Made by a program: the position numbers and the translations under genes. A model generated the notes under the pieces. That model worked only from the letters and a program-made list of their open reading frames with translations. It was not told the DNA's origin and did not search any database. From Vibrio coralliirubri (GTDB taxonomy: Bacteria; Pseudomonadota; Gammaproteobacteria; Enterobacterales; Vibrionaceae), in the NCBI RefSeq assembly GCF_024347375.1, contig NZ_AP025471.1, forward strand, positions 124,001-188,000: 64,000 bases of DNA, read 5' to 3'. This document shows, piece by piece, positions 1-64,000 of the stretch; the first letter of the stretch is position 1, and the number at the start of each line of letters is the position of its first letter.

Positions 1-1490
1 GCAGCAACAATCTGTTTGTTGGTCAGGTTGACAGTTCGATGGCGTTTAGTGACAAAGTCAGCGGTCGTATCAACGTGGAAAGTCGACAATCGGATTCTTA
101 TGTAGACCACGTCAACTCGAATGACTTCTTTATCGCACCCACCATTCGTGTATTACCAGCGGATGGTCACACGATTGATCTCGATGTCGAATATGCTCAC
201 CAGGAGTTGGTGCCATATCGTGGTGTTCCATCAAAGAATGGTAAGCCTGTCGACGTCTCTGAAAGCACGTTTTATGGTGGCACCAACGACTATCAAGAGT
301 CAGACAGCATTCGTGTTGGCGTTAATTATGAATGGCTTTTGAATAGTGAATGGGCATGGACAAACCGCGCAGCATATAACCATATCGAACTTGAGCAAAA
401 GGGTACACGCCAAGGAACGGTAACTGGGAATGAAGTATCTCAGACGGTAAATAACTTCGGTTACGACCCTCGTACCACAACCACAATTCAATCTGAGCTA
501 GTTTGGGAGACCGATTCGAACCAAATGATGATCGGTGCGGATTACAATCAGATCAATATCGACTTAACGCTCGCAAGCGATAAAACCTTACCTTCGAAAG
601 ATATCTATAACCCAGTAGCAGGCCCAACACCTGATCCGGGCTTCAAACCTTTCCGTGATAACACGACAACGACGACAGGTGTCTACATTCAAGACGTTTA
701 CACCTTTGGTGATCTTTCAGTGATCGGCAATGTGCGTTACGACTCGATGGAGCTTGAACAGCAAAAAGCGGGCTCAGCAAAAGAGAATCTAGACGATGAC
801 AAATTGAGCTACCGTGGTGGCTTGGTCTACCGAATCAACAACGATATGTCAGTGTACGCAAGCTTAGCTCGTTCATGGCAATTGCCTTACTCAGGTATCT
901 ACATCAACCCTAAATTAGCAGAATTCTTCCACACCGATCTAAAAGAAATTGGCGCAAAAGCTTACCTATTAGATAACGCTTTGATGCTGAATGCCGCGGT
1001 CTTCCAAATCGATCAAGAACAACCTGAAACCAATATAGACGGAGACGTTGTTAACAAGATCGAGGCTCGTCACCAAGGTATTGAATTAGAAGCTCGCGGT
1101 CAGTTTACCGAGCAGTGGGACATTTCGGTGGGCTATAGCTACCTCGATGCAGAAAACAAAGAGACAGGCAAAAAGCCGAACGATGTGTCTGATCATCTGT
1201 TCTCTCTTTGGAGCACTTACCAGTTAGATGACAACTGGCGTTTGGGGGGTGGCGTGAAATACGTAGGTGACCGTTACGCGGGTAATGATGAAGCTGTAGC
1301 GTTGGGTGATTACACCACGGTTGACTTGATGGCAGCGTACACCACGGGTCGTCACAAAGTTCAAGCGAATGCTTACAACGTGCTTAATGAGAAATACATT
1401 CTGGGTGCAACCAACGGCACGTCTGGTACTAACCAGATCGGTTACGGAGCGCCAGCCGAATTCATGCTCAGCTACGGCTATCAGTTTTAA
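1..1490 (+). CDS. TonB-dependent siderophore receptor, C-terminal part (5' end outside window)
   Basis: The reading frame is open from base 3 with no start, so the gene begins before the window. About 495 residues are visible. They are rich in alternating aromatic and polar beta strands and end in SYGYQF, the aromatic C-terminus of an outer-membrane barrel. Sequence such as the SWQLPYSGIYINPKLAEFF stretch and the final segment with NVLNEKY fits the barrel of FhuA/FpvA-type receptors, which take up ferric hydroxamate or related siderophores with TonB energy. The plug domain is not visible, so the ligand cannot be told. It is followed by a fecA-type receptor gene 183 bp downstream on the same strand, suggesting an iron-uptake cluster. 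The family call is strong, the substrate is not known. Confidence 0.85.
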   Translation, partial: SNNLFVGQVDSSMAFSDKVSGRINVESRQSDSYVDHVNSNDFFIAPTIRVLPADGHTIDLDVEYAHQELVPYRGVPSKNGKPVDVSESTFYGGTNDYQESDSIRVGVNYEWLLNSEWAWTNRAAYNHIELEQKGTRQGTVTGNEVSQTVNNFGYDPRTTTTIQSELVWETDSNQMMIGADYNQINIDLTLASDKTLPSKDIYNPVAGPTPDPGFKPFRDNTTTTTGVYIQDVYTFGDLSVIGNVRYDSMELEQQKAGSAKENLDDDKLSYRGGLVYRINNDMSVYASLARSWQLPYSGIYINPKLAEFFHTDLKEIGAKAYLLDNALMLNAAVFQIDQEQPETNIDGDVVNKIEARHQGIELEARGQFTEQWDISVGYSYLDAENKETGKKPNDVSDHLFSLWSTYQLDDNWRLGGGVKYVGDRYAGNDEAVALGDYTTVDLMAAYTTGRHKVQANAYNVLNEKYILGATNGTSGTNQIGYGAPAEFMLSYGYQF

Positions 1491-1673
1491 AAGCTAATTC
1501 AGTTCTAGAGTTCGTTCATTTCTAAGAGCTCTTTCTACTCTAAAGACGATTGATTTGTTCACTACAAATGAGTGAACAGTTGGCTTCATTTTGAGGCCGT
1601 TTAGCCCATAGGATTAAAGCGCCGAATCGTAAACACGGTCTTTGATCCTAACTTGCCTATTTAGGAGATTTTC

Positions 1674-3803
1674 ATGCCTTACCAGAATTTGGATGGTAAA
1701 CCCTGTACTCAATCACATCAAAAGTTGCGTCTAAGTGCCCTTGCGATGGCCATCGCTTCAGTGACTTCCATGGGCGCATTTGCCGCGTCTGATCCTCAAA
1801 CGACAACAATGGAAACGGTTGTCGTGACGGGCAGTTTGATCGGTAATTCAGAGCTTGAGGATGTGAAAGAATATCCGGGAGCTCGTACCGTCCTGACTAA
1901 TGATCAAATTAAAAAGACCGCAGCACTCTCGATTGATTCGGCATTTCAAAGCGTGCCGGGCATTAAGGTTCAAGACGAAACGGGCACCGGTGTTTTGCCT
2001 AACATCTCAGTGCGTGGTTTGAAAGCGAGTCGCAGTGGCCACGCTCAATTCCTCATGGATGGTGTTCCGCTGACACTGGCACCGTATGGTCACACAGGAC
2101 AATCAATTTTCCCTGCAACGCTGTCGATGCTTGATCGTATTGATATTGTGCGAGGCGGTGCGGCGGTTCAGTACGGACCAAACAACGTCGGTGGTGTGAT
2201 CAACTTGGTGACCAAGCCTATTCCACAGGAGTGGCAAACGGAAATCAGTAATCGCTTTACTGTATTCGAGGATGGCGATACGCCGCTCAACGACTTTTAC
2301 CTGCGAACGGGTGGTTGGTTAACCGATACGCTGGCACTTCAAGTCGAGGGGAACTTCTTAAAAGGTGAAAGCTTCCGTGAGCACTCCGACACAGATGTCA
2401 AAAACTTCCAGGCGAAGTTGCAGTGGTTACTGAGTGATACTCAAGAGCTACAAGCTTTCGTGCAGCGTTATGATGCAGACACCCAAATGCCCGGTGCTTT
2501 ATCGCCGGATGATTATGGCAAAGATCGTACTCAGTCGAAGCGCCCATACGATGAATATCAAGGCACTTCAACGCGTTGGAGCCTGAAGTATTTGCATGAT
2601 TTGAATCTTGCAGATAGCGCGGAATTAGAAATACTGACGTTTGGCCACCGTTCTGAGCGTTTCTTCCAATGGGGCTTTAATAGCGCTGGCGGTCACTGGG
2701 CGGACCCGGCATTACCATCAACCGACATTCGTACATCACCACGTGAATTTGCTGTTTATGGTGTTGAACCTAAACTCGCGATGTACTTTGACGGAAATAC
2801 CGTAACGCAAAACGTGATTGTGGGTGCGCGCTATGTTAACGAAGACATTGACTACAAGCTGACCCAAACACCAATTGCTGGTGGTGCTACAACAACCCCA
2901 CGTGATTGGCACTTAGATACTGACGCTTTTGCTGGTTACATCAGCAATGAAATCGGCCTGTTCAATGATGTACTGAAAGTTACGCCGGGTATTCGTTACG
3001 AATCGATTGATATGACGTTTGATGATCTGGGCACAGCACAGAGCACAGACAACAAAGTGACGGAGTGGCTGCCGGGCTTAACCGTGGCATACCATCTGAC
3101 TGAACAATGGGTTGGGTACAGTAATGCACAGAAATCTTTGCGTGCACCACAAATTGCTTACATCCGTGGTAAAGGTGAAGAGGGCAGTGAGCTAGCGTGG
3201 AACTACGAGTTGGGTGCCCGCTACAACCAAGATTCAACCAGCTTTAACATCGCACTTTACCGCATTGATTTTGAAGATCAGCTGCAATGGCAAAGTGCTA
3301 CCCAAACTTTCGATAACATTGGTAAAACCCTTCACCAAGGTGTTGAGCTCTCTGGTCGTTATATTCCTCAAGCGATGCAAGCTTTGAGCCTTGGCGCTGG
3401 TTATAACTACTTAGATGCAACGTTAGAGGAAGAGGGTGCAAACAAAGGTAATCAACTTCCTTATACGTCTAAACATCAATTTAGTTGGGATGCGACTTAC
3501 GCCTTCAGCAAGGTAGATACGACTTTATCTGGTTACTACTTTAGCGAATCTTATTCTGACAATGCGAATACAAGTGCCGAAGATGCAACGGGCGCGACAG
3601 GTAAAGTGCCTGCCTACATGGTCTGGAACTTTAACCTAGGTTCGGATTTGTATAAGGATGAAAACAGTAAGCTGCGCATGAACCTTGCGGTGAACAACTT
3701 GTTTGATGAGGACTATTATTTCCGCGGTATTGATACCAGCCCCGTTGGTCGTTATCCAGCCCCAGGACGTTCTTACACTTTGGACCTGAATTATCAGTTC
3801 TAA
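1674..3803 (+). CDS. fecA: TonB-dependent ferric dicitrate receptor
   Basis: A 709-residue outer-membrane receptor. A signal peptide ends near residue 37 (MGAFAA). It is followed by the TonB box METVVVTG near residues 46-53. The plug domain carries FLMDGVPLTLAPYGHTGQS and VRGGAAVQYGPNNVGGVINL, closely resembling the equivalent E. coli FecA segments (recalled, not aligned). The barrel ends in LNYQF. An AGGAG ribosome site lies 6-7 bp before the ATG. No N-terminal signalling domain of the FecR-contacting type is present before the TonB box, and no fecIR genes are seen, so regulation differs from E. coli, probably by Fur alone (inference). The fecBCDE transport genes follow, so the receptor feeds that ABC system. 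Confidence 0.85.
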   Translation: MPYQNLDGKPCTQSHQKLRLSALAMAIASVTSMGAFAASDPQTTTMETVVVTGSLIGNSELEDVKEYPGARTVLTNDQIKKTAALSIDSAFQSVPGIKVQDETGTGVLPNISVRGLKASRSGHAQFLMDGVPLTLAPYGHTGQSIFPATLSMLDRIDIVRGGAAVQYGPNNVGGVINLVTKPIPQEWQTEISNRFTVFEDGDTPLNDFYLRTGGWLTDTLALQVEGNFLKGESFREHSDTDVKNFQAKLQWLLSDTQELQAFVQRYDADTQMPGALSPDDYGKDRTQSKRPYDEYQGTSTRWSLKYLHDLNLADSAELEILTFGHRSERFFQWGFNSAGGHWADPALPSTDIRTSPREFAVYGVEPKLAMYFDGNTVTQNVIVGARYVNEDIDYKLTQTPIAGGATTTPRDWHLDTDAFAGYISNEIGLFNDVLKVTPGIRYESIDMTFDDLGTAQSTDNKVTEWLPGLTVAYHLTEQWVGYSNAQKSLRAPQIAYIRGKGEEGSELAWNYELGARYNQDSTSFNIALYRIDFEDQLQWQSATQTFDNIGKTLHQGVELSGRYIPQAMQALSLGAGYNYLDATLEEEGANKGNQLPYTSKHQFSWDATYAFSKVDTTLSGYYFSESYSDNANTSAEDATGATGKVPAYMVWNFNLGSDLYKDENSKLRMNLAVNNLFDEDYYFRGIDTSPVGRYPAPGRSYTLDLNYQF

Positions 3804-3832
3804 TACGTAATTTATTGAAAGTAATAACGAAT

Positions 3833-3861
3833 AAAAGTCGCCAATACTCTTGGCGGCTTTC
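3833..3861 (+). terminator. stem-loop between fecA and fecB
   Basis: AAAGTCGCCAA pairs with TTGGCGGCTTT (one mismatch) around a TACTC loop, in the 87-bp gap between fecA and fecB. The T run is short, so it is likely a partial terminator or mRNA-stabilising element that lowers fecBCDE relative to fecA, as described for the E. coli fec operon. Confidence 0.55.
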
Positions 3862-3890
3862 ACGGTTCTAGCGTTTAAGGAAAATTAAAT

Positions 3891-4868
3891 ATGGAAAACA
3901 GCTCTCGCCTTTTGTTTTCGAATCAATTTCAGCTGTCGAACGGACTGCTGTCATTTAATAGGCCGTTTTTATTCAGCAGGATAGCGGTAACCTTAGTTTT
4001 GCTGGTTTTAAGCTTGTTCTCATTCTCCAGTTCAGCACAACCGAGGGTCATACAAGATGAGCAAGGTCAGTTTGAGATAGCGACTACCCCGCAACGTATT
4101 GTGGTGTTGGAGTTCTCATTTGCAGATGCGTTAGCTGCGGTGGGTGTTTCTCCTGTTGGTGTTGCTGATGACAATGATGCTTCGCGATTGATTCCGGCGG
4201 TGCGTGAATTGGTTCAACCATGGGAATCGGTTGGCATGCGTTCTCAGCCTAGCCTAGAAGCCATTGCGGTATTAAAGCCCGACCTGATCATTGCTGATGC
4301 AGAGCGTCATCGTACTGTCTATCAAGATCTACAACGCATCGCACCAACTCTGCTGCTGAAAAGCCGCGGCGAGACGTATCAAGAGAATTTGGAGTCTGCA
4401 CTCAAGATTGGCATCGCTCTCGACAAGCAATCGTCAATGGAACAACGTATTCAACAACATCAACACGCCATGGCCGAATTCAAAAGTCATTTCTCGCTCA
4501 AACAAACCGTCCAGTTCGCTGTCGTGTCGGATAAAGGTATGTGGTTACATAGCCCAGTGTCTTACGCAGGAGGCGTGTTGACCGCATTAGGCATTGCTAG
4601 CCCTATTGTGAAACCAACAGAGAAGGCATATTTACCAACCAGCTTTGAGTTGTTGTTGAAAACCAATCCGGATTGGTTGCTCCTTGGCGCTTACTCTCAT
4701 CCAAATATTGTTGATGATTGGCAGAAAAATCCGCTATTCAATGTACTAACCTCTGCTAAAAATCAGCAAGTTGTAGAAGTGTCACCGGCACTTTGGTCAT
4801 TGAATCGAGGCATGTTAGCGGCAGAACAAATGGCGAAAAATTTTGAGCAGATCTTGGACCGATCATGA
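3891..4868 (+). CDS. fecB: periplasmic ferric citrate-binding protein
   Basis: A 325-residue class III substrate-binding protein. A long basic N-region (about 28 residues) precedes the hydrophobic signal core at roughly 31-47, ending in SSSA. The mature part begins with [20 protein letters not shown], the typical start of iron-siderophore binding proteins, and contains [20 protein letters not shown], a hallmark of the family. AAGGA lies before the ATG at 3891, supporting this start despite the unusually long leader. The gene overlaps the next by four bases (ATGA). With the permeases and ATPase downstream it forms the FecBCDE importer that takes up iron delivered by FecA. Confidence 0.85.
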
Positions 4869-5899
4869 GTACGATGTCGTTCTCTAAAAGTAAGCGATTC
4901 TGGCCAATACTGTCGTGGCGAGTCACGTTATTTACGGCATTCGTGTCGTGTTTGGCACTGTCTGGTTACGCGGCCTCTATGACTGGGTGGTCTAATTTCT
5001 CATTAACATTGAGTGACTTGATTCACTACTGGTTTGCGTTTGATGAAAGCAACATGACTCATCAAATATTGGCGACATTAAGAGCCCCAAGAGCTGATGC
5101 GGGGCTATTGATTGGTGCGAGTTTGGCCGTCGCTGGGTTATTGATGCAGGGATTAACGCGTAATCCACTCGCGTCTCCGTCGATTCTTGGCATTAACGCT
5201 GGCGCAGCCTGTTTTATGGCGTTAGCTGCGATAGGTATACCCGTGATCAGTGAGCTAAACCCAATCCTTAACGCGGTTCTTGGTGCATTGCTGAGCGGCG
5301 GTGCTGTGATGCTTCTAGGCGGTTTTTTCTCTGCACGTTCTCATCCGTTACGTTTGGTTCTCGCGGGTATCGCCATTACGGCGTTATTGCTTGGGCTGAC
5401 ACGAGCGGCGCTGATTCTTGCTGACGATATGGCTTATAGCGTCTTGCATTGGCTTACTGGCTCACTGTCTAGTGTGGATGATGATCAATGGCAACAGCTT
5501 TGGCCGCCTGTAGTGATTGGTTTGGTGTTGGCAATGAGCCTTGCTCGCAACCTCAACTTGTTGGCACTTGGCGAAGAAGTTGCAGTGGGGTTGGGCAGTA
5601 ATATCAGGTTTACTCGCTTCGTGAGTGGACTGACGATAGTGTTGCTTGCCGGAGCAAGTGTCGCTATCGCAGGGCCAATTGGCTTTGTTGGATTGTTAGT
5701 GCCTCATTTGGTTCGACCTATGGTTGGGCACAATTATCATTTACTGATTCCTATTTCAGCATTGGCAGGCGCAGCATTAGTATCTTGGTCAGATGCGTTG
5801 TCGCGAGCGATTGCTTTCCCGACTGAAACACCCGTTGGTGTTATTACTGCTTTGCTCGGAACACCTTGTTTTATTTTGATTGCGACGAGGAGATCTTAA
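4865..5899 (+). CDS. fecC: ferric citrate ABC transporter permease
   Basis: A 344-residue inner-membrane permease of the FecCD family with about nine to ten hydrophobic segments. It contains [19 protein letters not shown], the family's conserved block, and [19 protein letters not shown], the cytoplasmic loop that contacts the ATPase. Start and stop are shared with its neighbours: ATGA with fecB, TAATG with fecD, so translation is probably coupled. It pairs with FecD to form the membrane channel for ferric citrate. Confidence 0.87.
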
Positions 5900-6870
5900 T
5901 GCATCATCAAACTAAGATAGTTTTGTTATCTGGGATTCTCATATTAGTGGCATCCGCAGGTTTGTTTGTCGGTGCAGCTTCGCTTTCTGTTTCTCAAGTC
6001 ATCGAACATTTGGTCGCGTTTTCCAGTGACGACTTTGTTATCCATCAGTATCGGCTACCACGTATGTTGCTTGCGATAAGCGTGGGCGCAGGGTTAGGGC
6101 TTTCAGGGGTATTAGTGCAAGGCGTGATACGTAATCCGTTAGCATCGCCTGATCTTATGGGTATTAGCGCTGGGGCAGGACTTGCTGCGACAGCGAGTTT
6201 AGTCTGGTTTCCTAATACAACGGTCAGTGTGCTTCCTGTGGTGGCGATGTTGGGAGGGGTATTAGCTGCTGGACTGATTGCTGCATTGGCCTGGTGGTCA
6301 AGGCCAACACCCGCCAAATTGGCGCTGATTGGTATAGCGGTGAGTGCGTTTCTGGCCAGTTGTATCGACTTCTTGTTGGTCACCAACCCGATAGAGATCA
6401 ACACGGCCATGGTGTGGCTAACAGGCAGTCTTTGGGGCAGAAATTGGCAGCAAGTCCCGTTTATTTGGAGTGCACTGCTCTTGTTGTTACCCATCGCATT
6501 ATGGTTGGCGTGGCGATTAGATGTGATGGGGCTTGGTGAGGAAAGTGCAACCACATTGGGCACTAAGCCAAAACAGATTCAAGCTCTCGCTTTATTGGCC
6601 GCTGTATTGCTTGCCAGTGTTAGCGTTTCTGTTGCTGGAACGATCAGTTTTGTGGGTTTATTGGCACCTCACTTAGCACGCTTGTTGTTTGGACATAATC
6701 ATAAATTGTTAATCCCAGCATCTGCACTGGTAGGGGCAATTCTGGTTACCGGCGCTGATGGGTTGGCCAGAGGTCTACAACCACCTATTGAATTGCCAGC
6801 AGGCGTTCTCACGTCTGTGATTGGCGCGCCATATTTCATCTTTCTTCTCTATCGCTATCGAGGTTGGTAA
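5899..6870 (+). CDS. fecD: ferric citrate ABC transporter permease
   Basis: A 323-residue FecCD-family permease, paralogous to the gene before it. It has the GVLVQGVIRNPLASPDLMG block and GTISFVGLLAPHLARLLFG, the ATPase-contacting loop. I place the start at 5899 (ATGCATCATC) because AGGAG lies nine bases upstream and the ATG overlaps the fecC stop. A longer frame open from 5866 lies inside fecC and has no ribosome site. It is the second half of the FecCD channel. Confidence 0.87.
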   Translation: MHHQTKIVLLSGILILVASAGLFVGAASLSVSQVIEHLVAFSSDDFVIHQYRLPRMLLAISVGAGLGLSGVLVQGVIRNPLASPDLMGISAGAGLAATASLVWFPNTTVSVLPVVAMLGGVLAAGLIAALAWWSRPTPAKLALIGIAVSAFLASCIDFLLVTNPIEINTAMVWLTGSLWGRNWQQVPFIWSALLLLLPIALWLAWRLDVMGLGEESATTLGTKPKQIQALALLAAVLLASVSVSVAGTISFVGLLAPHLARLLFGHNHKLLIPASALVGAILVTGADGLARGLQPPIELPAGVLTSVIGAPYFIFLLYRYRGW

Positions 6871-6872
6871 CC

Positions 6873-7637
6873 ATGCTTAAAACGCAGAATCTTTCCGTCG
6901 CGTACGGCAAACAAACGATCATACCGAACCTGTCTGTTTCTATCCCTAAGGGAAAAATCACCGCATTGATAGGACCTAACGGGTGCGGTAAATCTACCTT
7001 GTTAAAGACGTTAGTCAGAATTAACAAGTCAGTGGCTGGAGAGGTGTTGTTTGAAGACAAACCGCTATCAAGCTATGGCGATAAAGCGCTCGCTCGTTCG
7101 TTGTCACTTCTTCCACAAATCTTGGTCAGCCCGGAAGGGATCACGGTCAGAAAATTAGTCGAATATGGCCGTTCGCCCTATGTCTCTCATTGGGGAAGGT
7201 TAGGGCTGGACGACCAAAGGATTGTCGAGCAAGCAATGCGAGATACAGGTGTCCTTGAGTTTGCTGATAAGCCTGTTGAGTCACTGTCTGGTGGCCAGCG
7301 TCAAAGAGCATGGATTGCAATGGTAATTGCACAAGATACGGACGTAGTGATGTTGGATGAACCGACCACATACCTTGATATGTCACACCAGGTAGAATTA
7401 ATGAACCTAATGCAACAGATGAATGCCAAAGGAAAAACGGTGGTTGTTGTGTTGCATGACCTGAACCAAGCCAGTCGTTATTGCGACCATTTAGTGGTTT
7501 TGGAAAAAGGGTGCTTAATCGCAGAGGGATCGCCTGATGAGGTGATGACCGAAACGATGCTCAGTAACGTATTTGATCTCAAAGCGAGCGTGTTTCGAGA
7601 CCCTATTTCAAACACACCAATGTGTGTCGCGATTTAG
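6873..7637 (+). CDS. fecE: ferric citrate ABC transporter ATP-binding protein
   Basis: A 254-residue ABC ATPase. Walker A is GPNGCGKST (34-42), the signature LSGGQ sits at 138-142 and Walker B VVMLDEP at 158-164, followed by an intact switch histidine in VVVVLHD. The ATG at 6873 is preferred; a TTG nine bases upstream is in frame but overlaps the fecD stop. It energises FecCD. It closes the operon, with a strong terminator about 45 bp downstream. Confidence 0.88.
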   Translation: MLKTQNLSVAYGKQTIIPNLSVSIPKGKITALIGPNGCGKSTLLKTLVRINKSVAGEVLFEDKPLSSYGDKALARSLSLLPQILVSPEGITVRKLVEYGRSPYVSHWGRLGLDDQRIVEQAMRDTGVLEFADKPVESLSGGQRQRAWIAMVIAQDTDVVMLDEPTTYLDMSHQVELMNLMQQMNAKGKTVVVVLHDLNQASRYCDHLVVLEKGCLIAEGSPDEVMTETMLSNVFDLKASVFRDPISNTPMCVAI

Positions 7638-7681
7638 GAGAATATACTGATTGTCATTTTCTTGAGATTGACTCAATCAAC

Positions 7682-7715
7682 AACGCCTTTCACAGAGCTG
7701 CGAAAGGCGTTTTTT
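7682..7715 (+). terminator. rho-independent terminator of the fec operon
   Basis: AACGCCTTTC pairs perfectly with GAAAGGCGTT around CACAGAGCTG-type loop bases, followed by a T run. It ends the fecA-E transcript just before the convergent gene at 7720. Confidence 0.85.
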
Positions 7716-7719
7716 AGTT

Positions 7720-8340
7720 TTACTTCACTTTAACTAGAGTGCTTGAATCTGTATGAGCAAATGCGCTGTCGTAGATCTCTAAGCCTGTTGTTTGAGAGTA
7801 CGTTAGCGTGTCGTCTGAAATGCTAATATTCATCGTGAAGCCCGTGGTGGTTGCGTTGTCCGTCATGTATTCAGACTCAGCGATGCCACGCTTAGACGCA
7901 ACTAACGTCATTGTATCGCCAGCAGGGCCTTCTGCGGTGACACATGTGGTGCGAGGTACACAGTAAGAATTGTAGACGATCTGATTTTTTTGATCGTAGA
8001 TGAAGTAGCCACGTTGATCGTGGAACTTAGAGTCGTCGGCTTTTCTGAATACTTCTTGCTTGTAGTACAGAGCAACCAGATATTGATCGCTGGCGTTGGT
8101 TGCATCTGCCGCAACCTCAAATGTCATCACTTCATAAAATGGTGTGACCGCGGGGCCACCTTTGCCCACTTCTGTGCCTTCTTGACCTGGAGAAATATCA
8201 ACGCCGCCAGTTTCGACTGATTTCCATGTGCCGACTAACTTTGCGAGTGGACCAAAATCCATACCATTGATTGTGCTGTGGTCGGCTACTGCTGGAGCCG
8301 AGATTGCTGCTGCGATACCAAGTGCTAATAATTTTTTCAC
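7720..8340 (-). CDS. secreted heme-binding beta-barrel (DUF1794/nitrobindin-like) protein
   Basis: A 206-residue protein with a clear signal peptide (MKKLLALGIAAAISAPAVA, cleaved near residue 19). The mature part has FGPLAKLVGTWKS, the GxW-type opening of the THAP4/nitrobindin-like heme-binding barrel family, then a series of beta strands (VYNSYCVPRTTCVT, TLTYSQTTGLEIYD). These proteins form small lipocalin-like barrels; some bind heme. It lies convergent to the fec operon, but nothing shows a functional link. The family assignment rests on pattern only, and the heme ligand was not traced. Confidence 0.6.
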   Translation of the reverse strand: MKKLLALGIAAAISAPAVADHSTINGMDFGPLAKLVGTWKSVETGGVDISPGQEGTEVGKGGPAVTPFYEVMTFEVAADATNASDQYLVALYYKQEVFRKADDSKFHDQRGYFIYDQKNQIVYNSYCVPRTTCVTAEGPAGDTMTLVASKRGIAESEYMTDNATTTGFTMNISISDDTLTYSQTTGLEIYDSAFAHTDSSTLVKVK

Positions 8341-8668
8341 TTTAACTTCCTTTTTATTAATTATCTGACCCCAATAAAAATAAGGTTATTGTGAAACCAG
8401 TTTATTAACCCAGATCAGTGTTGTTGGCTAATATGAAATCGAATTGTAACTTGATGTATCAGTCAATAAGGGGATATTAATGTGTGTGTATATTGAGCAA
8501 GAAGCAGGTGTTGGGTCGTCTAATCTCAGTGATAAATCTTGGGTTTGCTGACTCTTATGACTGAGTTCAGTCACATTGGAATAGGTCGTCTAAACTTAAA
8601 GCTTGTATCGCTGCAAATACGACAATTTGGGCTCTAAAGACGTTCTCGAAATAAATGCAAATTAGTGC
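8341..8668. other. non-coding gap upstream of the VOC gene
   Basis: No convincing gene. It contains the divergent start regions of the barrel-protein gene and of the VOC gene. I see nothing else definable until the promoter at 8669. Confidence 0.5.
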
Positions 8669-8699
8669 TTTACCTCAACTTAACTTGAGGTATTAGGAT
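8669..8699 (+). promoter_or_regulatory. SoxR-type operator in a 19-bp-spaced promoter
   Basis: The 18-bp near-palindrome CCTCAACTTAACTTGAGG (8673-8690) differs by one base from the E. coli soxS SoxR operator. It fills the spacer between TTTACC (8669-8674) and TAGGAT (8694-8699), which are 19 bp apart. That overlong spacing is the hallmark of MerR-family activated promoters. Predicted transcription starts near 8706 and reads into the VOC gene at 8739. Confidence 0.7.
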
Positions 8700-8738
8700 A
8701 TGCAACGTTGCTTACGAGAATACTTTAAGGAGAGAAGA

Positions 8739-9158
8739 ATGATCCAACTTGAACATGTGAATTTAGTGGTAAAAGATATCCCAGAAATGCTGGTTTTCTA
8801 TAAAGCGGCGTTCCCTCATTGGTATGTCCGTGATGAGGGAAAAGGGGAGTGGTCAGGTAAGCCACGTAACTGGCTGCATTTTGGCGACGAGTACCAATAC
8901 ATAGCAATAAGTGATCACGGTGAAGGTGAAAATAGAGATTTGGCAGGGCATTCTGTTGGCCTCGCGCACTTCGCTTATGTGACCAATAATATCGAAAGTG
9001 TCACTCAACGGCTTGTTGATGCGGGCTTCCCAATTGCCAAACCCGGTGCCGAAGAACCTTATCGAAAAAACGTCTACTTTGTGGATCCGGCAGGTTTTGA
9101 AATAGAGTTTGTTGAGTATTTGAGTGATGATCCCAAGTTACGAAATGCCACAAGTTAG
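8739..9158 (+). CDS. VOC family (glyoxalase/bleomycin-resistance fold) protein
   Basis: A 139-residue vicinal oxygen chelate protein. The start at 8739 is set by AAGGAGAG nine bases upstream; a longer in-frame ATG at 8700 would lie on the promoter. The repeat modules begin IQLEHVNLVVKDIPEMLVFY (1-21) and, in the second half, AHFAYVTNNIESVTQRLVDA. The ending KNVYFVDPAGFEIEFVEY matches the family's metal-ligand glutamate block. H5, a mid-chain histidine and the C-terminal glutamate are plausible metal ligands. The SoxR-type operator upstream points to a role against redox-cycling compounds or their products (inference). The exact substrate is unknown. Confidence 0.8.
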   Translation: MIQLEHVNLVVKDIPEMLVFYKAAFPHWYVRDEGKGEWSGKPRNWLHFGDEYQYIAISDHGEGENRDLAGHSVGLAHFAYVTNNIESVTQRLVDAGFPIAKPGAEEPYRKNVYFVDPAGFEIEFVEYLSDDPKLRNATS

Positions 9159-9224
9159 TTACGTAATACGCCGCTTTATTAAAGTTGGTTAGCGCCATGA
9201 AAACACGTTAGAGAACATTTATAG

Positions 9225-9262
9225 AAAAGGGCATTGTGGAATAATCCGCAATGCCCTTTTTC
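9225..9262. terminator. bidirectional terminator
   Basis: AAAAGGGCATTG(TGG) pairs with (CC)GCAATGCCCTTTT around AATAAT. Runs of A before and T after make it work in both directions, serving the VOC gene and the convergent DMT transporter gene. Confidence 0.8.
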
Positions 9263-9315
9263 GATCTATTTAATCGCTGATTGGCTAACTGATGTTGAGA
9301 TCTGTTAGCTGGTGT

Positions 9316-10215
9316 TTACTTAGCTTTAAACGGCACCAACAGTTGTTTGCCAAACACATTGATTAACGCGCCAGTCACGATTAGACCACCACCTAGGTAA
9401 GTCCAAACTGATGGAATCTCGTTGAAGATCCACACACCTAATAGTGCTGAGAATACGATTTGAACATATGAGTAAGCTGAAGCCTTGCCTGCTGCTTGGG
9501 TTTGCATCGCTTTGGTTAAACCGTATTGGCCTATTTGTGTGAAAATCCCGACCAGAACCAACATCATGGTTAGGAACAGGCTAGGCCACACAAAGTCGTT
9601 CCAGATAAGGGCGGTGGAGATTGGGAGAGCAACCAGAGGGAAGTAGAAGATGATCACTGAGCTGTCTTCCGTTTGGCTAAGCTTTCTCACAATCACATAA
9701 GCAATTGAGCTACCAAATGCGCCACATAACGCCACCATAATGCTGAATAGCGGTAACTCGCTGCTCGCGCCGCTGTTCATACTTGGCTGAACCATCACTA
9801 ATAATCCTGCTAAGCAGAACGCAATGCAGATCATGGTCGACTTTTGGACGCGTTCTTTCAGAAACAGCACGCCAAGTAGGGCGGTAAATACAGGGTGAAC
9901 GTATTGTAGAATGGTCGCTTCTGCTAATGGCAAAGTGGTCACAGCGTAGTAAACACACATCAAGGCTGCTGTGCCAACTGCGCCTCGAACAAACAACAAA
10001 GGTTTGTTATTTCCCCAGATCGAAATGCCTTTTCGCTTAACGTCGATATAACTGATGATCAAAGACACTAAAGCCCTTGCTGCAACAATCTCGAATACAG
10101 GTATGCCGTAGTTGCTGATGTATTTCACACACGCTGACATCAGTGCGAATCCAAAAGCAGAGAGGATCATGAACCGAACCCCAACAGGGATCATTGAAAA
10201 AGAGAAAGAAGGCAT
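9316..10215 (-). CDS. DMT-superfamily (EamA) transporter
   Basis: A 299-residue inner-membrane protein with about ten transmembrane helices in two EamA repeats. The first repeat ends near ATILQYVHPVFTALLGVLFL and the second near YSYVQIVFSALLGVWIFNEI, the conserved helix pair of the family. The family exports metabolites such as amino acids or purines; the substrate cannot be told. It is convergent with the VOC gene. Confidence 0.85.
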   Translation of the reverse strand: MPSFSFSMIPVGVRFMILSAFGFALMSACVKYISNYGIPVFEIVAARALVSLIISYIDVKRKGISIWGNNKPLLFVRGAVGTAALMCVYYAVTTLPLAEATILQYVHPVFTALLGVLFLKERVQKSTMICIAFCLAGLLVMVQPSMNSGASSELPLFSIMVALCGAFGSSIAYVIVRKLSQTEDSSVIIFYFPLVALPISTALIWNDFVWPSLFLTMMLVLVGIFTQIGQYGLTKAMQTQAAGKASAYSYVQIVFSALLGVWIFNEIPSVWTYLGGGLIVTGALINVFGKQLLVPFKAK

Positions 10216-10482
10216 AAAAATATCAATCGGTTGAGGGAACAGGAATCATAACTTAGTTTAGAAGAGCCTACCAAAGTCTTTGTCCTGTTCTGGTCAACTT
10301 GATTCAATTAATTCTCATTTCAGATCGATTCGTTTTTATCTCGCATAAGATCGGCTATAGCTCAATTTTATAAAATCAATATCAACAGAAGGTGACGCTA
10401 ATTCAACTCTGATTTATCGGTCGTTTTAATTGTCTTTCTTAGTCATATCATTCTCGTGAATTTATAATAAGAGATATGTTCT

Positions 10483-11883
10483 ATGAAACCAGTCAATACC
10501 CTACTCATATCCGCGCTCGCGCTTTGCTCTTTCAGTTCAGCTACTTATGCAGACACCATCTTGCACGCTTTCAACTGGAAATATTCAGATGTGACAGCCA
10601 ACGCCAATCAAATTGCTCAAGCCGGTTATAAAAAAGTACTGGTTGCTCCGGCAATGAAATCGAGCGGCAGCCAATGGTGGGCGCGCTACCAACCTCAAGA
10701 TCTTCGAACCATTGATTCACCTCTCGGCAATAAACAAGATTTGGCCGCAATGATTGCCTCACTTAAAGCCGTGGGCGTTGATGTATACGCTGATGTGGTG
10801 CTCAACCATATGGCGAATGAAAGCTGGAAGCGAAGTGACTTGGATTACCCAGGCACCGAAGTGCTAAACGATTATGCGAGCCGTTCAAGCTACTATGCTG
10901 ACCAGACTCTGTTTGGCAATCTAGCGCAAGGTTTTGTCTCCGCTAACGATTTCCATGCCGCGGGCTGTATTTCAGATTGGAACGACCCTGGTCATGTTCA
11001 ATATTGGCGTTTGTGCGGGGCTGATGGCGATGTAGGTTTGCCTGATCTCGACCCAAATAACTGGGTGGTTTCACAGCAGCGCTTATATCTGAAAGCATTA
11101 AAGGATATGGGCATCAAAGGTTTCCGAATTGATGCGGTGAAGCACATGAGCCAGTATCAAATCGATCAGGTATTCACACCTGAAATTACAGCGAACATGC
11201 ATGTGTTCGGTGAAGTGATTACCAGCGGTGGAGCAGGGAACAGCGGCTATGAGTCGTTCTTAGCGCCATACTTAAACAACACCAATCACTCTGCGTATGA
11301 CTTCCCACTGTTTGCGTCGATTCGTGCTGCATTCTCGATGGGCGGTGGCTTGAACCAACTGCATGATCCAAAAGCGTACGGCCAAGCACTCGATGACAAC
11401 CGTTCGATCACTTTTGCGATCACACATGACATTCCAACCAATGACGGCTTCCGTTATCAAATTATGGACCCACAAGATGAGCAGCTTGCTTACGCTTACA
11501 TCCTTGGCAAAGATGGTGGCACGCCGTTGATTTACAGTGATGATCTACCGGATTCTGAAGATAAGGATAACGGTCGTTGGGGCAATGTTTGGAATAGCTC
11601 GAACATGAAGAATATGCTGAGCTTCCATAACGCGATGCAAGGTAAATCAATGACGATGATTTCGAGCGACCAATGTACTTTGCTGTTTAAGCGTGGCAAA
11701 GAAGGCGTTGTAGGAATTAACAAATGTGGCGAAACGCGTGGCGTGACGGTTGATACTTACCAGCATGAGTTCAATTGGCATGTTCAATACAAAGATGTAT
11801 TAAGCAGCGCGACAGAAACCATTTCTTCTCGCTACCATACGTTCAATCTACCACCACGCAGTGCGCGTATGTTTAAGCTTTAA
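10483..11883 (+). CDS. secreted GH13 alpha-amylase
   Basis: A 466-residue glycoside hydrolase. The signal peptide MKPVNTLLISALALCSFSSATYA ends at residue 23, so it is exported. The GH13 motifs are all visible: DVVLNHM (region I, 104-110), GFRIDAVKHM with nucleophile D217, FGEVI with acid/base E244, and FAITHDIP with D316. It hydrolyses alpha-1,4 bonds of starch or glycogen. C165-C178-type paired cysteines may form disulfides. It is monocistronic, with its own hairpin downstream. The short C-terminal beta domain (from about 390) is typical for bacterial alpha-amylases of about 450 residues. Confidence 0.92.
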   Translation: MKPVNTLLISALALCSFSSATYADTILHAFNWKYSDVTANANQIAQAGYKKVLVAPAMKSSGSQWWARYQPQDLRTIDSPLGNKQDLAAMIASLKAVGVDVYADVVLNHMANESWKRSDLDYPGTEVLNDYASRSSYYADQTLFGNLAQGFVSANDFHAAGCISDWNDPGHVQYWRLCGADGDVGLPDLDPNNWVVSQQRLYLKALKDMGIKGFRIDAVKHMSQYQIDQVFTPEITANMHVFGEVITSGGAGNSGYESFLAPYLNNTNHSAYDFPLFASIRAAFSMGGGLNQLHDPKAYGQALDDNRSITFAITHDIPTNDGFRYQIMDPQDEQLAYAYILGKDGGTPLIYSDDLPDSEDKDNGRWGNVWNSSNMKNMLSFHNAMQGKSMTMISSDQCTLLFKRGKEGVVGINKCGETRGVTVDTYQHEFNWHVQYKDVLSSATETISSRYHTFNLPPRSARMFKL

Positions 11884-11921
11884 TGTTTGCTCAACAAAGT
11901 GAAACATAACGGGTAGATAGC

Positions 11922-11953
11922 ATAAGCCGCAGCATTTGCTGCGGCTTATTGTT
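11922..11953 (+). terminator. terminator-like hairpin after the amylase gene
   Basis: ATAAGCCGCAGCA pairs with TGCTGCGGCTTAT in a tight hairpin, followed by only a weak T-rich stretch. It probably ends the amylase transcript. Confidence 0.65.
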
Positions 11954-12001
11954 GAGTAAACGAGTCGTTTTGAAACTGGCGCGTTTTTACGAACCTAATG
12001 T

Positions 12002-13123
12002 TTAGAAAGGCGAGCGGCTATTCGCGATAGCGAACTGTTGGTAAAGCTCCGCCACTTCGACTGGGTTGAACTCGTCTTTGTATGTCAGTTCACTGAGTCG
12101 GTGTGTGATGTTTTGCAGTTCATGCGAACGTTGCTGAGCACGCTGCCGATAGCGTTTGAATGCTTGCTCTGTACCTTCAAAGTTAGAGGCAATACTTTGT
12201 GCCAGCACATAAGCGTTCTCGATACCTAAGCTGAAACCGATACCCATGGTCGGCAACACAGCGCAACAGGAATCTCCCAGTAGAACAGCATTGCCGCGAT
12301 ACCAAGTATCAAATGGGGCAACATCGGTGAGTGGAGAAGGCAAGATCTTCGATTCAGGCGTATCTCGAATCATATCCAGTAGATAGCTAGGATAGTGAGA
12401 GAACTGCTCTAACACGGTTTGTTTAGACAGCGTTTCACCTTCTTGAACGGCACATGCGGCAAACCAGTATTTACCTTGGGTTTCTCGCTCGTAGGTGTAG
12501 GTTACGATTCGAGATTTATCACCCGCAAAAACATAACACTCATCATCGCTGATTTCAGGTGCTTTGAAATCAATCTCACCACGGCAGCAATAGACGTTCG
12601 GTTGTCTTAGTGTCACATCAGGCGCGACAAACTTTCTCACTTGAGAGAACACGCCGTCGGCACCGACAATAATATCCGCATCAATGGGTTCGCCGTTGAT
12701 CAGAATCTGCGGCTCATCGTCGTTTTGAACAACAGTGCAGGTTTGGTTAGTGACGATGCAGTCATCTTCTAGCTCATTTAATAGCAGTTGGTATAAACGG
12801 CTGCGATGAAATAAACCAATTGGCGCGTTGGCTTTGCTTGGAGAGTCACTCATATTGAGTGTGTTGATGGGCAACCCTGTGGCCGTTAATGTCGAGATGG
12901 TATCGACTTGGTTACATGCAGCTTTGACTTTATCGACACCCACTAATGCTGCAAGAACTTGCATGCCCTCTGGCCACATAATGATGCCAGTACCGTCAGC
13001 ACGTGGTTGTGCTGCCTTCTCATATATTCGAGCTTTAATACCAAATTTACGCAGTGATAATGCGAGTGCTAAACCATTCAGCCCTGCACCAATAATTGCG
13101 ACTTTGAGACGTTGTTGTTCCAT
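12002..13123 (-). CDS. FAD-dependent aromatic-type monooxygenase
   Basis: A 373-residue class A flavoprotein monooxygenase. The Rossmann motif VAIIGAGLNGLALAL lies at 8-22, the DG motif VGADGVFSQVR at 153-163 and the FAD-ribityl GDSCCAVLPTMGIG at 283-296. This matches salicylate hydroxylase and 6-hydroxynicotinate monooxygenase relatives, which hydroxylate a ring using NAD(P)H and oxygen. The two cysteines after GDS, where most relatives have AAH, are unusual. It is followed upstream on the same strand by a LysR regulator gene 133 bp away, the likely control gene. The substrate is unknown. Confidence 0.8.
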   Translation of the reverse strand: MEQQRLKVAIIGAGLNGLALALSLRKFGIKARIYEKAAQPRADGTGIIMWPEGMQVLAALVGVDKVKAACNQVDTISTLTATGLPINTLNMSDSPSKANAPIGLFHRSRLYQLLLNELEDDCIVTNQTCTVVQNDDEPQILINGEPIDADIIVGADGVFSQVRKFVAPDVTLRQPNVYCCRGEIDFKAPEISDDECYVFAGDKSRIVTYTYERETQGKYWFAACAVQEGETLSKQTVLEQFSHYPSYLLDMIRDTPESKILPSPLTDVAPFDTWYRGNAVLLGDSCCAVLPTMGIGFSLGIENAYVLAQSIASNFEGTEQAFKRYRQRAQQRSHELQNITHRLSELTYKDEFNPVEVAELYQQFAIANSRSPF

Positions 13124-13256
13124 GACTTTCTCCTAAGAATAAGATGCCAATATCTGTGTACTGGTTCATAGGGCGTAAGATAGGTCATTCGAATCGATAA
13201 ATAAACGTTATAAATTATAAGGTTAATGCGATTTCTAAAACTGAGATTCCGATCCC

Positions 13257-14210
13257 CTAATGATCTTGGATGACACCAAACCAATGATTCTGATGAGACA
13301 GTACTTTCAGCAACTCGATCTCTTTCGTTGTCTCTTCTCTAAGCCATTCAATAAGGTCGTTGATGATAGGCGTGTGGCTACGCTGGTGGATAAAATAAGT
13401 CCAAGCACTGTGTTGGATCTTTGCATTCTTAGGGCAGTACAAGAAGCCTCGTTGGAGATCTTGTTGAACTAACAACAGATCCGTAACTGTAACGCCTTCA
13501 CCGGATAAACAGGCACTGAGCGCCATATCTAAAGACAAGAAACTGGTATTTCTGACAGGCTTCTTTGGTGGGAATTCAACATCGGACAACCACACTTTCC
13601 AATCGTGGTGATCTAAGGTTGGATGCAGCCTTGGCAAGGTTAAGATCGAATCAAGGTCGGTGTCTTTGGTGGTTAGGCTAGTTGAGCAAACCGGTGCCAT
13701 AAACTCTTCCCGCAAGAAGGTGATGTCTGGTGCTTTGTCATAGCGTTTTTTGAAGCGCGTGTGGAAGATCAGTAGATCATACTCACTACTATTAATCGAT
13801 TCGTCTTCCTCAATTACAGGAACAATGACGATCTCATGATCTTGATAACGCTCGTTTAATTCCCGAACTTTGGAGATCAATACTCGCGTCGCGAAACTAA
13901 GAGTCGCTTTGATCACGATACGCTTCTGTTTCGGCTCACTCCAAGAGGCGATAACGGCTTCGATATTGCCATAGCTTTCTCGCAAAGCGACATACAAATC
14001 ATGACCTTGTACCGTTAATTCTATGGCTCGATGCTTACGAATAACCAGTGATGCGTTTAACTCATCTTCAAGCTGTTTGATCTGTCGACTGATTGCACTT
14101 TGTGTCACATGCAGCTCTTCGGCAGCCAGAGTAAAGCTCATCAGCCTTGCAGCAGCTTCAAACGCTTTTAAGCCATTATGTGAGGATGGCAAGCTAGGAT
14201 ATGGGGTCAT
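13257..14210 (-). CDS. LysR-family transcriptional regulator
   Basis: A 317-residue LysR regulator. The N-terminal helix-turn-helix is GLKAFEAAARLMSFTLAAEE followed by LHVTQSAISRQIKQLEDELN (about 13-52), a GcvA-like subgroup pattern. Residues 95-300 form the effector domain. It is read in the same direction as the monooxygenase gene downstream and is divergent from the MATE pump gene (101 bp between starts), so it may control either (inference). Confidence 0.85.
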   Translation of the reverse strand: MTPYPSLPSSHNGLKAFEAAARLMSFTLAAEELHVTQSAISRQIKQLEDELNASLVIRKHRAIELTVQGHDLYVALRESYGNIEAVIASWSEPKQKRIVIKATLSFATRVLISKVRELNERYQDHEIVIVPVIEEDESINSSEYDLLIFHTRFKKRYDKAPDITFLREEFMAPVCSTSLTTKDTDLDSILTLPRLHPTLDHHDWKVWLSDVEFPPKKPVRNTSFLSLDMALSACLSGEGVTVTDLLLVQQDLQRGFLYCPKNAKIQHSAWTYFIHQRSHTPIINDLIEWLREETTKEIELLKVLSHQNHWFGVIQDH

Positions 14211-14310
14211 AATTCGTTCGCATGAGTTTTTGGAATGTTAGAGTCGCAAATTTATCAATTGAACGCCAGCCTCATCGATCGTATTTTGGGCGAAATTAAC
14301 TGAGGCGCTC

Positions 14311-15663
14311 ATGAAAAAAATACTCACTCTTGCATTCCCTTTGATCATTTCACAGCTGATCTCTATGGCTTTAGTCCTTACTGATGTTTGGATGATGTCG
14401 CGTATCAGTGTGTCAGCCCTTGCGGCTGGTGGCTTAGGAGCCTCTATCTACTTTTTTATCTTCATTATTGCGAGCAGCACTGTAGGTTGTGTCGCGAACT
14501 TGATTGCGATCGCTTATGGTCAGCGCGTCGCTCGCCCAGAGTTTGGGAATACACAAATCAGATTGGCGGTGAAAGGCGCAACCATGTTGGCGTTCGTGCT
14601 CAGCGTGACCTTAATGGCCAGCTTCTGGTTTGCTCCGTTGGTATTAGAAGCCGCAAAACAGCCGCCAGAAGTGATCACTTTAGCGATGGAATATGTCCAT
14701 GCTTTGAAGTGGGTGATGTTGCCTTCGCTTATCTTGTTGGTGCTTCGTGGCTTAACCAGTGCGTTTGGCAATGTGCGTTCTATTCTGGTGATGTCTATTA
14801 TCACCGTAATTCTGAATGTGCCAGTGAGCTACTTTTTAACCTTCCAATTAGACATGGGCTTAACGGGTTTAGGGCTTGGTACGGCTATCGCGGCATTTAT
14901 CGTGATGGTCGGATACACGGTTTGGGTATTTAAGCGCGACGAGTTTAAGCAGTTCGCCCCTTGGCTAAATACAGAAGAGTACTCCATCAAGCTGATGAGC
15001 CCTTTGTTGTTGATGGGTCTACCTATCGGCTTGGCAGCTTTACTTGAGCATGGCCTTATTTACGGTGGCACCTTAATGGCGGGCACGATCAGTATTGCTT
15101 CGTTAGCTCTGCACCAAATCCTGCTGCAATGTTTGAGCTTTACTTGGAACTTCAATTTTGGCTTCTCACAAGCTGCGGCGATTTTGGTTGGTCGTGATTT
15201 TGGCGCGGGTAACTTCGAAGGGATCAAAAGAACCTCGATTCAAAGCTTCATATTGGTGTCGGTGTTGAGTGTGGCGTTGTCGGCTGTGTTTATCATATGG
15301 CCTGAGATGATCGCCTCTATCTTCAAGTTAGACGATGGTACGGGTGCAATGACTTCGCTATTAGCTTCTGTTATCTGGGTAGTGGCGTTGTGCTTTATTG
15401 TTGATGCATGGCAACTGCTGGTGATTAACTTGCTTAGAGGGATGAAGATTGTCTCTATGCCAACCGTGATGACTGCAATCGGTTACTGGGTATTTGGCCT
15501 ACCTGCAGCTTGGTATTTGATGCCAAAATTTGAATTGGCAGGGATTTGGGGCGGAATCGGCGTGGGTTTAGGCGTGACAGGTATTCTATTGCTGATTCAT
15601 TTAATGGTTGTTCTAAACAAGAGCAGCAAGACACCAGATTTAGATTGTTCAGCTTACTCTTAA
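14311..15663 (+). CDS. MATE-family efflux protein
   Basis: A 450-residue integral membrane protein with about twelve helices in two related halves. It opens with ILTLAFPLIISQLISMALVL and carries DVWMMSRISVSALAAGGLG, both typical of the NorM-like MATE family (cation-driven multidrug export). The second half repeats the fold after about residue 230. It is divergent from the LysR gene. A terminator follows directly. Confidence 0.85.
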   Translation: MKKILTLAFPLIISQLISMALVLTDVWMMSRISVSALAAGGLGASIYFFIFIIASSTVGCVANLIAIAYGQRVARPEFGNTQIRLAVKGATMLAFVLSVTLMASFWFAPLVLEAAKQPPEVITLAMEYVHALKWVMLPSLILLVLRGLTSAFGNVRSILVMSIITVILNVPVSYFLTFQLDMGLTGLGLGTAIAAFIVMVGYTVWVFKRDEFKQFAPWLNTEEYSIKLMSPLLLMGLPIGLAALLEHGLIYGGTLMAGTISIASLALHQILLQCLSFTWNFNFGFSQAAAILVGRDFGAGNFEGIKRTSIQSFILVSVLSVALSAVFIIWPEMIASIFKLDDGTGAMTSLLASVIWVVALCFIVDAWQLLVINLLRGMKIVSMPTVMTAIGYWVFGLPAAWYLMPKFELAGIWGGIGVGLGVTGILLLIHLMVVLNKSSKTPDLDCSAYS

Positions 15664-15681
15664 TTAAGTTAGTTGATAACG

Positions 15682-15718
15682 AAAAAGCCGTAGTCATCAA
15701 CGACTGCGGCTTTTGTTT
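15682..15718 (+). terminator. rho-independent terminator after the MATE gene
   Basis: AAAAGCCGTAGTC pairs with GACTGCGGCTTTT (one mismatch) and is followed by a T-rich run; A-rich bases before it may let it also act on the convergent gene. Confidence 0.8.
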
Positions 15719-15800
15719 ATCTAAATTGATCCTTGGGGGAATGAATCAATATCAGGATGTAGGGAGTACCTATTGGTTATAAGGTAGCTTTATTACCAGA

Positions 15801-16238
15801 CTACTTGCCACCAGAGAGCGCAGATTTCATCATCGTTTTGAATTGCTCTTTTTGTTCTTCAGTTAACACGTTATAGATGTTGTTCTTTAGACGCATTTCT
15901 TGCATCACCATCGACTTCTCGGTTGCTTGAACGGTGTCGATGACCTTTTCCATCTCAGCTTCATTGAAATCAGGTTGAGTCACAAGGCTGATCTGTTTCT
16001 TCTTAAGCTCTATTGCGCTCTCCATATCAATCTCTGTTCGATCGGATTGATAATCTTCAACAAGAGAGAATACTTCCGCTTGTTGCTCTTCGGTTAGATT
16101 CAGAGAAGCAATAACCATTTGCAATGGGCTAAGCGCCGGCTGTGGCGGTTGTTGTGGTGATGAAGCACTCACAAAAGGAGCGGTAACGAGTAGAGCTGAA
16201 GCAGTTAATACACAAAGCGACTTTTTCAGTGATTTCAT
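15801..16238 (-). CDS. Spy/CpxP-family periplasmic protein
   Basis: A 145-residue exported helical protein. The signal peptide runs to about residue 25 (APFVSA). Two LTxxQ-type motifs, LTEEQQAEV (near 52) and LTEEQKEQF (near 127), are the hallmark of the Spy/CpxP family. These small periplasmic chaperones bind unfolded proteins or the CpxA sensor during envelope stress. It stands alone, so its control by Cpx cannot be seen here. Confidence 0.8.
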   Translation of the reverse strand: MKSLKKSLCVLTASALLVTAPFVSASSPQQPPQPALSPLQMVIASLNLTEEQQAEVFSLVEDYQSDRTEIDMESAIELKKKQISLVTQPDFNEAEMEKVIDTVQATEKSMVMQEMRLKNNIYNVLTEEQKEQFKTMMKSALSGGK

Positions 16239-16450
16239 TGAGTTTCTCCTGTTAGTGGAAACATGAGTATAGATGGCGAAGCTGAACTCGATATGAATAT
16301 GTCGTTCAGTTTAATTCGCCGAGCTCATTGCGTTCATTTAGTTACGCTCGTCTAGACACGGAATGAGTTAGACCTTGGTCTTACAGAAACCGAGCTAAAA
16401 GGTGACTAGAATGACTTAAGTCGCTCACCGTTTTATCAAGGAATACACAA

Positions 16451-16696
16451 ATGGAAGTTGGATTGTTCTGGGCTGAAAAAGGAATGCTAGTGCTTGGCGC
16501 ACTGTTTGTTTTGACGAGCATGATGCAGTACGGAAGACGCAGTAGCGATTGGAAAGGCGTGATTACGATGTTCTACAAGCGTATCCCAATGAGCATAGCC
16601 GAATACAAATGGTACCGTCTGGGTATCGCTCTGTTGATATTTGCTGTGATCATACGTTTCGCATTACTGATTCTATGGCCTTCATATCAGTTCTAG
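16451..16696 (+). CDS. small two-helix membrane protein
   Basis: An 81-residue protein of unknown function. It has one hydrophobic helix near the N-terminus (MLVLGALFVLTSMM) and one near the C-terminus (LGIALLIFAVIIRFALLIL) with a basic loop between. The ATG follows AAGGAATACACAA. I do not recognise a family. Confidence 0.6.
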   Translation: MEVGLFWAEKGMLVLGALFVLTSMMQYGRRSSDWKGVITMFYKRIPMSIAEYKWYRLGIALLIFAVIIRFALLILWPSYQF

Positions 16697-16755
16697 TTCT
16701 TCACACTATCTCTCTTATCATAGGCACATAAAGCCGATAAATGAATGAGTAACCG

Positions 16756-16783
16756 AGCCTTAATAAACCCGTTTGTTAAGGCT
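16756..16783 (+). terminator. possible hairpin terminator
   Basis: AGCCTTAA pairs with TTAAGGCT around a 12-base loop, without a good T run. It may end the small membrane protein transcript. Confidence 0.35.
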
Positions 16784-17001
16784 GCTGTTAAATAAAATAG
16801 TGCTATTACTCAACAGTAAGGAGTGGCTATTACCTTTGTAGCATATTGTTTTTCATGAAGAATAATGCGAAATAATAGCTTACCCACCTGTTTCATCATT
16901 CTTACTAATAATCTGCACATAAATCCATTCACCCCGTACCTGATACCATAATGTTCTGTTACACTCGTTCGAATTAGCTTTAATTTGTCAGTGGTGCATT
17001 T

Positions 17002-18006
17002 ATGTCGTTCCCAGTTCTTATATGTGATGATTCTGCGTTAGCAAGGAAGCAGATGGCTCGGTCACTGCCTAGTTCTCTAAATGCAGATATAACTTTTGCT
17101 GTTCATGGGCTTAATGCACTTGAAGAGCTCGCTAAAAACCAGTTCAAATTAATGTTCCTCGACCTCACCATGCCGGAATTAGACGGCTATGGCACATTGG
17201 AAGAGATGCAACGTTTAGGTGATACCACGCCTGTTGTCGTTGTTTCTGGTGACATACAACCAAAAGCGCAACAGAAGGTGCTGGATCTCGGCGCCAAAGC
17301 GTTTTTGCAAAAGCCGATCGATAAAGAAGCACTAAAAGCTATTTTACGTGAGCATGTCGAGCCGCCAAAACAACCTCAAATTATTACCCCAACCGCTTTA
17401 GAACTGCCAATACTTCGCAGACGTGATGTCTATATGGAAGTGGCGAACGTAGCGATAGGCCGTGCAGCTGATGCGCTGGCTCGTCACTTTAATGTGTTTG
17501 TTCATCTACCGTTGCCGAACGTCAACATCTTCGAAGTGAGTGAATTGCACATGGCACTTCGCGATCTAGCCGATAACGACCAAGTGTCGGGTGTTTGCCA
17601 AGGCTTCAGCGGAGAAGGCATTGCAGGTGAAGCACTAGTTTTGTTGAGTGATTCCAGTGTGAGCGACCTTAAGAAACTCATGAAGGTGCCAACAGAAAGC
17701 GAGCAGCTAGAAGAACTAGAGCTGCTGATGGATGTATCGAACATCTTAGTCGGCTCATTCTTGAATGGGTTAGGGGAGCAATCAGAAGTTCGTTTCTTCC
17801 AGAGTTCGCCTGTTCTACTAGGGCAACATATCTCGATCGACTCGGTTATCGAAAATACCAGCGGCTCATTTAAAAAGACCATGACGTTCGAAGTCAGCTA
17901 CAACATAGACGGCACTTCCATCCGTTGTGACCTTCTATTTATGTTTGTTGATGAGTCTTTGCCACTTCTAGACAACAAATTGGCCTACCTAATGGAGGAG
18001 TTTTAA
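17002..18006 (+). CDS. response regulator with C-terminal CheC-like phosphatase domain
   Basis: A 334-residue protein. Residues 1-120 form a receiver domain: acidic pair D9-D10, phospho-acceptor D54 in FLDLTMPELDG, switch residue in VVVVSG and K104 in FLQKPID. From about 140 on, the sequence resembles CheC/CheX phosphatases, including ELELLMDVSNILVGSFLNGL with the E...N pair used to hydrolyse aspartyl phosphate. It probably dephosphorylates its own or another receiver, as in chemotaxis-type signalling. The next gene starts one base after its stop and encodes a PAS protein, so the two almost surely work together. Confidence 0.8.
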   Translation: MSFPVLICDDSALARKQMARSLPSSLNADITFAVHGLNALEELAKNQFKLMFLDLTMPELDGYGTLEEMQRLGDTTPVVVVSGDIQPKAQQKVLDLGAKAFLQKPIDKEALKAILREHVEPPKQPQIITPTALELPILRRRDVYMEVANVAIGRAADALARHFNVFVHLPLPNVNIFEVSELHMALRDLADNDQVSGVCQGFSGEGIAGEALVLLSDSSVSDLKKLMKVPTESEQLEELELLMDVSNILVGSFLNGLGEQSEVRFFQSSPVLLGQHISIDSVIENTSGSFKKTMTFEVSYNIDGTSIRCDLLFMFVDESLPLLDNKLAYLMEEF

Positions 18007-18007
18007 T

Positions 18008-18445
18008 ATGCTGAATCTTCCTGCTGAATTTGAACAGTTCCACTGGATGGTCGACATGGTTCAAAACGTCGATATGGGGCTGGTGGTTATTAACCGTGAT
18101 TTTCAGGTACAAGTCTGGAATGGTTTCATGACGCACCATAGTGGTAAGCAATCACATGATGCGATCGGTAAGTCGATCTTTGAACTGTTTCCTGAAATCC
18201 CAGAAGAGTGGTTTAGGCTGAAAACCAAGCCCGTCTACGACCTAGGCTGTCGTAGCTTCATTACATGGCAACAAAGGCCTTATCTGTTTAAGTGTCGTAA
18301 CGTTAGGCCAGTAACCCAACAAGCTGATTTCATGTATCAGAACGTGACGCTAAACCCGATGCGCTCGCCAACAGGGCAAGTGACCTCATTGTTCTTGTCT
18401 ATTCAAGATGCAACTGCAGAAGCGTTAGTCTCTCAAAAGAACTAG
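18008..18445 (+). CDS. stand-alone PAS domain protein
   Basis: A 145-residue soluble protein consisting of a single PAS domain: MGLVVINRDFQVQVWN is the opening strand pair and GKSIFELFPEI the following helix. No histidine kinase, GGDEF or HTH domain is attached. AGGAG within the end of the previous gene serves as ribosome site and the two genes are one base apart, so the PAS protein is likely the sensory partner of the receiver-CheC protein (inference). The ligand is not known. Confidence 0.8.
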   Translation: MLNLPAEFEQFHWMVDMVQNVDMGLVVINRDFQVQVWNGFMTHHSGKQSHDAIGKSIFELFPEIPEEWFRLKTKPVYDLGCRSFITWQQRPYLFKCRNVRPVTQQADFMYQNVTLNPMRSPTGQVTSLFLSIQDATAEALVSQKN

Positions 18446-18478
18446 ATCGTTCTATTCGCCAAACAACGCTTTCCTATA

Positions 18479-18505
18479 CGCGTATTAGTATCAGTCTAAT
18501 ACGCG
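18479..18505 (+). terminator. first of two tandem hairpins
   Basis: CGCGTATTAG and CTAATACGCG form a perfect 10-bp stem with a 7-base loop right after the PAS gene. It has no T run of its own and precedes a classical terminator. Confidence 0.5.
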
Positions 18506-18508
18506 AAT

Positions 18509-18544
18509 AAAAATGGCTAAGGTTAACCACCTTAGCCATTTTTT
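18509..18544 (+). terminator. rho-independent terminator after the PAS gene
   Basis: AAAATGGCTAAGGT pairs with ACCTTAGCCATTTT around TAACC, followed by T residues. It ends the receiver-CheC/PAS operon. Confidence 0.85.
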
Positions 18545-18545
18545 G

Positions 18546-19154
18546 CTTTCTATTCTTCAAATCTTATCTTTTCCCCCAGTTTTTCACGTCAACCAATCCT
18601 CTTTTACTGAGCGATTTGCAAAGTCTTCTAGGTTAAATGAACGAAAGCGCTGTAACGAAACGTGCTTTTGGAACCGTAATGCTCCGGGTTAATAGAAATT
18701 GGATTTATAAAGTGCAAGCTGAGAAGGGGCATTTAATGGAGTGTGAAGGTTGAATTATCAAACCCAAGTGAATCTTGGTCTCTAGATTGAGTCGTTTTTA
18801 CCCTACTTTTCCAAGTGACAGCAAAACAAAAGCGTCACGAGATTACCCAATTTGGTCGAAAACAGATAAAAATTAGAAAAAATCGAATTTATTTAAGAAA
18901 AAAGGCATTTTTTTGTTGGAGAAAAGTGTGATTTTTATGTGATTTCGAGTCACTTTCTTCACATATTTGCATTATGAGGGCGATATTGTGTGAAATCTGA
19001 AGGAAAACGATTGCGCAATAAACCAACAGAGTTTGCGTGGATGGTTCGCTAAGTTATTAATTAGTAAGAATTTAGTTGGAAAGTGTAGCTGGGGGAGTTT
19101 TAGCGGATATGGAATCTTTGAGAGGATAGCATAAAAAAAAGTGAAATATCAGAC
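18546..19154. other. long non-coding region upstream of guaC
   Basis: About 600 bp without a credible gene. It is AT-rich in the middle (18840-18930) and contains the PurR-like site at 19001. An upstream guaC promoter or an unannotated small RNA could lie here, but I see no terminator that would delimit one before 19187. Confidence 0.5.
19001..19016 (+). promoter_or_regulatory. PurR-like operator upstream of guaC
   Basis: AGGAAAACGATTGCGC matches 14 of 16 positions of the PurR consensus ANGCAANCGNTTNCNT as I recall it. It lies about 300 bp before guaC, a purine-salvage gene, which makes the site plausible although it is distant from the nearest clear promoter. Confidence 0.45.
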
Positions 19155-19182
19155 TTGCTGTTACTAAATCACGACCTATAAT
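19155..19182 (+). promoter_or_regulatory. guaC proximal promoter
   Basis: TTGCTG (19155-19160) and TATAAT (19177-19182) are 16 bp apart. The predicted start near 19189 falls at the foot of the first leader hairpin. Confidence 0.6.
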
Positions 19183-19186
19183 GCTG

Positions 19187-19262
19187 AAAACCGGAGCGTC
19201 TGCCAACGCTCCGGTTTTTTTGTGTCCGAAGAAAAGTAAACCCGTCTGCCAACGGTTTTACT
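19187..19262 (+). promoter_or_regulatory. guaC leader: two hairpins with the same apex
   Basis: Hairpin 1 pairs AAAACCGGAGCG (19187-19198) with CGCTCCGGTTTT (19207-19218), followed by a T run, and so looks like an intrinsic terminator. Hairpin 2 pairs AGTAAACCCGT (19235-19245) with ACGGTTTTACT (19252-19262), one mismatch. Both tops read CGTCTGCCAACG. The arrangement suggests attenuation or a binding site used twice, but no anti-terminator was worked out. Confidence 0.5.
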
Positions 19263-19309
19263 ACGCATTTCGCGAGAGACACATAATTTTATGAATCAAG
19301 GAAAACACC

Positions 19310-20353
19310 ATGCGTATCGAACAAGAACTTAAGTTAGGTTTCAAAGATGTACTCTTCCGTCCGAAGCGTTCTACCCTTAAAAGCCGTTCTCAAGTTGAAT
19401 TAACCCGCGATTTTACATTCAAGCATAGCGGTCGTCAATGGTCTGGTACTCCAGTAATTGCAGCTAACATGGATTCGGTAGCAAGCTTTGAAATGGCAGC
19501 TGCTCTAGCAGAGCACGGTGTTATGACTGCAGTACACAAGCACTACACAGTAGAGCAGTGGGCTGAGTTCGCTAAAACAGCAGACAAGAAAACACTGAAC
19601 AACGTATTTGTATCAACGGGTACATCTGAAGCTGAGTTTGAGAAAACAAAGCAAATCATGGCGCTTAGCGAAGACTTCGTATTTATCTGTATTGATATCG
19701 CTAACGGCTACTCAGAGCACCTAGTTGAGTACGTACAAAAAGTACGTGCTGAATTCCCGACTAAAGTTATCTCTGCTGGTAACGTTGTAACAGGTGACAT
19801 GGTTGAAGAGCTAATTCTAGCTGGCGCAGACATTGTTAAGGTTGGTATCGGCCCTGGTTCTGTTTGTACTACACGTGTTAAAACAGGCGTAGGTTACCCT
19901 CAACTTTCTGCAATCATCGAGTGTGGCGACGCAGCACACGGCCTTGGCGGCATGATCATCGGTGACGGTGGCTGTTCATGTGCGGGTGACGTATCTAAAG
20001 CGTTCGGCGGCGGTGCTGACTTCGTAATGCTAGGCGGCATGCTAGCAGGTCACTCTGAGTCAGGCGGCGAAGTTGTAGAGCAAGACGGTAAGCAATTCAT
20101 GAAGTTCTACGGCATGTCTTCACAGTCGGCTATGGACAAGCACTCAGGTGGTGTTGCTAAGTACCGTGCTGCGGAAGGTAAAACTGTTTTGCTTCCATAC
20201 CGTGGTTCAGTTCACAACACAATTTCTGACATCCTTGGTGGTGTACGTTCAACTTGTACATACGTAGGCGCAGCAAAGCTTAAAGAGCTAACTAAGCGTA
20301 CGACTTTCATCCGTGTACAAGAGCAAGAGAACAACGTATTCGGTAAAGAGTAA
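19310..20353 (+). CDS. guaC: GMP reductase
   Basis: A 347-residue IMPDH/GMPR-family TIM barrel that reduces GMP to IMP with NADPH, recycling guanine nucleotides. [19 protein letters not shown] opens the protein; [11 protein letters not shown] (catalytic cysteine) and the flap segment [13 protein letters not shown] are characteristic of GMP reductase. It lacks the CBS domains of IMPDH. AAGGAAA precedes the ATG. The 3' end is the known target of guaC-attached Tn7-like elements, and a transposon end begins 22 bp after the stop codon here. Confidence 0.93.
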
Positions 20354-20374
20354 TCTGAACTGATTCAAATAGTT

Positions 20375-20452
20375 TGTAAAAACAACCATACCTTTAAATG
20401 GCTCATAAAGTGTACAATGCTTTAGTAAGTTTACAACAGGTATGGTTGTTTT
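20375..20452 (+). mobile_element. Tn7-like transposon end with TnsB-type site
   Basis: TGT at 20375 is followed after four bases by ACAACCATA (20382-20390). This is the same layout, TGT-N4-ACAACCATA, that I recall for the terminal TnsB site of type I-F3 CRISPR-associated Tn7-like elements. A second copy of the site in opposite orientation (20438-20452) gives 15-bp inverted arms. The end lies 22 bp after guaC, a known attachment gene, and tnsA follows, as at the right end of Tn7. Confidence 0.75.
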
Positions 20453-20896
20453 ATTATAAAAAAGCGAATTCTCAGAAACTCTTCTGTAAAAAACATATTC
20501 CACTTTGTTAGCCTCAAAACGAACTCCATCCACACTGTGGAGTCTGACCTAGAGTTTGATGTATGCGTCCACTTCGAGTTTTCGCCACAGATTGTCAACT
20601 TCGAAGCTCAACCTATCGGTTTTGAATACTTTATTGAGGGTAAGCGACGTAGATATACGCCTGATTTTTTAGTCACCTACAAAGATTCATACCAATCATT
20701 CTATGAGATCAAGCCCAAGCACATTGCAGAGAAAGATGAGTTTAAAGAAAAGTTTAGAGCTCAGAAAGAGCAAACATTGGACTGTGGTCAAGATCTGTAC
20801 GTGTTGAGAGAGGATGGCTTTCAGATATACCCGCTACTCGAAAACCATCAAACTGATTGGCGCTGGCTCTATCAATGGAGACATAACCATTGGTAA
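20453..20896 (+). pseudogene. tnsA: truncated tnsA endonuclease
   Basis: A frame homologous to TnsA runs from about 20453 to 20896. The usual GTG at 20537 is too far downstream: the translation upstream (KKRILRNSSVKNIFHF...) still matches TnsA, so the true start has probably been lost or is a non-canonical ATT near 20453. The nuclease core is intact, with TPDF (acidic residue) and EIKPK (E-x-K). Only about 130 TnsA-like residues are present; the C-terminal domain is missing and the last 15 or so residues (WRWLYQWRHNHW) look foreign. TnsA cuts the 5' ends of the element in cut-and-paste transposition. No tnsB, tnsC, tniQ or cas genes remain, so the element is dead. Confidence 0.75.
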
Positions 20897-21005
20897 CTAG
20901 AGAGTTTTGCTGTTCTGATGACAAACTACTAAAACTTATAGGGAGAGCAGTGGTTGTAACTGCAACCCCTAACATTTTTAAACTGTCTCTACGACTTATT
21001 TCCAT
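20840..21005 (-). pseudogene. 5' fragment of a Tat-exported protein gene
   Basis: Starting at 21005, about 40 residues read MEISRRDSLKMLGVAVTTTA then hydrophilic sequence. The RRDSLKM twin-arginine motif plus a hydrophobic stretch is a Tat signal. The frame then runs antisense into the end of the tnsA fragment, so both genes are truncated at a shared junction somewhere around 20840-20895. The mature protein cannot be identified. Confidence 0.45.
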
Positions 21006-21376
21006 TTTCGATACCTCTAGTGTATATGGCTTTTTTCTAATTCGAGATTGAATCAGTCTTAAAGGAAGAAAAATGGCATTTGTGAACTAATTTTGAGATA
21101 GATGTCAGGCTAGCTACTTACATGGGAATTTTCGCTGAAATGACCGACAAACCTTAATATAGACCCCACATACGCTTGTACATTGATTATCAATAAATTC
21201 GTCTTGGTTGTATGAGTATTTACGCGCTAGGGTACAAATCTTCAATAGTTAGACACAGAAGCGACGAAGGATAAATCTGACACTACTCACTGTTTAATAC
21301 CATAATCTTTTAACAACTGGTGCAGATAGTATGGGGACCATATTAGACCACAATAGGTGACTCGTAGCCTCCAATG
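21006..21376. other. non-coding remnant between tnsA and the first IS
   Basis: No credible gene. Likely degenerate transposon cargo. No CRISPR repeat of the I-F type was found here. Confidence 0.4.
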
Positions 21377-22430
21377 GGCTTTGTTGCGTAATTAAATTTA
21401 GAGATAGAGCCAACCCGTTTCGCTTGTTTCTTAGTCAATACGACAAGTTTCAGGCATACCTAACCCAGTAAGCTTGTTCAACGCTTTTATCATCGCGTAA
21501 GTTTCACCCACCTGGGCATTGTAATTTCTTAAGCTCAGTTTCCCTCCTAGCAACTGTTTAACTCGATACATCGCTGTTTCTGAGAGTGAACGTTTGTGGT
21601 ATCCATACCGCTCTTTCCAATACTTATTTGAGTCGTATAATTTCTGGCAACCCACGGCGAAATTTCGAGGGTGACCACGCTCCCAGAAGGCAGCCCCTTC
21701 TCTTGGGGGAATAAGCGCAATAGCTCCCTTAATCTTAATAGCAGCGTGACACGCTCTCGTGTCGTAAGCGCCATCACCAGACACCTCAAGGATACTTCGG
21801 CGTGTTTGTTTCAGTAAGTTCGGGAGTACTTCTCCATCTGTAACCGTCGATAAACTTAGCTCGGCGGCAATGATCTCATGAGTGTTGGTATCGACTGCAA
21901 TATGCAGCTTTCGCCAGACTCTACGCTTGCCATCCGTCCCATGTTTTTTGACTTTCCATTCACCTTCGCCATAAACCTTAAGGCCAGTAGCATCAATGGC
22001 TAGGTGCTGTATCGCTCCTCTCGTTTTAGTCTTAAATGAAACCTCAACTTGCTTGGCTCTACGACTGATGCAGGTGTAATGCGGACAACTTAACGGTACA
22101 TGGGCTAACCTAAATATCGAGTCGATAAATCCTTGCAGCGCTCTCAATGGCATAGAAAAAACTCGTTTGACCATGAGTGCTGTCGTGATAGCTAAATCAC
22201 TGAACCGACGCGGCCTACCGCGCTTATTCTGTTTGCTTTGCGCCCATCCGCTTATTGCTTCTTCATCAATCCAAAAAGTCAGAGAACCACGGTTAATGAG
22301 TGATCGGTTGTATTGCTTCCAGTTGGTTGTTTTATAACGAGGCTTAGGCATAGGACTACGAGATAGAGTGGAGGTAGCTGATCAGATCGTAGGTTCTTGA
22401 TTTAGTTCCATTGAATTACGCAACAAAGCC
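21377..22430 (-). mobile_element. IS5-family (IS903 group) element, copy 1
   Basis: A 1054-bp element with termini GGCTTTGTTGCGTAATT and its complement. Its left flank is CCTCCAATG and its right flank ATATTTTTC, which do not match, so it has taken part in a rearrangement. The CCTCCAATG flank instead matches the flank of the stub at 23323. Confidence 0.93.
21431..22351 (-). CDS. IS5-family transposase, copy 1
   Basis: A 306-residue DDE transposase, identical in all five full copies of the window. Catalytic residues are D120 (IDATG), D193 (SGDGAYD) and E258 within Y251-x2-R254-x3-E258-x6-K265, the IS5/IS4-type Y(2)R(3)E(6)K signature. The N-terminal region is basic and likely binds the ends. 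It is complete, so the element is probably still active. Confidence 0.93.
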   Translation of the reverse strand: MPKPRYKTTNWKQYNRSLINRGSLTFWIDEEAISGWAQSKQNKRGRPRRFSDLAITTALMVKRVFSMPLRALQGFIDSIFRLAHVPLSCPHYTCISRRAKQVEVSFKTKTRGAIQHLAIDATGLKVYGEGEWKVKKHGTDGKRRVWRKLHIAVDTNTHEIIAAELSLSTVTDGEVLPNLLKQTRRSILEVSGDGAYDTRACHAAIKIKGAIALIPPREGAAFWERGHPRNFAVGCQKLYDSNKYWKERYGYHKRSLSETAMYRVKQLLGGKLSLRNYNAQVGETYAMIKALNKLTGLGMPETCRID

Positions 22431-23322
22431 ATATTTTTCTTCATTCATCACTATTTTCTCGTTAGTTTAGCCCCCCTAAATAAAAGTCATTTCATTGCCA
22501 TACGGCTATTCAGAAATTTCAAATGATTTTTTATTTTGTTCTTATTTATTAGTATGAGTGAGAGGTACTTATGTTAAGGTTAACTATAAGGTAATGCTGA
22601 TGTAACACTTATTTTTATAACATACAATTAATTATATATGTGCTTCCTAAAAGAAATTACATATATTAAATCTAATTATTTATTTAGATTACTTCGAGTG
22701 GCTACCACCATTTGAAGTATAATAAGGTTTCCGGCCTGAAGGGTAGTTCTCTAGTAGAGTTAACGTTTTCTTTTCTCCTGTGTGAATATTTTCACACGTA
22801 ACGCTACCGTTCACTTTCGACACTTCTTTCTTTTCTATTACTTTAATCACTACATTATATTTTAAATATTTAATTTTGGGCTTCTCGGCATTGCTCAACC
22901 ACGTAACTTACTGCAATAGCAACACTATCACATGAACTTATCACTTAATTTTTGATGATAATCAAAAGTGCCTAAACTTATTCTTCCTGAGTAATATAAG
23001 TAAACAATAATGGATTATACGCAATGACAATCTTTCAAAAAATCACCTTTGTTTTGATACTTTAGATATTAAGTCAAAGGGTCATTTCACTGTTGGAGAT
23101 AAGTAAGTGTTAATTTAATATACATGGCTTTAAATGAAGCTATTGCTTCTGAGCAATCTCTTTAGATTAAAGACGTCGCATACTTTAGCTTTAATTCCCA
23201 GTAGTAGCATTTAGTTGTCTTAAGACAAATGAACAGAGGTTTACTTAATCATTCGATTAGTCTTATTCGTTGAGAAGTCGTCATCTATCTGGTTGTCCCT
23301 CGATTTTGATTGCCATTGGAGG
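22431..23322. other. inverted segment between IS copies
   Basis: AT-rich segment flanked by oppositely oriented IS copies. Apart from a doubtful 69-codon frame on the minus strand, I see nothing definable. Matching of target duplications shows that this segment has been inverted by recombination between the two IS copies. Confidence 0.6.
22689..22898 (-). CDS. doubtful small protein
   Basis: A 69-codon frame starting with TTG and lacking a good ribosome site. The protein is lysine-rich (KPKIKYLKYNVVIKVIEKKE) and of unknown function. It is listed because it is the only plausible frame in the inverted segment; it may be a chance frame or a gene fragment. Confidence 0.25.
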   Translation of the reverse strand: MSNAEKPKIKYLKYNVVIKVIEKKEVSKVNGSVTCENIHTGEKKTLTLLENYPSGRKPYYTSNGGSHSK

Positions 23323-23413
23323 GGCTTTGTTGCGTAATTCAATGGAACTAAATCAAGAACCTACGATCTGATCAGCTACCTCCACTCTATCTCGTAGTCC
23401 TATGCCTAAGCCT
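23323..23413 (+). mobile_element. 91-bp stub of the same IS
   Basis: The first 91 bp of the IS, through its start codon (ATG at 23402) and four codons, then directly another full copy. Its left flank, CATTGGAGG, is the reverse complement of the left flank of copy 1. It shows that the IS once inserted into itself at base 91. Confidence 0.85.
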
Positions 23414-24467
23414 GGCTTTGTTGCGTAATTCAATGGAACTAAATCAAGAACCTACGATCTGATCAGCTACCTCCACTCTATCTCGTAGTCCTATGCCTAA
23501 GCCTCGTTATAAAACAACCAACTGGAAGCAATACAACCGATCACTCATTAACCGTGGTTCTCTGACTTTTTGGATTGATGAAGAAGCAATAAGCGGATGG
23601 GCGCAAAGCAAACAGAATAAGCGCGGTAGGCCGCGTCGGTTCAGTGATTTAGCTATCACGACAGCACTCATGGTCAAACGAGTTTTTTCTATGCCATTGA
23701 GAGCGCTGCAAGGATTTATCGACTCGATATTTAGGTTAGCCCATGTACCGTTAAGTTGTCCGCATTACACCTGCATCAGTCGTAGAGCCAAGCAAGTTGA
23801 GGTTTCATTTAAGACTAAAACGAGAGGAGCGATACAGCACCTAGCCATTGATGCTACTGGCCTTAAGGTTTATGGCGAAGGTGAATGGAAAGTCAAAAAA
23901 CATGGGACGGATGGCAAGCGTAGAGTCTGGCGAAAGCTGCATATTGCAGTCGATACCAACACTCATGAGATCATTGCCGCCGAGCTAAGTTTATCGACGG
24001 TTACAGATGGAGAAGTACTCCCGAACTTACTGAAACAAACACGCCGAAGTATCCTTGAGGTGTCTGGTGATGGCGCTTACGACACGAGAGCGTGTCACGC
24101 TGCTATTAAGATTAAGGGAGCTATTGCGCTTATTCCCCCAAGAGAAGGGGCTGCCTTCTGGGAGCGTGGTCACCCTCGAAATTTCGCCGTGGGTTGCCAG
24201 AAATTATACGACTCAAATAAGTATTGGAAAGAGCGGTATGGATACCACAAACGTTCACTCTCAGAAACAGCGATGTATCGAGTTAAACAGTTGCTAGGAG
24301 GGAAACTGAGCTTAAGAAATTACAATGCCCAGGTGGGTGAAACTTACGCGATGATAAAAGCGTTGAACAAGCTTACTGGGTTAGGTATGCCTGAAACTTG
24401 TCGTATTGACTAAGAAACAAGCGAAACGGGTTGGCTCTATCTCTAAATTTAATTACGCAACAAAGCC
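23414..24467 (+). mobile_element. IS5-family element, copy 2
   Basis: Full 1054-bp copy in plus orientation. Its left flank is CCTAAGCCT, the sequence of the IS itself at the insertion point; the right flank is CTTTCTCAA. The rest of the host IS is gone, so a deletion or recombination occurred on the right. Confidence 0.93.
23493..24413 (+). CDS. IS5-family transposase, copy 2
   Basis: A 306-residue transposase identical to the other copies, complete with D120, D193 and E258. Its 5' leader of about 79 bp within the IS is unchanged. It now abuts the IS stub on its left, so the stub may add a little upstream sequence but no intact promoter was defined. Confidence 0.92.
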   Translation: MPKPRYKTTNWKQYNRSLINRGSLTFWIDEEAISGWAQSKQNKRGRPRRFSDLAITTALMVKRVFSMPLRALQGFIDSIFRLAHVPLSCPHYTCISRRAKQVEVSFKTKTRGAIQHLAIDATGLKVYGEGEWKVKKHGTDGKRRVWRKLHIAVDTNTHEIIAAELSLSTVTDGEVLPNLLKQTRRSILEVSGDGAYDTRACHAAIKIKGAIALIPPREGAAFWERGHPRNFAVGCQKLYDSNKYWKERYGYHKRSLSETAMYRVKQLLGGKLSLRNYNAQVGETYAMIKALNKLTGLGMPETCRID

Positions 24468-24816
24468 CTTTCTCAAGGTAATAGTTCGCTTCAATGCCAA
24501 ACTTCCAAGGGCGTCCATTCAGAACCGTTGTTTTGCTAACACTGATATTCAACGGAATTTCCGCCTGATCCTTATTCCAGTCATAGGTGAATGTCGGCGC
24601 AGAGCCCACAGTCCAACCTCCTCCTAATATCTCAACCCAAAACACTTGTGTCGATGTCTTGTTGATTCGAGTATCAGAATGGTCGGCTCCGTCTCCAGAA
24701 ACACCATACAAGTGATTTGGAAACATACCGAAAACTCGCTCGCTACTCGCCTTCCCGACCATAAACTCTGGCCCGACAGCAAATTGATCCGCCGTTAAGT
24801 CACTGCTGCCCGTAGG
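24468..24816 (-). pseudogene. fragment of an outer-membrane transporter-like gene
   Basis: The minus-strand frame runs through the whole 349-bp piece between IS copies 2 and 3 (about 116 residues, no own start or stop). It contains QFAVGPEFMVGKASSERVFG and TYDWNKDQAEIPLNISVSKT, resembling the beta-barrel proteins often annotated as neuromedin-U-like or phenol-degradation outer-membrane transporters. Both ends were removed by the IS copies. The family call is tentative; the coding nature is convincing because the frame stays open end to end. Confidence 0.5.
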
Positions 24817-25870
24817 GGCTTTGTTGCGTAATTAAATTTAGAGATAGAGCCAACCCGTTTCGCTTGTTTCTTAGTCAATACGACAAGTTTCAGGCATACC
24901 TAACCCAGTAAGCTTGTTCAACGCTTTTATCATCGCGTAAGTTTCACCCACCTGGGCATTGTAATTTCTTAAGCTCAGTTTCCCTCCTAGCAACTGTTTA
25001 ACTCGATACATCGCTGTTTCTGAGAGTGAACGTTTGTGGTATCCATACCGCTCTTTCCAATACTTATTTGAGTCGTATAATTTCTGGCAACCCACGGCGA
25101 AATTTCGAGGGTGACCACGCTCCCAGAAGGCAGCCCCTTCTCTTGGGGGAATAAGCGCAATAGCTCCCTTAATCTTAATAGCAGCGTGACACGCTCTCGT
25201 GTCGTAAGCGCCATCACCAGACACCTCAAGGATACTTCGGCGTGTTTGTTTCAGTAAGTTCGGGAGTACTTCTCCATCTGTAACCGTCGATAAACTTAGC
25301 TCGGCGGCAATGATCTCATGAGTGTTGGTATCGACTGCAATATGCAGCTTTCGCCAGACTCTACGCTTGCCATCCGTCCCATGTTTTTTGACTTTCCATT
25401 CACCTTCGCCATAAACCTTAAGGCCAGTAGCATCAATGGCTAGGTGCTGTATCGCTCCTCTCGTTTTAGTCTTAAATGAAACCTCAACTTGCTTGGCTCT
25501 ACGACTGATGCAGGTGTAATGCGGACAACTTAACGGTACATGGGCTAACCTAAATATCGAGTCGATAAATCCTTGCAGCGCTCTCAATGGCATAGAAAAA
25601 ACTCGTTTGACCATGAGTGCTGTCGTGATAGCTAAATCACTGAACCGACGCGGCCTACCGCGCTTATTCTGTTTGCTTTGCGCCCATCCGCTTATTGCTT
25701 CTTCATCAATCCAAAAAGTCAGAGAACCACGGTTAATGAGTGATCGGTTGTATTGCTTCCAGTTGGTTGTTTTATAACGAGGCTTAGGCATAGGACTACG
25801 AGATAGAGTGGAGGTAGCTGATCAGATCGTAGGTTCTTGATTTAGTTCCATTGAATTACGCAACAAAGCC
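24817..25870 (-). mobile_element. IS5-family element, copy 3
   Basis: Full 1054-bp copy in minus orientation. Flanks GCCCGTAGG and TCTCTACTC do not match, again pointing to IS-mediated deletion. Confidence 0.93.
24871..25791 (-). CDS. IS5-family transposase, copy 3
   Basis: A complete 306-residue transposase identical to the other copies. It faces copy 2 with the barrel-gene fragment between, so copies 2 and 3 together could mobilise the 349-bp piece as a compound unit, although no target duplication supports such an event. Confidence 0.92.
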   Translation of the reverse strand: MPKPRYKTTNWKQYNRSLINRGSLTFWIDEEAISGWAQSKQNKRGRPRRFSDLAITTALMVKRVFSMPLRALQGFIDSIFRLAHVPLSCPHYTCISRRAKQVEVSFKTKTRGAIQHLAIDATGLKVYGEGEWKVKKHGTDGKRRVWRKLHIAVDTNTHEIIAAELSLSTVTDGEVLPNLLKQTRRSILEVSGDGAYDTRACHAAIKIKGAIALIPPREGAAFWERGHPRNFAVGCQKLYDSNKYWKERYGYHKRSLSETAMYRVKQLLGGKLSLRNYNAQVGETYAMIKALNKLTGLGMPETCRID

Positions 25871-26311
25871 TCTCTACTCCTAGAGGAAAATGTTCTTTGT
25901 GGGAGTGTTCGGTTCTTTGAGATAAGTCATTTGGGATAACTTTATTCTATAACCATTCATATATTTATTGTTATACGGTTTCGGAGTATGGCGACTTTCA
26001 ATCTTGCAGGACTTGGCTTGTCGCCATACTTTCCTTTTCGTGGGGGGTCTATCTCTAAGTTTCGTTTTCTCTATGAGGGTAGATGCTAAACACATACGGC
26101 TTGCTACGCAATATGACAGATGTATGTATAAATTTAACCGATGTTAAATTTCTTTGAATGTTAACAATGCAAAGACAGTAGAAATATAGTAATTAATCGA
26201 GTGTGTTTTAGGAAGGAAGTAGAAATAGTTGTTTGGTAAGTTCTAATCATTAAATATAAGTATGAACTTAAGTTTTAATTCCCTGTTTTATTACTTCTGG
26301 ATAACGCGCAT
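25871..26311. other. non-coding gap between IS copy 3 and the DUF819 gene
   Basis: No credible gene. It contains an 11-bp inverted repeat, AGTATGGCGAC (25985-25995) with GTCGCCATACT (26020-26030), 24 bp apart. The left end of the Tn7-like element should lie in this region but no TATGGTTGT-N4-ACA end was found. Confidence 0.45.
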
Positions 26312-26348
26312 AAAAAATCCGACATTGGCGAACCAATATCGGATTTAA
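26312..26348 (-). terminator. rho-independent terminator of the DUF819 gene
   Basis: On the minus strand AAATCCGATATTGG pairs with CCAATGTCGGATTT around TTCG and is followed by T residues. It lies about 30 bp after the stop codon. Confidence 0.85.
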
Positions 26349-26377
26349 AATTCAACAGATTGTTAGCGCTAGTCGTA

Positions 26378-27601
26378 TTAACCAGCAGCAACCTGCATGA
26401 TGAGACCACAGATGTAAGCGCCGTATGTACCGAGAGCGTAACCCAATACCGCCATTAGGATACCTACTGGTGCCAATGCTGGGTGGAATGCAGCCGCGAC
26501 GATAGGTGCCGATGCAGCGCCGCCTACGTTAGCTTGGCTACCTACAGCCATGAAGAACAATGGTGCACGAATTAGCTTCGCCATTACAATCATCAGAAGG
26601 GCATGAATAGTTAACCATGTAATACCAATGAAGAAGTAACCTGGGTTGTCTAAGATAGCTGTCACATCCATTTGCATACCGATAGTTGCAACTAGGATGT
26701 AGATGAACGCTGAACCGACTTTAGACGCGCCGCTGTGCTCAAGGCTGCGTGTAGATTTGAAGCATGAAGCGACCAGCGCGAACGTTGTCACCATTACGAT
26801 CAGCCAGAAGAAGCCAGATGTCAGGCTGTATTTCGCAAGTTCCGGCGCATTGGTTGAGATCCATGGTGCAATCATGTCACTGAATAAGTGAGCCAAACCT
26901 GTTAAACCGAAGGCAATTGCCGTGATCTTCATGAGGTCGGTTGTGGTTGTTGGGCGCGCGTTCTCTTCTTGGTATTTAGATACCGTCTCTTTTAGCTCTT
27001 CAATAGATGAAGTATCCGCTTTTAACCATGCATCAATCTTCTTCTGACGACCTGCCATGATAAGTAACACGGCCATCCAAATGTTCGCACAGATAACATC
27101 AACCGTAATCATTGCAGAGAAGAGTTGATCATCAACCTCGAACACTTCTTTCATTGCTGCTTGGTTCGCACCGCCGCCGATCCAAGAACCAGCTACAGTC
27201 GTAAGGCCACGCCATACATCGCCAGATACGAGGTCAGGGTTAACTTGGTCGATAATTAAAATCGCCAAAGGGCCACCAATGATGATGCCGACAGTACCCG
27301 TTAGGAACATGATGACGGCTTTTGAGCCAAGGCCGAAGATTTTGCGTAAGTCAGCTGAGATGATCAGTAGAACGAGTGCGCTTGGTAATAGGTAACGACT
27401 TGCAACAAAGTACAGCTTTGAGTTTGATGCGTCGATGATGCCTAGGCTGTTCAATAGAGAAGGAACAAAGTAACAGAGCAATAGACCCGGAACGAACGAG
27501 TAGAATTTTTTCAGTGCGCTATTTTGGCTACTTTCCGTGATAAAAACACCGCCAAGAATAACAGCTAACATGCCCATTATTACAGCATCATTAGTAATCA
27601 T
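26378..27601 (-). CDS. DUF819-family membrane transporter-like protein
   Basis: A 407-residue integral membrane protein with about eleven helices. TVAGSWIGGGANQAAMKEVF (about 136-155) and the late helix SQANVGGAASAPIVAAAFHP are conserved features of DUF819 (YjcL-like) proteins, related in fold to glutamate and keto-acid symporters. The transported compound is not known. A palindrome upstream (27675-27691) may be an operator. Confidence 0.8.
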   Translation of the reverse strand: MITNDAVIMGMLAVILGGVFITESSQNSALKKFYSFVPGLLLCYFVPSLLNSLGIIDASNSKLYFVASRYLLPSALVLLIISADLRKIFGLGSKAVIMFLTGTVGIIIGGPLAILIIDQVNPDLVSGDVWRGLTTVAGSWIGGGANQAAMKEVFEVDDQLFSAMITVDVICANIWMAVLLIMAGRQKKIDAWLKADTSSIEELKETVSKYQEENARPTTTTDLMKITAIAFGLTGLAHLFSDMIAPWISTNAPELAKYSLTSGFFWLIVMVTTFALVASCFKSTRSLEHSGASKVGSAFIYILVATIGMQMDVTAILDNPGYFFIGITWLTIHALLMIVMAKLIRAPLFFMAVGSQANVGGAASAPIVAAAFHPALAPVGILMAVLGYALGTYGAYICGLIMQVAAG

Positions 27602-27674
27602 TATTATATCTCCTTTAAGGTGAGCGCAAAGGTCTCACTTTTTGAATTGCAGGACTATACCGACAACCGTCATT

Positions 27675-27691
27675 CGTTACAAATTGTAACG
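27675..27691. promoter_or_regulatory. palindromic operator candidate upstream of the DUF819 gene
   Basis: CGTTACAAATTGTAACG is a perfect 17-bp palindrome 74 bp before the start codon. The inner TTACA...TGTAA recalls several regulators, none of which can be named from sequence alone. Confidence 0.4.
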
Positions 27692-28069
27692 ATAGACATA
27701 TTTTGAAATGTTTATGTTAATTTTGATGGTTTGAATTTGTGAATGTCGTGCGTTATTTATTTGATTGGTGAATGGGTTTGTTGGGGCTTTTGCGGCGTAT
27801 TTCGATATATGCAATGTAATTCAAGCCTTAGCGAGTGGTCGCTATGAATTGGGTGGGTGCTTGAATGGCAGGAATGAGTGCATATACAGCCATGTTTATG
27901 GTGTGGTTTATGCAGGGTTGGAATGTTTCAATAATGTAAAAATTGAATCCACTTTTGCTATGTAGTCAGAAATTAAAAATTTTAGCTAGATCACACAAAT
28001 CTCTCGGATTACGAGTTTCAGCACCTGATACTTATGCTCATTTGACGTTTTGTAGGGGGTAAATGAAAG
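27692..28069. other. non-coding gap
   Basis: About 380 bp between the DUF819 gene and the Kef locus. A 66-codon plus-strand frame (27765-27965) has no family resemblance and is probably chance. Confidence 0.5.
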
Positions 28070-28097
28070 AAAAAGCGGCTTAAATAGCCGCTTTTGA
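28070..28097. terminator. terminator of the Kef locus
   Basis: AAAAGCGGCT and AGCCGCTTTT form a perfect stem around TAAAT. On the minus strand it is followed by TTTCTTTC, ending the kefG-kefB transcript. Confidence 0.8.
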
Positions 28098-28141
28098 TGG
28101 TTGAATTGCATGGTTATCTAGAGCTGAAGTCTAGATGCTGC

Positions 28142-30067
28142 TTAAGACTCTTCTTCCTCAAAGCCATCTGCATAGCCTTTCGGTGGCGGTGTCCAACCTC
28201 GTTCAGATCGAGAGTGCTTGTCTGAACGGTCTTTTTTCATATCTTCTTTCATTGCTTCTTCAAGGTGAATGAAGATTTGTCGGTAGTTGTTGTCGTAGCG
28301 CGGGTTCTCTTCCGCTTCAGACCAAGCTTGGTAGAGCTTTTCAGACTTACGGCTTTCAACACGTTGATACGTCGATTTCTGTTGTTCAACGAAGAATGGG
28401 TGATGACCCAAAGAACGCAAGGCTTCTGCCCCCATTTCAAGAGCAGAATGGTAGGTCTCTGATTCCACAAAGTCTGCACCTGCTTCTCGTAAGCGATAAC
28501 TATGACCTCGGTCGAATGCGCGGGCTAAGATTTTCACTTTAGGGTATGTGTGCTTAACGTACTTCACTAACTCAACACTTGAGTCTTGGTTATCGATTGC
28601 TACTACTAGCATTGCGGCTTCTTCGATTCCGGCGGTATGCAATAAGTCGTGACGAGTCGCATCACCAAAGTAAGATTTGATATTGATAGAGCGCAGTAAG
28701 TCTACTTGGTTCGCTTGGTGATCCAGAACCACCGTATTGACATCGTTCGACACCAACAAGCGGTTAACGATTTGACCGAATCGACCAATGCCCGCAATGA
28801 TAACGGTGCCTTTTTCTTCGATAGTATCTTCTTCTCGGTCGTTAGATTTTTGTTCGTAACGAGGAAGAATCACTTTATCAAATAGAATGAACAGCCCTGG
28901 CGTTAGGAACATTGAAAGTGCCACAACCAGCGACAATGTTTGGACGATGTCAGCAGGTAATACGTGGTTTTGAGCTGAGAAGCTTAGTAGTACGAAACCA
29001 AACTCACCGGCTTGCGCCAAGCTCAATGTAAACAGCCAACGGTCACTGTTTTTGATTTTGAAGATCAATGCCAACGTAAATAGCACTAAGGCTTTAAGAA
29101 GCATAACGCCAAGAGTTAGGCCAATGATCAAACCAAAGTCGTTGAATAGAACATCAAAGTTGATGCCTGCACCTACGGTGATGAAGAACAAGCCAAGCAG
29201 TAGCCCTTTAAACGGGTCGATATTAGACTCAAGCTCGTGGCGGAATTCACTGTTCGCCAATACCACACCCGCAAGGAAGGTACCTAAAGCGGGGGATAGG
29301 CCGACTAGGCTCATCAGTGCAGCAATACCAATCACCAACATCAGTGCGGTTGCAGTAAAGATTTCACGCAGACCTGAGCTTGCCACGAAGCGGAACAGTG
29401 GACGACTCAAGAAGTGTCCGCCGACCACAACAATCGCAATAGATGCTGTGATCACAAGGCCATAAGCCCAACCGGGTAGGCCAGCAACAAGGCTTAACTC
29501 TTCATGATGATCAGAAGCCGAAGCGACCGCGCTTTGTGCAGCTTCGATTAATTCTGGCAAGGCTAATAGAGGGATAAATGCCAACATAGGGATGACGGCA
29601 ATATCTTGGAACAGTAGGACTGAGAAAGCGTTCTTTCCGCCTTCTGTTTTGGATAGCCCTTTTTCGTTAAAGGTTTGGAGAACAATCGCGGTAGATGACA
29701 GTGCGAAGATCAAACCGATAGTCAGCGCAATGGTCCAAGGCTGCCCAAAGAACAGGGCGATACCCATTACAATCGCGGTCGTGCCACCAACTTGCAGGCC
29801 ACCCAGCCCCATAAGTCGGTTTCTCATTGCCCAAAGCATCTTAGGTTCAAGTTCAAGACCGACCAAGAACAGCATCATAACCACACCAAACTCGGCAAAG
29901 TGTTGAATGGTTGTGGTCTCTTCACCCACTAGACCAATGATTGGGCCAATCACAACACCAGCAATGAGGTAACCCAACACAGAACCAAGGCCAAGTCTTT
30001 TGGCAATAGGCACGGCAATAACTGCTGCGACTAAGTAGATAAACGCTTGTAGAAAATATCCCGTCAT
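28142..30067 (-). CDS. kefB: KefB-type glutathione-gated K+/H+ antiporter
   Basis: A 641-residue CPA2 antiporter. About twelve helices cover residues 1-380 (GSVLGYLIAGVVIGPIIGLV, FLVGLELEPKMLWAMRNRLM, ALGTFLAGVVLANSEFRHEL). An RCK/TrkA-N domain begins near 415 with VIIAGIGRFGQIVNRLL. In E. coli Kef systems export potassium when electrophiles conjugate glutathione. The start codon overlaps the stop of the ancillary flavodoxin-like gene (TAATG), as expected for a Kef pair. The C-terminal 100 residues are charged. Confidence 0.85.
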   Translation of the reverse strand: MTGYFLQAFIYLVAAVIAVPIAKRLGLGSVLGYLIAGVVIGPIIGLVGEETTTIQHFAEFGVVMMLFLVGLELEPKMLWAMRNRLMGLGGLQVGGTTAIVMGIALFFGQPWTIALTIGLIFALSSTAIVLQTFNEKGLSKTEGGKNAFSVLLFQDIAVIPMLAFIPLLALPELIEAAQSAVASASDHHEELSLVAGLPGWAYGLVITASIAIVVVGGHFLSRPLFRFVASSGLREIFTATALMLVIGIAALMSLVGLSPALGTFLAGVVLANSEFRHELESNIDPFKGLLLGLFFITVGAGINFDVLFNDFGLIIGLTLGVMLLKALVLFTLALIFKIKNSDRWLFTLSLAQAGEFGFVLLSFSAQNHVLPADIVQTLSLVVALSMFLTPGLFILFDKVILPRYEQKSNDREEDTIEEKGTVIIAGIGRFGQIVNRLLVSNDVNTVVLDHQANQVDLLRSINIKSYFGDATRHDLLHTAGIEEAAMLVVAIDNQDSSVELVKYVKHTYPKVKILARAFDRGHSYRLREAGADFVESETYHSALEMGAEALRSLGHHPFFVEQQKSTYQRVESRKSEKLYQAWSEAEENPRYDNNYRQIFIHLEEAMKEDMKKDRSDKHSRSERGWTPPPKGYADGFEEEES

Positions 30068-30684
30068 TATTTAACCTCTGCCATTAGTTCTTCTACGTAG
30101 TGGTTGAGTTTTTCTGCTTTGCTGGCTTTCTTGATATTGATCTTGCCAGCAACTAACGCCTCTAACAGCACTTTATAGCTATCGACATGCTCTTGAATGC
30201 GGTTTTCTTCCAACGCGGTACGCGAGCCAAATAACGCAAAGGGTGCAAGATAGTTCATCCCACATAGAGAAGCGGTTTGTTCGATTGGATGAAGCAGTTC
30301 TCGAATAGTGAAATGGTTGTAGCCATCGCTTTGGTAGGCATCTTTTTTACCACCTGCAGTGATGCTACATAACAAGTTTTTGCCCTGTAGTTCATTACCA
30401 TCGGCGCCGTAGGCGAAGCCGTATTCAAGAACAAGGTCTTGCCATTCTTTAAGAATTGCCGGTGTTGAGTACCAATACAAAGGGAACTGAAAAATGATGA
30501 TGTCATGGTCTAACAGGCGTTTCTGTTCACGGTCGATGTTGATTTTAAATGTCGGATACTCGGCATAGAGATCGACACAGGTAACACCGTCAACGCGTTT
30601 GGCTTGTTCAAATAAGGGTTTGTTTGCTTCAGAACGATGTTGAGAAGGGTGAGCGAATAGCACCAAGACTCGATTTTTCGACAT
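30067..30684 (-). CDS. KefG/KefF-type ancillary quinone oxidoreductase
   Basis: A 205-residue flavodoxin-fold NAD(P)H oxidoreductase. It starts MSKNRVLVLFAHPSQHRSEA and has QFPLYWYSTPAILKEWQDLV (about 79-98), the FMN/quinone-binding signature of the KefF/KefG family. These proteins bind the antiporter's cytoplasmic domain and are needed for full activity. I place the start at 30684, after GAGGGCTAT, rather than at an upstream in-frame ATG at 30738. It is translationally coupled to kefB. Confidence 0.82.
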   Translation of the reverse strand: MSKNRVLVLFAHPSQHRSEANKPLFEQAKRVDGVTCVDLYAEYPTFKINIDREQKRLLDHDIIIFQFPLYWYSTPAILKEWQDLVLEYGFAYGADGNELQGKNLLCSITAGGKKDAYQSDGYNHFTIRELLHPIEQTASLCGMNYLAPFALFGSRTALEENRIQEHVDSYKVLLEALVAGKINIKKASKAEKLNHYVEELMAEVK

Positions 30685-30988
30685 ATAGCCCTCTTTGTCC
30701 ATTAACGAATAATATTTATTGGAATTATAGTTATACAATAATAGAAGAATGGTTGAACAACAACGAATTAGCCCATACTTATTTGTTTAGATACGTGTGC
30801 TTTTCTGCGTTTAATTATATAGGACACCAGTCATTTTGTGTCTTTTAGGCGCAAGTAGCCGATGACTGAGTAAAACTAATTATTCACGAATAGTAAAAGC
30901 GAATATGGGCATTTTATGTCACCGTTGGTGGGTAACGTAAATAATCCAATAACCCTACATAGAACGATAATGAATAAAGGAAAAAACT

Positions 30989-32065
30989 ATGAGCATGGAC
31001 TTGCGTCAACAATGTGATTTGTTGCTTTCTGGTCATCTAGAACCGACACCAGCACAAACATTCGCTCAGATGGCTGAATGGTGTGAAACACACAATGTGA
31101 GCCATGATAGCTACGGTGATGGCGAATTTATCGAGAGCTTTGAAAACAAGGTCGCAGAGCTGCTTGGTTATGAAGCTGCCGTGTTTGTTATTACAGGTAC
31201 TATGAACCAACCCACAGCATTAGAAATTGCGTGCCAAGAGAAAAGAAACCCGGTAGTAGCGATGCATGAGTCGAGTCATATCATTCGCCATGAACGCCAA
31301 GGGTATCAGCTCCAAAATCGTTTCAACGTGCTTCCAGTCGGCAACGTGTTTCGCACTTGGAATGTTGATGACTTAAAGGCGTGGCCTGATGAGATCGCAG
31401 CCGCTCTGTATGAGTTGCCGATGCGCGAAATTGGCGGCCAATTACCAGAATGGGAAGAGCTTGAAGTTATCAAGCAATACTGCAAAGAACAATCGATTCA
31501 TCTTCATATGGATGGTGCACGTTTGTGGGAGTGCGGCGCGTATTACCAGAAGCCATACAGCGAGATTGCTCAGGGCTTCGATAGTGCTTATGTTTCGCTG
31601 TATAAAGGTCTCAATGGCCTTGGTGGTTCGTTATTGTTGGGCGATAAAGCCTTTGTCGCGAAAGCATCGGCGTGGATGAAGCGCCAAGGTGGCAATGTTT
31701 ATCACCGAACGCCTTATGTGGTTTCAGCAGCAATGCAGTTTGATGAGCGATTAGAACTGATGCCTGCTTTATACGAACGCACCAAACAGGTTTATCAAAT
31801 ACTACAAGATTACCCTCAGTTCACGGTTAACCCGCAGCAACCGCAGGTCAACATGCTTCACCTCTATTTACCTGTGAGCTACGAAGACGGCATTATCGTG
31901 AGAGATAACATCGCGAAGAAACACAAGGTTTGGATAGGAAACCCAGCGATCAGCGAACTGCCAAACCAATGTAAAATTGAATGGTATGTAGGTGATAACT
32001 TGCTGAATCTGCCTGATCATGAGCTGATCGACATTCTTGATTTTATTAACGAAGAGCTGATTTGA
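30989..32065 (+). CDS. threonine aldolase/beta-eliminating-lyase-family PLP enzyme
   Basis: A 358-residue fold-type I PLP enzyme. HMDGARLW (173-180) holds the aspartate that pairs with the cofactor nitrogen; SLYKGLNG places the Schiff-base lysine at K206. These features match low-specificity L-threonine aldolases, which split threonine to glycine and acetaldehyde, but side activities such as tryptophanase-like elimination occur in the family. AAAGGAAAAAAC precedes the ATG. It is monocistronic. The 3' end of the gene is part of a short tandem repeat. Confidence 0.75.
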   Translation: MSMDLRQQCDLLLSGHLEPTPAQTFAQMAEWCETHNVSHDSYGDGEFIESFENKVAELLGYEAAVFVITGTMNQPTALEIACQEKRNPVVAMHESSHIIRHERQGYQLQNRFNVLPVGNVFRTWNVDDLKAWPDEIAAALYELPMREIGGQLPEWEELEVIKQYCKEQSIHLHMDGARLWECGAYYQKPYSEIAQGFDSAYVSLYKGLNGLGGSLLLGDKAFVAKASAWMKRQGGNVYHRTPYVVSAAMQFDERLELMPALYERTKQVYQILQDYPQFTVNPQQPQVNMLHLYLPVSYEDGIIVRDNIAKKHKVWIGNPAISELPNQCKIEWYVGDNLLNLPDHELIDILDFINEELI

Positions 32066-32111
32066 TTAACTAAGAGTTAATTTGATTGCGGAAGAGTTGA
32101 GTTGATTACAG
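32052..32111 (+). repeat. three tandem 20-bp repeats at the end of the aldolase gene
   Basis: Units AAGAGCTGATTTGATTAACT, AAGAGTTAATTTGATTGCGG and AAGAGTTGAGTTGATTACAG follow each other directly, the first covering the gene's last codons and stop. A fourth begins AAGAATGG. Confidence 0.75.
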
Positions 32112-32128
32112 AAGAATGGACCTAATGG

Positions 32129-32162
32129 AAATGGATACAGGAAATCGGTCCGGTATCCATTT
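32129..32162 (+). terminator. hairpin after the aldolase gene
   Basis: AAATGGATAC and GTATCCATTT pair perfectly around a 14-base loop; weak T run. Probably the end of the aldolase transcript. Confidence 0.5.
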
Positions 32163-32186
32163 ATGCAGCTAGGATGACAGGCTCTG

Positions 32187-32312
32187 TTACATATACTGGT
32201 TGATGTACACATCGACTAAGAACATGAACACTGGAACCGTGCTGAGAAGTCCGAAGAAGACGATTGGCACCCAGTTTTTGATTTTCTTTTTAGGTTGCTC
32301 AGTGTTATTCAT
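32187..32312 (-). CDS. 41-residue single-helix membrane protein
   Basis: A short frame from ATG 32312 to TAA 32187. It encodes a basic, charged start (MNNTEQPKKKIKNW) then one transmembrane helix (VPIVFFGLLSTVPVFMFLV) and ends VYINQYM. AAGG lies upstream at suitable distance. The arrangement is that of a genuine small membrane protein; its role is unknown. Confidence 0.6.
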   Translation of the reverse strand: MNNTEQPKKKIKNWVPIVFFGLLSTVPVFMFLVDVYINQYM

Positions 32313-32559
32313 AAATTCGGCCTTAAATTCGTTGTTGAGTCTGTTTAGCTTTTTGGTACTAAAAATCTAAGTGTATGGTATCAAATAAATGGGTTTAGCC
32401 CTATGTAGATTTAGAGAACCGTGGTGTATATCAATCACATAAAATGTAAGTGATTCATAAACGGTTCATAAAGGTTCAACAATAATGAACCTATTAGAAC
32501 AAGCATTGCCTTACTCGGCATATCAAATAAACAGCATTCAAAGATTTGGAGAATACAGA

Positions 32560-32994
32560 ATGAAAACAATAGGAAACATCATTTGGTTTCTGTTCGGTGG
32601 CGTATTTATGGGACTAGCTTGGTGGTTCTTCGGACTGCTCGCATTCCTAACCATCGTTGGTATTCCATGGGGTAGAGCGTGTTTCGTTATGGGTAACTTC
32701 TCATTCTTCCCATTTGGTCAGGAAGCGATTTCGCGTGACGAACTAACCAATGAAATGGACATCGGCACGAGCTCGCTAGGTGTGATTGGTAACGTTATTT
32801 GGTTCTTATTTGCGGGGATCTGGCTTGCGATTGGTCACATTATGTCAGCTGTGGCGTGTTTCATTACTATCATCGGTATTCCGTTCGCGATTCAACACCT
32901 TAAGCTAGCGGTTATCTCACTGGCGCCAATCGGTAAGACGGTTGTCGATAAACGTGAAGCAGAAGCGGCGCGAGTAAGAAATTACAAAGGTTAA
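32560..32994 (+). CDS. yccF: YccF-domain inner membrane protein
   Basis: A 144-residue protein made of two YccF repeats: IGNIIWFLFGGVFMGLAWWF with LTIVGIPWGRACF, then IGNVIWFLFAGIWLAIGHIM with ITIIGIPFAIQHLKLA. Four hydrophobic segments are visible. The start at 32560 follows GGAGA; an upstream frame from 32485 adds 25 residues without family resemblance. Function is unknown for the family. A terminator follows. Confidence 0.85.
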   Translation: MKTIGNIIWFLFGGVFMGLAWWFFGLLAFLTIVGIPWGRACFVMGNFSFFPFGQEAISRDELTNEMDIGTSSLGVIGNVIWFLFAGIWLAIGHIMSAVACFITIIGIPFAIQHLKLAVISLAPIGKTVVDKREAEAARVRNYKG

Positions 32995-33021
32995 GATTAC
33001 ACTTTCAGCCGGATTGAACTG

Positions 33022-33050
33022 AAAAGCACATCGCATGATGTGCTTTTTTT
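33022..33050 (+). terminator. rho-independent terminator after yccF
   Basis: AAAGCACATC pairs with GATGTGCTTT around GCAT and is followed by a seven-T run. Confidence 0.88.
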
Positions 33051-33124
33051 GTGCCTCTGTTCTTATCTCTCGATGCTCATATCCTAAACACTAACTATGC
33101 GTTGTTGAGCTAGATATTATTGAG

Positions 33125-34048
33125 CTAGACATTATTGAATAGGACTTCAAGCCGCAGAGTGATGTTGGCTTCTTCGGTGTGTTTCTCATGGGGTTCTCGT
33201 TCCCATTGATAACGAGGGATGAGTTCGTAGAACAGCCACTCTTTCCATACGTTTTGTCGGTAGGTAACCGAAACCTGAGCGTATTCGTAATGATTATGAG
33301 GCTCATCCGTAGCATTAATCGTGGCGCTATATTGGAGTGCTTGGTCTTGAGCAAGATAATGATACAAGGTTAATCCTGTACCATAGTTCCAACCTTTAAG
33401 ATCGTCGTTATATCCAGCAAAGCTTGACCATCGAGCCAAGAAATCATCACTCAAAGAAAGATCAAAATCGATGTCAGTGATTTCGCCAGTCTCTTGTTTT
33501 TCTTGATATACCCGTTGGGTAAGCCTGAATACCGCATCGGTGGTGAGAGGGTAGGTAAAACGGTAGCGAGCTTCGATACGCGGTCGCAACGTCGCCTTAA
33601 TATTGAAGCTGCTATAACCCTTAGCATAAGCGTCGTAACGCAGGCCTAACGCACTTTCCAATTCATCGGAATCATTCGGAAAAAAATCCAAGAACTCTTC
33701 ATCGCTGACTGATTCGTAGATCAACTTTAGGCGTTTACTGACAAAGGGAAGGTGAAGACGCGCATTGAGCTTGGTCGAGTAGTCTAGCTCCCCACCTTCA
33801 GAATAAATAAAATCGTTATACCAACGTACAGATGTGCCAGCTCTGGCATCTTCAGTTATTCGGTCATCGACAAAGAAGCTATCGAACCAGAGTGCGGGTT
33901 GGCAAAACTTACTGTTCAGGAAATGGTAAGCCTTTTCGACAGGGGCGTCTTCTAACGGCTGACTGTGACACTCATTTTGTTCCTCTGCCTGAACGGAGTA
34001 TGAAATGAGTGACGCCAATAATGAGGTGCTAGCTATCCTACGACTCAA
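33125..34048 (-). CDS. probable outer-membrane beta-barrel protein
   Basis: A 307-residue exported protein of unknown function, TTG start. The signal peptide ends near residue 21 (SYSVQA). A cysteine pair (C27, C49) near the mature N-terminus could form a disulfide. The rest alternates aromatic and polar residues in strand-like blocks (KATLRPRIEARYRFTYPL, LQYSATINATDEPHNHYEYA), as in outer-membrane barrels. The C-terminus LEVLFNNV lacks the usual terminal phenylalanine, so the barrel call is an inference. Confidence 0.55.
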   Translation of the reverse strand: MSRRIASTSLLASLISYSVQAEEQNECHSQPLEDAPVEKAYHFLNSKFCQPALWFDSFFVDDRITEDARAGTSVRWYNDFIYSEGGELDYSTKLNARLHLPFVSKRLKLIYESVSDEEFLDFFPNDSDELESALGLRYDAYAKGYSSFNIKATLRPRIEARYRFTYPLTTDAVFRLTQRVYQEKQETGEITDIDFDLSLSDDFLARWSSFAGYNDDLKGWNYGTGLTLYHYLAQDQALQYSATINATDEPHNHYEYAQVSVTYRQNVWKEWLFYELIPRYQWEREPHEKHTEEANITLRLEVLFNNV

Positions 34049-34162
34049 TGGAACCTGTTTGTTATTCTATATATCAATAGTTTGACTATAACCAAGCGAT
34101 TGCAACAATGCGACTTTTTAGTGATTAGATAGGAGGCAAAGATTTGAAGGGGACAGGACAGA

Positions 34163-34200
34163 TAAAAGAAAACGGACTCAGAAGGTGAGCCCGTTTGTTT
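34163..34200 (-). terminator. terminator of the alcohol dehydrogenase gene
   Basis: On the minus strand AAACGGGCTCA pairs with TGAGTCCGTTT (one G-T pair) around CCTTC, then TTCTTTT. It lies about 30 bp after the dehydrogenase stop codon. Confidence 0.7.
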
Positions 34201-34228
34201 TAGCTATAAGAAGTGATTTGTATCTAGG

Positions 34229-35029
34229 TTACATTGCCGCTTCGAAGATTGCTGAGATCTCTTCGTGAGTTGCTTGTTTAGGGTTAGTGAAACCACAAGC
34301 ATCTTTCAGTGCGTTGTCAGACAGCGTTGGGATGTCTTCTAGTTTCGCACCAAGTTGCGCGATACCTGTTGGGATGTTCACGTCGTTTGCAAGTTGAACA
34401 ATCGCGTTGATCGCAGCTTCTGCGCCTTGTTCTGCTGTCATGCCTTCAACATTCACACCCATTGCTTTTGCCACATCACGTAGACGCTCTGGGCAAACTT
34501 GCGCGTTGTAGCGTTGAACGTGTGGAAGCAAGATAGCGTTACATACACCGTGTGGAAGGTCGTAGAAACCACCCAGTTGGTGCGCCATTGCGTGAACATA
34601 ACCAAGAGAAGCGTTGTTGAATGCCATACCCGCCATGAACTGTGCATAAGCCATCTGCTCACGAGCTTCAATGTCTTCGCCGTGCGTTACTGCTGTTCTT
34701 AGGTGCGCTTGCACAAGTTCGATTGCTTTAATTGCTACAGCGTCGGTAATTGGCGTTGCTGCGATTGAAACGTAAGCTTCGATTGCGTGCGTTAACGCAT
34801 CCATACCCGTTGCAGCAGTTAATGATGCAGGTTTAGCAAGCATCAACTCAGGATCGTTTACTGAGATAAGTGGTGTTGTGTGCTTATCAACGATAGCCAT
34901 CTTAATGTGACGAGCTTCGTCAGTAATAATGCAGAAACGAGTCATTTCAGATGCCGTACCAGCCGTGGTGTTGATAGCGATCAATGGCATCATTGGCTTT
35001 TCAGATTGGTCTACGCCTTCGTACACCCT
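34229..35029 (-). pseudogene. iron-containing alcohol dehydrogenase, N-terminally truncated
   Basis: About 265 residues of a type III (Fe) alcohol dehydrogenase. The visible part starts within [20 protein letters not shown] and includes [15 protein letters not shown] and [20 protein letters not shown], which carry the metal ligands. Family members are about 380 residues and have an N-terminal NAD-binding domain with GGGSxxD; roughly the first 105 residues are missing. Sequence before the junction (13 codons back to an ATG at 35062) is unrelated. The break marks the left edge of the accessory island. The missing 5' part is not in the window and may lie past base 64000. Confidence 0.8.
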
Positions 35030-35603
35030 TACACTTTTATTGTTTAAATTGGTGTGAGGCATCAGTTACCATAAGGTTTTCTCAACTTTCACACATTTTA
35101 AAGAAAAATCACAAAAAAAGTGAGAATTACAAACTTACGATTCACACCTTTTGGTGCCAACAAGAATAGGTGAGAGTTGGCTCAATGTGAGTTTTTAGGC
35201 TTAAAGAACGCTCAACTTGACTAGAAAGGCGTCTTTTGAATCAATATGATAGACTAGTACGCGTATCGATGGACTAGTCCGGACTCAACCTGTCAGTTTC
35301 TCAGCCCTTCTGACGCTGCCAGTTAGGTCAAACACAATATTGCCCCATTATTGGATAGACCTTTTACCTTATTAAAAGTTATCCATTCTTCTAATGCTGT
35401 TCGTCGTGAATCCCCATGTAGTTTCACGGGTGTCAATTCGACCTAACTATCAGCGTGTTAAGCCATTGTCTTTCATAGCTATAAATACTTATAATGAAAC
35501 TTCTTGCATTTAAATCTATAACTTAAGTTAAAAGTCAGAACTTACGGTTAGTTTTGTTTGCTCATGTATATATCAATAGTTTCACTTTATTGAGGAATTT
35601 AGC
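35030..35603. other. left edge of the accessory island, non-coding
   Basis: No credible gene. It carries two partly matching motifs around GGACTAGTCC (35270-35280) and a delta-type repeat block from 35361. No integrase, tRNA or direct repeat that would define the insertion mechanism was found. Confidence 0.5.
35361..35460 (+). repeat. island repeat, delta block, copy A
   Basis: Contains TTAAAAGTTATCCATTCTTC followed by TAATGCTGTTCGTCGTGAAT, nearly identical to 37279-37318. It ends with TTCGACCTAAC, also shared with that copy (TTCGACCTACC). Confidence 0.7.
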
Positions 35604-35987
35604 TTGGCATATTGTCAGTGTGGTGATTTCGTAGTTCTTGAACATGTTAAGGTTATTGCATTCGAGAGCGAGCCTTTGTTTATAACTCCGAGTCTTGAAG
35701 GGTGGAATCCCAACATCCAAATCATGTTTAGCCGTGATAGAAAGAATGAGAAAGGTAGGCTTCTTGAATTTTTTAATCATCACGATACAGCTGTACTTCA
35801 GTTTACAAATTGGCATTCATATAGTAAAAAATCTCTTCTTGGACCATACGAACTCGGTGAATCTCCATCTGGAAGTAAAATCTCGGTTTTCATCGTCCAT
35901 GAATTTATCGATGAAGAACCATTCCCCACCCATAGCATAGAATTACAATTCATGGAGGGTGGCGAAGATGACTTTGAAAACCTCTAG
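35604..35987 (+). CDS. DUF6864-like protein
   Basis: A 127-residue soluble protein with TTG start after GAGGA. It begins MAYCQCGDFVVLEHVKVIAF and is strand-rich (IQIMFSRDRKNEKGRLLEFF, KISVFIVHEFIDEEP). I associate it with the DUF6864 family from memory, with limited certainty. It overlaps the next gene by about 20 bp, so both belong to one operon. Function unknown; the island context and small soluble-plus-membrane pairing suggest a defence or toxin-antitoxin-like unit (inference). Confidence 0.55.
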   Translation: MAYCQCGDFVVLEHVKVIAFESEPLFITPSLEGWNPNIQIMFSRDRKNEKGRLLEFFNHHDTAVLQFTNWHSYSKKSLLGPYELGESPSGSKISVFIVHEFIDEEPFPTHSIELQFMEGGEDDFENL

Positions 35988-36357
35988 AGATAAGACTCAG
36001 CCACAAGGACAGTTTTCTAAGTCTCGTGTATTATTTGAAGAAGAGTATGAAAACCTTTCACATACTAAAATTTCAATATCTGAAGAAAAACTAAGACTCC
36101 AACTTATAGAGTATGAAAAGTCCGTAAGGTACAAGTTCTCTTGGGGAGCTCCTTTTGGTATTTTTTTGACTTTGATTACTGCGATTTTGACTACTGATTT
36201 CAAAACGTTTCTTTTGTTAGATAAAGCAACATGGGAGGTTTTATACTGGGTAGGAGCTTTGTTAACATTATACTTAACTGGAAAAAACAGATTAAAATCA
36301 AAGAATTACAACGTTACAATGGATGTTTTGATAGATCGTATCAAAAACAAACCATAA
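35968..36357 (+). CDS. two-helix membrane protein, partner of the DUF6864-like gene
   Basis: A 129-residue protein. I choose ATG 35968, nine bases after GGAGG; an upstream GTG at 35959 is too close to that site. Residues 1-50 are charged and helical, then two membrane helices follow (WGAPFGIFLTLITAILTT; VLYWVGALLTLYLTG), then a basic tail. No family recognised. It overlaps the preceding gene. Confidence 0.65.
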   Translation: MTLKTSRDKTQPQGQFSKSRVLFEEEYENLSHTKISISEEKLRLQLIEYEKSVRYKFSWGAPFGIFLTLITAILTTDFKTFLLLDKATWEVLYWVGALLTLYLTGKNRLKSKNYNVTMDVLIDRIKNKP

Positions 36358-36360
36358 CTG

Positions 36361-36620
36361 TAGTGGCAGAGTGAATTTGGCCACTTGATTAGAGGTTTGC
36401 AATACCTAAAATTATCCGTGAGATGCTAATTTAGGAAGGTCACTGGCACGAAATTGTCCAGAACTTTGCTGGCGTGACGACTTAACTCAGAAATGCCCCT
36501 TTCCCACTTAGTGCTTTTACTCATACACATGCTGTTAATGTGCGTTTGCCCTACCAAAACTTATCCATCCCTGTCGTGCTGATCGTTGGGGAACCCTCGT
36601 GATGTAATACGGGGTGAAAG
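36361..36620 (+). repeat. island repeat, alpha-to-delta composite, copy B
   Basis: Follows the two-gene unit directly. It holds an alpha block (36361-36450, TTGCAATACCT then ATTATCCGTGAGATGCTAATT), a beta/gamma-like stretch with TTAACTCAGAAATGCCCC (36482-36500) and a diverged delta block (TTTGCCCTACCAAAACTTATCC from 36546). Confidence 0.65.
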
Positions 36621-37047
36621 TTGAAATTTATAGATCCAATGCTAGCTCCTTGTTTAGTCATTAAGTGACGTGAAAACAAAGAATTGCAGTTTTATTTCGG
36701 CGATAACGTCGATAAGTGGGGCAATTTTAAACTGGCGTTGACAGTAGTTCTGACTTTAATGTTGATCAGGATAGCTCAAGATAACGGATGACATGGAGTT
36801 AAACTCAGAGATAATCAAGCAGTTCAATCCCAAATAAATAAGTAACTGTGGTTGATTAGAAAGAGTGTGCTAGAAATCATTCATAGATCTGGCCATAAAT
36901 GCTCGATGGAAACCACCCCAAATGCATAATGGAGGTGGCTCCAAATGCATAATGCGAGCAAATCATACAATATTTAATTATTTAATAAACAAGAGCTTAA
37001 TCATTAGTTCGCTTCGAAGTTTCATTAAGCTTTCTTTGGTGACTTTT
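36621..37047. other. non-coding stretch with a short direct repeat
   Basis: No clear gene. CCAAATGCATAATG occurs twice (36918-36931 and 36941-36954), separated by GAGGTGGCT. Confidence 0.45.
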
Positions 37048-37149
37048 ATGAGTAAATACCGCAGTGCTACTAATGCACTGAATACCATCTACGACGCTAA
37101 TAAAAATTTGGGTGAATTGTCCCGTGGGTTCATGGGGCGTTTACGTTAG
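37048..37149 (+). CDS. 33-codon frame, possible gene remnant
   Basis: Starts MSKYRSATNALNTIYDANKN and ends GFMGRLR. It has no obvious ribosome site and is probably the 5' remnant of a larger gene, since its composition looks protein-like. No family can be named. Confidence 0.3.
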   Translation: MSKYRSATNALNTIYDANKNLGELSRGFMGRLR

Positions 37150-37196
37150 AGCGTCGTTTTGCCATTTCAAATCTCCGTGTTGTTAGAGACTTGATT

Positions 37197-37352
37197 GCGG
37201 GGTATGAAACACGAAAATGCTCCAAAGTTGCTTAGACCTTTTATTCATTCGCATCCTGTTCATGAACTTTTGCCCTACTAAAAGTTATCTATTCTTCTAA
37301 TGCTGTTCGTTGTGAATATCGTGTTGTATCACGGGGGTAAATTCGACCTACC
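37197..37352 (+). repeat. island repeat, gamma plus delta blocks, copy C
   Basis: Gamma block GGGGTATGAAACACGAAAAT with a mutated right half (GCTCC), then delta block from 37266 with TTGCCCTACTAAAAGTTATC and TTCTTCTAATGCTGTTCGTT. It lies in the 404-bp gap before the next gene; the remaining bases show nothing else. Confidence 0.7.
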
Positions 37353-37840
37353 TATAGACACTCACACCCCCGTCTCTAGTTGCAAGCTTGCGCGCTAGAT
37401 AGGCACAATAAGTAGGCAGAACTGATTTATTATTTGAGATTAAATGGCCTATTTCTAGTTATAAGTATGTGTTGTAAAATGGAGTTTACTTGTAGAATCA
37501 GAATACTAGAGACTTGGATAGAAAACTATCTATCTAATCCATAAGGAAAAAGCATGGCGTTTACGAGTAGCAGTTCTGTGGCGAGAGATAAAAAGCCTCT
37601 TGGACAAGGTTTATCTTCTCTACATCATACGACACAACGATTGATGAAATTCGAGAAAAAAATTTTTCATGATGAAGATAGCTTTAAGAGGATGCTAAAT
37701 ACCTCTTTATCAGACCCTAGTGACCAATCATTCAAATCTCATGTAGTAACTGCATATACTCAGCTATATCAAACACATACTGAATTGACTGACGAGGAGT
37801 CATTAATCAATCGTATGGAAAGAAATGCTCACGTTCGAAA

Positions 37841-38894
37841 GGCTTTGTTGCGTAATTCAATGGAACTAAATCAAGAACCTACGATCTGATCAGCTACCTC
37901 CACTCTATCTCGTAGTCCTATGCCTAAGCCTCGTTATAAAACAACCAACTGGAAGCAATACAACCGATCACTCATTAACCGTGGTTCTCTGACTTTTTGG
38001 ATTGATGAAGAAGCAATAAGCGGATGGGCGCAAAGCAAACAGAATAAGCGCGGTAGGCCGCGTCGGTTCAGTGATTTAGCTATCACGACAGCACTCATGG
38101 TCAAACGAGTTTTTTCTATGCCATTGAGAGCGCTGCAAGGATTTATCGACTCGATATTTAGGTTAGCCCATGTACCGTTAAGTTGTCCGCATTACACCTG
38201 CATCAGTCGTAGAGCCAAGCAAGTTGAGGTTTCATTTAAGACTAAAACGAGAGGAGCGATACAGCACCTAGCCATTGATGCTACTGGCCTTAAGGTTTAT
38301 GGCGAAGGTGAATGGAAAGTCAAAAAACATGGGACGGATGGCAAGCGTAGAGTCTGGCGAAAGCTGCATATTGCAGTCGATACCAACACTCATGAGATCA
38401 TTGCCGCCGAGCTAAGTTTATCGACGGTTACAGATGGAGAAGTACTCCCGAACTTACTGAAACAAACACGCCGAAGTATCCTTGAGGTGTCTGGTGATGG
38501 CGCTTACGACACGAGAGCGTGTCACGCTGCTATTAAGATTAAGGGAGCTATTGCGCTTATTCCCCCAAGAGAAGGGGCTGCCTTCTGGGAGCGTGGTCAC
38601 CCTCGAAATTTCGCCGTGGGTTGCCAGAAATTATACGACTCAAATAAGTATTGGAAAGAGCGGTATGGATACCACAAACGTTCACTCTCAGAAACAGCGA
38701 TGTATCGAGTTAAACAGTTGCTAGGAGGGAAACTGAGCTTAAGAAATTACAATGCCCAGGTGGGTGAAACTTACGCGATGATAAAAGCGTTGAACAAGCT
38801 TACTGGGTTAGGTATGCCTGAAACTTGTCGTATTGACTAAGAAACAAGCGAAACGGGTTGGCTCTATCTCTAAATTTAATTACGCAACAAAGCC
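37841..38894 (+). mobile_element. IS5-family element, copy 4
   Basis: Full 1054-bp copy flanked by perfect 9-bp duplications CGTTCGAAA (37832-37840 and 38895-38903). It is a simple, recent insertion and fixes the element's exact ends. Confidence 0.96.
37920..38840 (+). CDS. IS5-family transposase, copy 4
   Basis: A complete 306-residue transposase, identical to the others, with D120, D193 and E258. It is read in the same direction as the gene that the IS interrupts, so read-through into the downstream part and the next gene is possible. Confidence 0.93.
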   Translation: MPKPRYKTTNWKQYNRSLINRGSLTFWIDEEAISGWAQSKQNKRGRPRRFSDLAITTALMVKRVFSMPLRALQGFIDSIFRLAHVPLSCPHYTCISRRAKQVEVSFKTKTRGAIQHLAIDATGLKVYGEGEWKVKKHGTDGKRRVWRKLHIAVDTNTHEIIAAELSLSTVTDGEVLPNLLKQTRRSILEVSGDGAYDTRACHAAIKIKGAIALIPPREGAAFWERGHPRNFAVGCQKLYDSNKYWKERYGYHKRSLSETAMYRVKQLLGGKLSLRNYNAQVGETYAMIKALNKLTGLGMPETCRID

Positions 38895-39029
38895 CGTTCG
38901 AAATACAATTTTTAGGGGAATAACAACTCTAGTAATAGGCTTCTCTATTATGTTTGTTTATTTCGTAGCTTCTTATTTCTCTATACCTATGCCTTTGATA
39001 CGTGTGCCATTGTGATGTTGGAGGACAAT

Positions 39030-39683
39030 ATGGAAATCATCGCAAAGAAATGTACTTCTATTGTGCTAAGAAGCATCTTTAATTCTCTTTCAGAAGCTCG
39101 TCAATTATATATGGAACACAGAGTAAATGAGTTTATATCAACTATTGAAGATCAAGTTGAATATCTAGATGCAGAGAGACAAGCTGAAATTAATATTTTT
39201 TTAGGTAAAAAGGATTCCCAGAAGTTTTTGTCGGACTATGCTGCGGCGATTACCAATACTTCAAGTGATATTGTTATAAGAGCGCTAGCTTTACTATTTG
39301 TTAGTGATAAACAGTTCGATTTTGATCAGCGCTTAAAATCTCGCTTTATTACATGCTTTGATGGTGTCGATGATTTGAAGGTCGATTTGTTTCTGAGATT
39401 ATCTAAGCTTACAGAATCGAGCAGGCTGACTATATATCCTTTATATGCTATCGATTGGTTAAATTTTGAAGATCTAGACTTGGGCATAGATATTGATGAA
39501 TTGTTTTCATATGTAGATGATTTCATTCGAAGAGGTATTTTACTTAGAGACCCAACAACCGAATCAGGCGCCGAGATGTATCAACCAATGGATCATCATT
39601 GGTCACTTTCTTTCGGTATTAGCACGACTTTACAACGTTATGCAGTGTTATTAGAAAAGGCGAAATATTTATCAGGAAACTAG
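39030..39683 (+). CDS. unknown 217-residue soluble protein
   Basis: ATG 39030 follows GGAGG by six bases and is preferred to in-frame GTG/ATG codons at 39012 and 39015. The protein is helical and acidic (EYLDAERQAEINIFLGKKDS; SYVDDFIRRGILLRDP); the second half resembles a winged-helix-like segment with a C-terminal helix. No family recognised. It was probably co-transcribed with the IS-broken gene upstream, and a strong terminator follows. Confidence 0.7.
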   Translation: MEIIAKKCTSIVLRSIFNSLSEARQLYMEHRVNEFISTIEDQVEYLDAERQAEINIFLGKKDSQKFLSDYAAAITNTSSDIVIRALALLFVSDKQFDFDQRLKSRFITCFDGVDDLKVDLFLRLSKLTESSRLTIYPLYAIDWLNFEDLDLGIDIDELFSYVDDFIRRGILLRDPTTESGAEMYQPMDHHWSLSFGISTTLQRYAVLLEKAKYLSGN

Positions 39684-39708
39684 TATCAAAGCCCACTATA
39701 TATAGGTA

Positions 39709-39746
39709 AGAAGCCGAACCCTCTCGATAAAGGTTCGGCTTCTTTC
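39709..39746 (+). terminator. rho-independent terminator
   Basis: AGAAGCCGAACC pairs perfectly with GGTTCGGCTTCT around CTCTCGATAAA, followed by TTTCTCC. Confidence 0.85.
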
Positions 39747-39898
39747 TCCTTGATATGACCAAAAAGGAGGACTGGATTAATCAAAACAGGACATTTATTT
39801 GCTCCAGTCAAAGTCACTTTACCAACAAGAATCACATCATGTTAGTCCACGTAATTTAGATTTTGAACTCCTATCAAGAAAACCATACTTTTCTAGTC

Positions 39899-40108
39899 CT
39901 ATTTTTTAAGTTTGGCTATCGTTCTAGCAAGACCAAGTAAGTGCGTTGAAGTCTTAATCTCAAACTCCGATTGAATCCCCAAGAGCGCAATCTTTGCTAG
40001 TATTTGTTGTGGCCTCACGACTTGGCCTGTCGGCAGCTCCATACTGTCGTATAACATTTTGAACTTTATCCAGTCTTCACTAATGCTAAGTTCTCTACCT
40101 TTGGTCAT
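39899..40108 (-). CDS. phage-type regulator, second half (DUF3653-like)
   Basis: A 69-residue frame starting at ATG 40108, whose ATG overlaps the stop of the preceding frame (ATGA). It reads MTKGRELSISEDWIKFKMLY, then LPTGQVVRPQQILAKIALLG, a pattern I associate with small Vibrio phage/prophage proteins (DUF3653). In relatives I recall the two frames being a single protein, so this may be a frameshifted gene or two coupled genes. Confidence 0.5.
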   Translation of the reverse strand: MTKGRELSISEDWIKFKMLYDSMELPTGQVVRPQQILAKIALLGIQSEFEIKTSTHLLGLARTIAKLKK

Positions 40109-40266
40109 CTGCATAGCCTTTTGCATTCGGGAGGTATTGGTTTCCCCTCATCCCAACCTGTGACTGTTCTCACAGCTTTAAAACACAGTTCAGCGACCTC
40201 TTCCTTCGTCATTTGACACTCTAACTCTCGAAAAATGTAATTCTTACTGTTTTCGCGATACTTCAC
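40105..40266 (-). CDS. phage-type regulator, first half (helix-turn-helix)
   Basis: A 53-residue frame starting at GTG 40266 after GGGGG. FRELECQMTKEEVAELCFKA followed by VRTVTGWDEGKPIPPECKRL is a classic short helix-turn-helix of phage repressor-type regulators. It ends in AGATGA, sharing ATGA with the next frame. It may regulate a lost filamentous-phage-like or satellite element. Confidence 0.55.
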   Translation of the reverse strand: MKYRENSKNYIFRELECQMTKEEVAELCFKAVRTVTGWDEGKPIPPECKRLCR

Positions 40267-40420
40267 AGATACCCCCCTAAATACAAGAGGTTGTACTGAA
40301 CTGATAAGAGTGTGCACCGTTAAGCATAAGCAGGCAAAGTGCGCACTGTACGAAGGCGTACTAATTGGCAAATATGCCTTATAAAAAGTTATTCAATAAT
40401 TGTTAATGTTAGAATTCTTG

Positions 40421-40697
40421 AAACACGTTTCTGTCCAGAGGCTTCATAGACCTGAAGTTTTACTCGTGGCACTTTTCTCAAAAAGTGCCAGCTAGCTCAG
40501 ATCTGCCCCAAACTTTCTTAGCTTCAATTAACTCGTTGTCGAATGTGAAACGCCCTAGATTGATTTAACCAAATCAATGTAACAGAAATTTATGCGGGGA
40601 CTTTCCGCATTTCCCCGAAATTTCCTCTCGATTCACACAATAGTTTGATATGCCTTGAGGTTCACAGCTAATGACCGCAAGATAGACGGAATGCACC
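40421..40697 (+). repeat. island repeat, long beta block, copy D
   Basis: From AAACACGTTTCTGTCCAGAG through the hairpin TGGCACTTTT-CTCA-AAAAGTGCCA (40467-40490) to TTGATATGCCTTGAGG and GCAAGATAGACGG. The first 100 bp are about 88 percent identical to 52524-52627 by eye, with weaker similarity to the end. It lies directly upstream of the next gene. Confidence 0.8.
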
Positions 40698-40745
40698 CGG
40701 AAAAAATCCGTCTATTAAGTGTTTCACCCATACAAGGAGTTGGTG

Positions 40746-41138
40746 TTGAAATCGTATGTGGTTAGTGAAAAAGTCTTGAAAAAAGTGATGATTACTCTCT
40801 ATCATCGTGTCGCTGAACAAGAGAGTGGCGGGGTGCTTGCTCTAAACAGGTATAAGTTTCACGCCTTTGATCGTGACATAGAAGTTCAAGTTCCTGAAGT
40901 GGTTGATAGGCAGAGAGCTACACCAAAAGTTAATTATGCAGCTTATATCGTTAGAATGGATGAACTGGGTTACATCAAAAGAGATGGTATGAGTTTCGTG
41001 TTTACTGATTCAGGATTTTTATCCGCTAGTAAGTTAGCTTATCCAGTCAGGGCGTTGTTTAAGGCTCATTGGCTGGGGTTGTCTGGCTTAGCTATAGGTA
41101 TTGCAGCCTTAGTTGTTGCGATCAAGCAGTTACCTTGA
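40746..41138 (+). CDS. winged-helix-like protein with C-terminal membrane helix
   Basis: About 130 residues. A TTG at 40746 (or the GTG at 40743) follows AAGGAG. LKKVMITLYHRVAEQESGGV with YIVRMDELGYIKRDGMSFVF resembles a winged-helix fold; a single helix near the C-terminus (GLSGLAIGIAALVVAI) anchors it. No named family. It stands between the beta repeat and the DUF2971 gene. Confidence 0.6.
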   Translation: MKSYVVSEKVLKKVMITLYHRVAEQESGGVLALNRYKFHAFDRDIEVQVPEVVDRQRATPKVNYAAYIVRMDELGYIKRDGMSFVFTDSGFLSASKLAYPVRALFKAHWLGLSGLAIGIAALVVAIKQLP

Positions 41139-41517
41139 GTTGTCACACATGAGTAGATATTGGCATTAGGAGTTATTTTGGGACTATATAAATACATATC
41201 TTTTTCAAATTTAAAGCATTTGCTTGATGGAACTATTCGGTTTACGCAGCCCAAAGCGTTTAATGACCCATTTGAGTTGCTTCCCGAAATACATTTAATC
41301 GACGATATAAACGGGTTTTCTCTTGATGTTACTGCTCCCCCAAGGGAAGGCTCACCAGCAAGGCTAGCGGATGATTTCGAGTCAAAGAAATGTAATGATA
41401 TAGCAGCACGTGATGTACTAAACGCAGTCAATGATTTAATTGGTATCTTGTGCCTGTCAAGAAACTCTAACTCATTGCTTATGTGGTCACACTATGCAGA
41501 TGAGTACAAAGGAGCTG

Positions 41518-42571
41518 GGCTTTGTTGCGTAATTAAATTTAGAGATAGAGCCAACCCGTTTCGCTTGTTTCTTAGTCAATACGACAAGTTTCAGGCATAC
41601 CTAACCCAGTAAGCTTGTTCAACGCTTTTATCATCGCGTAAGTTTCACCCACCTGGGCATTGTAATTTCTTAAGCTCAGTTTCCCTCCTAGCAACTGTTT
41701 AACTCGATACATCGCTGTTTCTGAGAGTGAACGTTTGTGGTATCCATACCGCTCTTTCCAATACTTATTTGAGTCGTATAATTTCTGGCAACCCACGGCG
41801 AAATTTCGAGGGTGACCACGCTCCCAGAAGGCAGCCCCTTCTCTTGGGGGAATAAGCGCAATAGCTCCCTTAATCTTAATAGCAGCGTGACACGCTCTCG
41901 TGTCGTAAGCGCCATCACCAGACACCTCAAGGATACTTCGGCGTGTTTGTTTCAGTAAGTTCGGGAGTACTTCTCCATCTGTAACCGTCGATAAACTTAG
42001 CTCGGCGGCAATGATCTCATGAGTGTTGGTATCGACTGCAATATGCAGCTTTCGCCAGACTCTACGCTTGCCATCCGTCCCATGTTTTTTGACTTTCCAT
42101 TCACCTTCGCCATAAACCTTAAGGCCAGTAGCATCAATGGCTAGGTGCTGTATCGCTCCTCTCGTTTTAGTCTTAAATGAAACCTCAACTTGCTTGGCTC
42201 TACGACTGATGCAGGTGTAATGCGGACAACTTAACGGTACATGGGCTAACCTAAATATCGAGTCGATAAATCCTTGCAGCGCTCTCAATGGCATAGAAAA
42301 AACTCGTTTGACCATGAGTGCTGTCGTGATAGCTAAATCACTGAACCGACGCGGCCTACCGCGCTTATTCTGTTTGCTTTGCGCCCATCCGCTTATTGCT
42401 TCTTCATCAATCCAAAAAGTCAGAGAACCACGGTTAATGAGTGATCGGTTGTATTGCTTCCAGTTGGTTGTTTTATAACGAGGCTTAGGCATAGGACTAC
42501 GAGATAGAGTGGAGGTAGCTGATCAGATCGTAGGTTCTTGATTTAGTTCCATTGAATTACGCAACAAAGCC
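41518..42571 (-). mobile_element. IS5-family element, copy 5
   Basis: Full 1054-bp copy with perfect 9-bp duplications AAGGAGCTG (41509-41517 and 42572-42580). Confidence 0.96.
41572..42492 (-). CDS. IS5-family transposase, copy 5
   Basis: A complete 306-residue transposase identical to the other copies, with the D120, D193, E258 triad. It is read opposite to the DUF2971 gene that hosts it, so host read-through would be antisense to it. Confidence 0.93.
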   Translation of the reverse strand: MPKPRYKTTNWKQYNRSLINRGSLTFWIDEEAISGWAQSKQNKRGRPRRFSDLAITTALMVKRVFSMPLRALQGFIDSIFRLAHVPLSCPHYTCISRRAKQVEVSFKTKTRGAIQHLAIDATGLKVYGEGEWKVKKHGTDGKRRVWRKLHIAVDTNTHEIIAAELSLSTVTDGEVLPNLLKQTRRSILEVSGDGAYDTRACHAAIKIKGAIALIPPREGAAFWERGHPRNFAVGCQKLYDSNKYWKERYGYHKRSLSETAMYRVKQLLGGKLSLRNYNAQVGETYAMIKALNKLTGLGMPETCRID

Positions 42572-43130
42572 AAGGAGCTGTCGTCGAATTTGATGAAACA
42601 CATGAATTCTTTACTGGACTATTCCCCATATCTTACGAAACAAATAGACCTAAAATAGATTTTAGTTTATTGCTAGACAATTCAGAACACATTCGATTAT
42701 CTGAACTTTGTTATAAGCCTAAAGAGTGGGAATATGAAAATGAAGTACGTATCGCTCGTAACTTAGAGGATTGTAAATCGAATGGGCACTTTAATGGGTT
42801 TGATGTACACGTGATGGACATACCATTGGAATGCGTTAAAACAATTACGATGGGTGAAAGAATGCCTATTGAAAACCAAAAATACATACTCGGTAAAATT
42901 TACAACACCAACGTAGCACTAGGACTAGCGGCTATCTCAAACTGGGGCTATAACTTTAGACCTGAACAGATCAAGTATGATTGCCCGCTATCTAAAATGC
43001 CCCCTCAAATATCCCCTCGAACAGCTCATCTATTCAAAGAACTTAAGGGTGACATTGGTGATATAGCTAGATGGATGATTGAGAAACATCCAATGGCAAG
43101 CATGGTAAACAAAACCTTGTGAGTAGTGTG

Positions 43131-43236
43131 CTAACAAATTTTTCAAACGGACTGCATGCGTTCGGCACTTTTGGTTTGAGGTTAGGAGCGCTTGGCTGCT
43201 CAGTCGTAAGCACCACTTATTAAAGCTCTATGTGCA
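43131..43236 (+). other. decayed VCR-type attC site
   Basis: Begins GCTAACAAATTTTTCAAACGG and continues with TGCATGCG, GGCACTTTTGGTTTGAG, GCGCTTGGCTGCTC and AGCACCACTTATTAAAG, all typical pieces of Vibrio superintegron attC sites. The right core that should read GCGTTATGTGC is changed to CTCTATGTGC. It directly follows the DUF2971 stop codon, as in a gene cassette. Confidence 0.7.
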
Positions 43237-43274
43237 TGGTGTTCAATTATGGCTTTTGGAGAAAAAGTGGAAGT

Positions 43275-43997
43275 ATGAAAAGCGTTTGTCGGGAAGTTAA
43301 GCTCTATTTTTCATCGAATTGGTTGGTCAATGTAATTGCTGGAATAGCAGTTATCATTATCGTTTTGTTTCAAGCGACGAGCGAGGCATCTGTACCTAAG
43401 TATCTAAATGCCGATGTATTAAATTACTACTTTGAAATCTTGGTCAACCTCTCTTTGGGATATTTGGTAAGCGCTATTTTTTACATCTTAGTTGTTTATT
43501 ATCCAGAGAGAAAAGCGAGAATAGCAGTCAGTGCAAAGACCTCGATTCTGTTTTCTCGTGTGCTTGTACGACTTAGAACAGCAATTGACTCAGTATTGCT
43601 AGCTGTAGATGTTCGGTTCGAAGCCTGCGAAGAGTTGCCTAGTAAACTGACTGATGTACTACAAAAGCGTGATCTTATACATTCTCTTAAGCAAAAAAAG
43701 TTAGAAGATAGACATTATGGCAAACGCCGCGCACTTGATGACTTGGTTCGTGTTTCTAATGAGTTAGAGAGTTTAATAGATAAACTCGTACCATATATTG
43801 GCTATATGGAAATAAATGAACTTGAGCTTTATTCTGTTCTAGAAGACATACTAATTTTCGAATATATAGGGCAGCATGATGAGTTCCCGCCTAAATCTAC
43901 TTTGCTTGCAGACGAATTTCCCACGATTGTCCAAGCTTATTACGATTGTCAGAAAGTCCTAGGTGTGGATGTAACACTTATTTCGTGGCGAGATTGA
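43275..43997 (+). CDS. membrane protein with cytoplasmic helical domain
   Basis: A 240-residue protein of unknown function. The start at 43275 follows GGAAG and removes 15 residues of an open upstream frame that runs into the VCR. Two helices at the N-terminus (VIAGIAVIIIVLFQ; LSLGYLVSAIFYILVVYY) are followed by a long charged helical region (LKQKKLEDRHYGKRRALDDL). It resembles unnamed membrane effectors of cassettes. It stands alone. Confidence 0.65.
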   Translation: MKSVCREVKLYFSSNWLVNVIAGIAVIIIVLFQATSEASVPKYLNADVLNYYFEILVNLSLGYLVSAIFYILVVYYPERKARIAVSAKTSILFSRVLVRLRTAIDSVLLAVDVRFEACEELPSKLTDVLQKRDLIHSLKQKKLEDRHYGKRRALDDLVRVSNELESLIDKLVPYIGYMEINELELYSVLEDILIFEYIGQHDEFPPKSTLLADEFPTIVQAYYDCQKVLGVDVTLISWRD

Positions 43998-44215
43998 GTC
44001 CGCACAAACAAATAAGGATTAAGCGCTGCTCATCACTAATCCAGCGCTTAATCCGATTGTTGAACAAGCGCCATGCCATAAGTAAGTTGTTCGATCCTTT
44101 TCAGAGGTGACCTCACTTCAATGGTTTCTTCAAGGCGCTTCAAGATACTTTTTCCAATCTGACAAAAGCATCTTAGGGCAACTGCACTAACGCGTTTATG
44201 TGCAGAGATGTGATG

Positions 44216-44243
44216 GCGGGGTATGAAACACGAAAATGCCCCT
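44216..44243 (+). repeat. island repeat, gamma block, copy E
   Basis: GGGGTATGAAACACGAAAATGCCCC, an imperfect palindrome GGGGYAT...ATRCCCC around GAAACACGAAA, here with both halves intact, just upstream of a small gene. The preceding 200 bp hold no gene. Confidence 0.75.
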
Positions 44244-44309
44244 TTCGAAGTTATCTGGCTTTTACTTCTCAGTTCACAAAATCATCATTTGACTTATTTT
44301 TGCTCATGT

Positions 44310-44495
44310 ATGTTTCATATAAGAAGAACTCCTGAAATAAAGGAGGCCAGAAAAAGATATGATGATGCTTGTAGTCATCATAAAGAAATGACAGAGCTTC
44401 GCCGAGCTGGAGCTGTGAGTTCTGAAGATTTGAAAGATGTGATAGATGATATGCGTAAAGCAGAAAAAGAACTCAAAGAAGCAAAAAGAAATTAG
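44310..44495 (+). CDS. small charged coiled-coil protein
   Basis: About 61 residues from ATG 44310 (an upstream start at 44223 lies inside the gamma repeat and is less likely). TPEIKEARKRYDDACSHHKE and LKDVIDDMRKAEKELKEAKR form one long charged helix with heptad character. No family; the ribosome site is weak. It could be an antitoxin- or adaptor-like small protein. Confidence 0.5.
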   Translation: MFHIRRTPEIKEARKRYDDACSHHKEMTELRRAGAVSSEDLKDVIDDMRKAEKELKEAKRN

Positions 44496-44659
44496 ATTAT
44501 TGATTCACACTCGTACTGACAGCAACTCTAAGTCGTTATTGTCCTTCATTAGATTTATGGGGTAATAAGCTAAATTGAAATTGCCCCATTGCGTATATTG
44601 AATCCAAGTATTTACAAAGTGGCAGATCTCGCCCCCCATGTGACATACATTAGCTAGTA

Positions 44660-46015
44660 CTACTTCTGCAATTTCCATAAGAAATAAAAATCACTATTTT
44701 TAGCCACACTGTCGGGTTGTAGTAGTTGGTTGAAATCCGTAGCAGAAGAAGAAAGAGCAGCTGTACCGCCCACAGTTGCAATCAAAGACGCCATATCCGT
44801 TGGTATTATTCCCAAGTACGATCCAACTGTGATTATGCCAGCGCCAAAGACAATGTTTTGGCGACCCTTGGATAAGTATTTCTCTTTATGAGCGCGTAGG
44901 TTTCGATCAATATTAGCTATTTCAGATCTTACAAGGTCAGCAAAGGCTTCTTCTTGCTCTTTGGCATTCAGTCCTTTAATTGTTCCAAGAAATTGTTTTG
45001 TACGCTCTCGGTAGATGTCAAAATACTCTTCATTAGCTTGTCTCAACTCAATAACAGCTTCAGGTGTAGTGTTTTCTGCCACCGTAAGATTATATTTAAA
45101 TGGATTGGTTAATACTTCTGTGTTGATCGCGTTGACATTGATTTTGTTTAAGATATTGAACTGTAAGTCATCGTTAGTGAGGAGGTTTGTGCCATAAAAC
45201 TTAGAGTGCCAATTGTGAAAAGTTATATCATCAAGCAGCGGTTCCAGTAGTAACTTCAAGATACCTTCATTACGTATGTCATCTGTGCTTATCTTGTACG
45301 GTAATCCTCGCATACGCATATCATCGATATACTTGCCTTTGTTCTCATATATATGAAGATACATCTCACGGTGTTCAATAAGGTTACTAGGCCCTTTTAG
45401 GATTAAATGGCCTTTATCAACACCATATTCATCATAACTAGCAGTCACTCTACTCAGAAAATGCTTTTCCAATGCATCGTACAATCGGCTTTCATTTCTA
45501 TATAATTTGTCTTTGTATGGCTCTAGAACGTTATTAATGTAGTCATGGCAAAATGAATGAGTGCTGTTGGCATATTTAATAATCCCAACCTTGAAATAAG
45601 GGCATAAAGCTCGATATATCTTTAGGTTAGCTAGAAGCTCCACTCGAACTTTTGGTATCACACCGGATGATTGGCATATCTTGTAAAGAGACTCAAAAGG
45701 GTTTCTTAAGAACACCTCATCTGCATAGAGGGAGGTAAAGCTAAGCATTTGATCAATTTTTAATAACCGACAGTCAATGGAAGCACATGGGGTATCTAAT
45801 CCACTTAAAGCCGAATTTGCTGTAAATGAGAAAGGACTTTCCTGAGAAGAACCTGTAGAAAAATAATATTTAGTTATCAAAAAAAGAGTTTCGATAAACT
45901 CGAATAATAACTCATCATCTGCATTTTCAATGGCTTCTTGCAAGGTAAGTTGCCCCCCTGACCATATATCAATAACATGGTCAAACTCACCGACAAAGTC
46001 ATCAAAATCGAGCAT
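44660..46015 (-). CDS. unknown 451-residue protein with C-terminal hydrophobic pair
   Basis: Acidic, helix-rich N-terminal 350 residues (DFDDFVGEFDHVIDIWSGGQ at the start, EYFDIYRERTKQFLGTIKGL near 330) then two hydrophobic stretches (NIVFGAGIITVGSYLGIIPT; MASLIATVGGTAALSSSATD). No motif I can name. Its size, single-gene unit and position among other accessory genes suggest a stand-alone defence candidate (inference). Codon use is AT-rich like its neighbours. Confidence 0.65.
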   Translation of the reverse strand: MLDFDDFVGEFDHVIDIWSGGQLTLQEAIENADDELLFEFIETLFLITKYYFSTGSSQESPFSFTANSALSGLDTPCASIDCRLLKIDQMLSFTSLYADEVFLRNPFESLYKICQSSGVIPKVRVELLANLKIYRALCPYFKVGIIKYANSTHSFCHDYINNVLEPYKDKLYRNESRLYDALEKHFLSRVTASYDEYGVDKGHLILKGPSNLIEHREMYLHIYENKGKYIDDMRMRGLPYKISTDDIRNEGILKLLLEPLLDDITFHNWHSKFYGTNLLTNDDLQFNILNKINVNAINTEVLTNPFKYNLTVAENTTPEAVIELRQANEEYFDIYRERTKQFLGTIKGLNAKEQEEAFADLVRSEIANIDRNLRAHKEKYLSKGRQNIVFGAGIITVGSYLGIIPTDMASLIATVGGTAALSSSATDFNQLLQPDSVAKNSDFYFLWKLQK

Positions 46016-46370
46016 TTCAAACCTTTATAAATCAGATGATTACAATTATCGTATTCTAGCAGTTGCACTTTGTTGTGCAAGTCTAGAACCTTTTCCATTC
46101 CTACACTTATCTGAACAGAGTTCAGTGGTGTAGTGCTTTAACTCTAGTTTGTTATGTCCCAAGACGTGGTGGCACACTTCTAAATCACCTTTGCCCAAAG
46201 TCGCCTTGGTTGTGGGTAGGGCAAACTGTCAGGTTAGAACGTAATCCCCTCAAAAAAACTATTAGTTGTATGAGGCATACACGTAACCAAAATTCATAAA
46301 AACACACCCCTGCAATAAAACACTTGATCATAACTGATTGATTTAAATAGAAATTCTACCAAAAATACTA
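46016..46370. other. divergent intergenic region
   Basis: No gene. It includes a GC-richer piece with CAAAGTCGCC and GGCAAACTG that recalls the island repeats weakly, and ends at the promoter below. Confidence 0.4.
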
Positions 46371-46400
46371 TTGACAAAAGCATCACTAGAAATGTAAATT
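46371..46400 (+). promoter_or_regulatory. promoter of the four-gene HAD operon
   Basis: TTGACA (46371-46376) and TAAATT (46395-46400), 18 bp apart, about 30 bp before the first start codon. Confidence 0.6.
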
Positions 46401-46430
46401 ATCGAAAATTCGCATATCAAAGAGGATTCC

Positions 46431-46580
46431 ATGCTAGAAATTTTGCAGTTTATTACGAGCGGATTTTGGGTGTTCGTAGGTTGTACGTTGTTTTTCTGCT
46501 CGGGAGTTAGGTCCATCGGTTGGGCGTTAAACGCAATGCTGTTGGGGTGGCGAGGGATCAGATCTGATGACGTATTCTAG
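46431..46580 (+). CDS. 49-residue membrane protein
   Basis: ATG 46431 after AGAGGATT. It reads MLEILQFITSGFWVFVGCTL followed by FFCSGVRSIGWALNAMLLG, one long or two short hydrophobic helices, and a basic tail (WRGIRSDDVF). It is the first gene after the promoter at 46371 and lies about 30 bp before the next gene, so it belongs to the operon. Function unknown. Confidence 0.6.
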   Translation: MLEILQFITSGFWVFVGCTLFFCSGVRSIGWALNAMLLGWRGIRSDDVF

Positions 46581-46612
46581 GTTAAGTTATTTAACGATTG
46601 ATAGGACAAATA

Positions 46613-47446
46613 GTGAGACTTATGTATTTAACTGATTTACAAGAGGACGCAAAACTGACTCGACAATATGCTTCAGTACGGCTCGATGACGACTATCCTC
46701 AACAAAAAGATTGGCAAATAGCACTACAAAAGTTTTACTTTTCGATCAGCTATGAAGAAAGGCTTGATCTGTTCATAAAACTGAATGAACTCTATAAAAA
46801 TGAAAAAAACATCGAGGAAATGGGGTTACTACGAAATGTGATAGATCTAAATATCCAATCAACCAGTGACATTGATTATTTCGATAATGAATGTATATAT
46901 CTTGTCGAACCCTCAAAAAATCAACAAATCGCGAGTCATGCTCTTTACAGACATCTCAGAAACAACAGTTCAGAGAGTTTCCAAAATCATTACCCAGATA
47001 TCTCGTACGAGTTTAACTGTCAAACATCGATACTGAAAATCAGCCAACCGTTGTTGACAGTCTGTAGTCAGAGGAGAAATCAACTAACTCTCAATCTAGA
47101 AGGTTACATCGAAGGAAATTTAGTTCCAAATAACTTTAAATTTCAGATAGTTAACAAGGGAGATGCTTATTTAAAACTGCCTGAATTTTTAACTAGGAGC
47201 GCCATTAATTCCACTGCCTTGATTAATGCACTGAGACTAGATCTGAGATCACCTTGTGATACTCACGCAGTATCGGAATTAGCAGGGGCAGATACTGAGA
47301 TTAAAATGCTAATCCCGATCCATGATAGTAAGAAGAATCATGTTCCAAAACAGATTTTTCCTACTCGAATCTGTGATGTTAGCCTGAGTATCAAAAATCT
47401 CGAAAGAATAATTACATCGCTAATACATCGGAAAGAATTTGTTTAA
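46613..47446 (+). CDS. unknown 277-residue protein of the HAD operon
   Basis: GTG 46613 lies seven bases after AGGAC; a TTG at 46598 is an alternative start (282 residues). The N-terminal half is helical (KDWQIALQKFYFSISYEERL), the second half strand-rich (NQLTLNLEGYIEGNLVPNNF). It ends in a helix (SIKNLERIITSLIHRKEF). No family recognised. It is followed by a 74-residue protein gene and a HAD phosphatase gene, so the four form one transcription unit. Confidence 0.65.
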   Translation: MRLMYLTDLQEDAKLTRQYASVRLDDDYPQQKDWQIALQKFYFSISYEERLDLFIKLNELYKNEKNIEEMGLLRNVIDLNIQSTSDIDYFDNECIYLVEPSKNQQIASHALYRHLRNNSSESFQNHYPDISYEFNCQTSILKISQPLLTVCSQRRNQLTLNLEGYIEGNLVPNNFKFQIVNKGDAYLKLPEFLTRSAINSTALINALRLDLRSPCDTHAVSELAGADTEIKMLIPIHDSKKNHVPKQIFPTRICDVSLSIKNLERIITSLIHRKEFV

Positions 47447-47470
47447 TTATTAATCATGAGGAGTAATTTG

Positions 47471-47695
47471 ATGAGAGATGAATTGAATATGTTAATCCCT
47501 TTACTAGAAAGTTTCGAGTTGACGAATTCTGCATTTAGAGTAGTAGACCCAAGCTCACTGCCAGCTCATACGCTAGCTGCATTTGATGACTATATGGCAG
47601 GCTCAACTGTTCCCCACCCGATCTACGTATACAGCCACGACTACACTAGATTCTGCCTACTAGTACGCAGAGGTGAAATAGTGATAAATGAATAA
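47471..47695 (+). CDS. unknown 74-residue protein of the HAD operon
   Basis: ATG 47471 follows AGGAG by seven bases; the ATG at 47456 that precedes that site is less likely. It starts MRDELNMLIPLLESFELTNS and ends RFCLLVRRGEIVINE. No family known. Its last eight bases overlap the next start (ATGAATAATG), so translation is coupled. Confidence 0.65.
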   Translation: MRDELNMLIPLLESFELTNSAFRVVDPSSLPAHTLAAFDDYMAGSTVPHPIYVYSHDYTRFCLLVRRGEIVINE

Positions 47696-48152
47696 TGCAA
47701 TTAAAATTATTGCGCTAGATCTTGAGGGTACATTAATCAGCAACGCAATAAGTCAAATTGCACGACCTCATTTGCACTTGTTCCTCGAAGGTTGCAAGGA
47801 CATTACTGAACGAGTGGTAATGTACACGACAGTTAGTGAATCGCGATTTCGTCAGATAGCACGGCTCCTTGTTTCAGAGGGAGTTGCGCCCGATTGGTTT
47901 GCCTCAATGGAGTATGTTGAGTGGTCAAGCCGCAAGAAAAATCTAGCATTTATATGTAATTCGAATGTAGCAAAAACAGTTATCGTCGACGATGTGGAAG
48001 AATATATCGAAAAAAACCAGCGAAGCCGATGGGTCAGTATTAAGCAATTCGCAAGCCCATACCCTGATACCGACAGCCAATTGCTAGAGACTCTGGATGT
48101 ACTGCGATCTTACAACACTGCTGGCTCACAAATACCGAAAAATCAAGGCTGA
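47688..48152 (+). CDS. HAD-superfamily phosphatase, FCP1/NIF-like
   Basis: A 154-residue HAD protein. Motif I is ALDLEGTLI with nucleophile D11; the second acid, normally Asp, is Glu (E13). Motif II is VVMYTTVS (T48 or T49), and the last motif VIVDDVEEY holds D101-D102. LFLEGCKDITERVVMYTTVS resembles the FCP1/NIF core and there is no cap domain insert. It may dephosphorylate a protein or a nucleotide signal. The Glu for Asp change could affect phosphoryl transfer. It closes the four-gene operon. Confidence 0.75.
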   Translation: MNNAIKIIALDLEGTLISNAISQIARPHLHLFLEGCKDITERVVMYTTVSESRFRQIARLLVSEGVAPDWFASMEYVEWSSRKKNLAFICNSNVAKTVIVDDVEEYIEKNQRSRWVSIKQFASPYPDTDSQLLETLDVLRSYNTAGSQIPKNQG

Positions 48153-48743
48153 TGGCACAGTGTAGTGGATGATTGATTTTGGACAATCAATAAGAGGGTT
48201 TGCACTTCCAATAATGGATAGTATTGTTAATTATCATTCATGGGTGTGAGTACTATCATCTTTTTACCCAAACAGGTGCATAACAAATAGTTTGAATCAT
48301 GCACTTATTTATCTGAAATAGGACGCAACCAAGGTTTGGTCACCAAACCTTGGTTGCGTGAATTTTCGATTCAGAGCTTATAAATGACCCAAACTTTAGT
48401 GGCTTCGTAGATGACATACAATGCCTAGTAGTGCGGCTGTATTTACTCATCAAAATTCGGTAAAGAAAAGTCAATAAAACCTCGCAGTGAAATGACACTT
48501 AAATTGTTGTTTATAAATGGATTAAAGATCCTTCAATATACTCGTGTTGGGCATCTGGAGTACCCTCTACCAATGACTCCTAGCACACTTTTGCCCCATT
48601 CCTTTTCAGCGTGAAAGTTCACTCACAATCTGTGACTTTAGATTTGCCTTACCTGTTGTTATCTGAAAAAGTGTCGAAGTAACCTTTTTAAAAATTATGC
48701 GTCATACTGCGATTGGAAAGGCTGCATGATAGGAGTATGAAAG
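48153..48743. other. non-coding region with alpha repeat, VCR half-site and long hairpin
   Basis: No gene in 590 bp. It holds an alpha repeat block (48163-48215, TAGTGGATGATTGATTTTGG), a VCR-like left half GCATAACAAATAG (48278-48290), and a 17-bp perfect hairpin listed separately. Confidence 0.6.
48323..48359. repeat. 17-bp perfect inverted repeat with 3-base loop
   Basis: ACGCAACCAAGGTTTGG and CCAAACCTTGGTTGCGT around TCA. No T run on either side, so not a standard terminator. Confidence 0.8.
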
Positions 48744-49334
48744 GTGGCTAAAAGCCGTCTAAAAAGCGTTAAATGGCTGGGAGTTACCTTGCGAAAACTA
48801 CTTATTGGCATGATGTGTTTGGTTTTAACTTTATCAGCAAACGCTGACTGCGATTCAATGGAGTTTGATTTGATAGGCTCTAAATTGATCGAACATACTG
48901 CTCTGGTCAGTGATGCTTCATTGCATCTCAATTATTCCGAGAGAAGCTCTATAGAGGTTCTCGTTAAAGATATACGTCAAATAGTCAGCTCCAATATGTC
49001 AGCAAACAAATCATATGTAGCTGAATCAAAGGAAAGCTTGTTACGTGCATTGAAACCAGAACAAATCAATGAAGGTGTTGAATTTGAGGTGTTTCTTAAC
49101 TCAATTGACGGTTATAGGGATTCACCTGAATTAGTTAAATCACACATGTATGTAGGGCTATTACGTGCGATAGAATGGGCTATCTATCAAGGTAAAAGCG
49201 TCGCGTTAGTTGACGGTAAACCAGTACGAGAGAGCGAAATGACCCTTTATCAAAACCATACTGACCCGAGTGTTCGTAAGTTAATATACGCGTATCAGAA
49301 CGTAACTTTGTATGAAATATGTGGGCAGATTTAG
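48744..49334 (+). CDS. exported protein of unknown function
   Basis: A 196-residue protein with GTG start after AGGAG. A basic leader (MAKSRLKSVKWLGVTLRKL) precedes a hydrophobic core (LLIGMMCLVLTLSANA) that looks like a signal peptide ending near residue 34. The mature part has C36 and C193, a likely disulfide, and is helical (SSIEVLVKDIRQIVSSNMSA). No family recognised. It stands alone between repeat copies. Confidence 0.6.
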   Translation: MAKSRLKSVKWLGVTLRKLLIGMMCLVLTLSANADCDSMEFDLIGSKLIEHTALVSDASLHLNYSERSSIEVLVKDIRQIVSSNMSANKSYVAESKESLLRALKPEQINEGVEFEVFLNSIDGYRDSPELVKSHMYVGLLRAIEWAIYQGKSVALVDGKPVRESEMTLYQNHTDPSVRKLIYAYQNVTLYEICGQI

Positions 49335-49429
49335 TAGTCATTTAACAAGCGACTAAGATAGATTTCCCTCGCTTGCATTTTTGGTTTGGCTCAAGTTTAG
49401 TGTCTACGGTAGTCAAATTATGATTTGCT

Positions 49430-49605
49430 ACAGTAAAATGGGACACCTCACCAAGCGATTTTCCAATACCTGTTGTTATCCGTACTCCCCTAAATTAGGA
49501 AAATCGCTAACTCAGAAATGTCCAAGAATTTCTCAGGTTGAATTTATACCCGTGTGAATTTTTACCCGTGGCACTTTCTAGCTCGAAAGTGCCACGAAAT
49601 GAGTT
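49430..49605 (+). repeat. island repeat, alpha and beta blocks, copy I
   Basis: Alpha part CCAATACCTGTTGTTATCCG, then CTAACTCAGAAATGTCC, then the beta hairpin TGGCACTTTC-TAGCTC-GAAAGTGCCA (49569-49594). It occupies most of the 393-bp gap before the AAA gene's 3' end. Confidence 0.75.
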
Positions 49606-49727
49606 TATGCACACCAAAAATAACCTTGCTCTGAGCGTAATGTGAACAAATTTTTCTTATGCTTTTTCCTTGCAAGATTAGGGGGATGAAGGTAAGCGAA
49701 CCTCTTCAACTACCTTCATGACGGGTA

Positions 49728-52280
49728 TTAGTTCTTGCGAGATTTAAACTCAGTGTGCCAGTCAATAACGGCATTAATATCGGTATCTAGCTGCTCAGGT
49801 GTGGGTGGCTCTACTGGTGACTCACTTGGCTGGCTATGTTCATGCGCAGAATATTCCCCCATAAGGCGCTCAATAAGATTGCAGTCCTCAATTGTTATCT
49901 TCGCTAAGTTACTAATTTTATTTTTTGTTTGGACATCTCTACGATGACGCTGAACTACATCTGCTAGAAACTCAACTTCAACAACTCTTTCAAGTAGAAT
50001 TCTGAAGTCGCTGCAAATTGATTTCGCCAGAGGTGCATAAACCTCAGTACCATGAGAATCCAATAGCTTTCTTGCTTGAGCTAACCTTTGATTCTTCAGT
50101 TCATTTAAAGCCTTAAGTGGTTTTTTCGCAAACAATGGTACAACTCCGTGCTCTCCGCAGCCCCAATGTTCACGCCTTATGTGTACGCATGTAGGATTCC
50201 CAAGGTCATTTAAGGCTCCCAATAAACTAATTCTATGTGTGAAAACAATAACTTGCCTATATTCTGATAAATCAACAAGTCGTTTTGCAACACACAACTC
50301 ATATGACTGATCTAGCGATGATATCGGGTCATCAAAAATAAACGGGGTAGTTTGAGGTTTACCATTAGTATCAGCTAAGAAAGCAGCAAGACTTACTATT
50401 CGCTGCTCACCCTCGCTTAAAATGTCATGGGACTTACTGCGGGTGAAGCTTTGGTTCACCCCCATCAAGTGCAGCTTGTGCATCACTTTTCCTTTTGATA
50501 CACGCGTTTTGGACAACTGAACATTGATTTTCTTTGCACCAAGATTATTTAGTTCATCGTTGAAACGCTTAACATAAGCATCTGTTATTACTTGCTTTGA
50601 TACTTCACCAGCTTTACGTGTGAACTTTGAGGTACCTAACAATTTGCCCCATTCTTCATATTGCCTGTATTTCTCTAGCCTTTTGACCTCTTGAATGATG
50701 GCGTCAATGTAACCTGAAGCCCATTGTTTTGCTTTGTAGTCATTCAGCTCATTGGTTAGTTTCTCTTTGTTGAAAGCAATTACGTCTTTTTGATGGTTCT
50801 CTATTTCTTTTGCTAGCACCTCTTTTTTTTCTGATAGCGCCGCAATAAGTGAAGTCTCAAATATGAATCCTTGATTTGGAGTATCAGGGTGCTTAACAAG
50901 AGCCTCAGAGACTTTTTCGATTTCTCCCCATATCTTGCTTAAGACAGGGAGCCATTCTTCTTCGACAAGGTTTGAAGCTGCTATTTGAGTCTTTAGGGCA
51001 TCTTTCGTTGGTATTGATGGTAACTTTTTAACTAGGTTGTCAAAATGTAGCTGCGTAGCTTTAACTTCTTTCTCAAGGCTTCCTTGAATGTGTTCCTCAA
51101 AAGACCTAAAACGTTGTTTAGCTGCATCTGAAAGTGGTTGATGGCATAGAACACACTGAGCGTCATTTCCAATATAAGGGGCTTCTCCATCTGGGTATGC
51201 TTCTTTCATAGAGTATTCTTTCGCAGCAACCCAAAGAGCTTTCCAAGTTTGACTTCCAATGCCATTCAGCAAGTTCTCATCAGAGAGGGCTTTAGCACCT
51301 TGCTCCGCTATTTTTTTTGCTGATTCTAGTTTAGCCTTAGATTCATTAATCTTTTCACAAACTAGCGAACTGACCTTTTCGCTTGCCACTAAAACTGAAT
51401 TAGTGAGTTCAGTCAGTTGTATTAGCTCCCGTGATTTCTTGTCTTTTAGTTTTGATGGGGCACCTTTTAGACGCTCACTAAGTTCATTGAGTTTGTTTTC
51501 GTCATCATTGGTAAAATTGAAAAACTCTCTCAGTGTTACTTCCGGTACGTCTGCTTTAAGCCTGTCGTTTATTGCTCGTATATATTTAGACTGCGTTAGT
51601 TCTACTGGAGTGTTGGGTAGAATTTTTACTAATTGAGCTTGCTCTTTATCGAGTAAAGACTTGATTGATGTGGAAACGAACACAAGCTTCTCAAACAGAA
51701 GAACATCAATCGGCACATATGACACTTCATTTTCATTATCAAGGTAAAGACCTCCAGTAGAAGAGTCGAAAATATCTGCTGAACTTATCTCAGGGATAGG
51801 TAGCGAGTTTGCAACCCAGTCAATTTTTTTCGCGCTAACGCCATCAATACTAATAGCACATTTGCTCACCGCCGGAGGCGCTTTAAAAACATTTGGTTTC
51901 AAATCATTGGCATTGTTTTTTCCACATGCCTTTTTGAGGATACGTGTGTAACCTGATTTGCCAGAACCATTATTCCCGTAAACAGCAGTGAGTTTCTGTT
52001 CGAAGGTTAAAGGAGAGCGAGGGTTTAGGTCGTCGATACCTTCAACTTCACCAATTGACTTAATCCATATTTGATTGGCGGTGCTTGATTCTTCGTTGAA
52101 TTGTCCAAAGTCTAATGCCTCGGTGCATGACTGACCTTTTGGAGTTTTTAACAACTCTTTAAACTCTATGATTTTATCTTGTGTGATTTCTTCTTGTTTT
52201 AATATGGCCTGAGCCGCCAATTGAACCCAGTAAGGTTGAGTATGTAACCAGTTGATAATGCCTTCTCTCACGCTACCCAT
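49728..52280 (-). CDS. RloC/PrrC-like AAA ATPase with zinc hook
   Basis: An 850-residue SMC/Rad50-like ATPase of the AAA_13 group. Walker A is YGNNGSGKSGY (near 103-112), the zinc hook CVLC lies near 376-379 between two coiled-coil arms, the signature LSEGEQRIVSLAAFLAD and Walker B TTPFIFDDPISSLD follow near 640-680. RloC anticodon nucleases share this plan. The C-terminal region has R-x3-E in FRILLERVVE and, about 49 residues on, EHSQPSE; PrrC-type nucleases use R-x3-E-x31-H, so the spacing of the histidine is not the classical one and nuclease activity is uncertain. ATG 52280 is chosen since GGAG lies eight bases before it. It is a single-gene unit, as usual for RloC, which blocks phage growth by cutting tRNA. 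Confidence 0.75.
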   Translation of the reverse strand: MGSVREGIINWLHTQPYWVQLAAQAILKQEEITQDKIIEFKELLKTPKGQSCTEALDFGQFNEESSTANQIWIKSIGEVEGIDDLNPRSPLTFEQKLTAVYGNNGSGKSGYTRILKKACGKNNANDLKPNVFKAPPAVSKCAISIDGVSAKKIDWVANSLPIPEISSADIFDSSTGGLYLDNENEVSYVPIDVLLFEKLVFVSTSIKSLLDKEQAQLVKILPNTPVELTQSKYIRAINDRLKADVPEVTLREFFNFTNDDENKLNELSERLKGAPSKLKDKKSRELIQLTELTNSVLVASEKVSSLVCEKINESKAKLESAKKIAEQGAKALSDENLLNGIGSQTWKALWVAAKEYSMKEAYPDGEAPYIGNDAQCVLCHQPLSDAAKQRFRSFEEHIQGSLEKEVKATQLHFDNLVKKLPSIPTKDALKTQIAASNLVEEEWLPVLSKIWGEIEKVSEALVKHPDTPNQGFIFETSLIAALSEKKEVLAKEIENHQKDVIAFNKEKLTNELNDYKAKQWASGYIDAIIQEVKRLEKYRQYEEWGKLLGTSKFTRKAGEVSKQVITDAYVKRFNDELNNLGAKKINVQLSKTRVSKGKVMHKLHLMGVNQSFTRSKSHDILSEGEQRIVSLAAFLADTNGKPQTTPFIFDDPISSLDQSYELCVAKRLVDLSEYRQVIVFTHRISLLGALNDLGNPTCVHIRREHWGCGEHGVVPLFAKKPLKALNELKNQRLAQARKLLDSHGTEVYAPLAKSICSDFRILLERVVEVEFLADVVQRHRRDVQTKNKISNLAKITIEDCNLIERLMGEYSAHEHSQPSESPVEPPTPEQLDTDINAVIDWHTEFKSRKN

Positions 52281-52430
52281 TCGCAATACTCCGGTAAACT
52301 TTTGATTGATATTCGATAGGGACGATTAAAGCATGCATTCGTAGATGTGAATATGCGACCGTTTTAGTAAGATCTAAAAACCTGATACAGAGCAAATAAT
52401 TGGGCGGTTAAATCTTTGTTTGCCTACATG

Positions 52431-52785
52431 TAGTGGATGAGTGATTTTGGCCAATCAATAAGAGGATTTGCAATACCTCAGGTTGTTCGTTAAATGCTGA
52501 TTTAGCGAAGCCTGTAGCTCATTTATGTCCAGCGGCTTCATAGGTCTGAAGTTTTACTCGTGGCACTTTTCTCAAATAGTGCCACCTAGCTCAGAACTGC
52601 CCCTAAACTTCTTAGCCTCAACAAACCAGTCACCTGAAGAGCGCCGCATTAGACCAAATTATCTTAATCTATTAAGCAGCGTCTTATGCGGAGATTATCG
52701 GCACTTTGCCCTGAAACTGCCTCTCGTTTCACACAACCGTTTGATATACCTTGAGGTCTGCAATTAGTGATAGCAAGATAGACTA
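52431..52785 (+). repeat. island repeat, alpha plus long beta block, copy J (most complete)
   Basis: Alpha block from TAGTGGATGAGTGATTTTGG (52431) through TTTGCAATACCTCAGG; beta block from 52524 with hairpin TGGCACTTTT-CTCA-AATAGTGCCA (52561-52584), then CCTCTCGTTTCACACAACCG and TTGATATACCTTGAGG to the end. It is homologous to 40431-40697 along its second part. It fills most of the 597-bp gap upstream of the next gene. Confidence 0.8.
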
Positions 52786-52877
52786 ACGCAATCATTCAAG
52801 AAACCCACTTATAAAACAGTATTTGTTTATCACAGCCTTGCCAATTCATTGGCATCAATCTGATTTAGGAGCACTAG

Positions 52878-53369
52878 ATGAAATATTTAGGCTTTATTTT
52901 GGCATTCTGTATTTGGATTTTTGCTAATGGCTTTTGGGAAATGGCAAAAGCCCCAGAGCATTACAGTTCATGTCAGCAAATAGAGTGGGCACAGAACCAC
53001 AATAAAAGCACATTCCGCCCTGATGAATCCCTAGCTTTATGGGTGCTACAAAAAATAAAATGTGACAAAGCCTCTAGAAACAATGTCTCCAAGGATATGA
53101 GTCAAAACCCTATGGCAATGGCTTATATATGCTGGCAACTGGCGAACCAATCGGGTCGTGAAACTGACTCAGACCTGTTTGCTCAAATGATATCTATGGT
53201 CAGAAAAAATCCTGAGTTCAAGCCTGAACTACATATAGAGTTTGTAGGTTATGCAGCACAAGAAGTATTGAAGATGGATTTTGAACAGCGTCAGAGTGTA
53301 TACAACGCTGGTTGTTCTGTACCATTAAACAATATAAAGAGAGCATCAGAGCAAGGTATGCTGAACTGA
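52878..53369 (+). CDS. exported or membrane-anchored protein of unknown function
   Basis: A 163-residue protein; ATG follows TAGGAG. The N-terminal hydrophobic helix (MKYLGFILAFCIWIFANGFW) is a signal anchor. The remaining, probably periplasmic, part has four cysteines (CQQ, KCDK, CWQL, GCSV) that could form two disulfides and is helical. No named family. Single gene with its own beta-repeat upstream. Confidence 0.6.
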   Translation: MKYLGFILAFCIWIFANGFWEMAKAPEHYSSCQQIEWAQNHNKSTFRPDESLALWVLQKIKCDKASRNNVSKDMSQNPMAMAYICWQLANQSGRETDSDLFAQMISMVRKNPEFKPELHIEFVGYAAQEVLKMDFEQRQSVYNAGCSVPLNNIKRASEQGMLN

Positions 53370-53561
53370 TAACAGTTGGCATTTTGGTATGGTGGAGTTC
53401 AGTGGCTATGATGGATTTTTTTAAGTTCAGCGGTGTGATCTTAACTATCAATATTGGACATTAAGCTATACGAGTTGGACAGCCCGGACACCCTTTCTTC
53501 AGACCTTTGAAAGGGAATAGTGCATAACCAATAGATTAAGTAAGATCGGTTGGAGGGATGG

Positions 53562-53951
53562 ATGTTTAATGTATTAAAGAACAGATGGTACACAGCGAAA
53601 GTTCAAGCCGAAGTTGGGGCGCAGTTCGAGCAGGAAGTTGATGGTGTACTTAATGTATCGCTAAGGAAGCAACGCTTTATCAATGCTGTTGTTGCTTCTG
53701 TACCAGTTGAAAACCTGCAAACGGCTAGAAAGCATGAAGTTAAAATGTTCTACATCGCTTTGATTTCACTTGCGGCTTATCTTGCTGAAGTTATGAAAGA
53801 AAACATAGCATCAGATCATGAGATGGAGGCTGCTGTTTGTTTGTGCCTAATAAACAGAATCGAACGTGTTAACTTGGGCTGTGTAAGCGAACACGAGCGC
53901 TCAATGGTCTATTCAGCAATGCAGACACTTGAAATGTTTCAGACAAAATAG
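53562..53951 (+). CDS. unknown 129-residue helical protein
   Basis: ATG 53562 after GGAGG (the ATG at 53550 overlaps that site). It begins MFNVLKNRWYTAKVQAEVGA and is helical with a moderately hydrophobic middle (VKMFYIALISLAAYLAEVM). Two cysteines occur late in AAVCLCLINRIERVNLGC. No family recognised. Its upstream gap has a weak VCR-like half-site (GCATAAC near 53522). Confidence 0.6.
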   Translation: MFNVLKNRWYTAKVQAEVGAQFEQEVDGVLNVSLRKQRFINAVVASVPVENLQTARKHEVKMFYIALISLAAYLAEVMKENIASDHEMEAAVCLCLINRIERVNLGCVSEHERSMVYSAMQTLEMFQTK

Positions 53952-53984
53952 AAGTCATCGCATTTAAGGTAGCTGTTAACTCAG

Positions 53985-54036
53985 AAGTGTCCAGAAGGTG
54001 CGCCTAGGGGCATGAAACACGAAAATACCCCAAAGT
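53985..54036 (+). repeat. island repeat, gamma block, copy K
   Basis: TTAACTCAGAAGTGTCCAGA followed by GGGGCATGAAACACGAAAATACCCC (54007-54031). Compared with copy E the pyrimidine and purine halves are swapped (GGGGCAT...ATACCCC). The rest of the 318-bp gap holds nothing definable. Confidence 0.7.
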
Positions 54037-54269
54037 CATTCAGTACTTGATTCCTGACTACTTTCTCATGTCATTTCTTGACCTACTTTACCTAATGTTA
54101 GATTATGAACCTAGTTGAAATAATGCGACTATACAGACATGTTCTGTAATTTTTAGCATTAGAAGAATTAATGTATAAAACAGTATCTTACTGATATAGC
54201 ATCTATAGTTTCTGATAATTTTATAAACACAATTTTTGCTGAAAAGACACTGTATATTCGGAGGGAGTC

Positions 54270-55343
54270 ATGGCGTTAACCGTATTTAGCAAAAAATTAA
54301 ATTGTGAAGTTGATGCAGTCCAGTATTTTTCTCTACTTGGTCATAATTTGAAAATTGATCCTGAACTAAATTCAGTTACGGATGAAGAGAGAGATATCGT
54401 AAAGAATGATGTTATATGTCCATCTTGTGGTGTTGCTAACGCTATAATTGTTTCGGGATCTAGAAATGATAGAAATTACGCTATTCGTCAACCTCATTTT
54501 AGATTTGTCGATGGACATGGTAATGAGTCTCATCATGAATATTGTGATTTGAAAACAGTAAAGCCATTCAAAGATATTACGTCATCGTATGAATCGTTTT
54601 TTAATCAAAAATCAAAATCACATATTACAAAGTTAATAGGCAATATAATATCTAGTGCTTTAACAAACGAGAGTATCGGTGTTAAGGATATGATAGATTT
54701 TAGACAATGGCATTTTAATCTAAAAAAAGAGCATATCGTTAATGTTGAATCTATTTCTGAAAAGTTATTTCCATATAAAGTTTATAAGTGTAGAAAAGAT
54801 CTTGATATTGATGCTGCTCTATCACCAAAGATTGATTCAACATCAGTAAAAAATAAGTTGATTTTAGACCAGATTGTAGCTGAGGATGAAAAAACTTTAA
54901 ATAAAATATCACAGCAACCAGATTTTAAAATCAAAGATAGAGAGGTTTTGTCCTTCTTTAAAAAAGGAGAGCGCAAAGTTTTTGATGTCAGAGAATTATC
55001 TCACGAGTATATGTTATCAAATATGCTTGGTAACGCTATATTAGATACTTTTCGATGGTCGCTTAAATCACAGAGAGACATCTCATGCATTCAAGCATGC
55101 TGTTCACTATTTCTTTTTGTTAATCAATGGAATGTTGATAAATCAATTGATATGTTCAATGATGCGCTAAAAACAAAAGATAAAACTCATACTATAAATG
55201 GTAATATAATTGGTCTTAATCCATTTTATAAATATGAATTTTATTCCTCGGTTTTACATATTAATGATGTAGCAAAAGACTTACCAACAAATGATGAGTT
55301 ACATCGTTTAATCGAATTTAGAGGAGGTGAATTTAAAAAATAA
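54270..55343 (+). CDS. CoiA-like zinc-motif protein
   Basis: A 357-residue AT-rich gene; GGAGG lies before the ATG. Near the N-terminus C50-x2-C53 (CPSCGVAN) is followed by HFRFVDGHGNESHHEYC with several histidines and C92, a zinc-binding arrangement resembling the N-terminal part of CoiA-like competence/nuclease proteins. The rest is helical and shows no nuclease motif I can identify. Function unknown; in such islands proteins of this type are often effector or adaptor genes. Confidence 0.5.
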   Translation: MALTVFSKKLNCEVDAVQYFSLLGHNLKIDPELNSVTDEERDIVKNDVICPSCGVANAIIVSGSRNDRNYAIRQPHFRFVDGHGNESHHEYCDLKTVKPFKDITSSYESFFNQKSKSHITKLIGNIISSALTNESIGVKDMIDFRQWHFNLKKEHIVNVESISEKLFPYKVYKCRKDLDIDAALSPKIDSTSVKNKLILDQIVAEDEKTLNKISQQPDFKIKDREVLSFFKKGERKVFDVRELSHEYMLSNMLGNAILDTFRWSLKSQRDISCIQACCSLFLFVNQWNVDKSIDMFNDALKTKDKTHTINGNIIGLNPFYKYEFYSSVLHINDVAKDLPTNDELHRLIEFRGGEFKK

Positions 55344-55360
55344 CTTGGTTGCAGTGAAAA

Positions 55361-55468
55361 AATATAACAACATGCACCAGCAGACACTAATGAGTTTGGC
55401 GCTTGTGGTTTAAAGTTATCAATGTTCTGATGCAGCAAGCAAAGTGCTGCTGTGCTTGGCGTTATGTG
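55361..55468 (+). other. VCR-type attC site
   Basis: TATAACA (55363-55369) at the left and GCGTTATGTGC (55460-55470) at the right. Between them CACCAGCAGACAC pairs imperfectly with GTGCTGCTGTGC, giving the folded attC stem. The right core GTTATGT is the standard Vibrio superintegron form. Confidence 0.7.
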
Positions 55469-55494
55469 CCCGAATAAGTCAGGGGGCTTCTAGA

Positions 55495-56259
55495 ATGAGC
55501 ATTCAGGTGAAGTTAGTTCATCTTCGAAAGAAAATTAAAGCAAATAAGAAGAAAGTCATTGACGCAATCATTGCAAATCATTCAGCAGAAATCTGCATTA
55601 TTTGTGGTTCTCACGAGCAATTTACCAAAGAGCACGTTATACCCCAGTGGGTTTATAATCGCTGTACAAAGCGTACTTTTCAAACAACTACTAACGGCAT
55701 TTCGCAAACTTACAATAAAACCACGCTGCCAGCATGCAAAGATTGTAATTCAAATCTCCTTGGCTTATTGGAGCGGCATTTAAAACATGAATTTGAAAGA
55801 ATAGATGTTCGTCATCAAGAGTTTTCTCAGGAAACTTTAGAGCTAGTTATATTGTGGTTAGAGACTTTAGAGTATAAGTTTCAGGTTCTTGACCTTCGGA
55901 GAAATTTAAACAAAGTAAAAGGTGCTGATTACATTCCGTATATAGGTAAAATGCCAATTGCTATGTTCCAAGGACCAATGGAAACTAGTCCTGCGAAGGT
56001 TTTCTCAAACCTTCGCTCGGCTTTAAACGTTTTAAGCGTTAAATCTAAGGCGGACAGGCTTAACTCTCTTTGTGTAATCCATACCAAAAACGAAGATTTT
56101 AATTTCTTTCACTCAACAAATAACTATATTTTCATCGAGTTAGCCGCGTTTAGTATTGCCTTTTTCTATTTCTATAAACAATCATTTAATAATGTTGGCG
56201 AAGCAGTAGAGTCTGCTAAGGGCATCGTAAATGAACAGTACGCGGGAAAAGGCACATAA
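55495..56259 (+). CDS. HNH endonuclease, superintegron cassette gene
   Basis: A 254-residue protein starting at ATG 55495. An HNH/zinc arrangement is visible: C34-I-I-C37, EHVIPQW (46-52) and C81-K-D-C84-N, a DUF-type HNH nuclease. The gene lies 34 bp after the attC core and its TAA stop overlaps the next VCR left half (ACATAAC at 56254-56260), the tight fit of an integron cassette. It probably cuts DNA, either as a defence nuclease or a toxin. Confidence 0.75.
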   Translation: MSIQVKLVHLRKKIKANKKKVIDAIIANHSAEICIICGSHEQFTKEHVIPQWVYNRCTKRTFQTTTNGISQTYNKTTLPACKDCNSNLLGLLERHLKHEFERIDVRHQEFSQETLELVILWLETLEYKFQVLDLRRNLNKVKGADYIPYIGKMPIAMFQGPMETSPAKVFSNLRSALNVLSVKSKADRLNSLCVIHTKNEDFNFFHSTNNYIFIELAAFSIAFFYFYKQSFNNVGEAVESAKGIVNEQYAGKGT

Positions 56260-56275
56260 CAAACGATCAAGGGAT
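56254..56275 (+). other. left half of a VCR attC site
   Basis: ACATAACAAACGATCAAGGG matches the usual opening of Vibrio attC sites (CATAACAAACG then CAAGAGGG). No right half follows; the sequence continues as unrelated DNA, so the site is truncated. Confidence 0.7.
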
Positions 56276-56492
56276 AAACATACTTTTCCTAATCTGACAG
56301 AAACGCTTTAGAGCATCAGATCTAAATTGTTTCTGTCCAAGGACGTGCTCACGCCGAATTTGGCAACAGGTGTCGTCTACTCGATGGAATTAATCGCTTG
56401 TGAATACCAAAGTGATTGATTTAACCTTTATTCTCTAATCAGGACATATGATATTATGAGTGTGTAATGTCATATCCAAACCCGAGGTCGTA

Positions 56493-56786
56493 ATGGCTGT
56501 TCTAAGAATGATGGCTAGAAATATTTCAGCTACAAAACACATCGTCTTTGTTCATGGTCTAGATGGTGATGCTGAAACTACTTGGCAGCCTAGTAACCAA
56601 GAGAAAGTTTTTTGGCCTACGTGGCTATGTGAACATCTAGTAGATGTATGTATTTGCTCGGTGGGTTATGAAGCCCTTAAGCTTTCCGTTCTTAATATTG
56701 GACTGGGCTTGATGGATAGAGCACAGAATGAGTGTGACATTTTGCTTAGAAAATTTGAAAGAAACGAGGGTGATTTTTTTGATTGA
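56493..56786 (+). pseudogene. N-terminal fragment of an alpha/beta hydrolase gene
   Basis: About 98 residues. HIVFVHGLDGDAETTWQPSN opens an alpha/beta hydrolase (oxyanion HG), then WPTWLCEHLVDVCICSVGYE. The catalytic serine, aspartate and histidine would lie further on and are absent; the frame stops after FERNEGDFFD. Related serine esterases are several hundred residues. It is probably a truncated gene fused against the start of the next gene, or the small first gene of that operon. Confidence 0.5.
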
Positions 56787-59265
56787 TCATCTGAAAATCT
56801 GGGTGAGTTCCAAGTCTCGGTTTTGGAAGCTACGAGCATGGATGGGAAAGCTTGGTTTTATTTTCGAGCGCAACGCGTACCACGTGAGCGCTTCTGTCAC
56901 CAAATCAAAGGCAAACATCCGTATTTTAGGCTCTTTCGCATGGATTGGAGCAAAAAGCCTTTTGGGGGTTCTTTTGTGTCTGGCGACTCTGATTTTTGTT
57001 GAGGGTTATATCAGAAGTAATTTGTCTTTAATCCCACCACTCAGTGCAGAAGATAAAAAGTTTAATATCGAACAACTCAGATTATACGCCCAACTGCTCA
57101 CAACGATATATTCAATCTATTTCGCTACAATTGGAATTATACTGAGTGCCGGCTATACAAAACTTCGCCGGGATATCATACAAATGCTCACCAACGAGCA
57201 GGTAGGGAGCGTGTATTCTCGGGTAGTGGTGCTTGCAGCGATATTCTGTTTGACAGCAACGGCCATGCCTATGTTTGGGTGTGAACCCGGCTTGTTCGTT
57301 TATATCATCGGTACAGTTTTGACTTTGTTAGGTGCTTTGGCCTTGTTTCCATTGGGCCAGAGGCTATTCAATTTTTTTGATCTCAACTTATTGGTCCGCA
57401 GCGAGATACTCCCATACATTGCACGCCACATAGAAGGTGCTGCGAACCGCAAGAACTCAATTTCATTGGCTAACCATCATTCGAAGGCTGCGCGACAGGC
57501 TCTGGAGCAGCTCTCATACATTGATGATCGTGTGAAAGCTGACAAAGAGGGTTTGAGAGATAATTTGCCTGCATTGGCCGATGACTATACGGCTTTGCTT
57601 CTGCACTACCTACAACGCAAACATACAATAGATCAAGACAGCTATTGGTTTCCAAGACGACACTCGCACAAGCAATGGTTTTTTGCGGGAGACAGCGCAA
57701 CCTCTATGGCGCTGCAAATGAGTAGTCAGCAGCCGCTGATTGAAGAAAAAGCTAATCACCAATGGCTGGAAAACGAAATCACCACTAAATTGTCAGATCA
57801 TGTTGAGCTTGCATTCCAAGTCGGTGACTTCGAACTGGCATTGAACCTCATCGGTCGCTTCTCGAACCGTATTTCGGCTTATACAGCACAGTTTCAGTTT
57901 GAAGCCGGCATACAAGAGCTCAAAAGGTTCAAAGAAATCATTGAACAGGCTTTCGCTTCATCGAACATGGTTGATGATGAAGTGGCAAAGATTAAGATTG
58001 GAATAGCAGACGCATGGGCTGCGTTAGTAAGTAACCTCTGCTTAGAGACACTACGTCGAATGATGACCTTTGAGAAAGAGTTGATACAATTCTTCGAGAC
58101 AGACGAGTGGACTGAACAATCTCTGCGTAGTCTACCTGCTTTTATGCAGGTAGAGCTCGCCTTCATCGTTGACAGAATTGAGTTTGAACAAGAGATTGAA
58201 GGACAGCGCCTATCCAAGCCCAAATACGTCCAACAGTTGGCAGTTCAAAAGCTGTTATTGCACTACGTAAAAGTCTTGCCCACGATATGCGACATCCAAC
58301 AGGTTTTGATTCCGGATTTTGTGGAGTCACTGACAAAATTTAAAATGCCCGAGGCTGCGACGCAGGTTACCTTAGCTAACTTACATGATCATTGGAAACT
58401 ACCACGCTGGTTCGATGAACTATCCGAACTCTTGGGCAGGTATCATGAGTATGAGCACTATACTGAAGATCACTACAAACTGCCTGAGATAGACACTGTA
58501 GATATGATTCTGAAGCTTGCTTCTGCGCGAGATGATGCGATTACCCGGCTCGGTAGTGGAGTAATGGTTGAACATATCTTCGAACCCAAGCAAAACGATG
58601 AATTGCCGGATCATTTTGGACAGATCTACTTCGAATTAGCCGAAGCATGTATAAGTGCGCTTGAACAAAACGATGAAAGTAAGTTGGGTAAAGTTCTACC
58701 AATGTTCATGTCTCTTGCATTTCTCGCGGCGGATTCGAAGTTCGTGGACCCATCACTGGATATAAATCAAGAGTTCCGACTTCATCTTATTTCAACCGTG
58801 ATCAATGATCTGGCGTCAGTCTTAGGCTTTGCCATCCTCTACGGTGCATACTTTAACAATGATAAGTTGTCAGAAATAGCTCTTGCCAAATTCGATACTT
58901 GGATAGAGCAGGCTACTGACAAACAACAGTACTTAAAGAGAATGTTGGTCCTTTCAAATCCGCACAGCTTTAGTATGAATGCATCGCCGCGTGGAATGAT
59001 CCGAATTAACTGGAAAATGTCGCTTGAACATCGCGCGAGACAAGATGGTTTCGGGGATCAAATGGGCATGGTACAAGGGGTACAGCACCCAAATATAATC
59101 GTTAGAGAGTTCTTAAGGTCGCTTTCAGATGCGTCTCATCTGTTCTTTGCAAAACAGATTGTTCCGCAACTCGATCCACTTGACTTCGAGATTGACTATA
59201 ACATTTCCAGTCTTTCTCAAAGGTTGCTTGAAGAAAGTGAAGAGGTTTCGCATGAAGATATATAG
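56779..59265 (+). CDS. large membrane protein of unknown two-gene system
   Basis: About 828 residues if the TTG at 56779 after GAGGGTG is used; the frame is open upstream to 56728 inside the hydrolase fragment. Four hydrophobic segments lie in the first 230 residues (AKSLLGVLLCLATLIFVEGY; YSIYFATIGIILSAGY; VVVLAAIFCLTATAMPMFG; LFVYIIGTVLTLLGALAL). The remaining 600 residues are soluble and helical, with tetratricopeptide-like spacing in parts. No named motif. Its last codons overlap the start of the next gene by 14 bp, so the two are co-translated. Likely a new membrane-linked defence pair (inference). Confidence 0.65.
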   Translation: MIDHLKIWVSSKSRFWKLRAWMGKLGFIFERNAYHVSASVTKSKANIRILGSFAWIGAKSLLGVLLCLATLIFVEGYIRSNLSLIPPLSAEDKKFNIEQLRLYAQLLTTIYSIYFATIGIILSAGYTKLRRDIIQMLTNEQVGSVYSRVVVLAAIFCLTATAMPMFGCEPGLFVYIIGTVLTLLGALALFPLGQRLFNFFDLNLLVRSEILPYIARHIEGAANRKNSISLANHHSKAARQALEQLSYIDDRVKADKEGLRDNLPALADDYTALLLHYLQRKHTIDQDSYWFPRRHSHKQWFFAGDSATSMALQMSSQQPLIEEKANHQWLENEITTKLSDHVELAFQVGDFELALNLIGRFSNRISAYTAQFQFEAGIQELKRFKEIIEQAFASSNMVDDEVAKIKIGIADAWAALVSNLCLETLRRMMTFEKELIQFFETDEWTEQSLRSLPAFMQVELAFIVDRIEFEQEIEGQRLSKPKYVQQLAVQKLLLHYVKVLPTICDIQQVLIPDFVESLTKFKMPEAATQVTLANLHDHWKLPRWFDELSELLGRYHEYEHYTEDHYKLPEIDTVDMILKLASARDDAITRLGSGVMVEHIFEPKQNDELPDHFGQIYFELAEACISALEQNDESKLGKVLPMFMSLAFLAADSKFVDPSLDINQEFRLHLISTVINDLASVLGFAILYGAYFNNDKLSEIALAKFDTWIEQATDKQQYLKRMLVLSNPHSFSMNASPRGMIRINWKMSLEHRARQDGFGDQMGMVQGVQHPNIIVREFLRSLSDASHLFFAKQIVPQLDPLDFEIDYNISSLSQRLLEESEEVSHEDI

Positions 59266-60244
59266 AGCCAAGCCTATGTGTCGTTACCACATTTATGACG
59301 CACATCTCGGGTTCATTGATCGACTTTTTGTCAAACTCGAACGGGAGAGACCTGACTTGAATCGCAGGATGTTTGATGAGGACTTTGCAAGATTGTTCAG
59401 GCCGATTAACCACCGACGCGGTAACCTATTCGAGATCGTATCAAATGACGACGAACTCATGAAAAAGCTACTTGGAAATGTTAAGGCGAAATACGCACCA
59501 CGTTCGGTTGATGAAACAATACGTGAGTTGGTAGAGGAAATAGCGCAGTCGCTAATTTGGTCCGGAAGAGCATACTATTACCTATTTGATGATACGGTTC
59601 AGGAGAAAATACATATAGCTTCATTTAGCTCAGTCGGCGTTGTACATCTATTGGGTAAGTATATTCAATGGGTGCCCAAACGCAGGGAAAGGCACTTGAG
59701 TCGGGATAAGGAGGAACTTCCGAGAGAAATACGTTTCTTGGATGCAACTAAAGTAATGCACTTTGACATGCCCGATTCAGTCAAGCGCATACTATCCACA
59801 CAGAACCGAACTTTAACAGTCCTTGACAAATATAAATATGAGGAGGCCTTTTGCCCCCCTCAGGCTACACATGAAAATCCAAACCCGACAAATCATTTCG
59901 ATTTTCGACTTTGGAACGATACACAAGATCGCGCCTTATATCGAGCTACGCGGGATACCGGTTGGAACGGTAGAAAATATGACTCATCAAAGCGCTCAGA
60001 CTTTTTCGATTGTCATCGATTGATCCGGTTTCGGCGAAACCAGTTAAAGCTAAGAGACAACATTCTAGATAAGATCAGTGGTGAACTATCGAGGGTTGGC
60101 AAAGGTTACAACGCTGATTTTTCGGTTGAAATATCGGGAAGTGATGAACTGCCTAGCATCGCGCATCTGAATGAATTGGAGGTGAAGCTAGTGCGTGAAG
60201 AGGTAGGGTTCAACGAAATTGTTGACTACTGCTACAAGTGCTAA
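59252..60244 (+). CDS. partner protein of the large membrane protein
   Basis: A 330-residue soluble protein. ATG 59252 overlaps the preceding gene's end. It starts MKIYRAKPMCRYHIYDAHLG. A helical middle (DETIRELVEEIAQSLIWSGR) leads to AYYYLFDDTVQ and a basic part (WVPKRRERHLSRDKEELPRE). A late strand-helix block reads FFDCHRLIRFRRNQLKLRDN. No family recognised. Coupling to the membrane protein suggests one functional unit. Confidence 0.65.
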   Translation: MKIYRAKPMCRYHIYDAHLGFIDRLFVKLERERPDLNRRMFDEDFARLFRPINHRRGNLFEIVSNDDELMKKLLGNVKAKYAPRSVDETIRELVEEIAQSLIWSGRAYYYLFDDTVQEKIHIASFSSVGVVHLLGKYIQWVPKRRERHLSRDKEELPREIRFLDATKVMHFDMPDSVKRILSTQNRTLTVLDKYKYEEAFCPPQATHENPNPTNHFDFRLWNDTQDRALYRATRDTGWNGRKYDSSKRSDFFDCHRLIRFRRNQLKLRDNILDKISGELSRVGKGYNADFSVEISGSDELPSIAHLNELEVKLVREEVGFNEIVDYCYKC

Positions 60245-60262
60245 ATAACCGGTTCAATTGTG

Positions 60263-60475
60263 TAGTGGCATAGCTAATTTGGCTACGTGGTCAGAATTAG
60301 TGTAGTAGTTCAGGCGATTTTGTATGAGTCATTACAATACCTCGGGTTATCCGTAATATGCTAAATTAGCAAAGTCACTGACACGTTTCTGTCCAGAATA
60401 TTCGTACGCTGAATTTTTACCCGTGGCACTTTTAAGCACAAAAGTGCCCCAAAGTTTGCCAGCCGCAGATTTGGG
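60263..60475 (+). repeat. island repeat, alpha and beta blocks, copy L
   Basis: Alpha part with TACAATACCTCGGGTTATCC and ATGCTAAATTAGCAAAGTCAC; beta part with ACACGTTTCTGTCCAGAA and hairpin TGGCACTTTT-AAGCAC-AAAAGTGCC (60424-60448). It fills most of the gap between two units. Confidence 0.75.
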
Positions 60476-60550
60476 ACACACTTTTTTTTATGCTACAAAA
60501 TATCTAATTATTTGTGAGACAATTCACTTCTAGATTTGAGGGATGATTTT

Positions 60551-60937
60551 ATGTACTTAGAAATAAATATTGAAAATGGATCGATAGCATCTGAAGCGGG
60601 GTTGTTTTGTAAATGGATTAACCAACATCAGCCATCAATTGAAGTAAAACTCCCTGCTAATCAACCTAAGCTAAAACTTAACGACAGCTCCCTAATTCTG
60701 CCACTGGTGACGTTAATCAGTGAACCTGATTTATTAAACTACCTTAACCTAACGGTTGAATATCTCAACTTCAAATTCCGTGGAGATTTGGCGACAGACA
60801 AGAATGAAGTTAGTGTCCGCTGCCATATCAAAGATAGTCAGACAGGGACTGAAAAAATTTTTGAATTCAAGGGCCCTGAGTCACTTTATAGAGAAAAGGT
60901 TGGCAGCTTTAACTTGAATGAATTCTTTAAGGATTAA
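60551..60937 (+). CDS. unknown 128-residue protein, partner of the SEC-C gene
   Basis: ATG 60551 follows GAGGGATG by several bases; an in-frame start at 60536 precedes that site. The protein is strand-rich (MYLEINIENGSIASEAGLFC; LTVEYLNFKFRGDLATDKNE) without a recognisable domain. The next gene begins two bases after its stop, so the two form an operon. Confidence 0.65.
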   Translation: MYLEINIENGSIASEAGLFCKWINQHQPSIEVKLPANQPKLKLNDSSLILPLVTLISEPDLLNYLNLTVEYLNFKFRGDLATDKNEVSVRCHIKDSQTGTEKIFEFKGPESLYREKVGSFNLNEFFKD

Positions 60938-60939
60938 AA

Positions 60940-61797
60940 TTGCTTAGTTTGTTTAACGATTGGAACAATAGCATTGACACTGAGTATTATGCTTTAAAGG
61001 TTATAAAGCTGATCGATTTGAAATTTTTTGAAGATGCCAGTGACATCGCTGAGCGTGTGATCACCGAACTTGAGTTACTCAAGTGTAATGTGCTTTTAGA
61101 AGATAAAAATAAAGTATATATCGAAGCCTGCTTGTTCAGAGTATTAAAAAATATTTCTAGCTTCTGGAGCCTAGTTTTGCAACACCGTTTCTATGACGCA
61201 TGGTGTAAATTGCAAGACTCTCTTGACGGTTTGAGACTTATAAAGCGTTTTTATTACGGTCAATGTGACTCAGTATCTTTTTTTGAGAAACAACTTTTAT
61301 CCATTGAACAAATCTACCCATACAAATTATTTTCAAGCATCGGTGCTGTCGTTGAACAATACGAGTGCAGCATATGTGGTAATGATATGGATTCTCTTGA
61401 TTGCAAACATTTAAAAGGGGAATTGTATGGCGGTGAGTTAGCATACGCTATCATAAGGAACGTCAAAGAGTTAGATCACGTTGCAATCGTTGAAAATCCA
61501 AGCGATAAACGTTGTGTGCTAAATCCAGATGATGGGCAGGCAGGAATGGCTGTTTTGAAAAAAATCGTTGGGTATATCATCGAAAACAAGTTAACTCCTT
61601 TAGGTTTCACACAAATACTTAAAATTGAATTTGACAAGCCAAATGAAAAATATATCGACTCATCTCCGAACGATCATTGTTTTTGTGGAAGTGGTAAAAA
61701 GTTTAAGAAATGTTGTGTAAATAAAAGGACGTTACGCCATGCACACTTTAAGTTAATAGATATCAATTCAAATCCATTGTTGTCTACGAAGAATTAA
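60940..61797 (+). CDS. SEC-C zinc-motif protein
   Basis: A 285-residue protein, TTG start two bases after the previous gene. A first metal site C143-S-I-C146 ... C155-x-H157 (GNDMDSLDCKHLKGELYGGE) is followed by a strand-rich part. A C-terminal SEC-C motif, C247-F-C249-G-S-G-K-K-F-K-K-C258-C259, is complete. SEC-C motifs bind zinc and appear on SecA and on many accessory and defence proteins. The double-zinc layout (CxxC...CxH plus SEC-C) is distinctive. Function unknown. Confidence 0.75.
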   Translation: MLSLFNDWNNSIDTEYYALKVIKLIDLKFFEDASDIAERVITELELLKCNVLLEDKNKVYIEACLFRVLKNISSFWSLVLQHRFYDAWCKLQDSLDGLRLIKRFYYGQCDSVSFFEKQLLSIEQIYPYKLFSSIGAVVEQYECSICGNDMDSLDCKHLKGELYGGELAYAIIRNVKELDHVAIVENPSDKRCVLNPDDGQAGMAVLKKIVGYIIENKLTPLGFTQILKIEFDKPNEKYIDSSPNDHCFCGSGKKFKKCCVNKRTLRHAHFKLIDINSNPLLSTKN

Positions 61798-61996
61798 ACG
61801 TGAGTATCTGCATCGTAATTGGATGTTGTCTTAAGCACGTTTGGGCACTTACTTATGTTGGCTAAAACAGATATGCCCATTTCTTGTTGGCGAAAGTAAA
61901 TCACATCAGTCTCACACCGATAATTTTCGTTAGATTTCCTAATGCCAAACATGTGTCGATGACAGAATAAGGACAGGCTGATTAAGAAAAGCATTG
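61798..61996. other. non-coding gap
   Basis: Contains AAACGTG...CACGTTT, a weak inverted repeat after the SEC-C gene, and a minus-strand frame of low credibility. Nothing else seen. Confidence 0.4.
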
Positions 61997-62158
61997 TTAG
62001 TAGTCCCAGTCAGCCACTGACGTCTTCCATTCTAGTTGAGTACCTTGCACTTCATTGTCAAAGTAAGCCAGTAACGCAGTTTTCAGATGTGCATCACGCC
62101 TGTTTGCAAGTACATTCACCCAATCAACAAAGTCACACAGTTTGTAAAAGCAAAACAA
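61997..62158 (-). pseudogene. short coding remnant downstream of the KAP gene
   Basis: A 53-codon frame from TTG 62158 to TAA 61997. It encodes LFCFYKLCDFVDWVNVLANR then RDAHLKTALLAYFDNEVQGT and ends KTSVADWDY. The composition is protein-like and the strand is that of the KAP gene, so it is probably the 3' remnant of a second gene of that unit. No ribosome site seen. Confidence 0.4.
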
Positions 62159-62234
62159 GCGTTAAGGCTTGGATAGCCTTCAATATCTTATCGAAAGCTA
62201 TCGTCGTCTTAGAAGGAAATGACCCTTGCAGACG

Positions 62235-62273
62235 GGCTGTCAGGTGCAATGTGAAATGCCTTGTCTGACAGCC
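62235..62273. repeat. inverted repeat after the KAP gene
   Basis: GGCTGTCAG and CTGACAGCC are 21 bp apart, just past the KAP stop codon. It may stabilise or end that transcript; no T run is present. Confidence 0.5.
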
Positions 62274-62285
62274 GGAGAACATGGG

Positions 62286-63923
62286 TTAAATGTCCAAAGC
62301 AGTACTGAGTTCTACGAGGTCTTTGTAGAATGAGTATCTACTTTTCACTCCCTCATACTTCAAACCAAGCGAAACAATATCTCCCTGATGTCTGATGAAT
62401 ATTTCTCTTAGCTTGTCAGGCCCCCTTAGTGGTTCGGACACTTCAGTAGCCGTAGCCTTTAGGTTTTCTTGTGCTCTGGTACAGACAACTCTCGCAAGCT
62501 CTGCATCAAAATGATGAGTATGTATCCTCTCAAACAGGGAGCGAATCTCGATGTCGTAGACCGAATTTTGGAAAGATACATAAATCGGATGAACGTCTGA
62601 AAATGCGGAATAAGTGTAATCATCAACATCGGCAACGAGCTTCAACGTTACTCCACCCCAGTTAAGTAGTTGATCAAACCTCTCCATTGGCGAGCCTTGG
62701 TACTCAAGGTGTTTAGACATCATTGGTACATGCTGAAGCTGATCATAGAGCCTAAAGTGTTTTTCCTTCAAACACATTAAAACAGCCAAATAATAAACAT
62801 CTAAAGACCTTTCAGAACCTAGGTTATCGACAATGGACACCAGTCTTTCTGTTATTTGAATTGATTCTCTTTCTGATAGTTTTAGTGCGCGATAAATGGT
62901 GGAAAGGTTTTCAAAGTGCACGTTAACATCCATAGGTTTTGGCCAGATCCCAATTCCTTTTTGGATCAAAGCGTTCAATGAAAGCTTGTCTAAATCACAA
63001 TGGACTGACAGTAGTTCTTTCAACGGCATTTTCTTCAGTGCGTATCGTGTATTAAAGAAACGCCCCAGATAGATATCTGCATCAAATCCCTGTCCATAGA
63101 CTACCTTCACCGCATGCTGAAGCTGCCTTGTATCAGTTGCTACAACAAACACTACGCCTTTAATGTCGAAGATGTGCTTAATGGTCTCCAGCATTTCAAC
63201 GGCATAGCTAGGGCGACAACGGTCTAATTCATCAATGAAGACAAAGGCTGGATATTGTTTATCCGTAAAACCTTTAACTGCTTCCAACCACTGACTCACA
63301 CTCTGTTTCAATGCAGAAATGGCTTTCGCCTTGCCTTCATGTTCATCTAACATGTACTGCACAGCTTTAGACGCAGCAGCACTCATGTCCAAAGCATTGC
63401 CGTCTTCATCCTTGATGTCTGACTCTGCACTTGCTCCTTCTGCGTCATTCATAACAGCAGCAAAATCAATACCGGTAAACTTCTTAGTCACGCCACCGAC
63501 TAATGCTGGAGCTAGAGCCTTAAATAGACCGCCAGCTTTGCCAATTACACTGATCGCAGTATTGTCCTCAGCTCTACCAGCTTGCTCTCTCAACTGACTT
63601 ACCATTGATGAAATCACCGTCATCAGCGGGTCATCTGAATAGTCCTGCTGCCATGCATCAACGTAGACAACAGGATGATGTGCTTTGAGGTCTTCTGCCC
63701 AGCGTTTAAGAAAGTACGTCTTACCGCTGCCCCATTCGGAGTTCAGGTTGAGTACGTAATTACGCTTCTTGTCTTCACCGTCTCTGCTCTCGTCATAGCC
63801 TTTAGATGCAAGAAAGTTTGATAGGTACTGAGCGTATTTAGCTCGGTTTAGCGTGTCTTTGGGATAGTGAGCACCATCAATATCGACTGGCTGACTCCAA
63901 TTAATAACTACGTTGCTTGGCAT
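62286..63923 (-). CDS. KAP-family P-loop NTPase
   Basis: A 545-residue KAP NTPase. Walker A is NLNSEWGSGKTYFLKRW (59-75) and Walker B AFVFIDELDRCRPSYAVEML (226-245), the IDELDR block being the KAP signature, followed by KGVVFVVATDTRQLQ with sensor-type residues. The usual paired membrane helices inserted in the P-loop domain are only weakly represented (around 128-145, GKAGGLFKALAPALVGG). KAP NTPases organise membrane complexes and recur in phage-defence loci. The ATG lies about 75 bp before the window end region. A fragment of a second gene follows downstream. Confidence 0.82.
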   Translation of the reverse strand: MPSNVVINWSQPVDIDGAHYPKDTLNRAKYAQYLSNFLASKGYDESRDGEDKKRNYVLNLNSEWGSGKTYFLKRWAEDLKAHHPVVYVDAWQQDYSDDPLMTVISSMVSQLREQAGRAEDNTAISVIGKAGGLFKALAPALVGGVTKKFTGIDFAAVMNDAEGASAESDIKDEDGNALDMSAAASKAVQYMLDEHEGKAKAISALKQSVSQWLEAVKGFTDKQYPAFVFIDELDRCRPSYAVEMLETIKHIFDIKGVVFVVATDTRQLQHAVKVVYGQGFDADIYLGRFFNTRYALKKMPLKELLSVHCDLDKLSLNALIQKGIGIWPKPMDVNVHFENLSTIYRALKLSERESIQITERLVSIVDNLGSERSLDVYYLAVLMCLKEKHFRLYDQLQHVPMMSKHLEYQGSPMERFDQLLNWGGVTLKLVADVDDYTYSAFSDVHPIYVSFQNSVYDIEIRSLFERIHTHHFDAELARVVCTRAQENLKATATEVSEPLRGPDKLREIFIRHQGDIVSLGLKYEGVKSRYSFYKDLVELSTALDI

Positions 63924-64000
63924 ATAAACTCCGATGCATTTTAACTGTCTGTATGGTCTAACTTTTCATCATGAAAATCAATCTGATGCATATAATCCAA

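Follow-up and report, generated by a model that had tools for sequence, protein, structure and literature searches.

A probable right-hand remnant of a guide-RNA-homed type I-F3 Tn7-like transposon behind guaC in Vibrio coralliirubri

Which element left the short stump that follows guaC on chromosome 2 of Vibrio coralliirubri, and how did it come to rest there? The gene lies in a stretch of 64,000 nucleotides (contig NZ_AP025471.1, positions 124,001 to 188,000, forward strand), which is called the window here and to which all coordinates without prefix refer. A sequence-only reading had proposed a decayed Tn7-like transposon attached at guaC, of the group that includes type I-F3 elements, and this proposal was strongly supported by homology, by anatomy and by the distance between guide target and insertion. 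The stump is very probably the right-hand part of a type I-F3 CRISPR-associated Tn7-like transposon which was homed to guaC by a guide RNA; this kind of mobile element is known, and the window contains a decayed example of it. As no further tns or cas genes were found at the locus (tnsB, tnsC, tniQ, cas8/5, cas7 and cas6 were looked for in the window), it is described as the remnant of an element and not as an element. The features of the site are as follows.

19310 to 20353, plus strand: guaC (GMP reductase/IMPDH-like), the attachment gene, an intact ORF of 347 aa
20294 to 20325, plus strand: protospacer to which the guaC homing guide found in sister I-F3 elements is directed (24/32 to the guide of G133)
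20370 to 20374, plus strand: TAGTT, presumed copy of the target-site duplication at the right end (direct reading)
20375 to 20401, plus strand: right end with the terminal 8 bp and one TnsB-type site (ACAACCATA at 20382-20390)
20377 to 20390, plus strand: junction of a 43-bp loss, TAAAAACAACCATA, present once here (alignment with relatives)
20379 to 20393, plus strand: arm 1 of a 15-bp inverted repeat without mismatches, located in the tnsA leader
20438 to 20452, plus strand: arm 2 of this repeat, adjoining the former tnsA start
20456 to 20845, plus strand: tnsA remnant of 130 codons that begins with ATA and lacks the remainder of the gene
20846 to 21005, minus strand: foreign sequence joined to tnsA, an ORF that forms the beginning of a gene whose leader resembles the twin-arginine type (MEISRRDSLKMLG..., by reading)

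The closest sister guaC is 98% identical to the one in the window. Its stop codon ends at 20353 and TGTAAAAACAACCATA starts downstream of it at 20375. The terminus had been placed 22 bp past the stop, which agrees with the count of 21 bp in between and a TGT that begins on the 22nd base. It reads TGT-AAAA-ACAACCATA at 20375-20390. The insertion site is guaC and not glmS, the attTn7 of protein-guided Tn7, and the genome's one TniQ-family match lies in another element, on chromosome 1. With zero mismatches, the end pattern TATGGTTGTNNNNACA was found at two sites in the two-contig genome of 5.74 Mb, namely at the right end in the window and at C2:1005872. When one mismatch was allowed, the whole genome gave 31 matches versus 138 for the reversed control, and at least one match occurred in 68 of 100 shuffles of the window; the window itself has no second site even then. 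The motif by itself proves little, being at about chance level once one mismatch is allowed, and the case for a remnant is carried by where the end lies, by homology to tnsA and by how the stretch aligns with relatives, not by the motif alone.

In site and TGT-N4-ACAACCATA end, the stump is like the I-F3a guaC/IMPDH elements of V. cholerae HE-45 and V. parahaemolyticus ISF-25-6. Unlike them, it has only the right end and part of tnsA, with one TnsB site, and its terminus is TGTAAAAA compared to TGTTGA in the guaC/IMPDH I-F3a elements. We take HE-45 to be the host of Tn6677/VchCAST. By its guaC site, the stump is assigned to the I-F3a group. In print, guaC and yciA are given as I-F3a attachment sites (PMC11406308), and insertion just past guaC/IMPDH as well as a TGT-N4-ACAACCATA end are described for I-F3a elements (PMC6360697).

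The frame behind the end had been read as TnsA well upstream of a GTG, located at 20537, and this was borne out, since it is free of stops from 20429 to 20893. A comparison with TnsA profiles had been proposed with it. Translated, 20453-20893 matched the TnsA N-terminal family PF08722 of Pfam with an E-value of 5.7e-15 and 56.1 bits (cut-off 26.5 bits) and the solved PseTnsAB fusion protein with 5.4e-23 over residues 7-133. In relatives, tnsA encodes 206 aa and starts with ATG. The homology in the window ends at approx. 20845, and the final 48 nt of the open frame are foreign. This foreign sequence (20846-21005) matched chromosome 1 of G116 with 72% over 158 bp, the only one among 147 sister genomes searched, and its ORF had no match in Pfam. 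The gene start with the twin-arginine-like leader runs antisense to the fused tnsA stump. Alignment with relatives showed three lesions in total: 43 bp lost from the right end, the tnsA start changed from ATG to ATA, and the 3' part of tnsA gone.

The inverted repeat 20379-20393/20438-20452 is part of the right end and the tnsA leader. Its reading as a miniature element was rejected, as the longer relatives have the same repeat with arms 44-46 nt apart. The right end of VchCAST has a palindrome 97-107 bp from the end (PMC10201428). Inverted repeats of about 15 bp were seen in the tnsA leaders of both end families, in the window and 18 survey sisters, with 12-15 of 15 positions paired; for G017, G086 and G127, the leader palindrome did not exceed the top score among 60 shuffles. 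Arms of the TGTAAA family resemble TnsB sites, and both arms have changed together in G002.

Three loci out of 22 pattern stretches were obtained when genome contigs were scanned with the translated stretch: Vibrio sp. Isolate34 (L003, G133 in the survey), Aliivibrio finisterrensis (L004) and an uncultured Vibrio (L005). All of them have guaC, then the end, then tnsA, and the window aligns with them from the end to codon 130. The best TnsA segment of the Isolate34 element and of the A. finisterrensis stump is 79% identical to the window, and the window's inverted repeat is found there at 14 of 15 positions in the same guaC-end-tnsA order. The Isolate34 element differs by its intact tnsABC and cas genes (Csy4, E 2e-40; Csy3, E 5e-94; a Csy2-like protein, E 1e-12), neither of which the window has, while A. 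finisterrensis kept tnsA and only the start of tnsB. Between L003 and L004 (~9887-10640), right end and tnsA are nearly identical and the neighbouring genes differ, a likeness that probably reflects recent transfer between genera. No tnsA relative was found among the 22 pattern stretches of viral contigs. Eight plasmid-filed records match guaC, of which the longest reaches 13 nt into the end (Photobacterium sp. DA100) and none reaches tnsA.

How common such sites are was seen in a survey of the genus. Among 148 genomes drawn, guaC was matched in 145, the own genome included (weakly in G053 and G125). The 3' flanks were taken for 100 of the 144 matching sisters, and 98 of these could be parsed (not G064 and G094); contig ends truncate the flanks of G001 (only 377 nt) and G123. 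An I-F3 end or tnsA was present at 22 of 99 guaC sites, window included, with 18 sites recognised by the motif, G031, G126 and G127 by tblastn and G092 by a later check. ACAACCATA lies within 150 nt of the guaC stop in 19 of the 99 flanks, comprising 18 of the 22 occupied and one of the 77 other sites. It had been said that the reading would fall if the motif occurred in empty guaC loci; the empty sites lack the end sequence, and in the one exception (G069), the motif stands at +119, beyond the terminator and with no TGT-N4 ahead. The tnsA frame is open over at least 206 aa in 7 of the 22 occupied sites; in the other 15, the window among them, it is interrupted, cut off or not seen where it would be expected. 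G092 (L141) has a further guaC CAST scar about 20 nt past the stop; its first TnsB site has suffered a small internal deletion, and its tnsA stops after ~25 codons. Second, partial guaC 3' ends (~250-375 bp, 86-93% identical) were noticed at G077:C12:818211, G124:C140:227409, G146:C2:648926 and elsewhere, the distance to guaC being 37-39 kb for G077 and G124 and ~1.3 kb for G146. They perhaps mark integrative elements of another sort, each arriving with its own copy of the guaC 3' end.

The remainder of the element has to be looked for in a neighbourhood that is rearranged among many copies of one insertion sequence, labelled IS5-type by us.

21377 to 22431, minus strand: IS5-type copy 1 with a DDE transposase of 306 aa
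23413 to 24467, plus strand: IS5-type copy 2, with a 91-bp piece of the same IS just before it
24470 to 24813, no strand assigned: segment native to the DUF819 locus of the sisters, inverted between IS copies 2 and 3
24814 to 25873, minus strand: IS5-type copy 3

The segment of 344 bp at 24470-24813 matches L013-L015 with 88-93% in reverse orientation. The DUF819 gene, which is near guaC in the window, is hundreds of kb away from it in the sisters compared by coordinates, e.g. G087 and G006, and the gene that follows guaC in 7 of 10 sisters (glutathione-transferase-like by reading) is found here at C2:998134. The IS5-type sequence has at least 51 matches in the genome, at least 40 of them full-length at a printed identity of 100%; 40 of 89 candidates were scored, and at least three more copies, recognised as ORFs, come on top (window copy 3, C2:1009999 and C1:2578253). 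This single sequence has undergone a large recent expansion in the genome. When 10.5 kb of the Isolate34 element was compared with the genome as DNA, the stump was the only match on chromosome 2, and chromosome 1 gave a match of 82% over ~0.8 kb of cargo (C1:1424337) and four shorter ones.

Sister sites were studied by reading 31-52 kb downstream of guaC in six occupied genomes. Both ends lie within the stretch in four of them, and the flanking 5-mers match in G133, G005 and G017 and mismatch in G006. In G133, the ends are 30.3 kb apart with AATAG at both, and the termini pair TGTAAA on the right with TGTTGA on the left. The yciA-attached I-F3a element of V. parahaemolyticus RIMD2210633, with the right end tgtaaatacaaccatac and the left end tgttgatacaaccata (PMC6360697), shows the same kind of pairing as G133; it differs in its attachment gene and its size of 80 kb.

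A copy of TAGTT at a left end was not found in the own genome; the sole left end found, at C2:1005872 (L044:11873), carries TTAAA in the sense of guaC. It directly abuts guaC terminator sequence, 861 kb from guaC, and by eye its flank is of another guaC-downstream sequence type. The inner TnsB sites of this left end seem to be lost, too (by eye), and inside of it, a helix-turn-helix-like gene and a broken transposase-like ORF were read. One may ask if a single element gave rise to both this left end and the right end at guaC, an IS5-by-IS5 inversion of ~0.86 Mb having separated its two halves. The direct contact with the guaC terminator, the TGTAAA/TGTTGA pairing in G133 and in published V. 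parahaemolyticus yciA elements (PMC6360697) and the IS copies near both ends would suit such a split, which we nevertheless consider unlikely: the 5-mers (TAGTT versus TTAAA) and the types of the flanks (by eye) disagree, so that at least one further event, a second insertion or an exchange of flanks, would be needed, and the own-genome stretches examined did not contain the junction that a single inversion should have made with the far side of the DUF819 locus. The left end at C2:1005872 may instead stem from another insertion.

It had also been stated that all other tns and cas genes are gone. This is correct for the guaC element as searched: the TnsA, TniQ and Csy3 families have no match on chromosome 2 beyond the stump. 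It does not apply to the strain. A complete-looking I-F3 element adjoins the SRP-RNA gene (Rfam RF00169, L007:422-518) on chromosome 1 at ~2579860-2606520, so the strain is not free of I-F3 transposons. It contains tnsABC, tniQ, cas8/5-cas7-cas6, a short array and restriction-modification-like cargo (by reading). The second TnsA (C1:2605924), the one TniQ and the one Csy3 found in the own genome all belong to it, next to tnsB- and tnsC-like ORFs, Csy4 and a Csy2-like protein. Its second spacer resembles SRP RNA by eye. By its site, the element would be I-F3b (PMC11406308), and its region has no ACAACCATA-type end by the pattern used.

Neither a cas gene nor an array belonging to the guaC element was found, and it is identified as I-F3 by its tnsA, its end and its spacing from the target, which was measured with a guide from sister elements. 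A delocalised guaC guide lies outside the array in G133, G005 and G017, with diverged repeat-like flanks (by reading), as is known for homing guides between atypical repeats (PMC12774636). These guides are identical to the guaC 3' end of their own genome at 23-26 of 32 positions. An exact 5-base seed at 24/32 had given no guide, and an unseeded scan at 21/32 recovered them. In G006 (read to its left end) as well as in G087 and G116 (first 15 kb), no guide was found, the best sites being chance-like with 21-22/32. Rfam reported no CRISPR or guide family on L057 and L059, only a group II intron.

The G133 guide has its best site in the 64-kb window at 20294-20325 with 24/32, followed by 20/32 for the next best; 300 shuffled guides reached a maximum of 20 on the 201 bp of the guaC 3' end. 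The best match is thus guaC itself, and the locus holds no copy of the guide. CT at 20292-20293, before the protospacer, fits the published 5'-CN PAM (PMC12774636). The protospacer ends 49 nt before the right end, compared to 47 nt for G133, 48 nt for G005 and 47 nt for G017 with their own guides. Published distances between protospacer and insertion are 49 bp for a V. parahaemolyticus system (PMC12774636) and 46-52 bp for VchCAST (PMC10201428).

These values also bear on the idea that the Tn7-like element behind the scar found guaC through a protein selector (TnsD/TniQ), with no guide RNA involved. It would agree with a locus that has no cas gene left, and it is highly improbable given that the closest same-site relative with more genes has Csy genes, that three sister guaC elements carry a guaC guide, and that the insertion lies 49 nt from the target of that guide. 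Homing by guide RNA remains the preferred reading.

The layout behind guaC had been taken for the right end of a guaC-attached element. This was confirmed as to its kind, yet the end is not complete, as 43 bp are missing. The missing stretch is present in L003, L004 and L005. The 14-mer TAAAAACAACCATA occurs in L005 in two copies 43 bp apart (counted by hand) and once in the window, where one TnsB site is left after the loss between the right-end repeats. From the TGT to the second palindrome arm, the distance is 63 in the window versus 106-107 in the seven survey sisters that share this palindrome (106 if the arm is read in one and the same register). The same 43-bp loss was found in three of 18 sister right ends measured, namely G061, G116 and G127. 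A second end family includes a shortened end with 70 versus 113 in five relatives, other members ranging from 110 to 119, and the loss thus occurs in two different end families. Over the following 150 nt, G061 scores 0.89 against the full-length G005 and 0.71 against G116 (ungapped, so that indels depress the values), which hints at separate events of loss.

In all four shortened ends (window, G061, G116 and G127), tnsA is broken. Shortened ends were found in 4 of 12 sites with broken tnsA and in none of 7 with open tnsA (one-sided p 0.13, not significant). This count covers 19 occupied sites out of 22. In G001 and G112 a tnsA leader could not be made out; G092, likewise not counted, has a broken tnsA and an end that is not 43 bp shorter, and its inclusion would slightly weaken the association. 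The correlation is suggestive only. VchCAST has three TnsB sites per end, all of which except RE3 are needed (preprint PMC13370975); by inference from this system, a right end with one site should be inactive. On this basis we tentatively propose, at rather less than even confidence, that guaC-attached I-F3 elements have been frozen repeatedly by one lesion, a loss of 43 bp (one R1-to-R3 register) between TnsB sites. Neither this loss nor guaC scars were described in the literature searched with the terms used; a report of 171 CASTs for which no ends were predicted mentions that their TnsB sites may be degenerate (PMC8649781).

The proposed course of events begins with homing by guide RNA, which would have inserted the element 49 nt downstream of a target within the guaC 3' end. 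A slip or a recombination event from one TnsB repeat to the other would then have removed 43 bp and left an end unable to move, since the first two right-end sites are needed in VchCAST. Later events among the IS5-type copies may have removed or relocated the rest and put guaC beside the DUF819 locus.

The stump was probably broken recently. Its tnsA remnant has a dN/dS of 0.063 against G133, with a dS of 0.99 that is near saturation, and the low ratio would mostly reflect the time before decay. Together with the open frame, it fits recent decay and would fit a retained product, too. At residues invariant in four relatives, the window differs at 7 of 94, and each relative's tnsA differs from the other four sequences at 1 to 4 of 88-91 invariant residues, which favours a recent relaxation of selection. 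A domesticated role, be it as an expressed TnsA nuclease-domain protein or as a regulatory end, e.g. for TnsB-binding target immunity, would explain the 130 codons without stops, the low dN/dS and the perfect inverted repeat, and is nonetheless the least credible reading of all, because the start codon and the C-terminal part of tnsA are lost, the frame is fused to foreign sequence, more invariant residues are changed than in relatives and the remaining I-F3 element is of the SRP-RNA-attached group and shows no ACAACCATA-type end by the pattern used.

Most likely, the stump does nothing at present, as the normal start of tnsA is gone and no partner proteins of its own kind were found. The suggestion that the scar might still steer new insertions or prevent them found no support: the target of the guide is within guaC and is intact with or without the scar; the guaC target beside the stump is most likely free for a new element. 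The agreement in distance suggests that an RNA-guided insertion can be recognised from its scar once no CRISPR parts remain. In other respects the scar is ordinary, and its value is that it documents how RNA-guided transposons die. The equal losses of 43 bp are the part worth following up: if the proposal is true, a route to immobilisation would be inherent in the way the right-end repeats are laid out, and the remaining element would decay afterwards.
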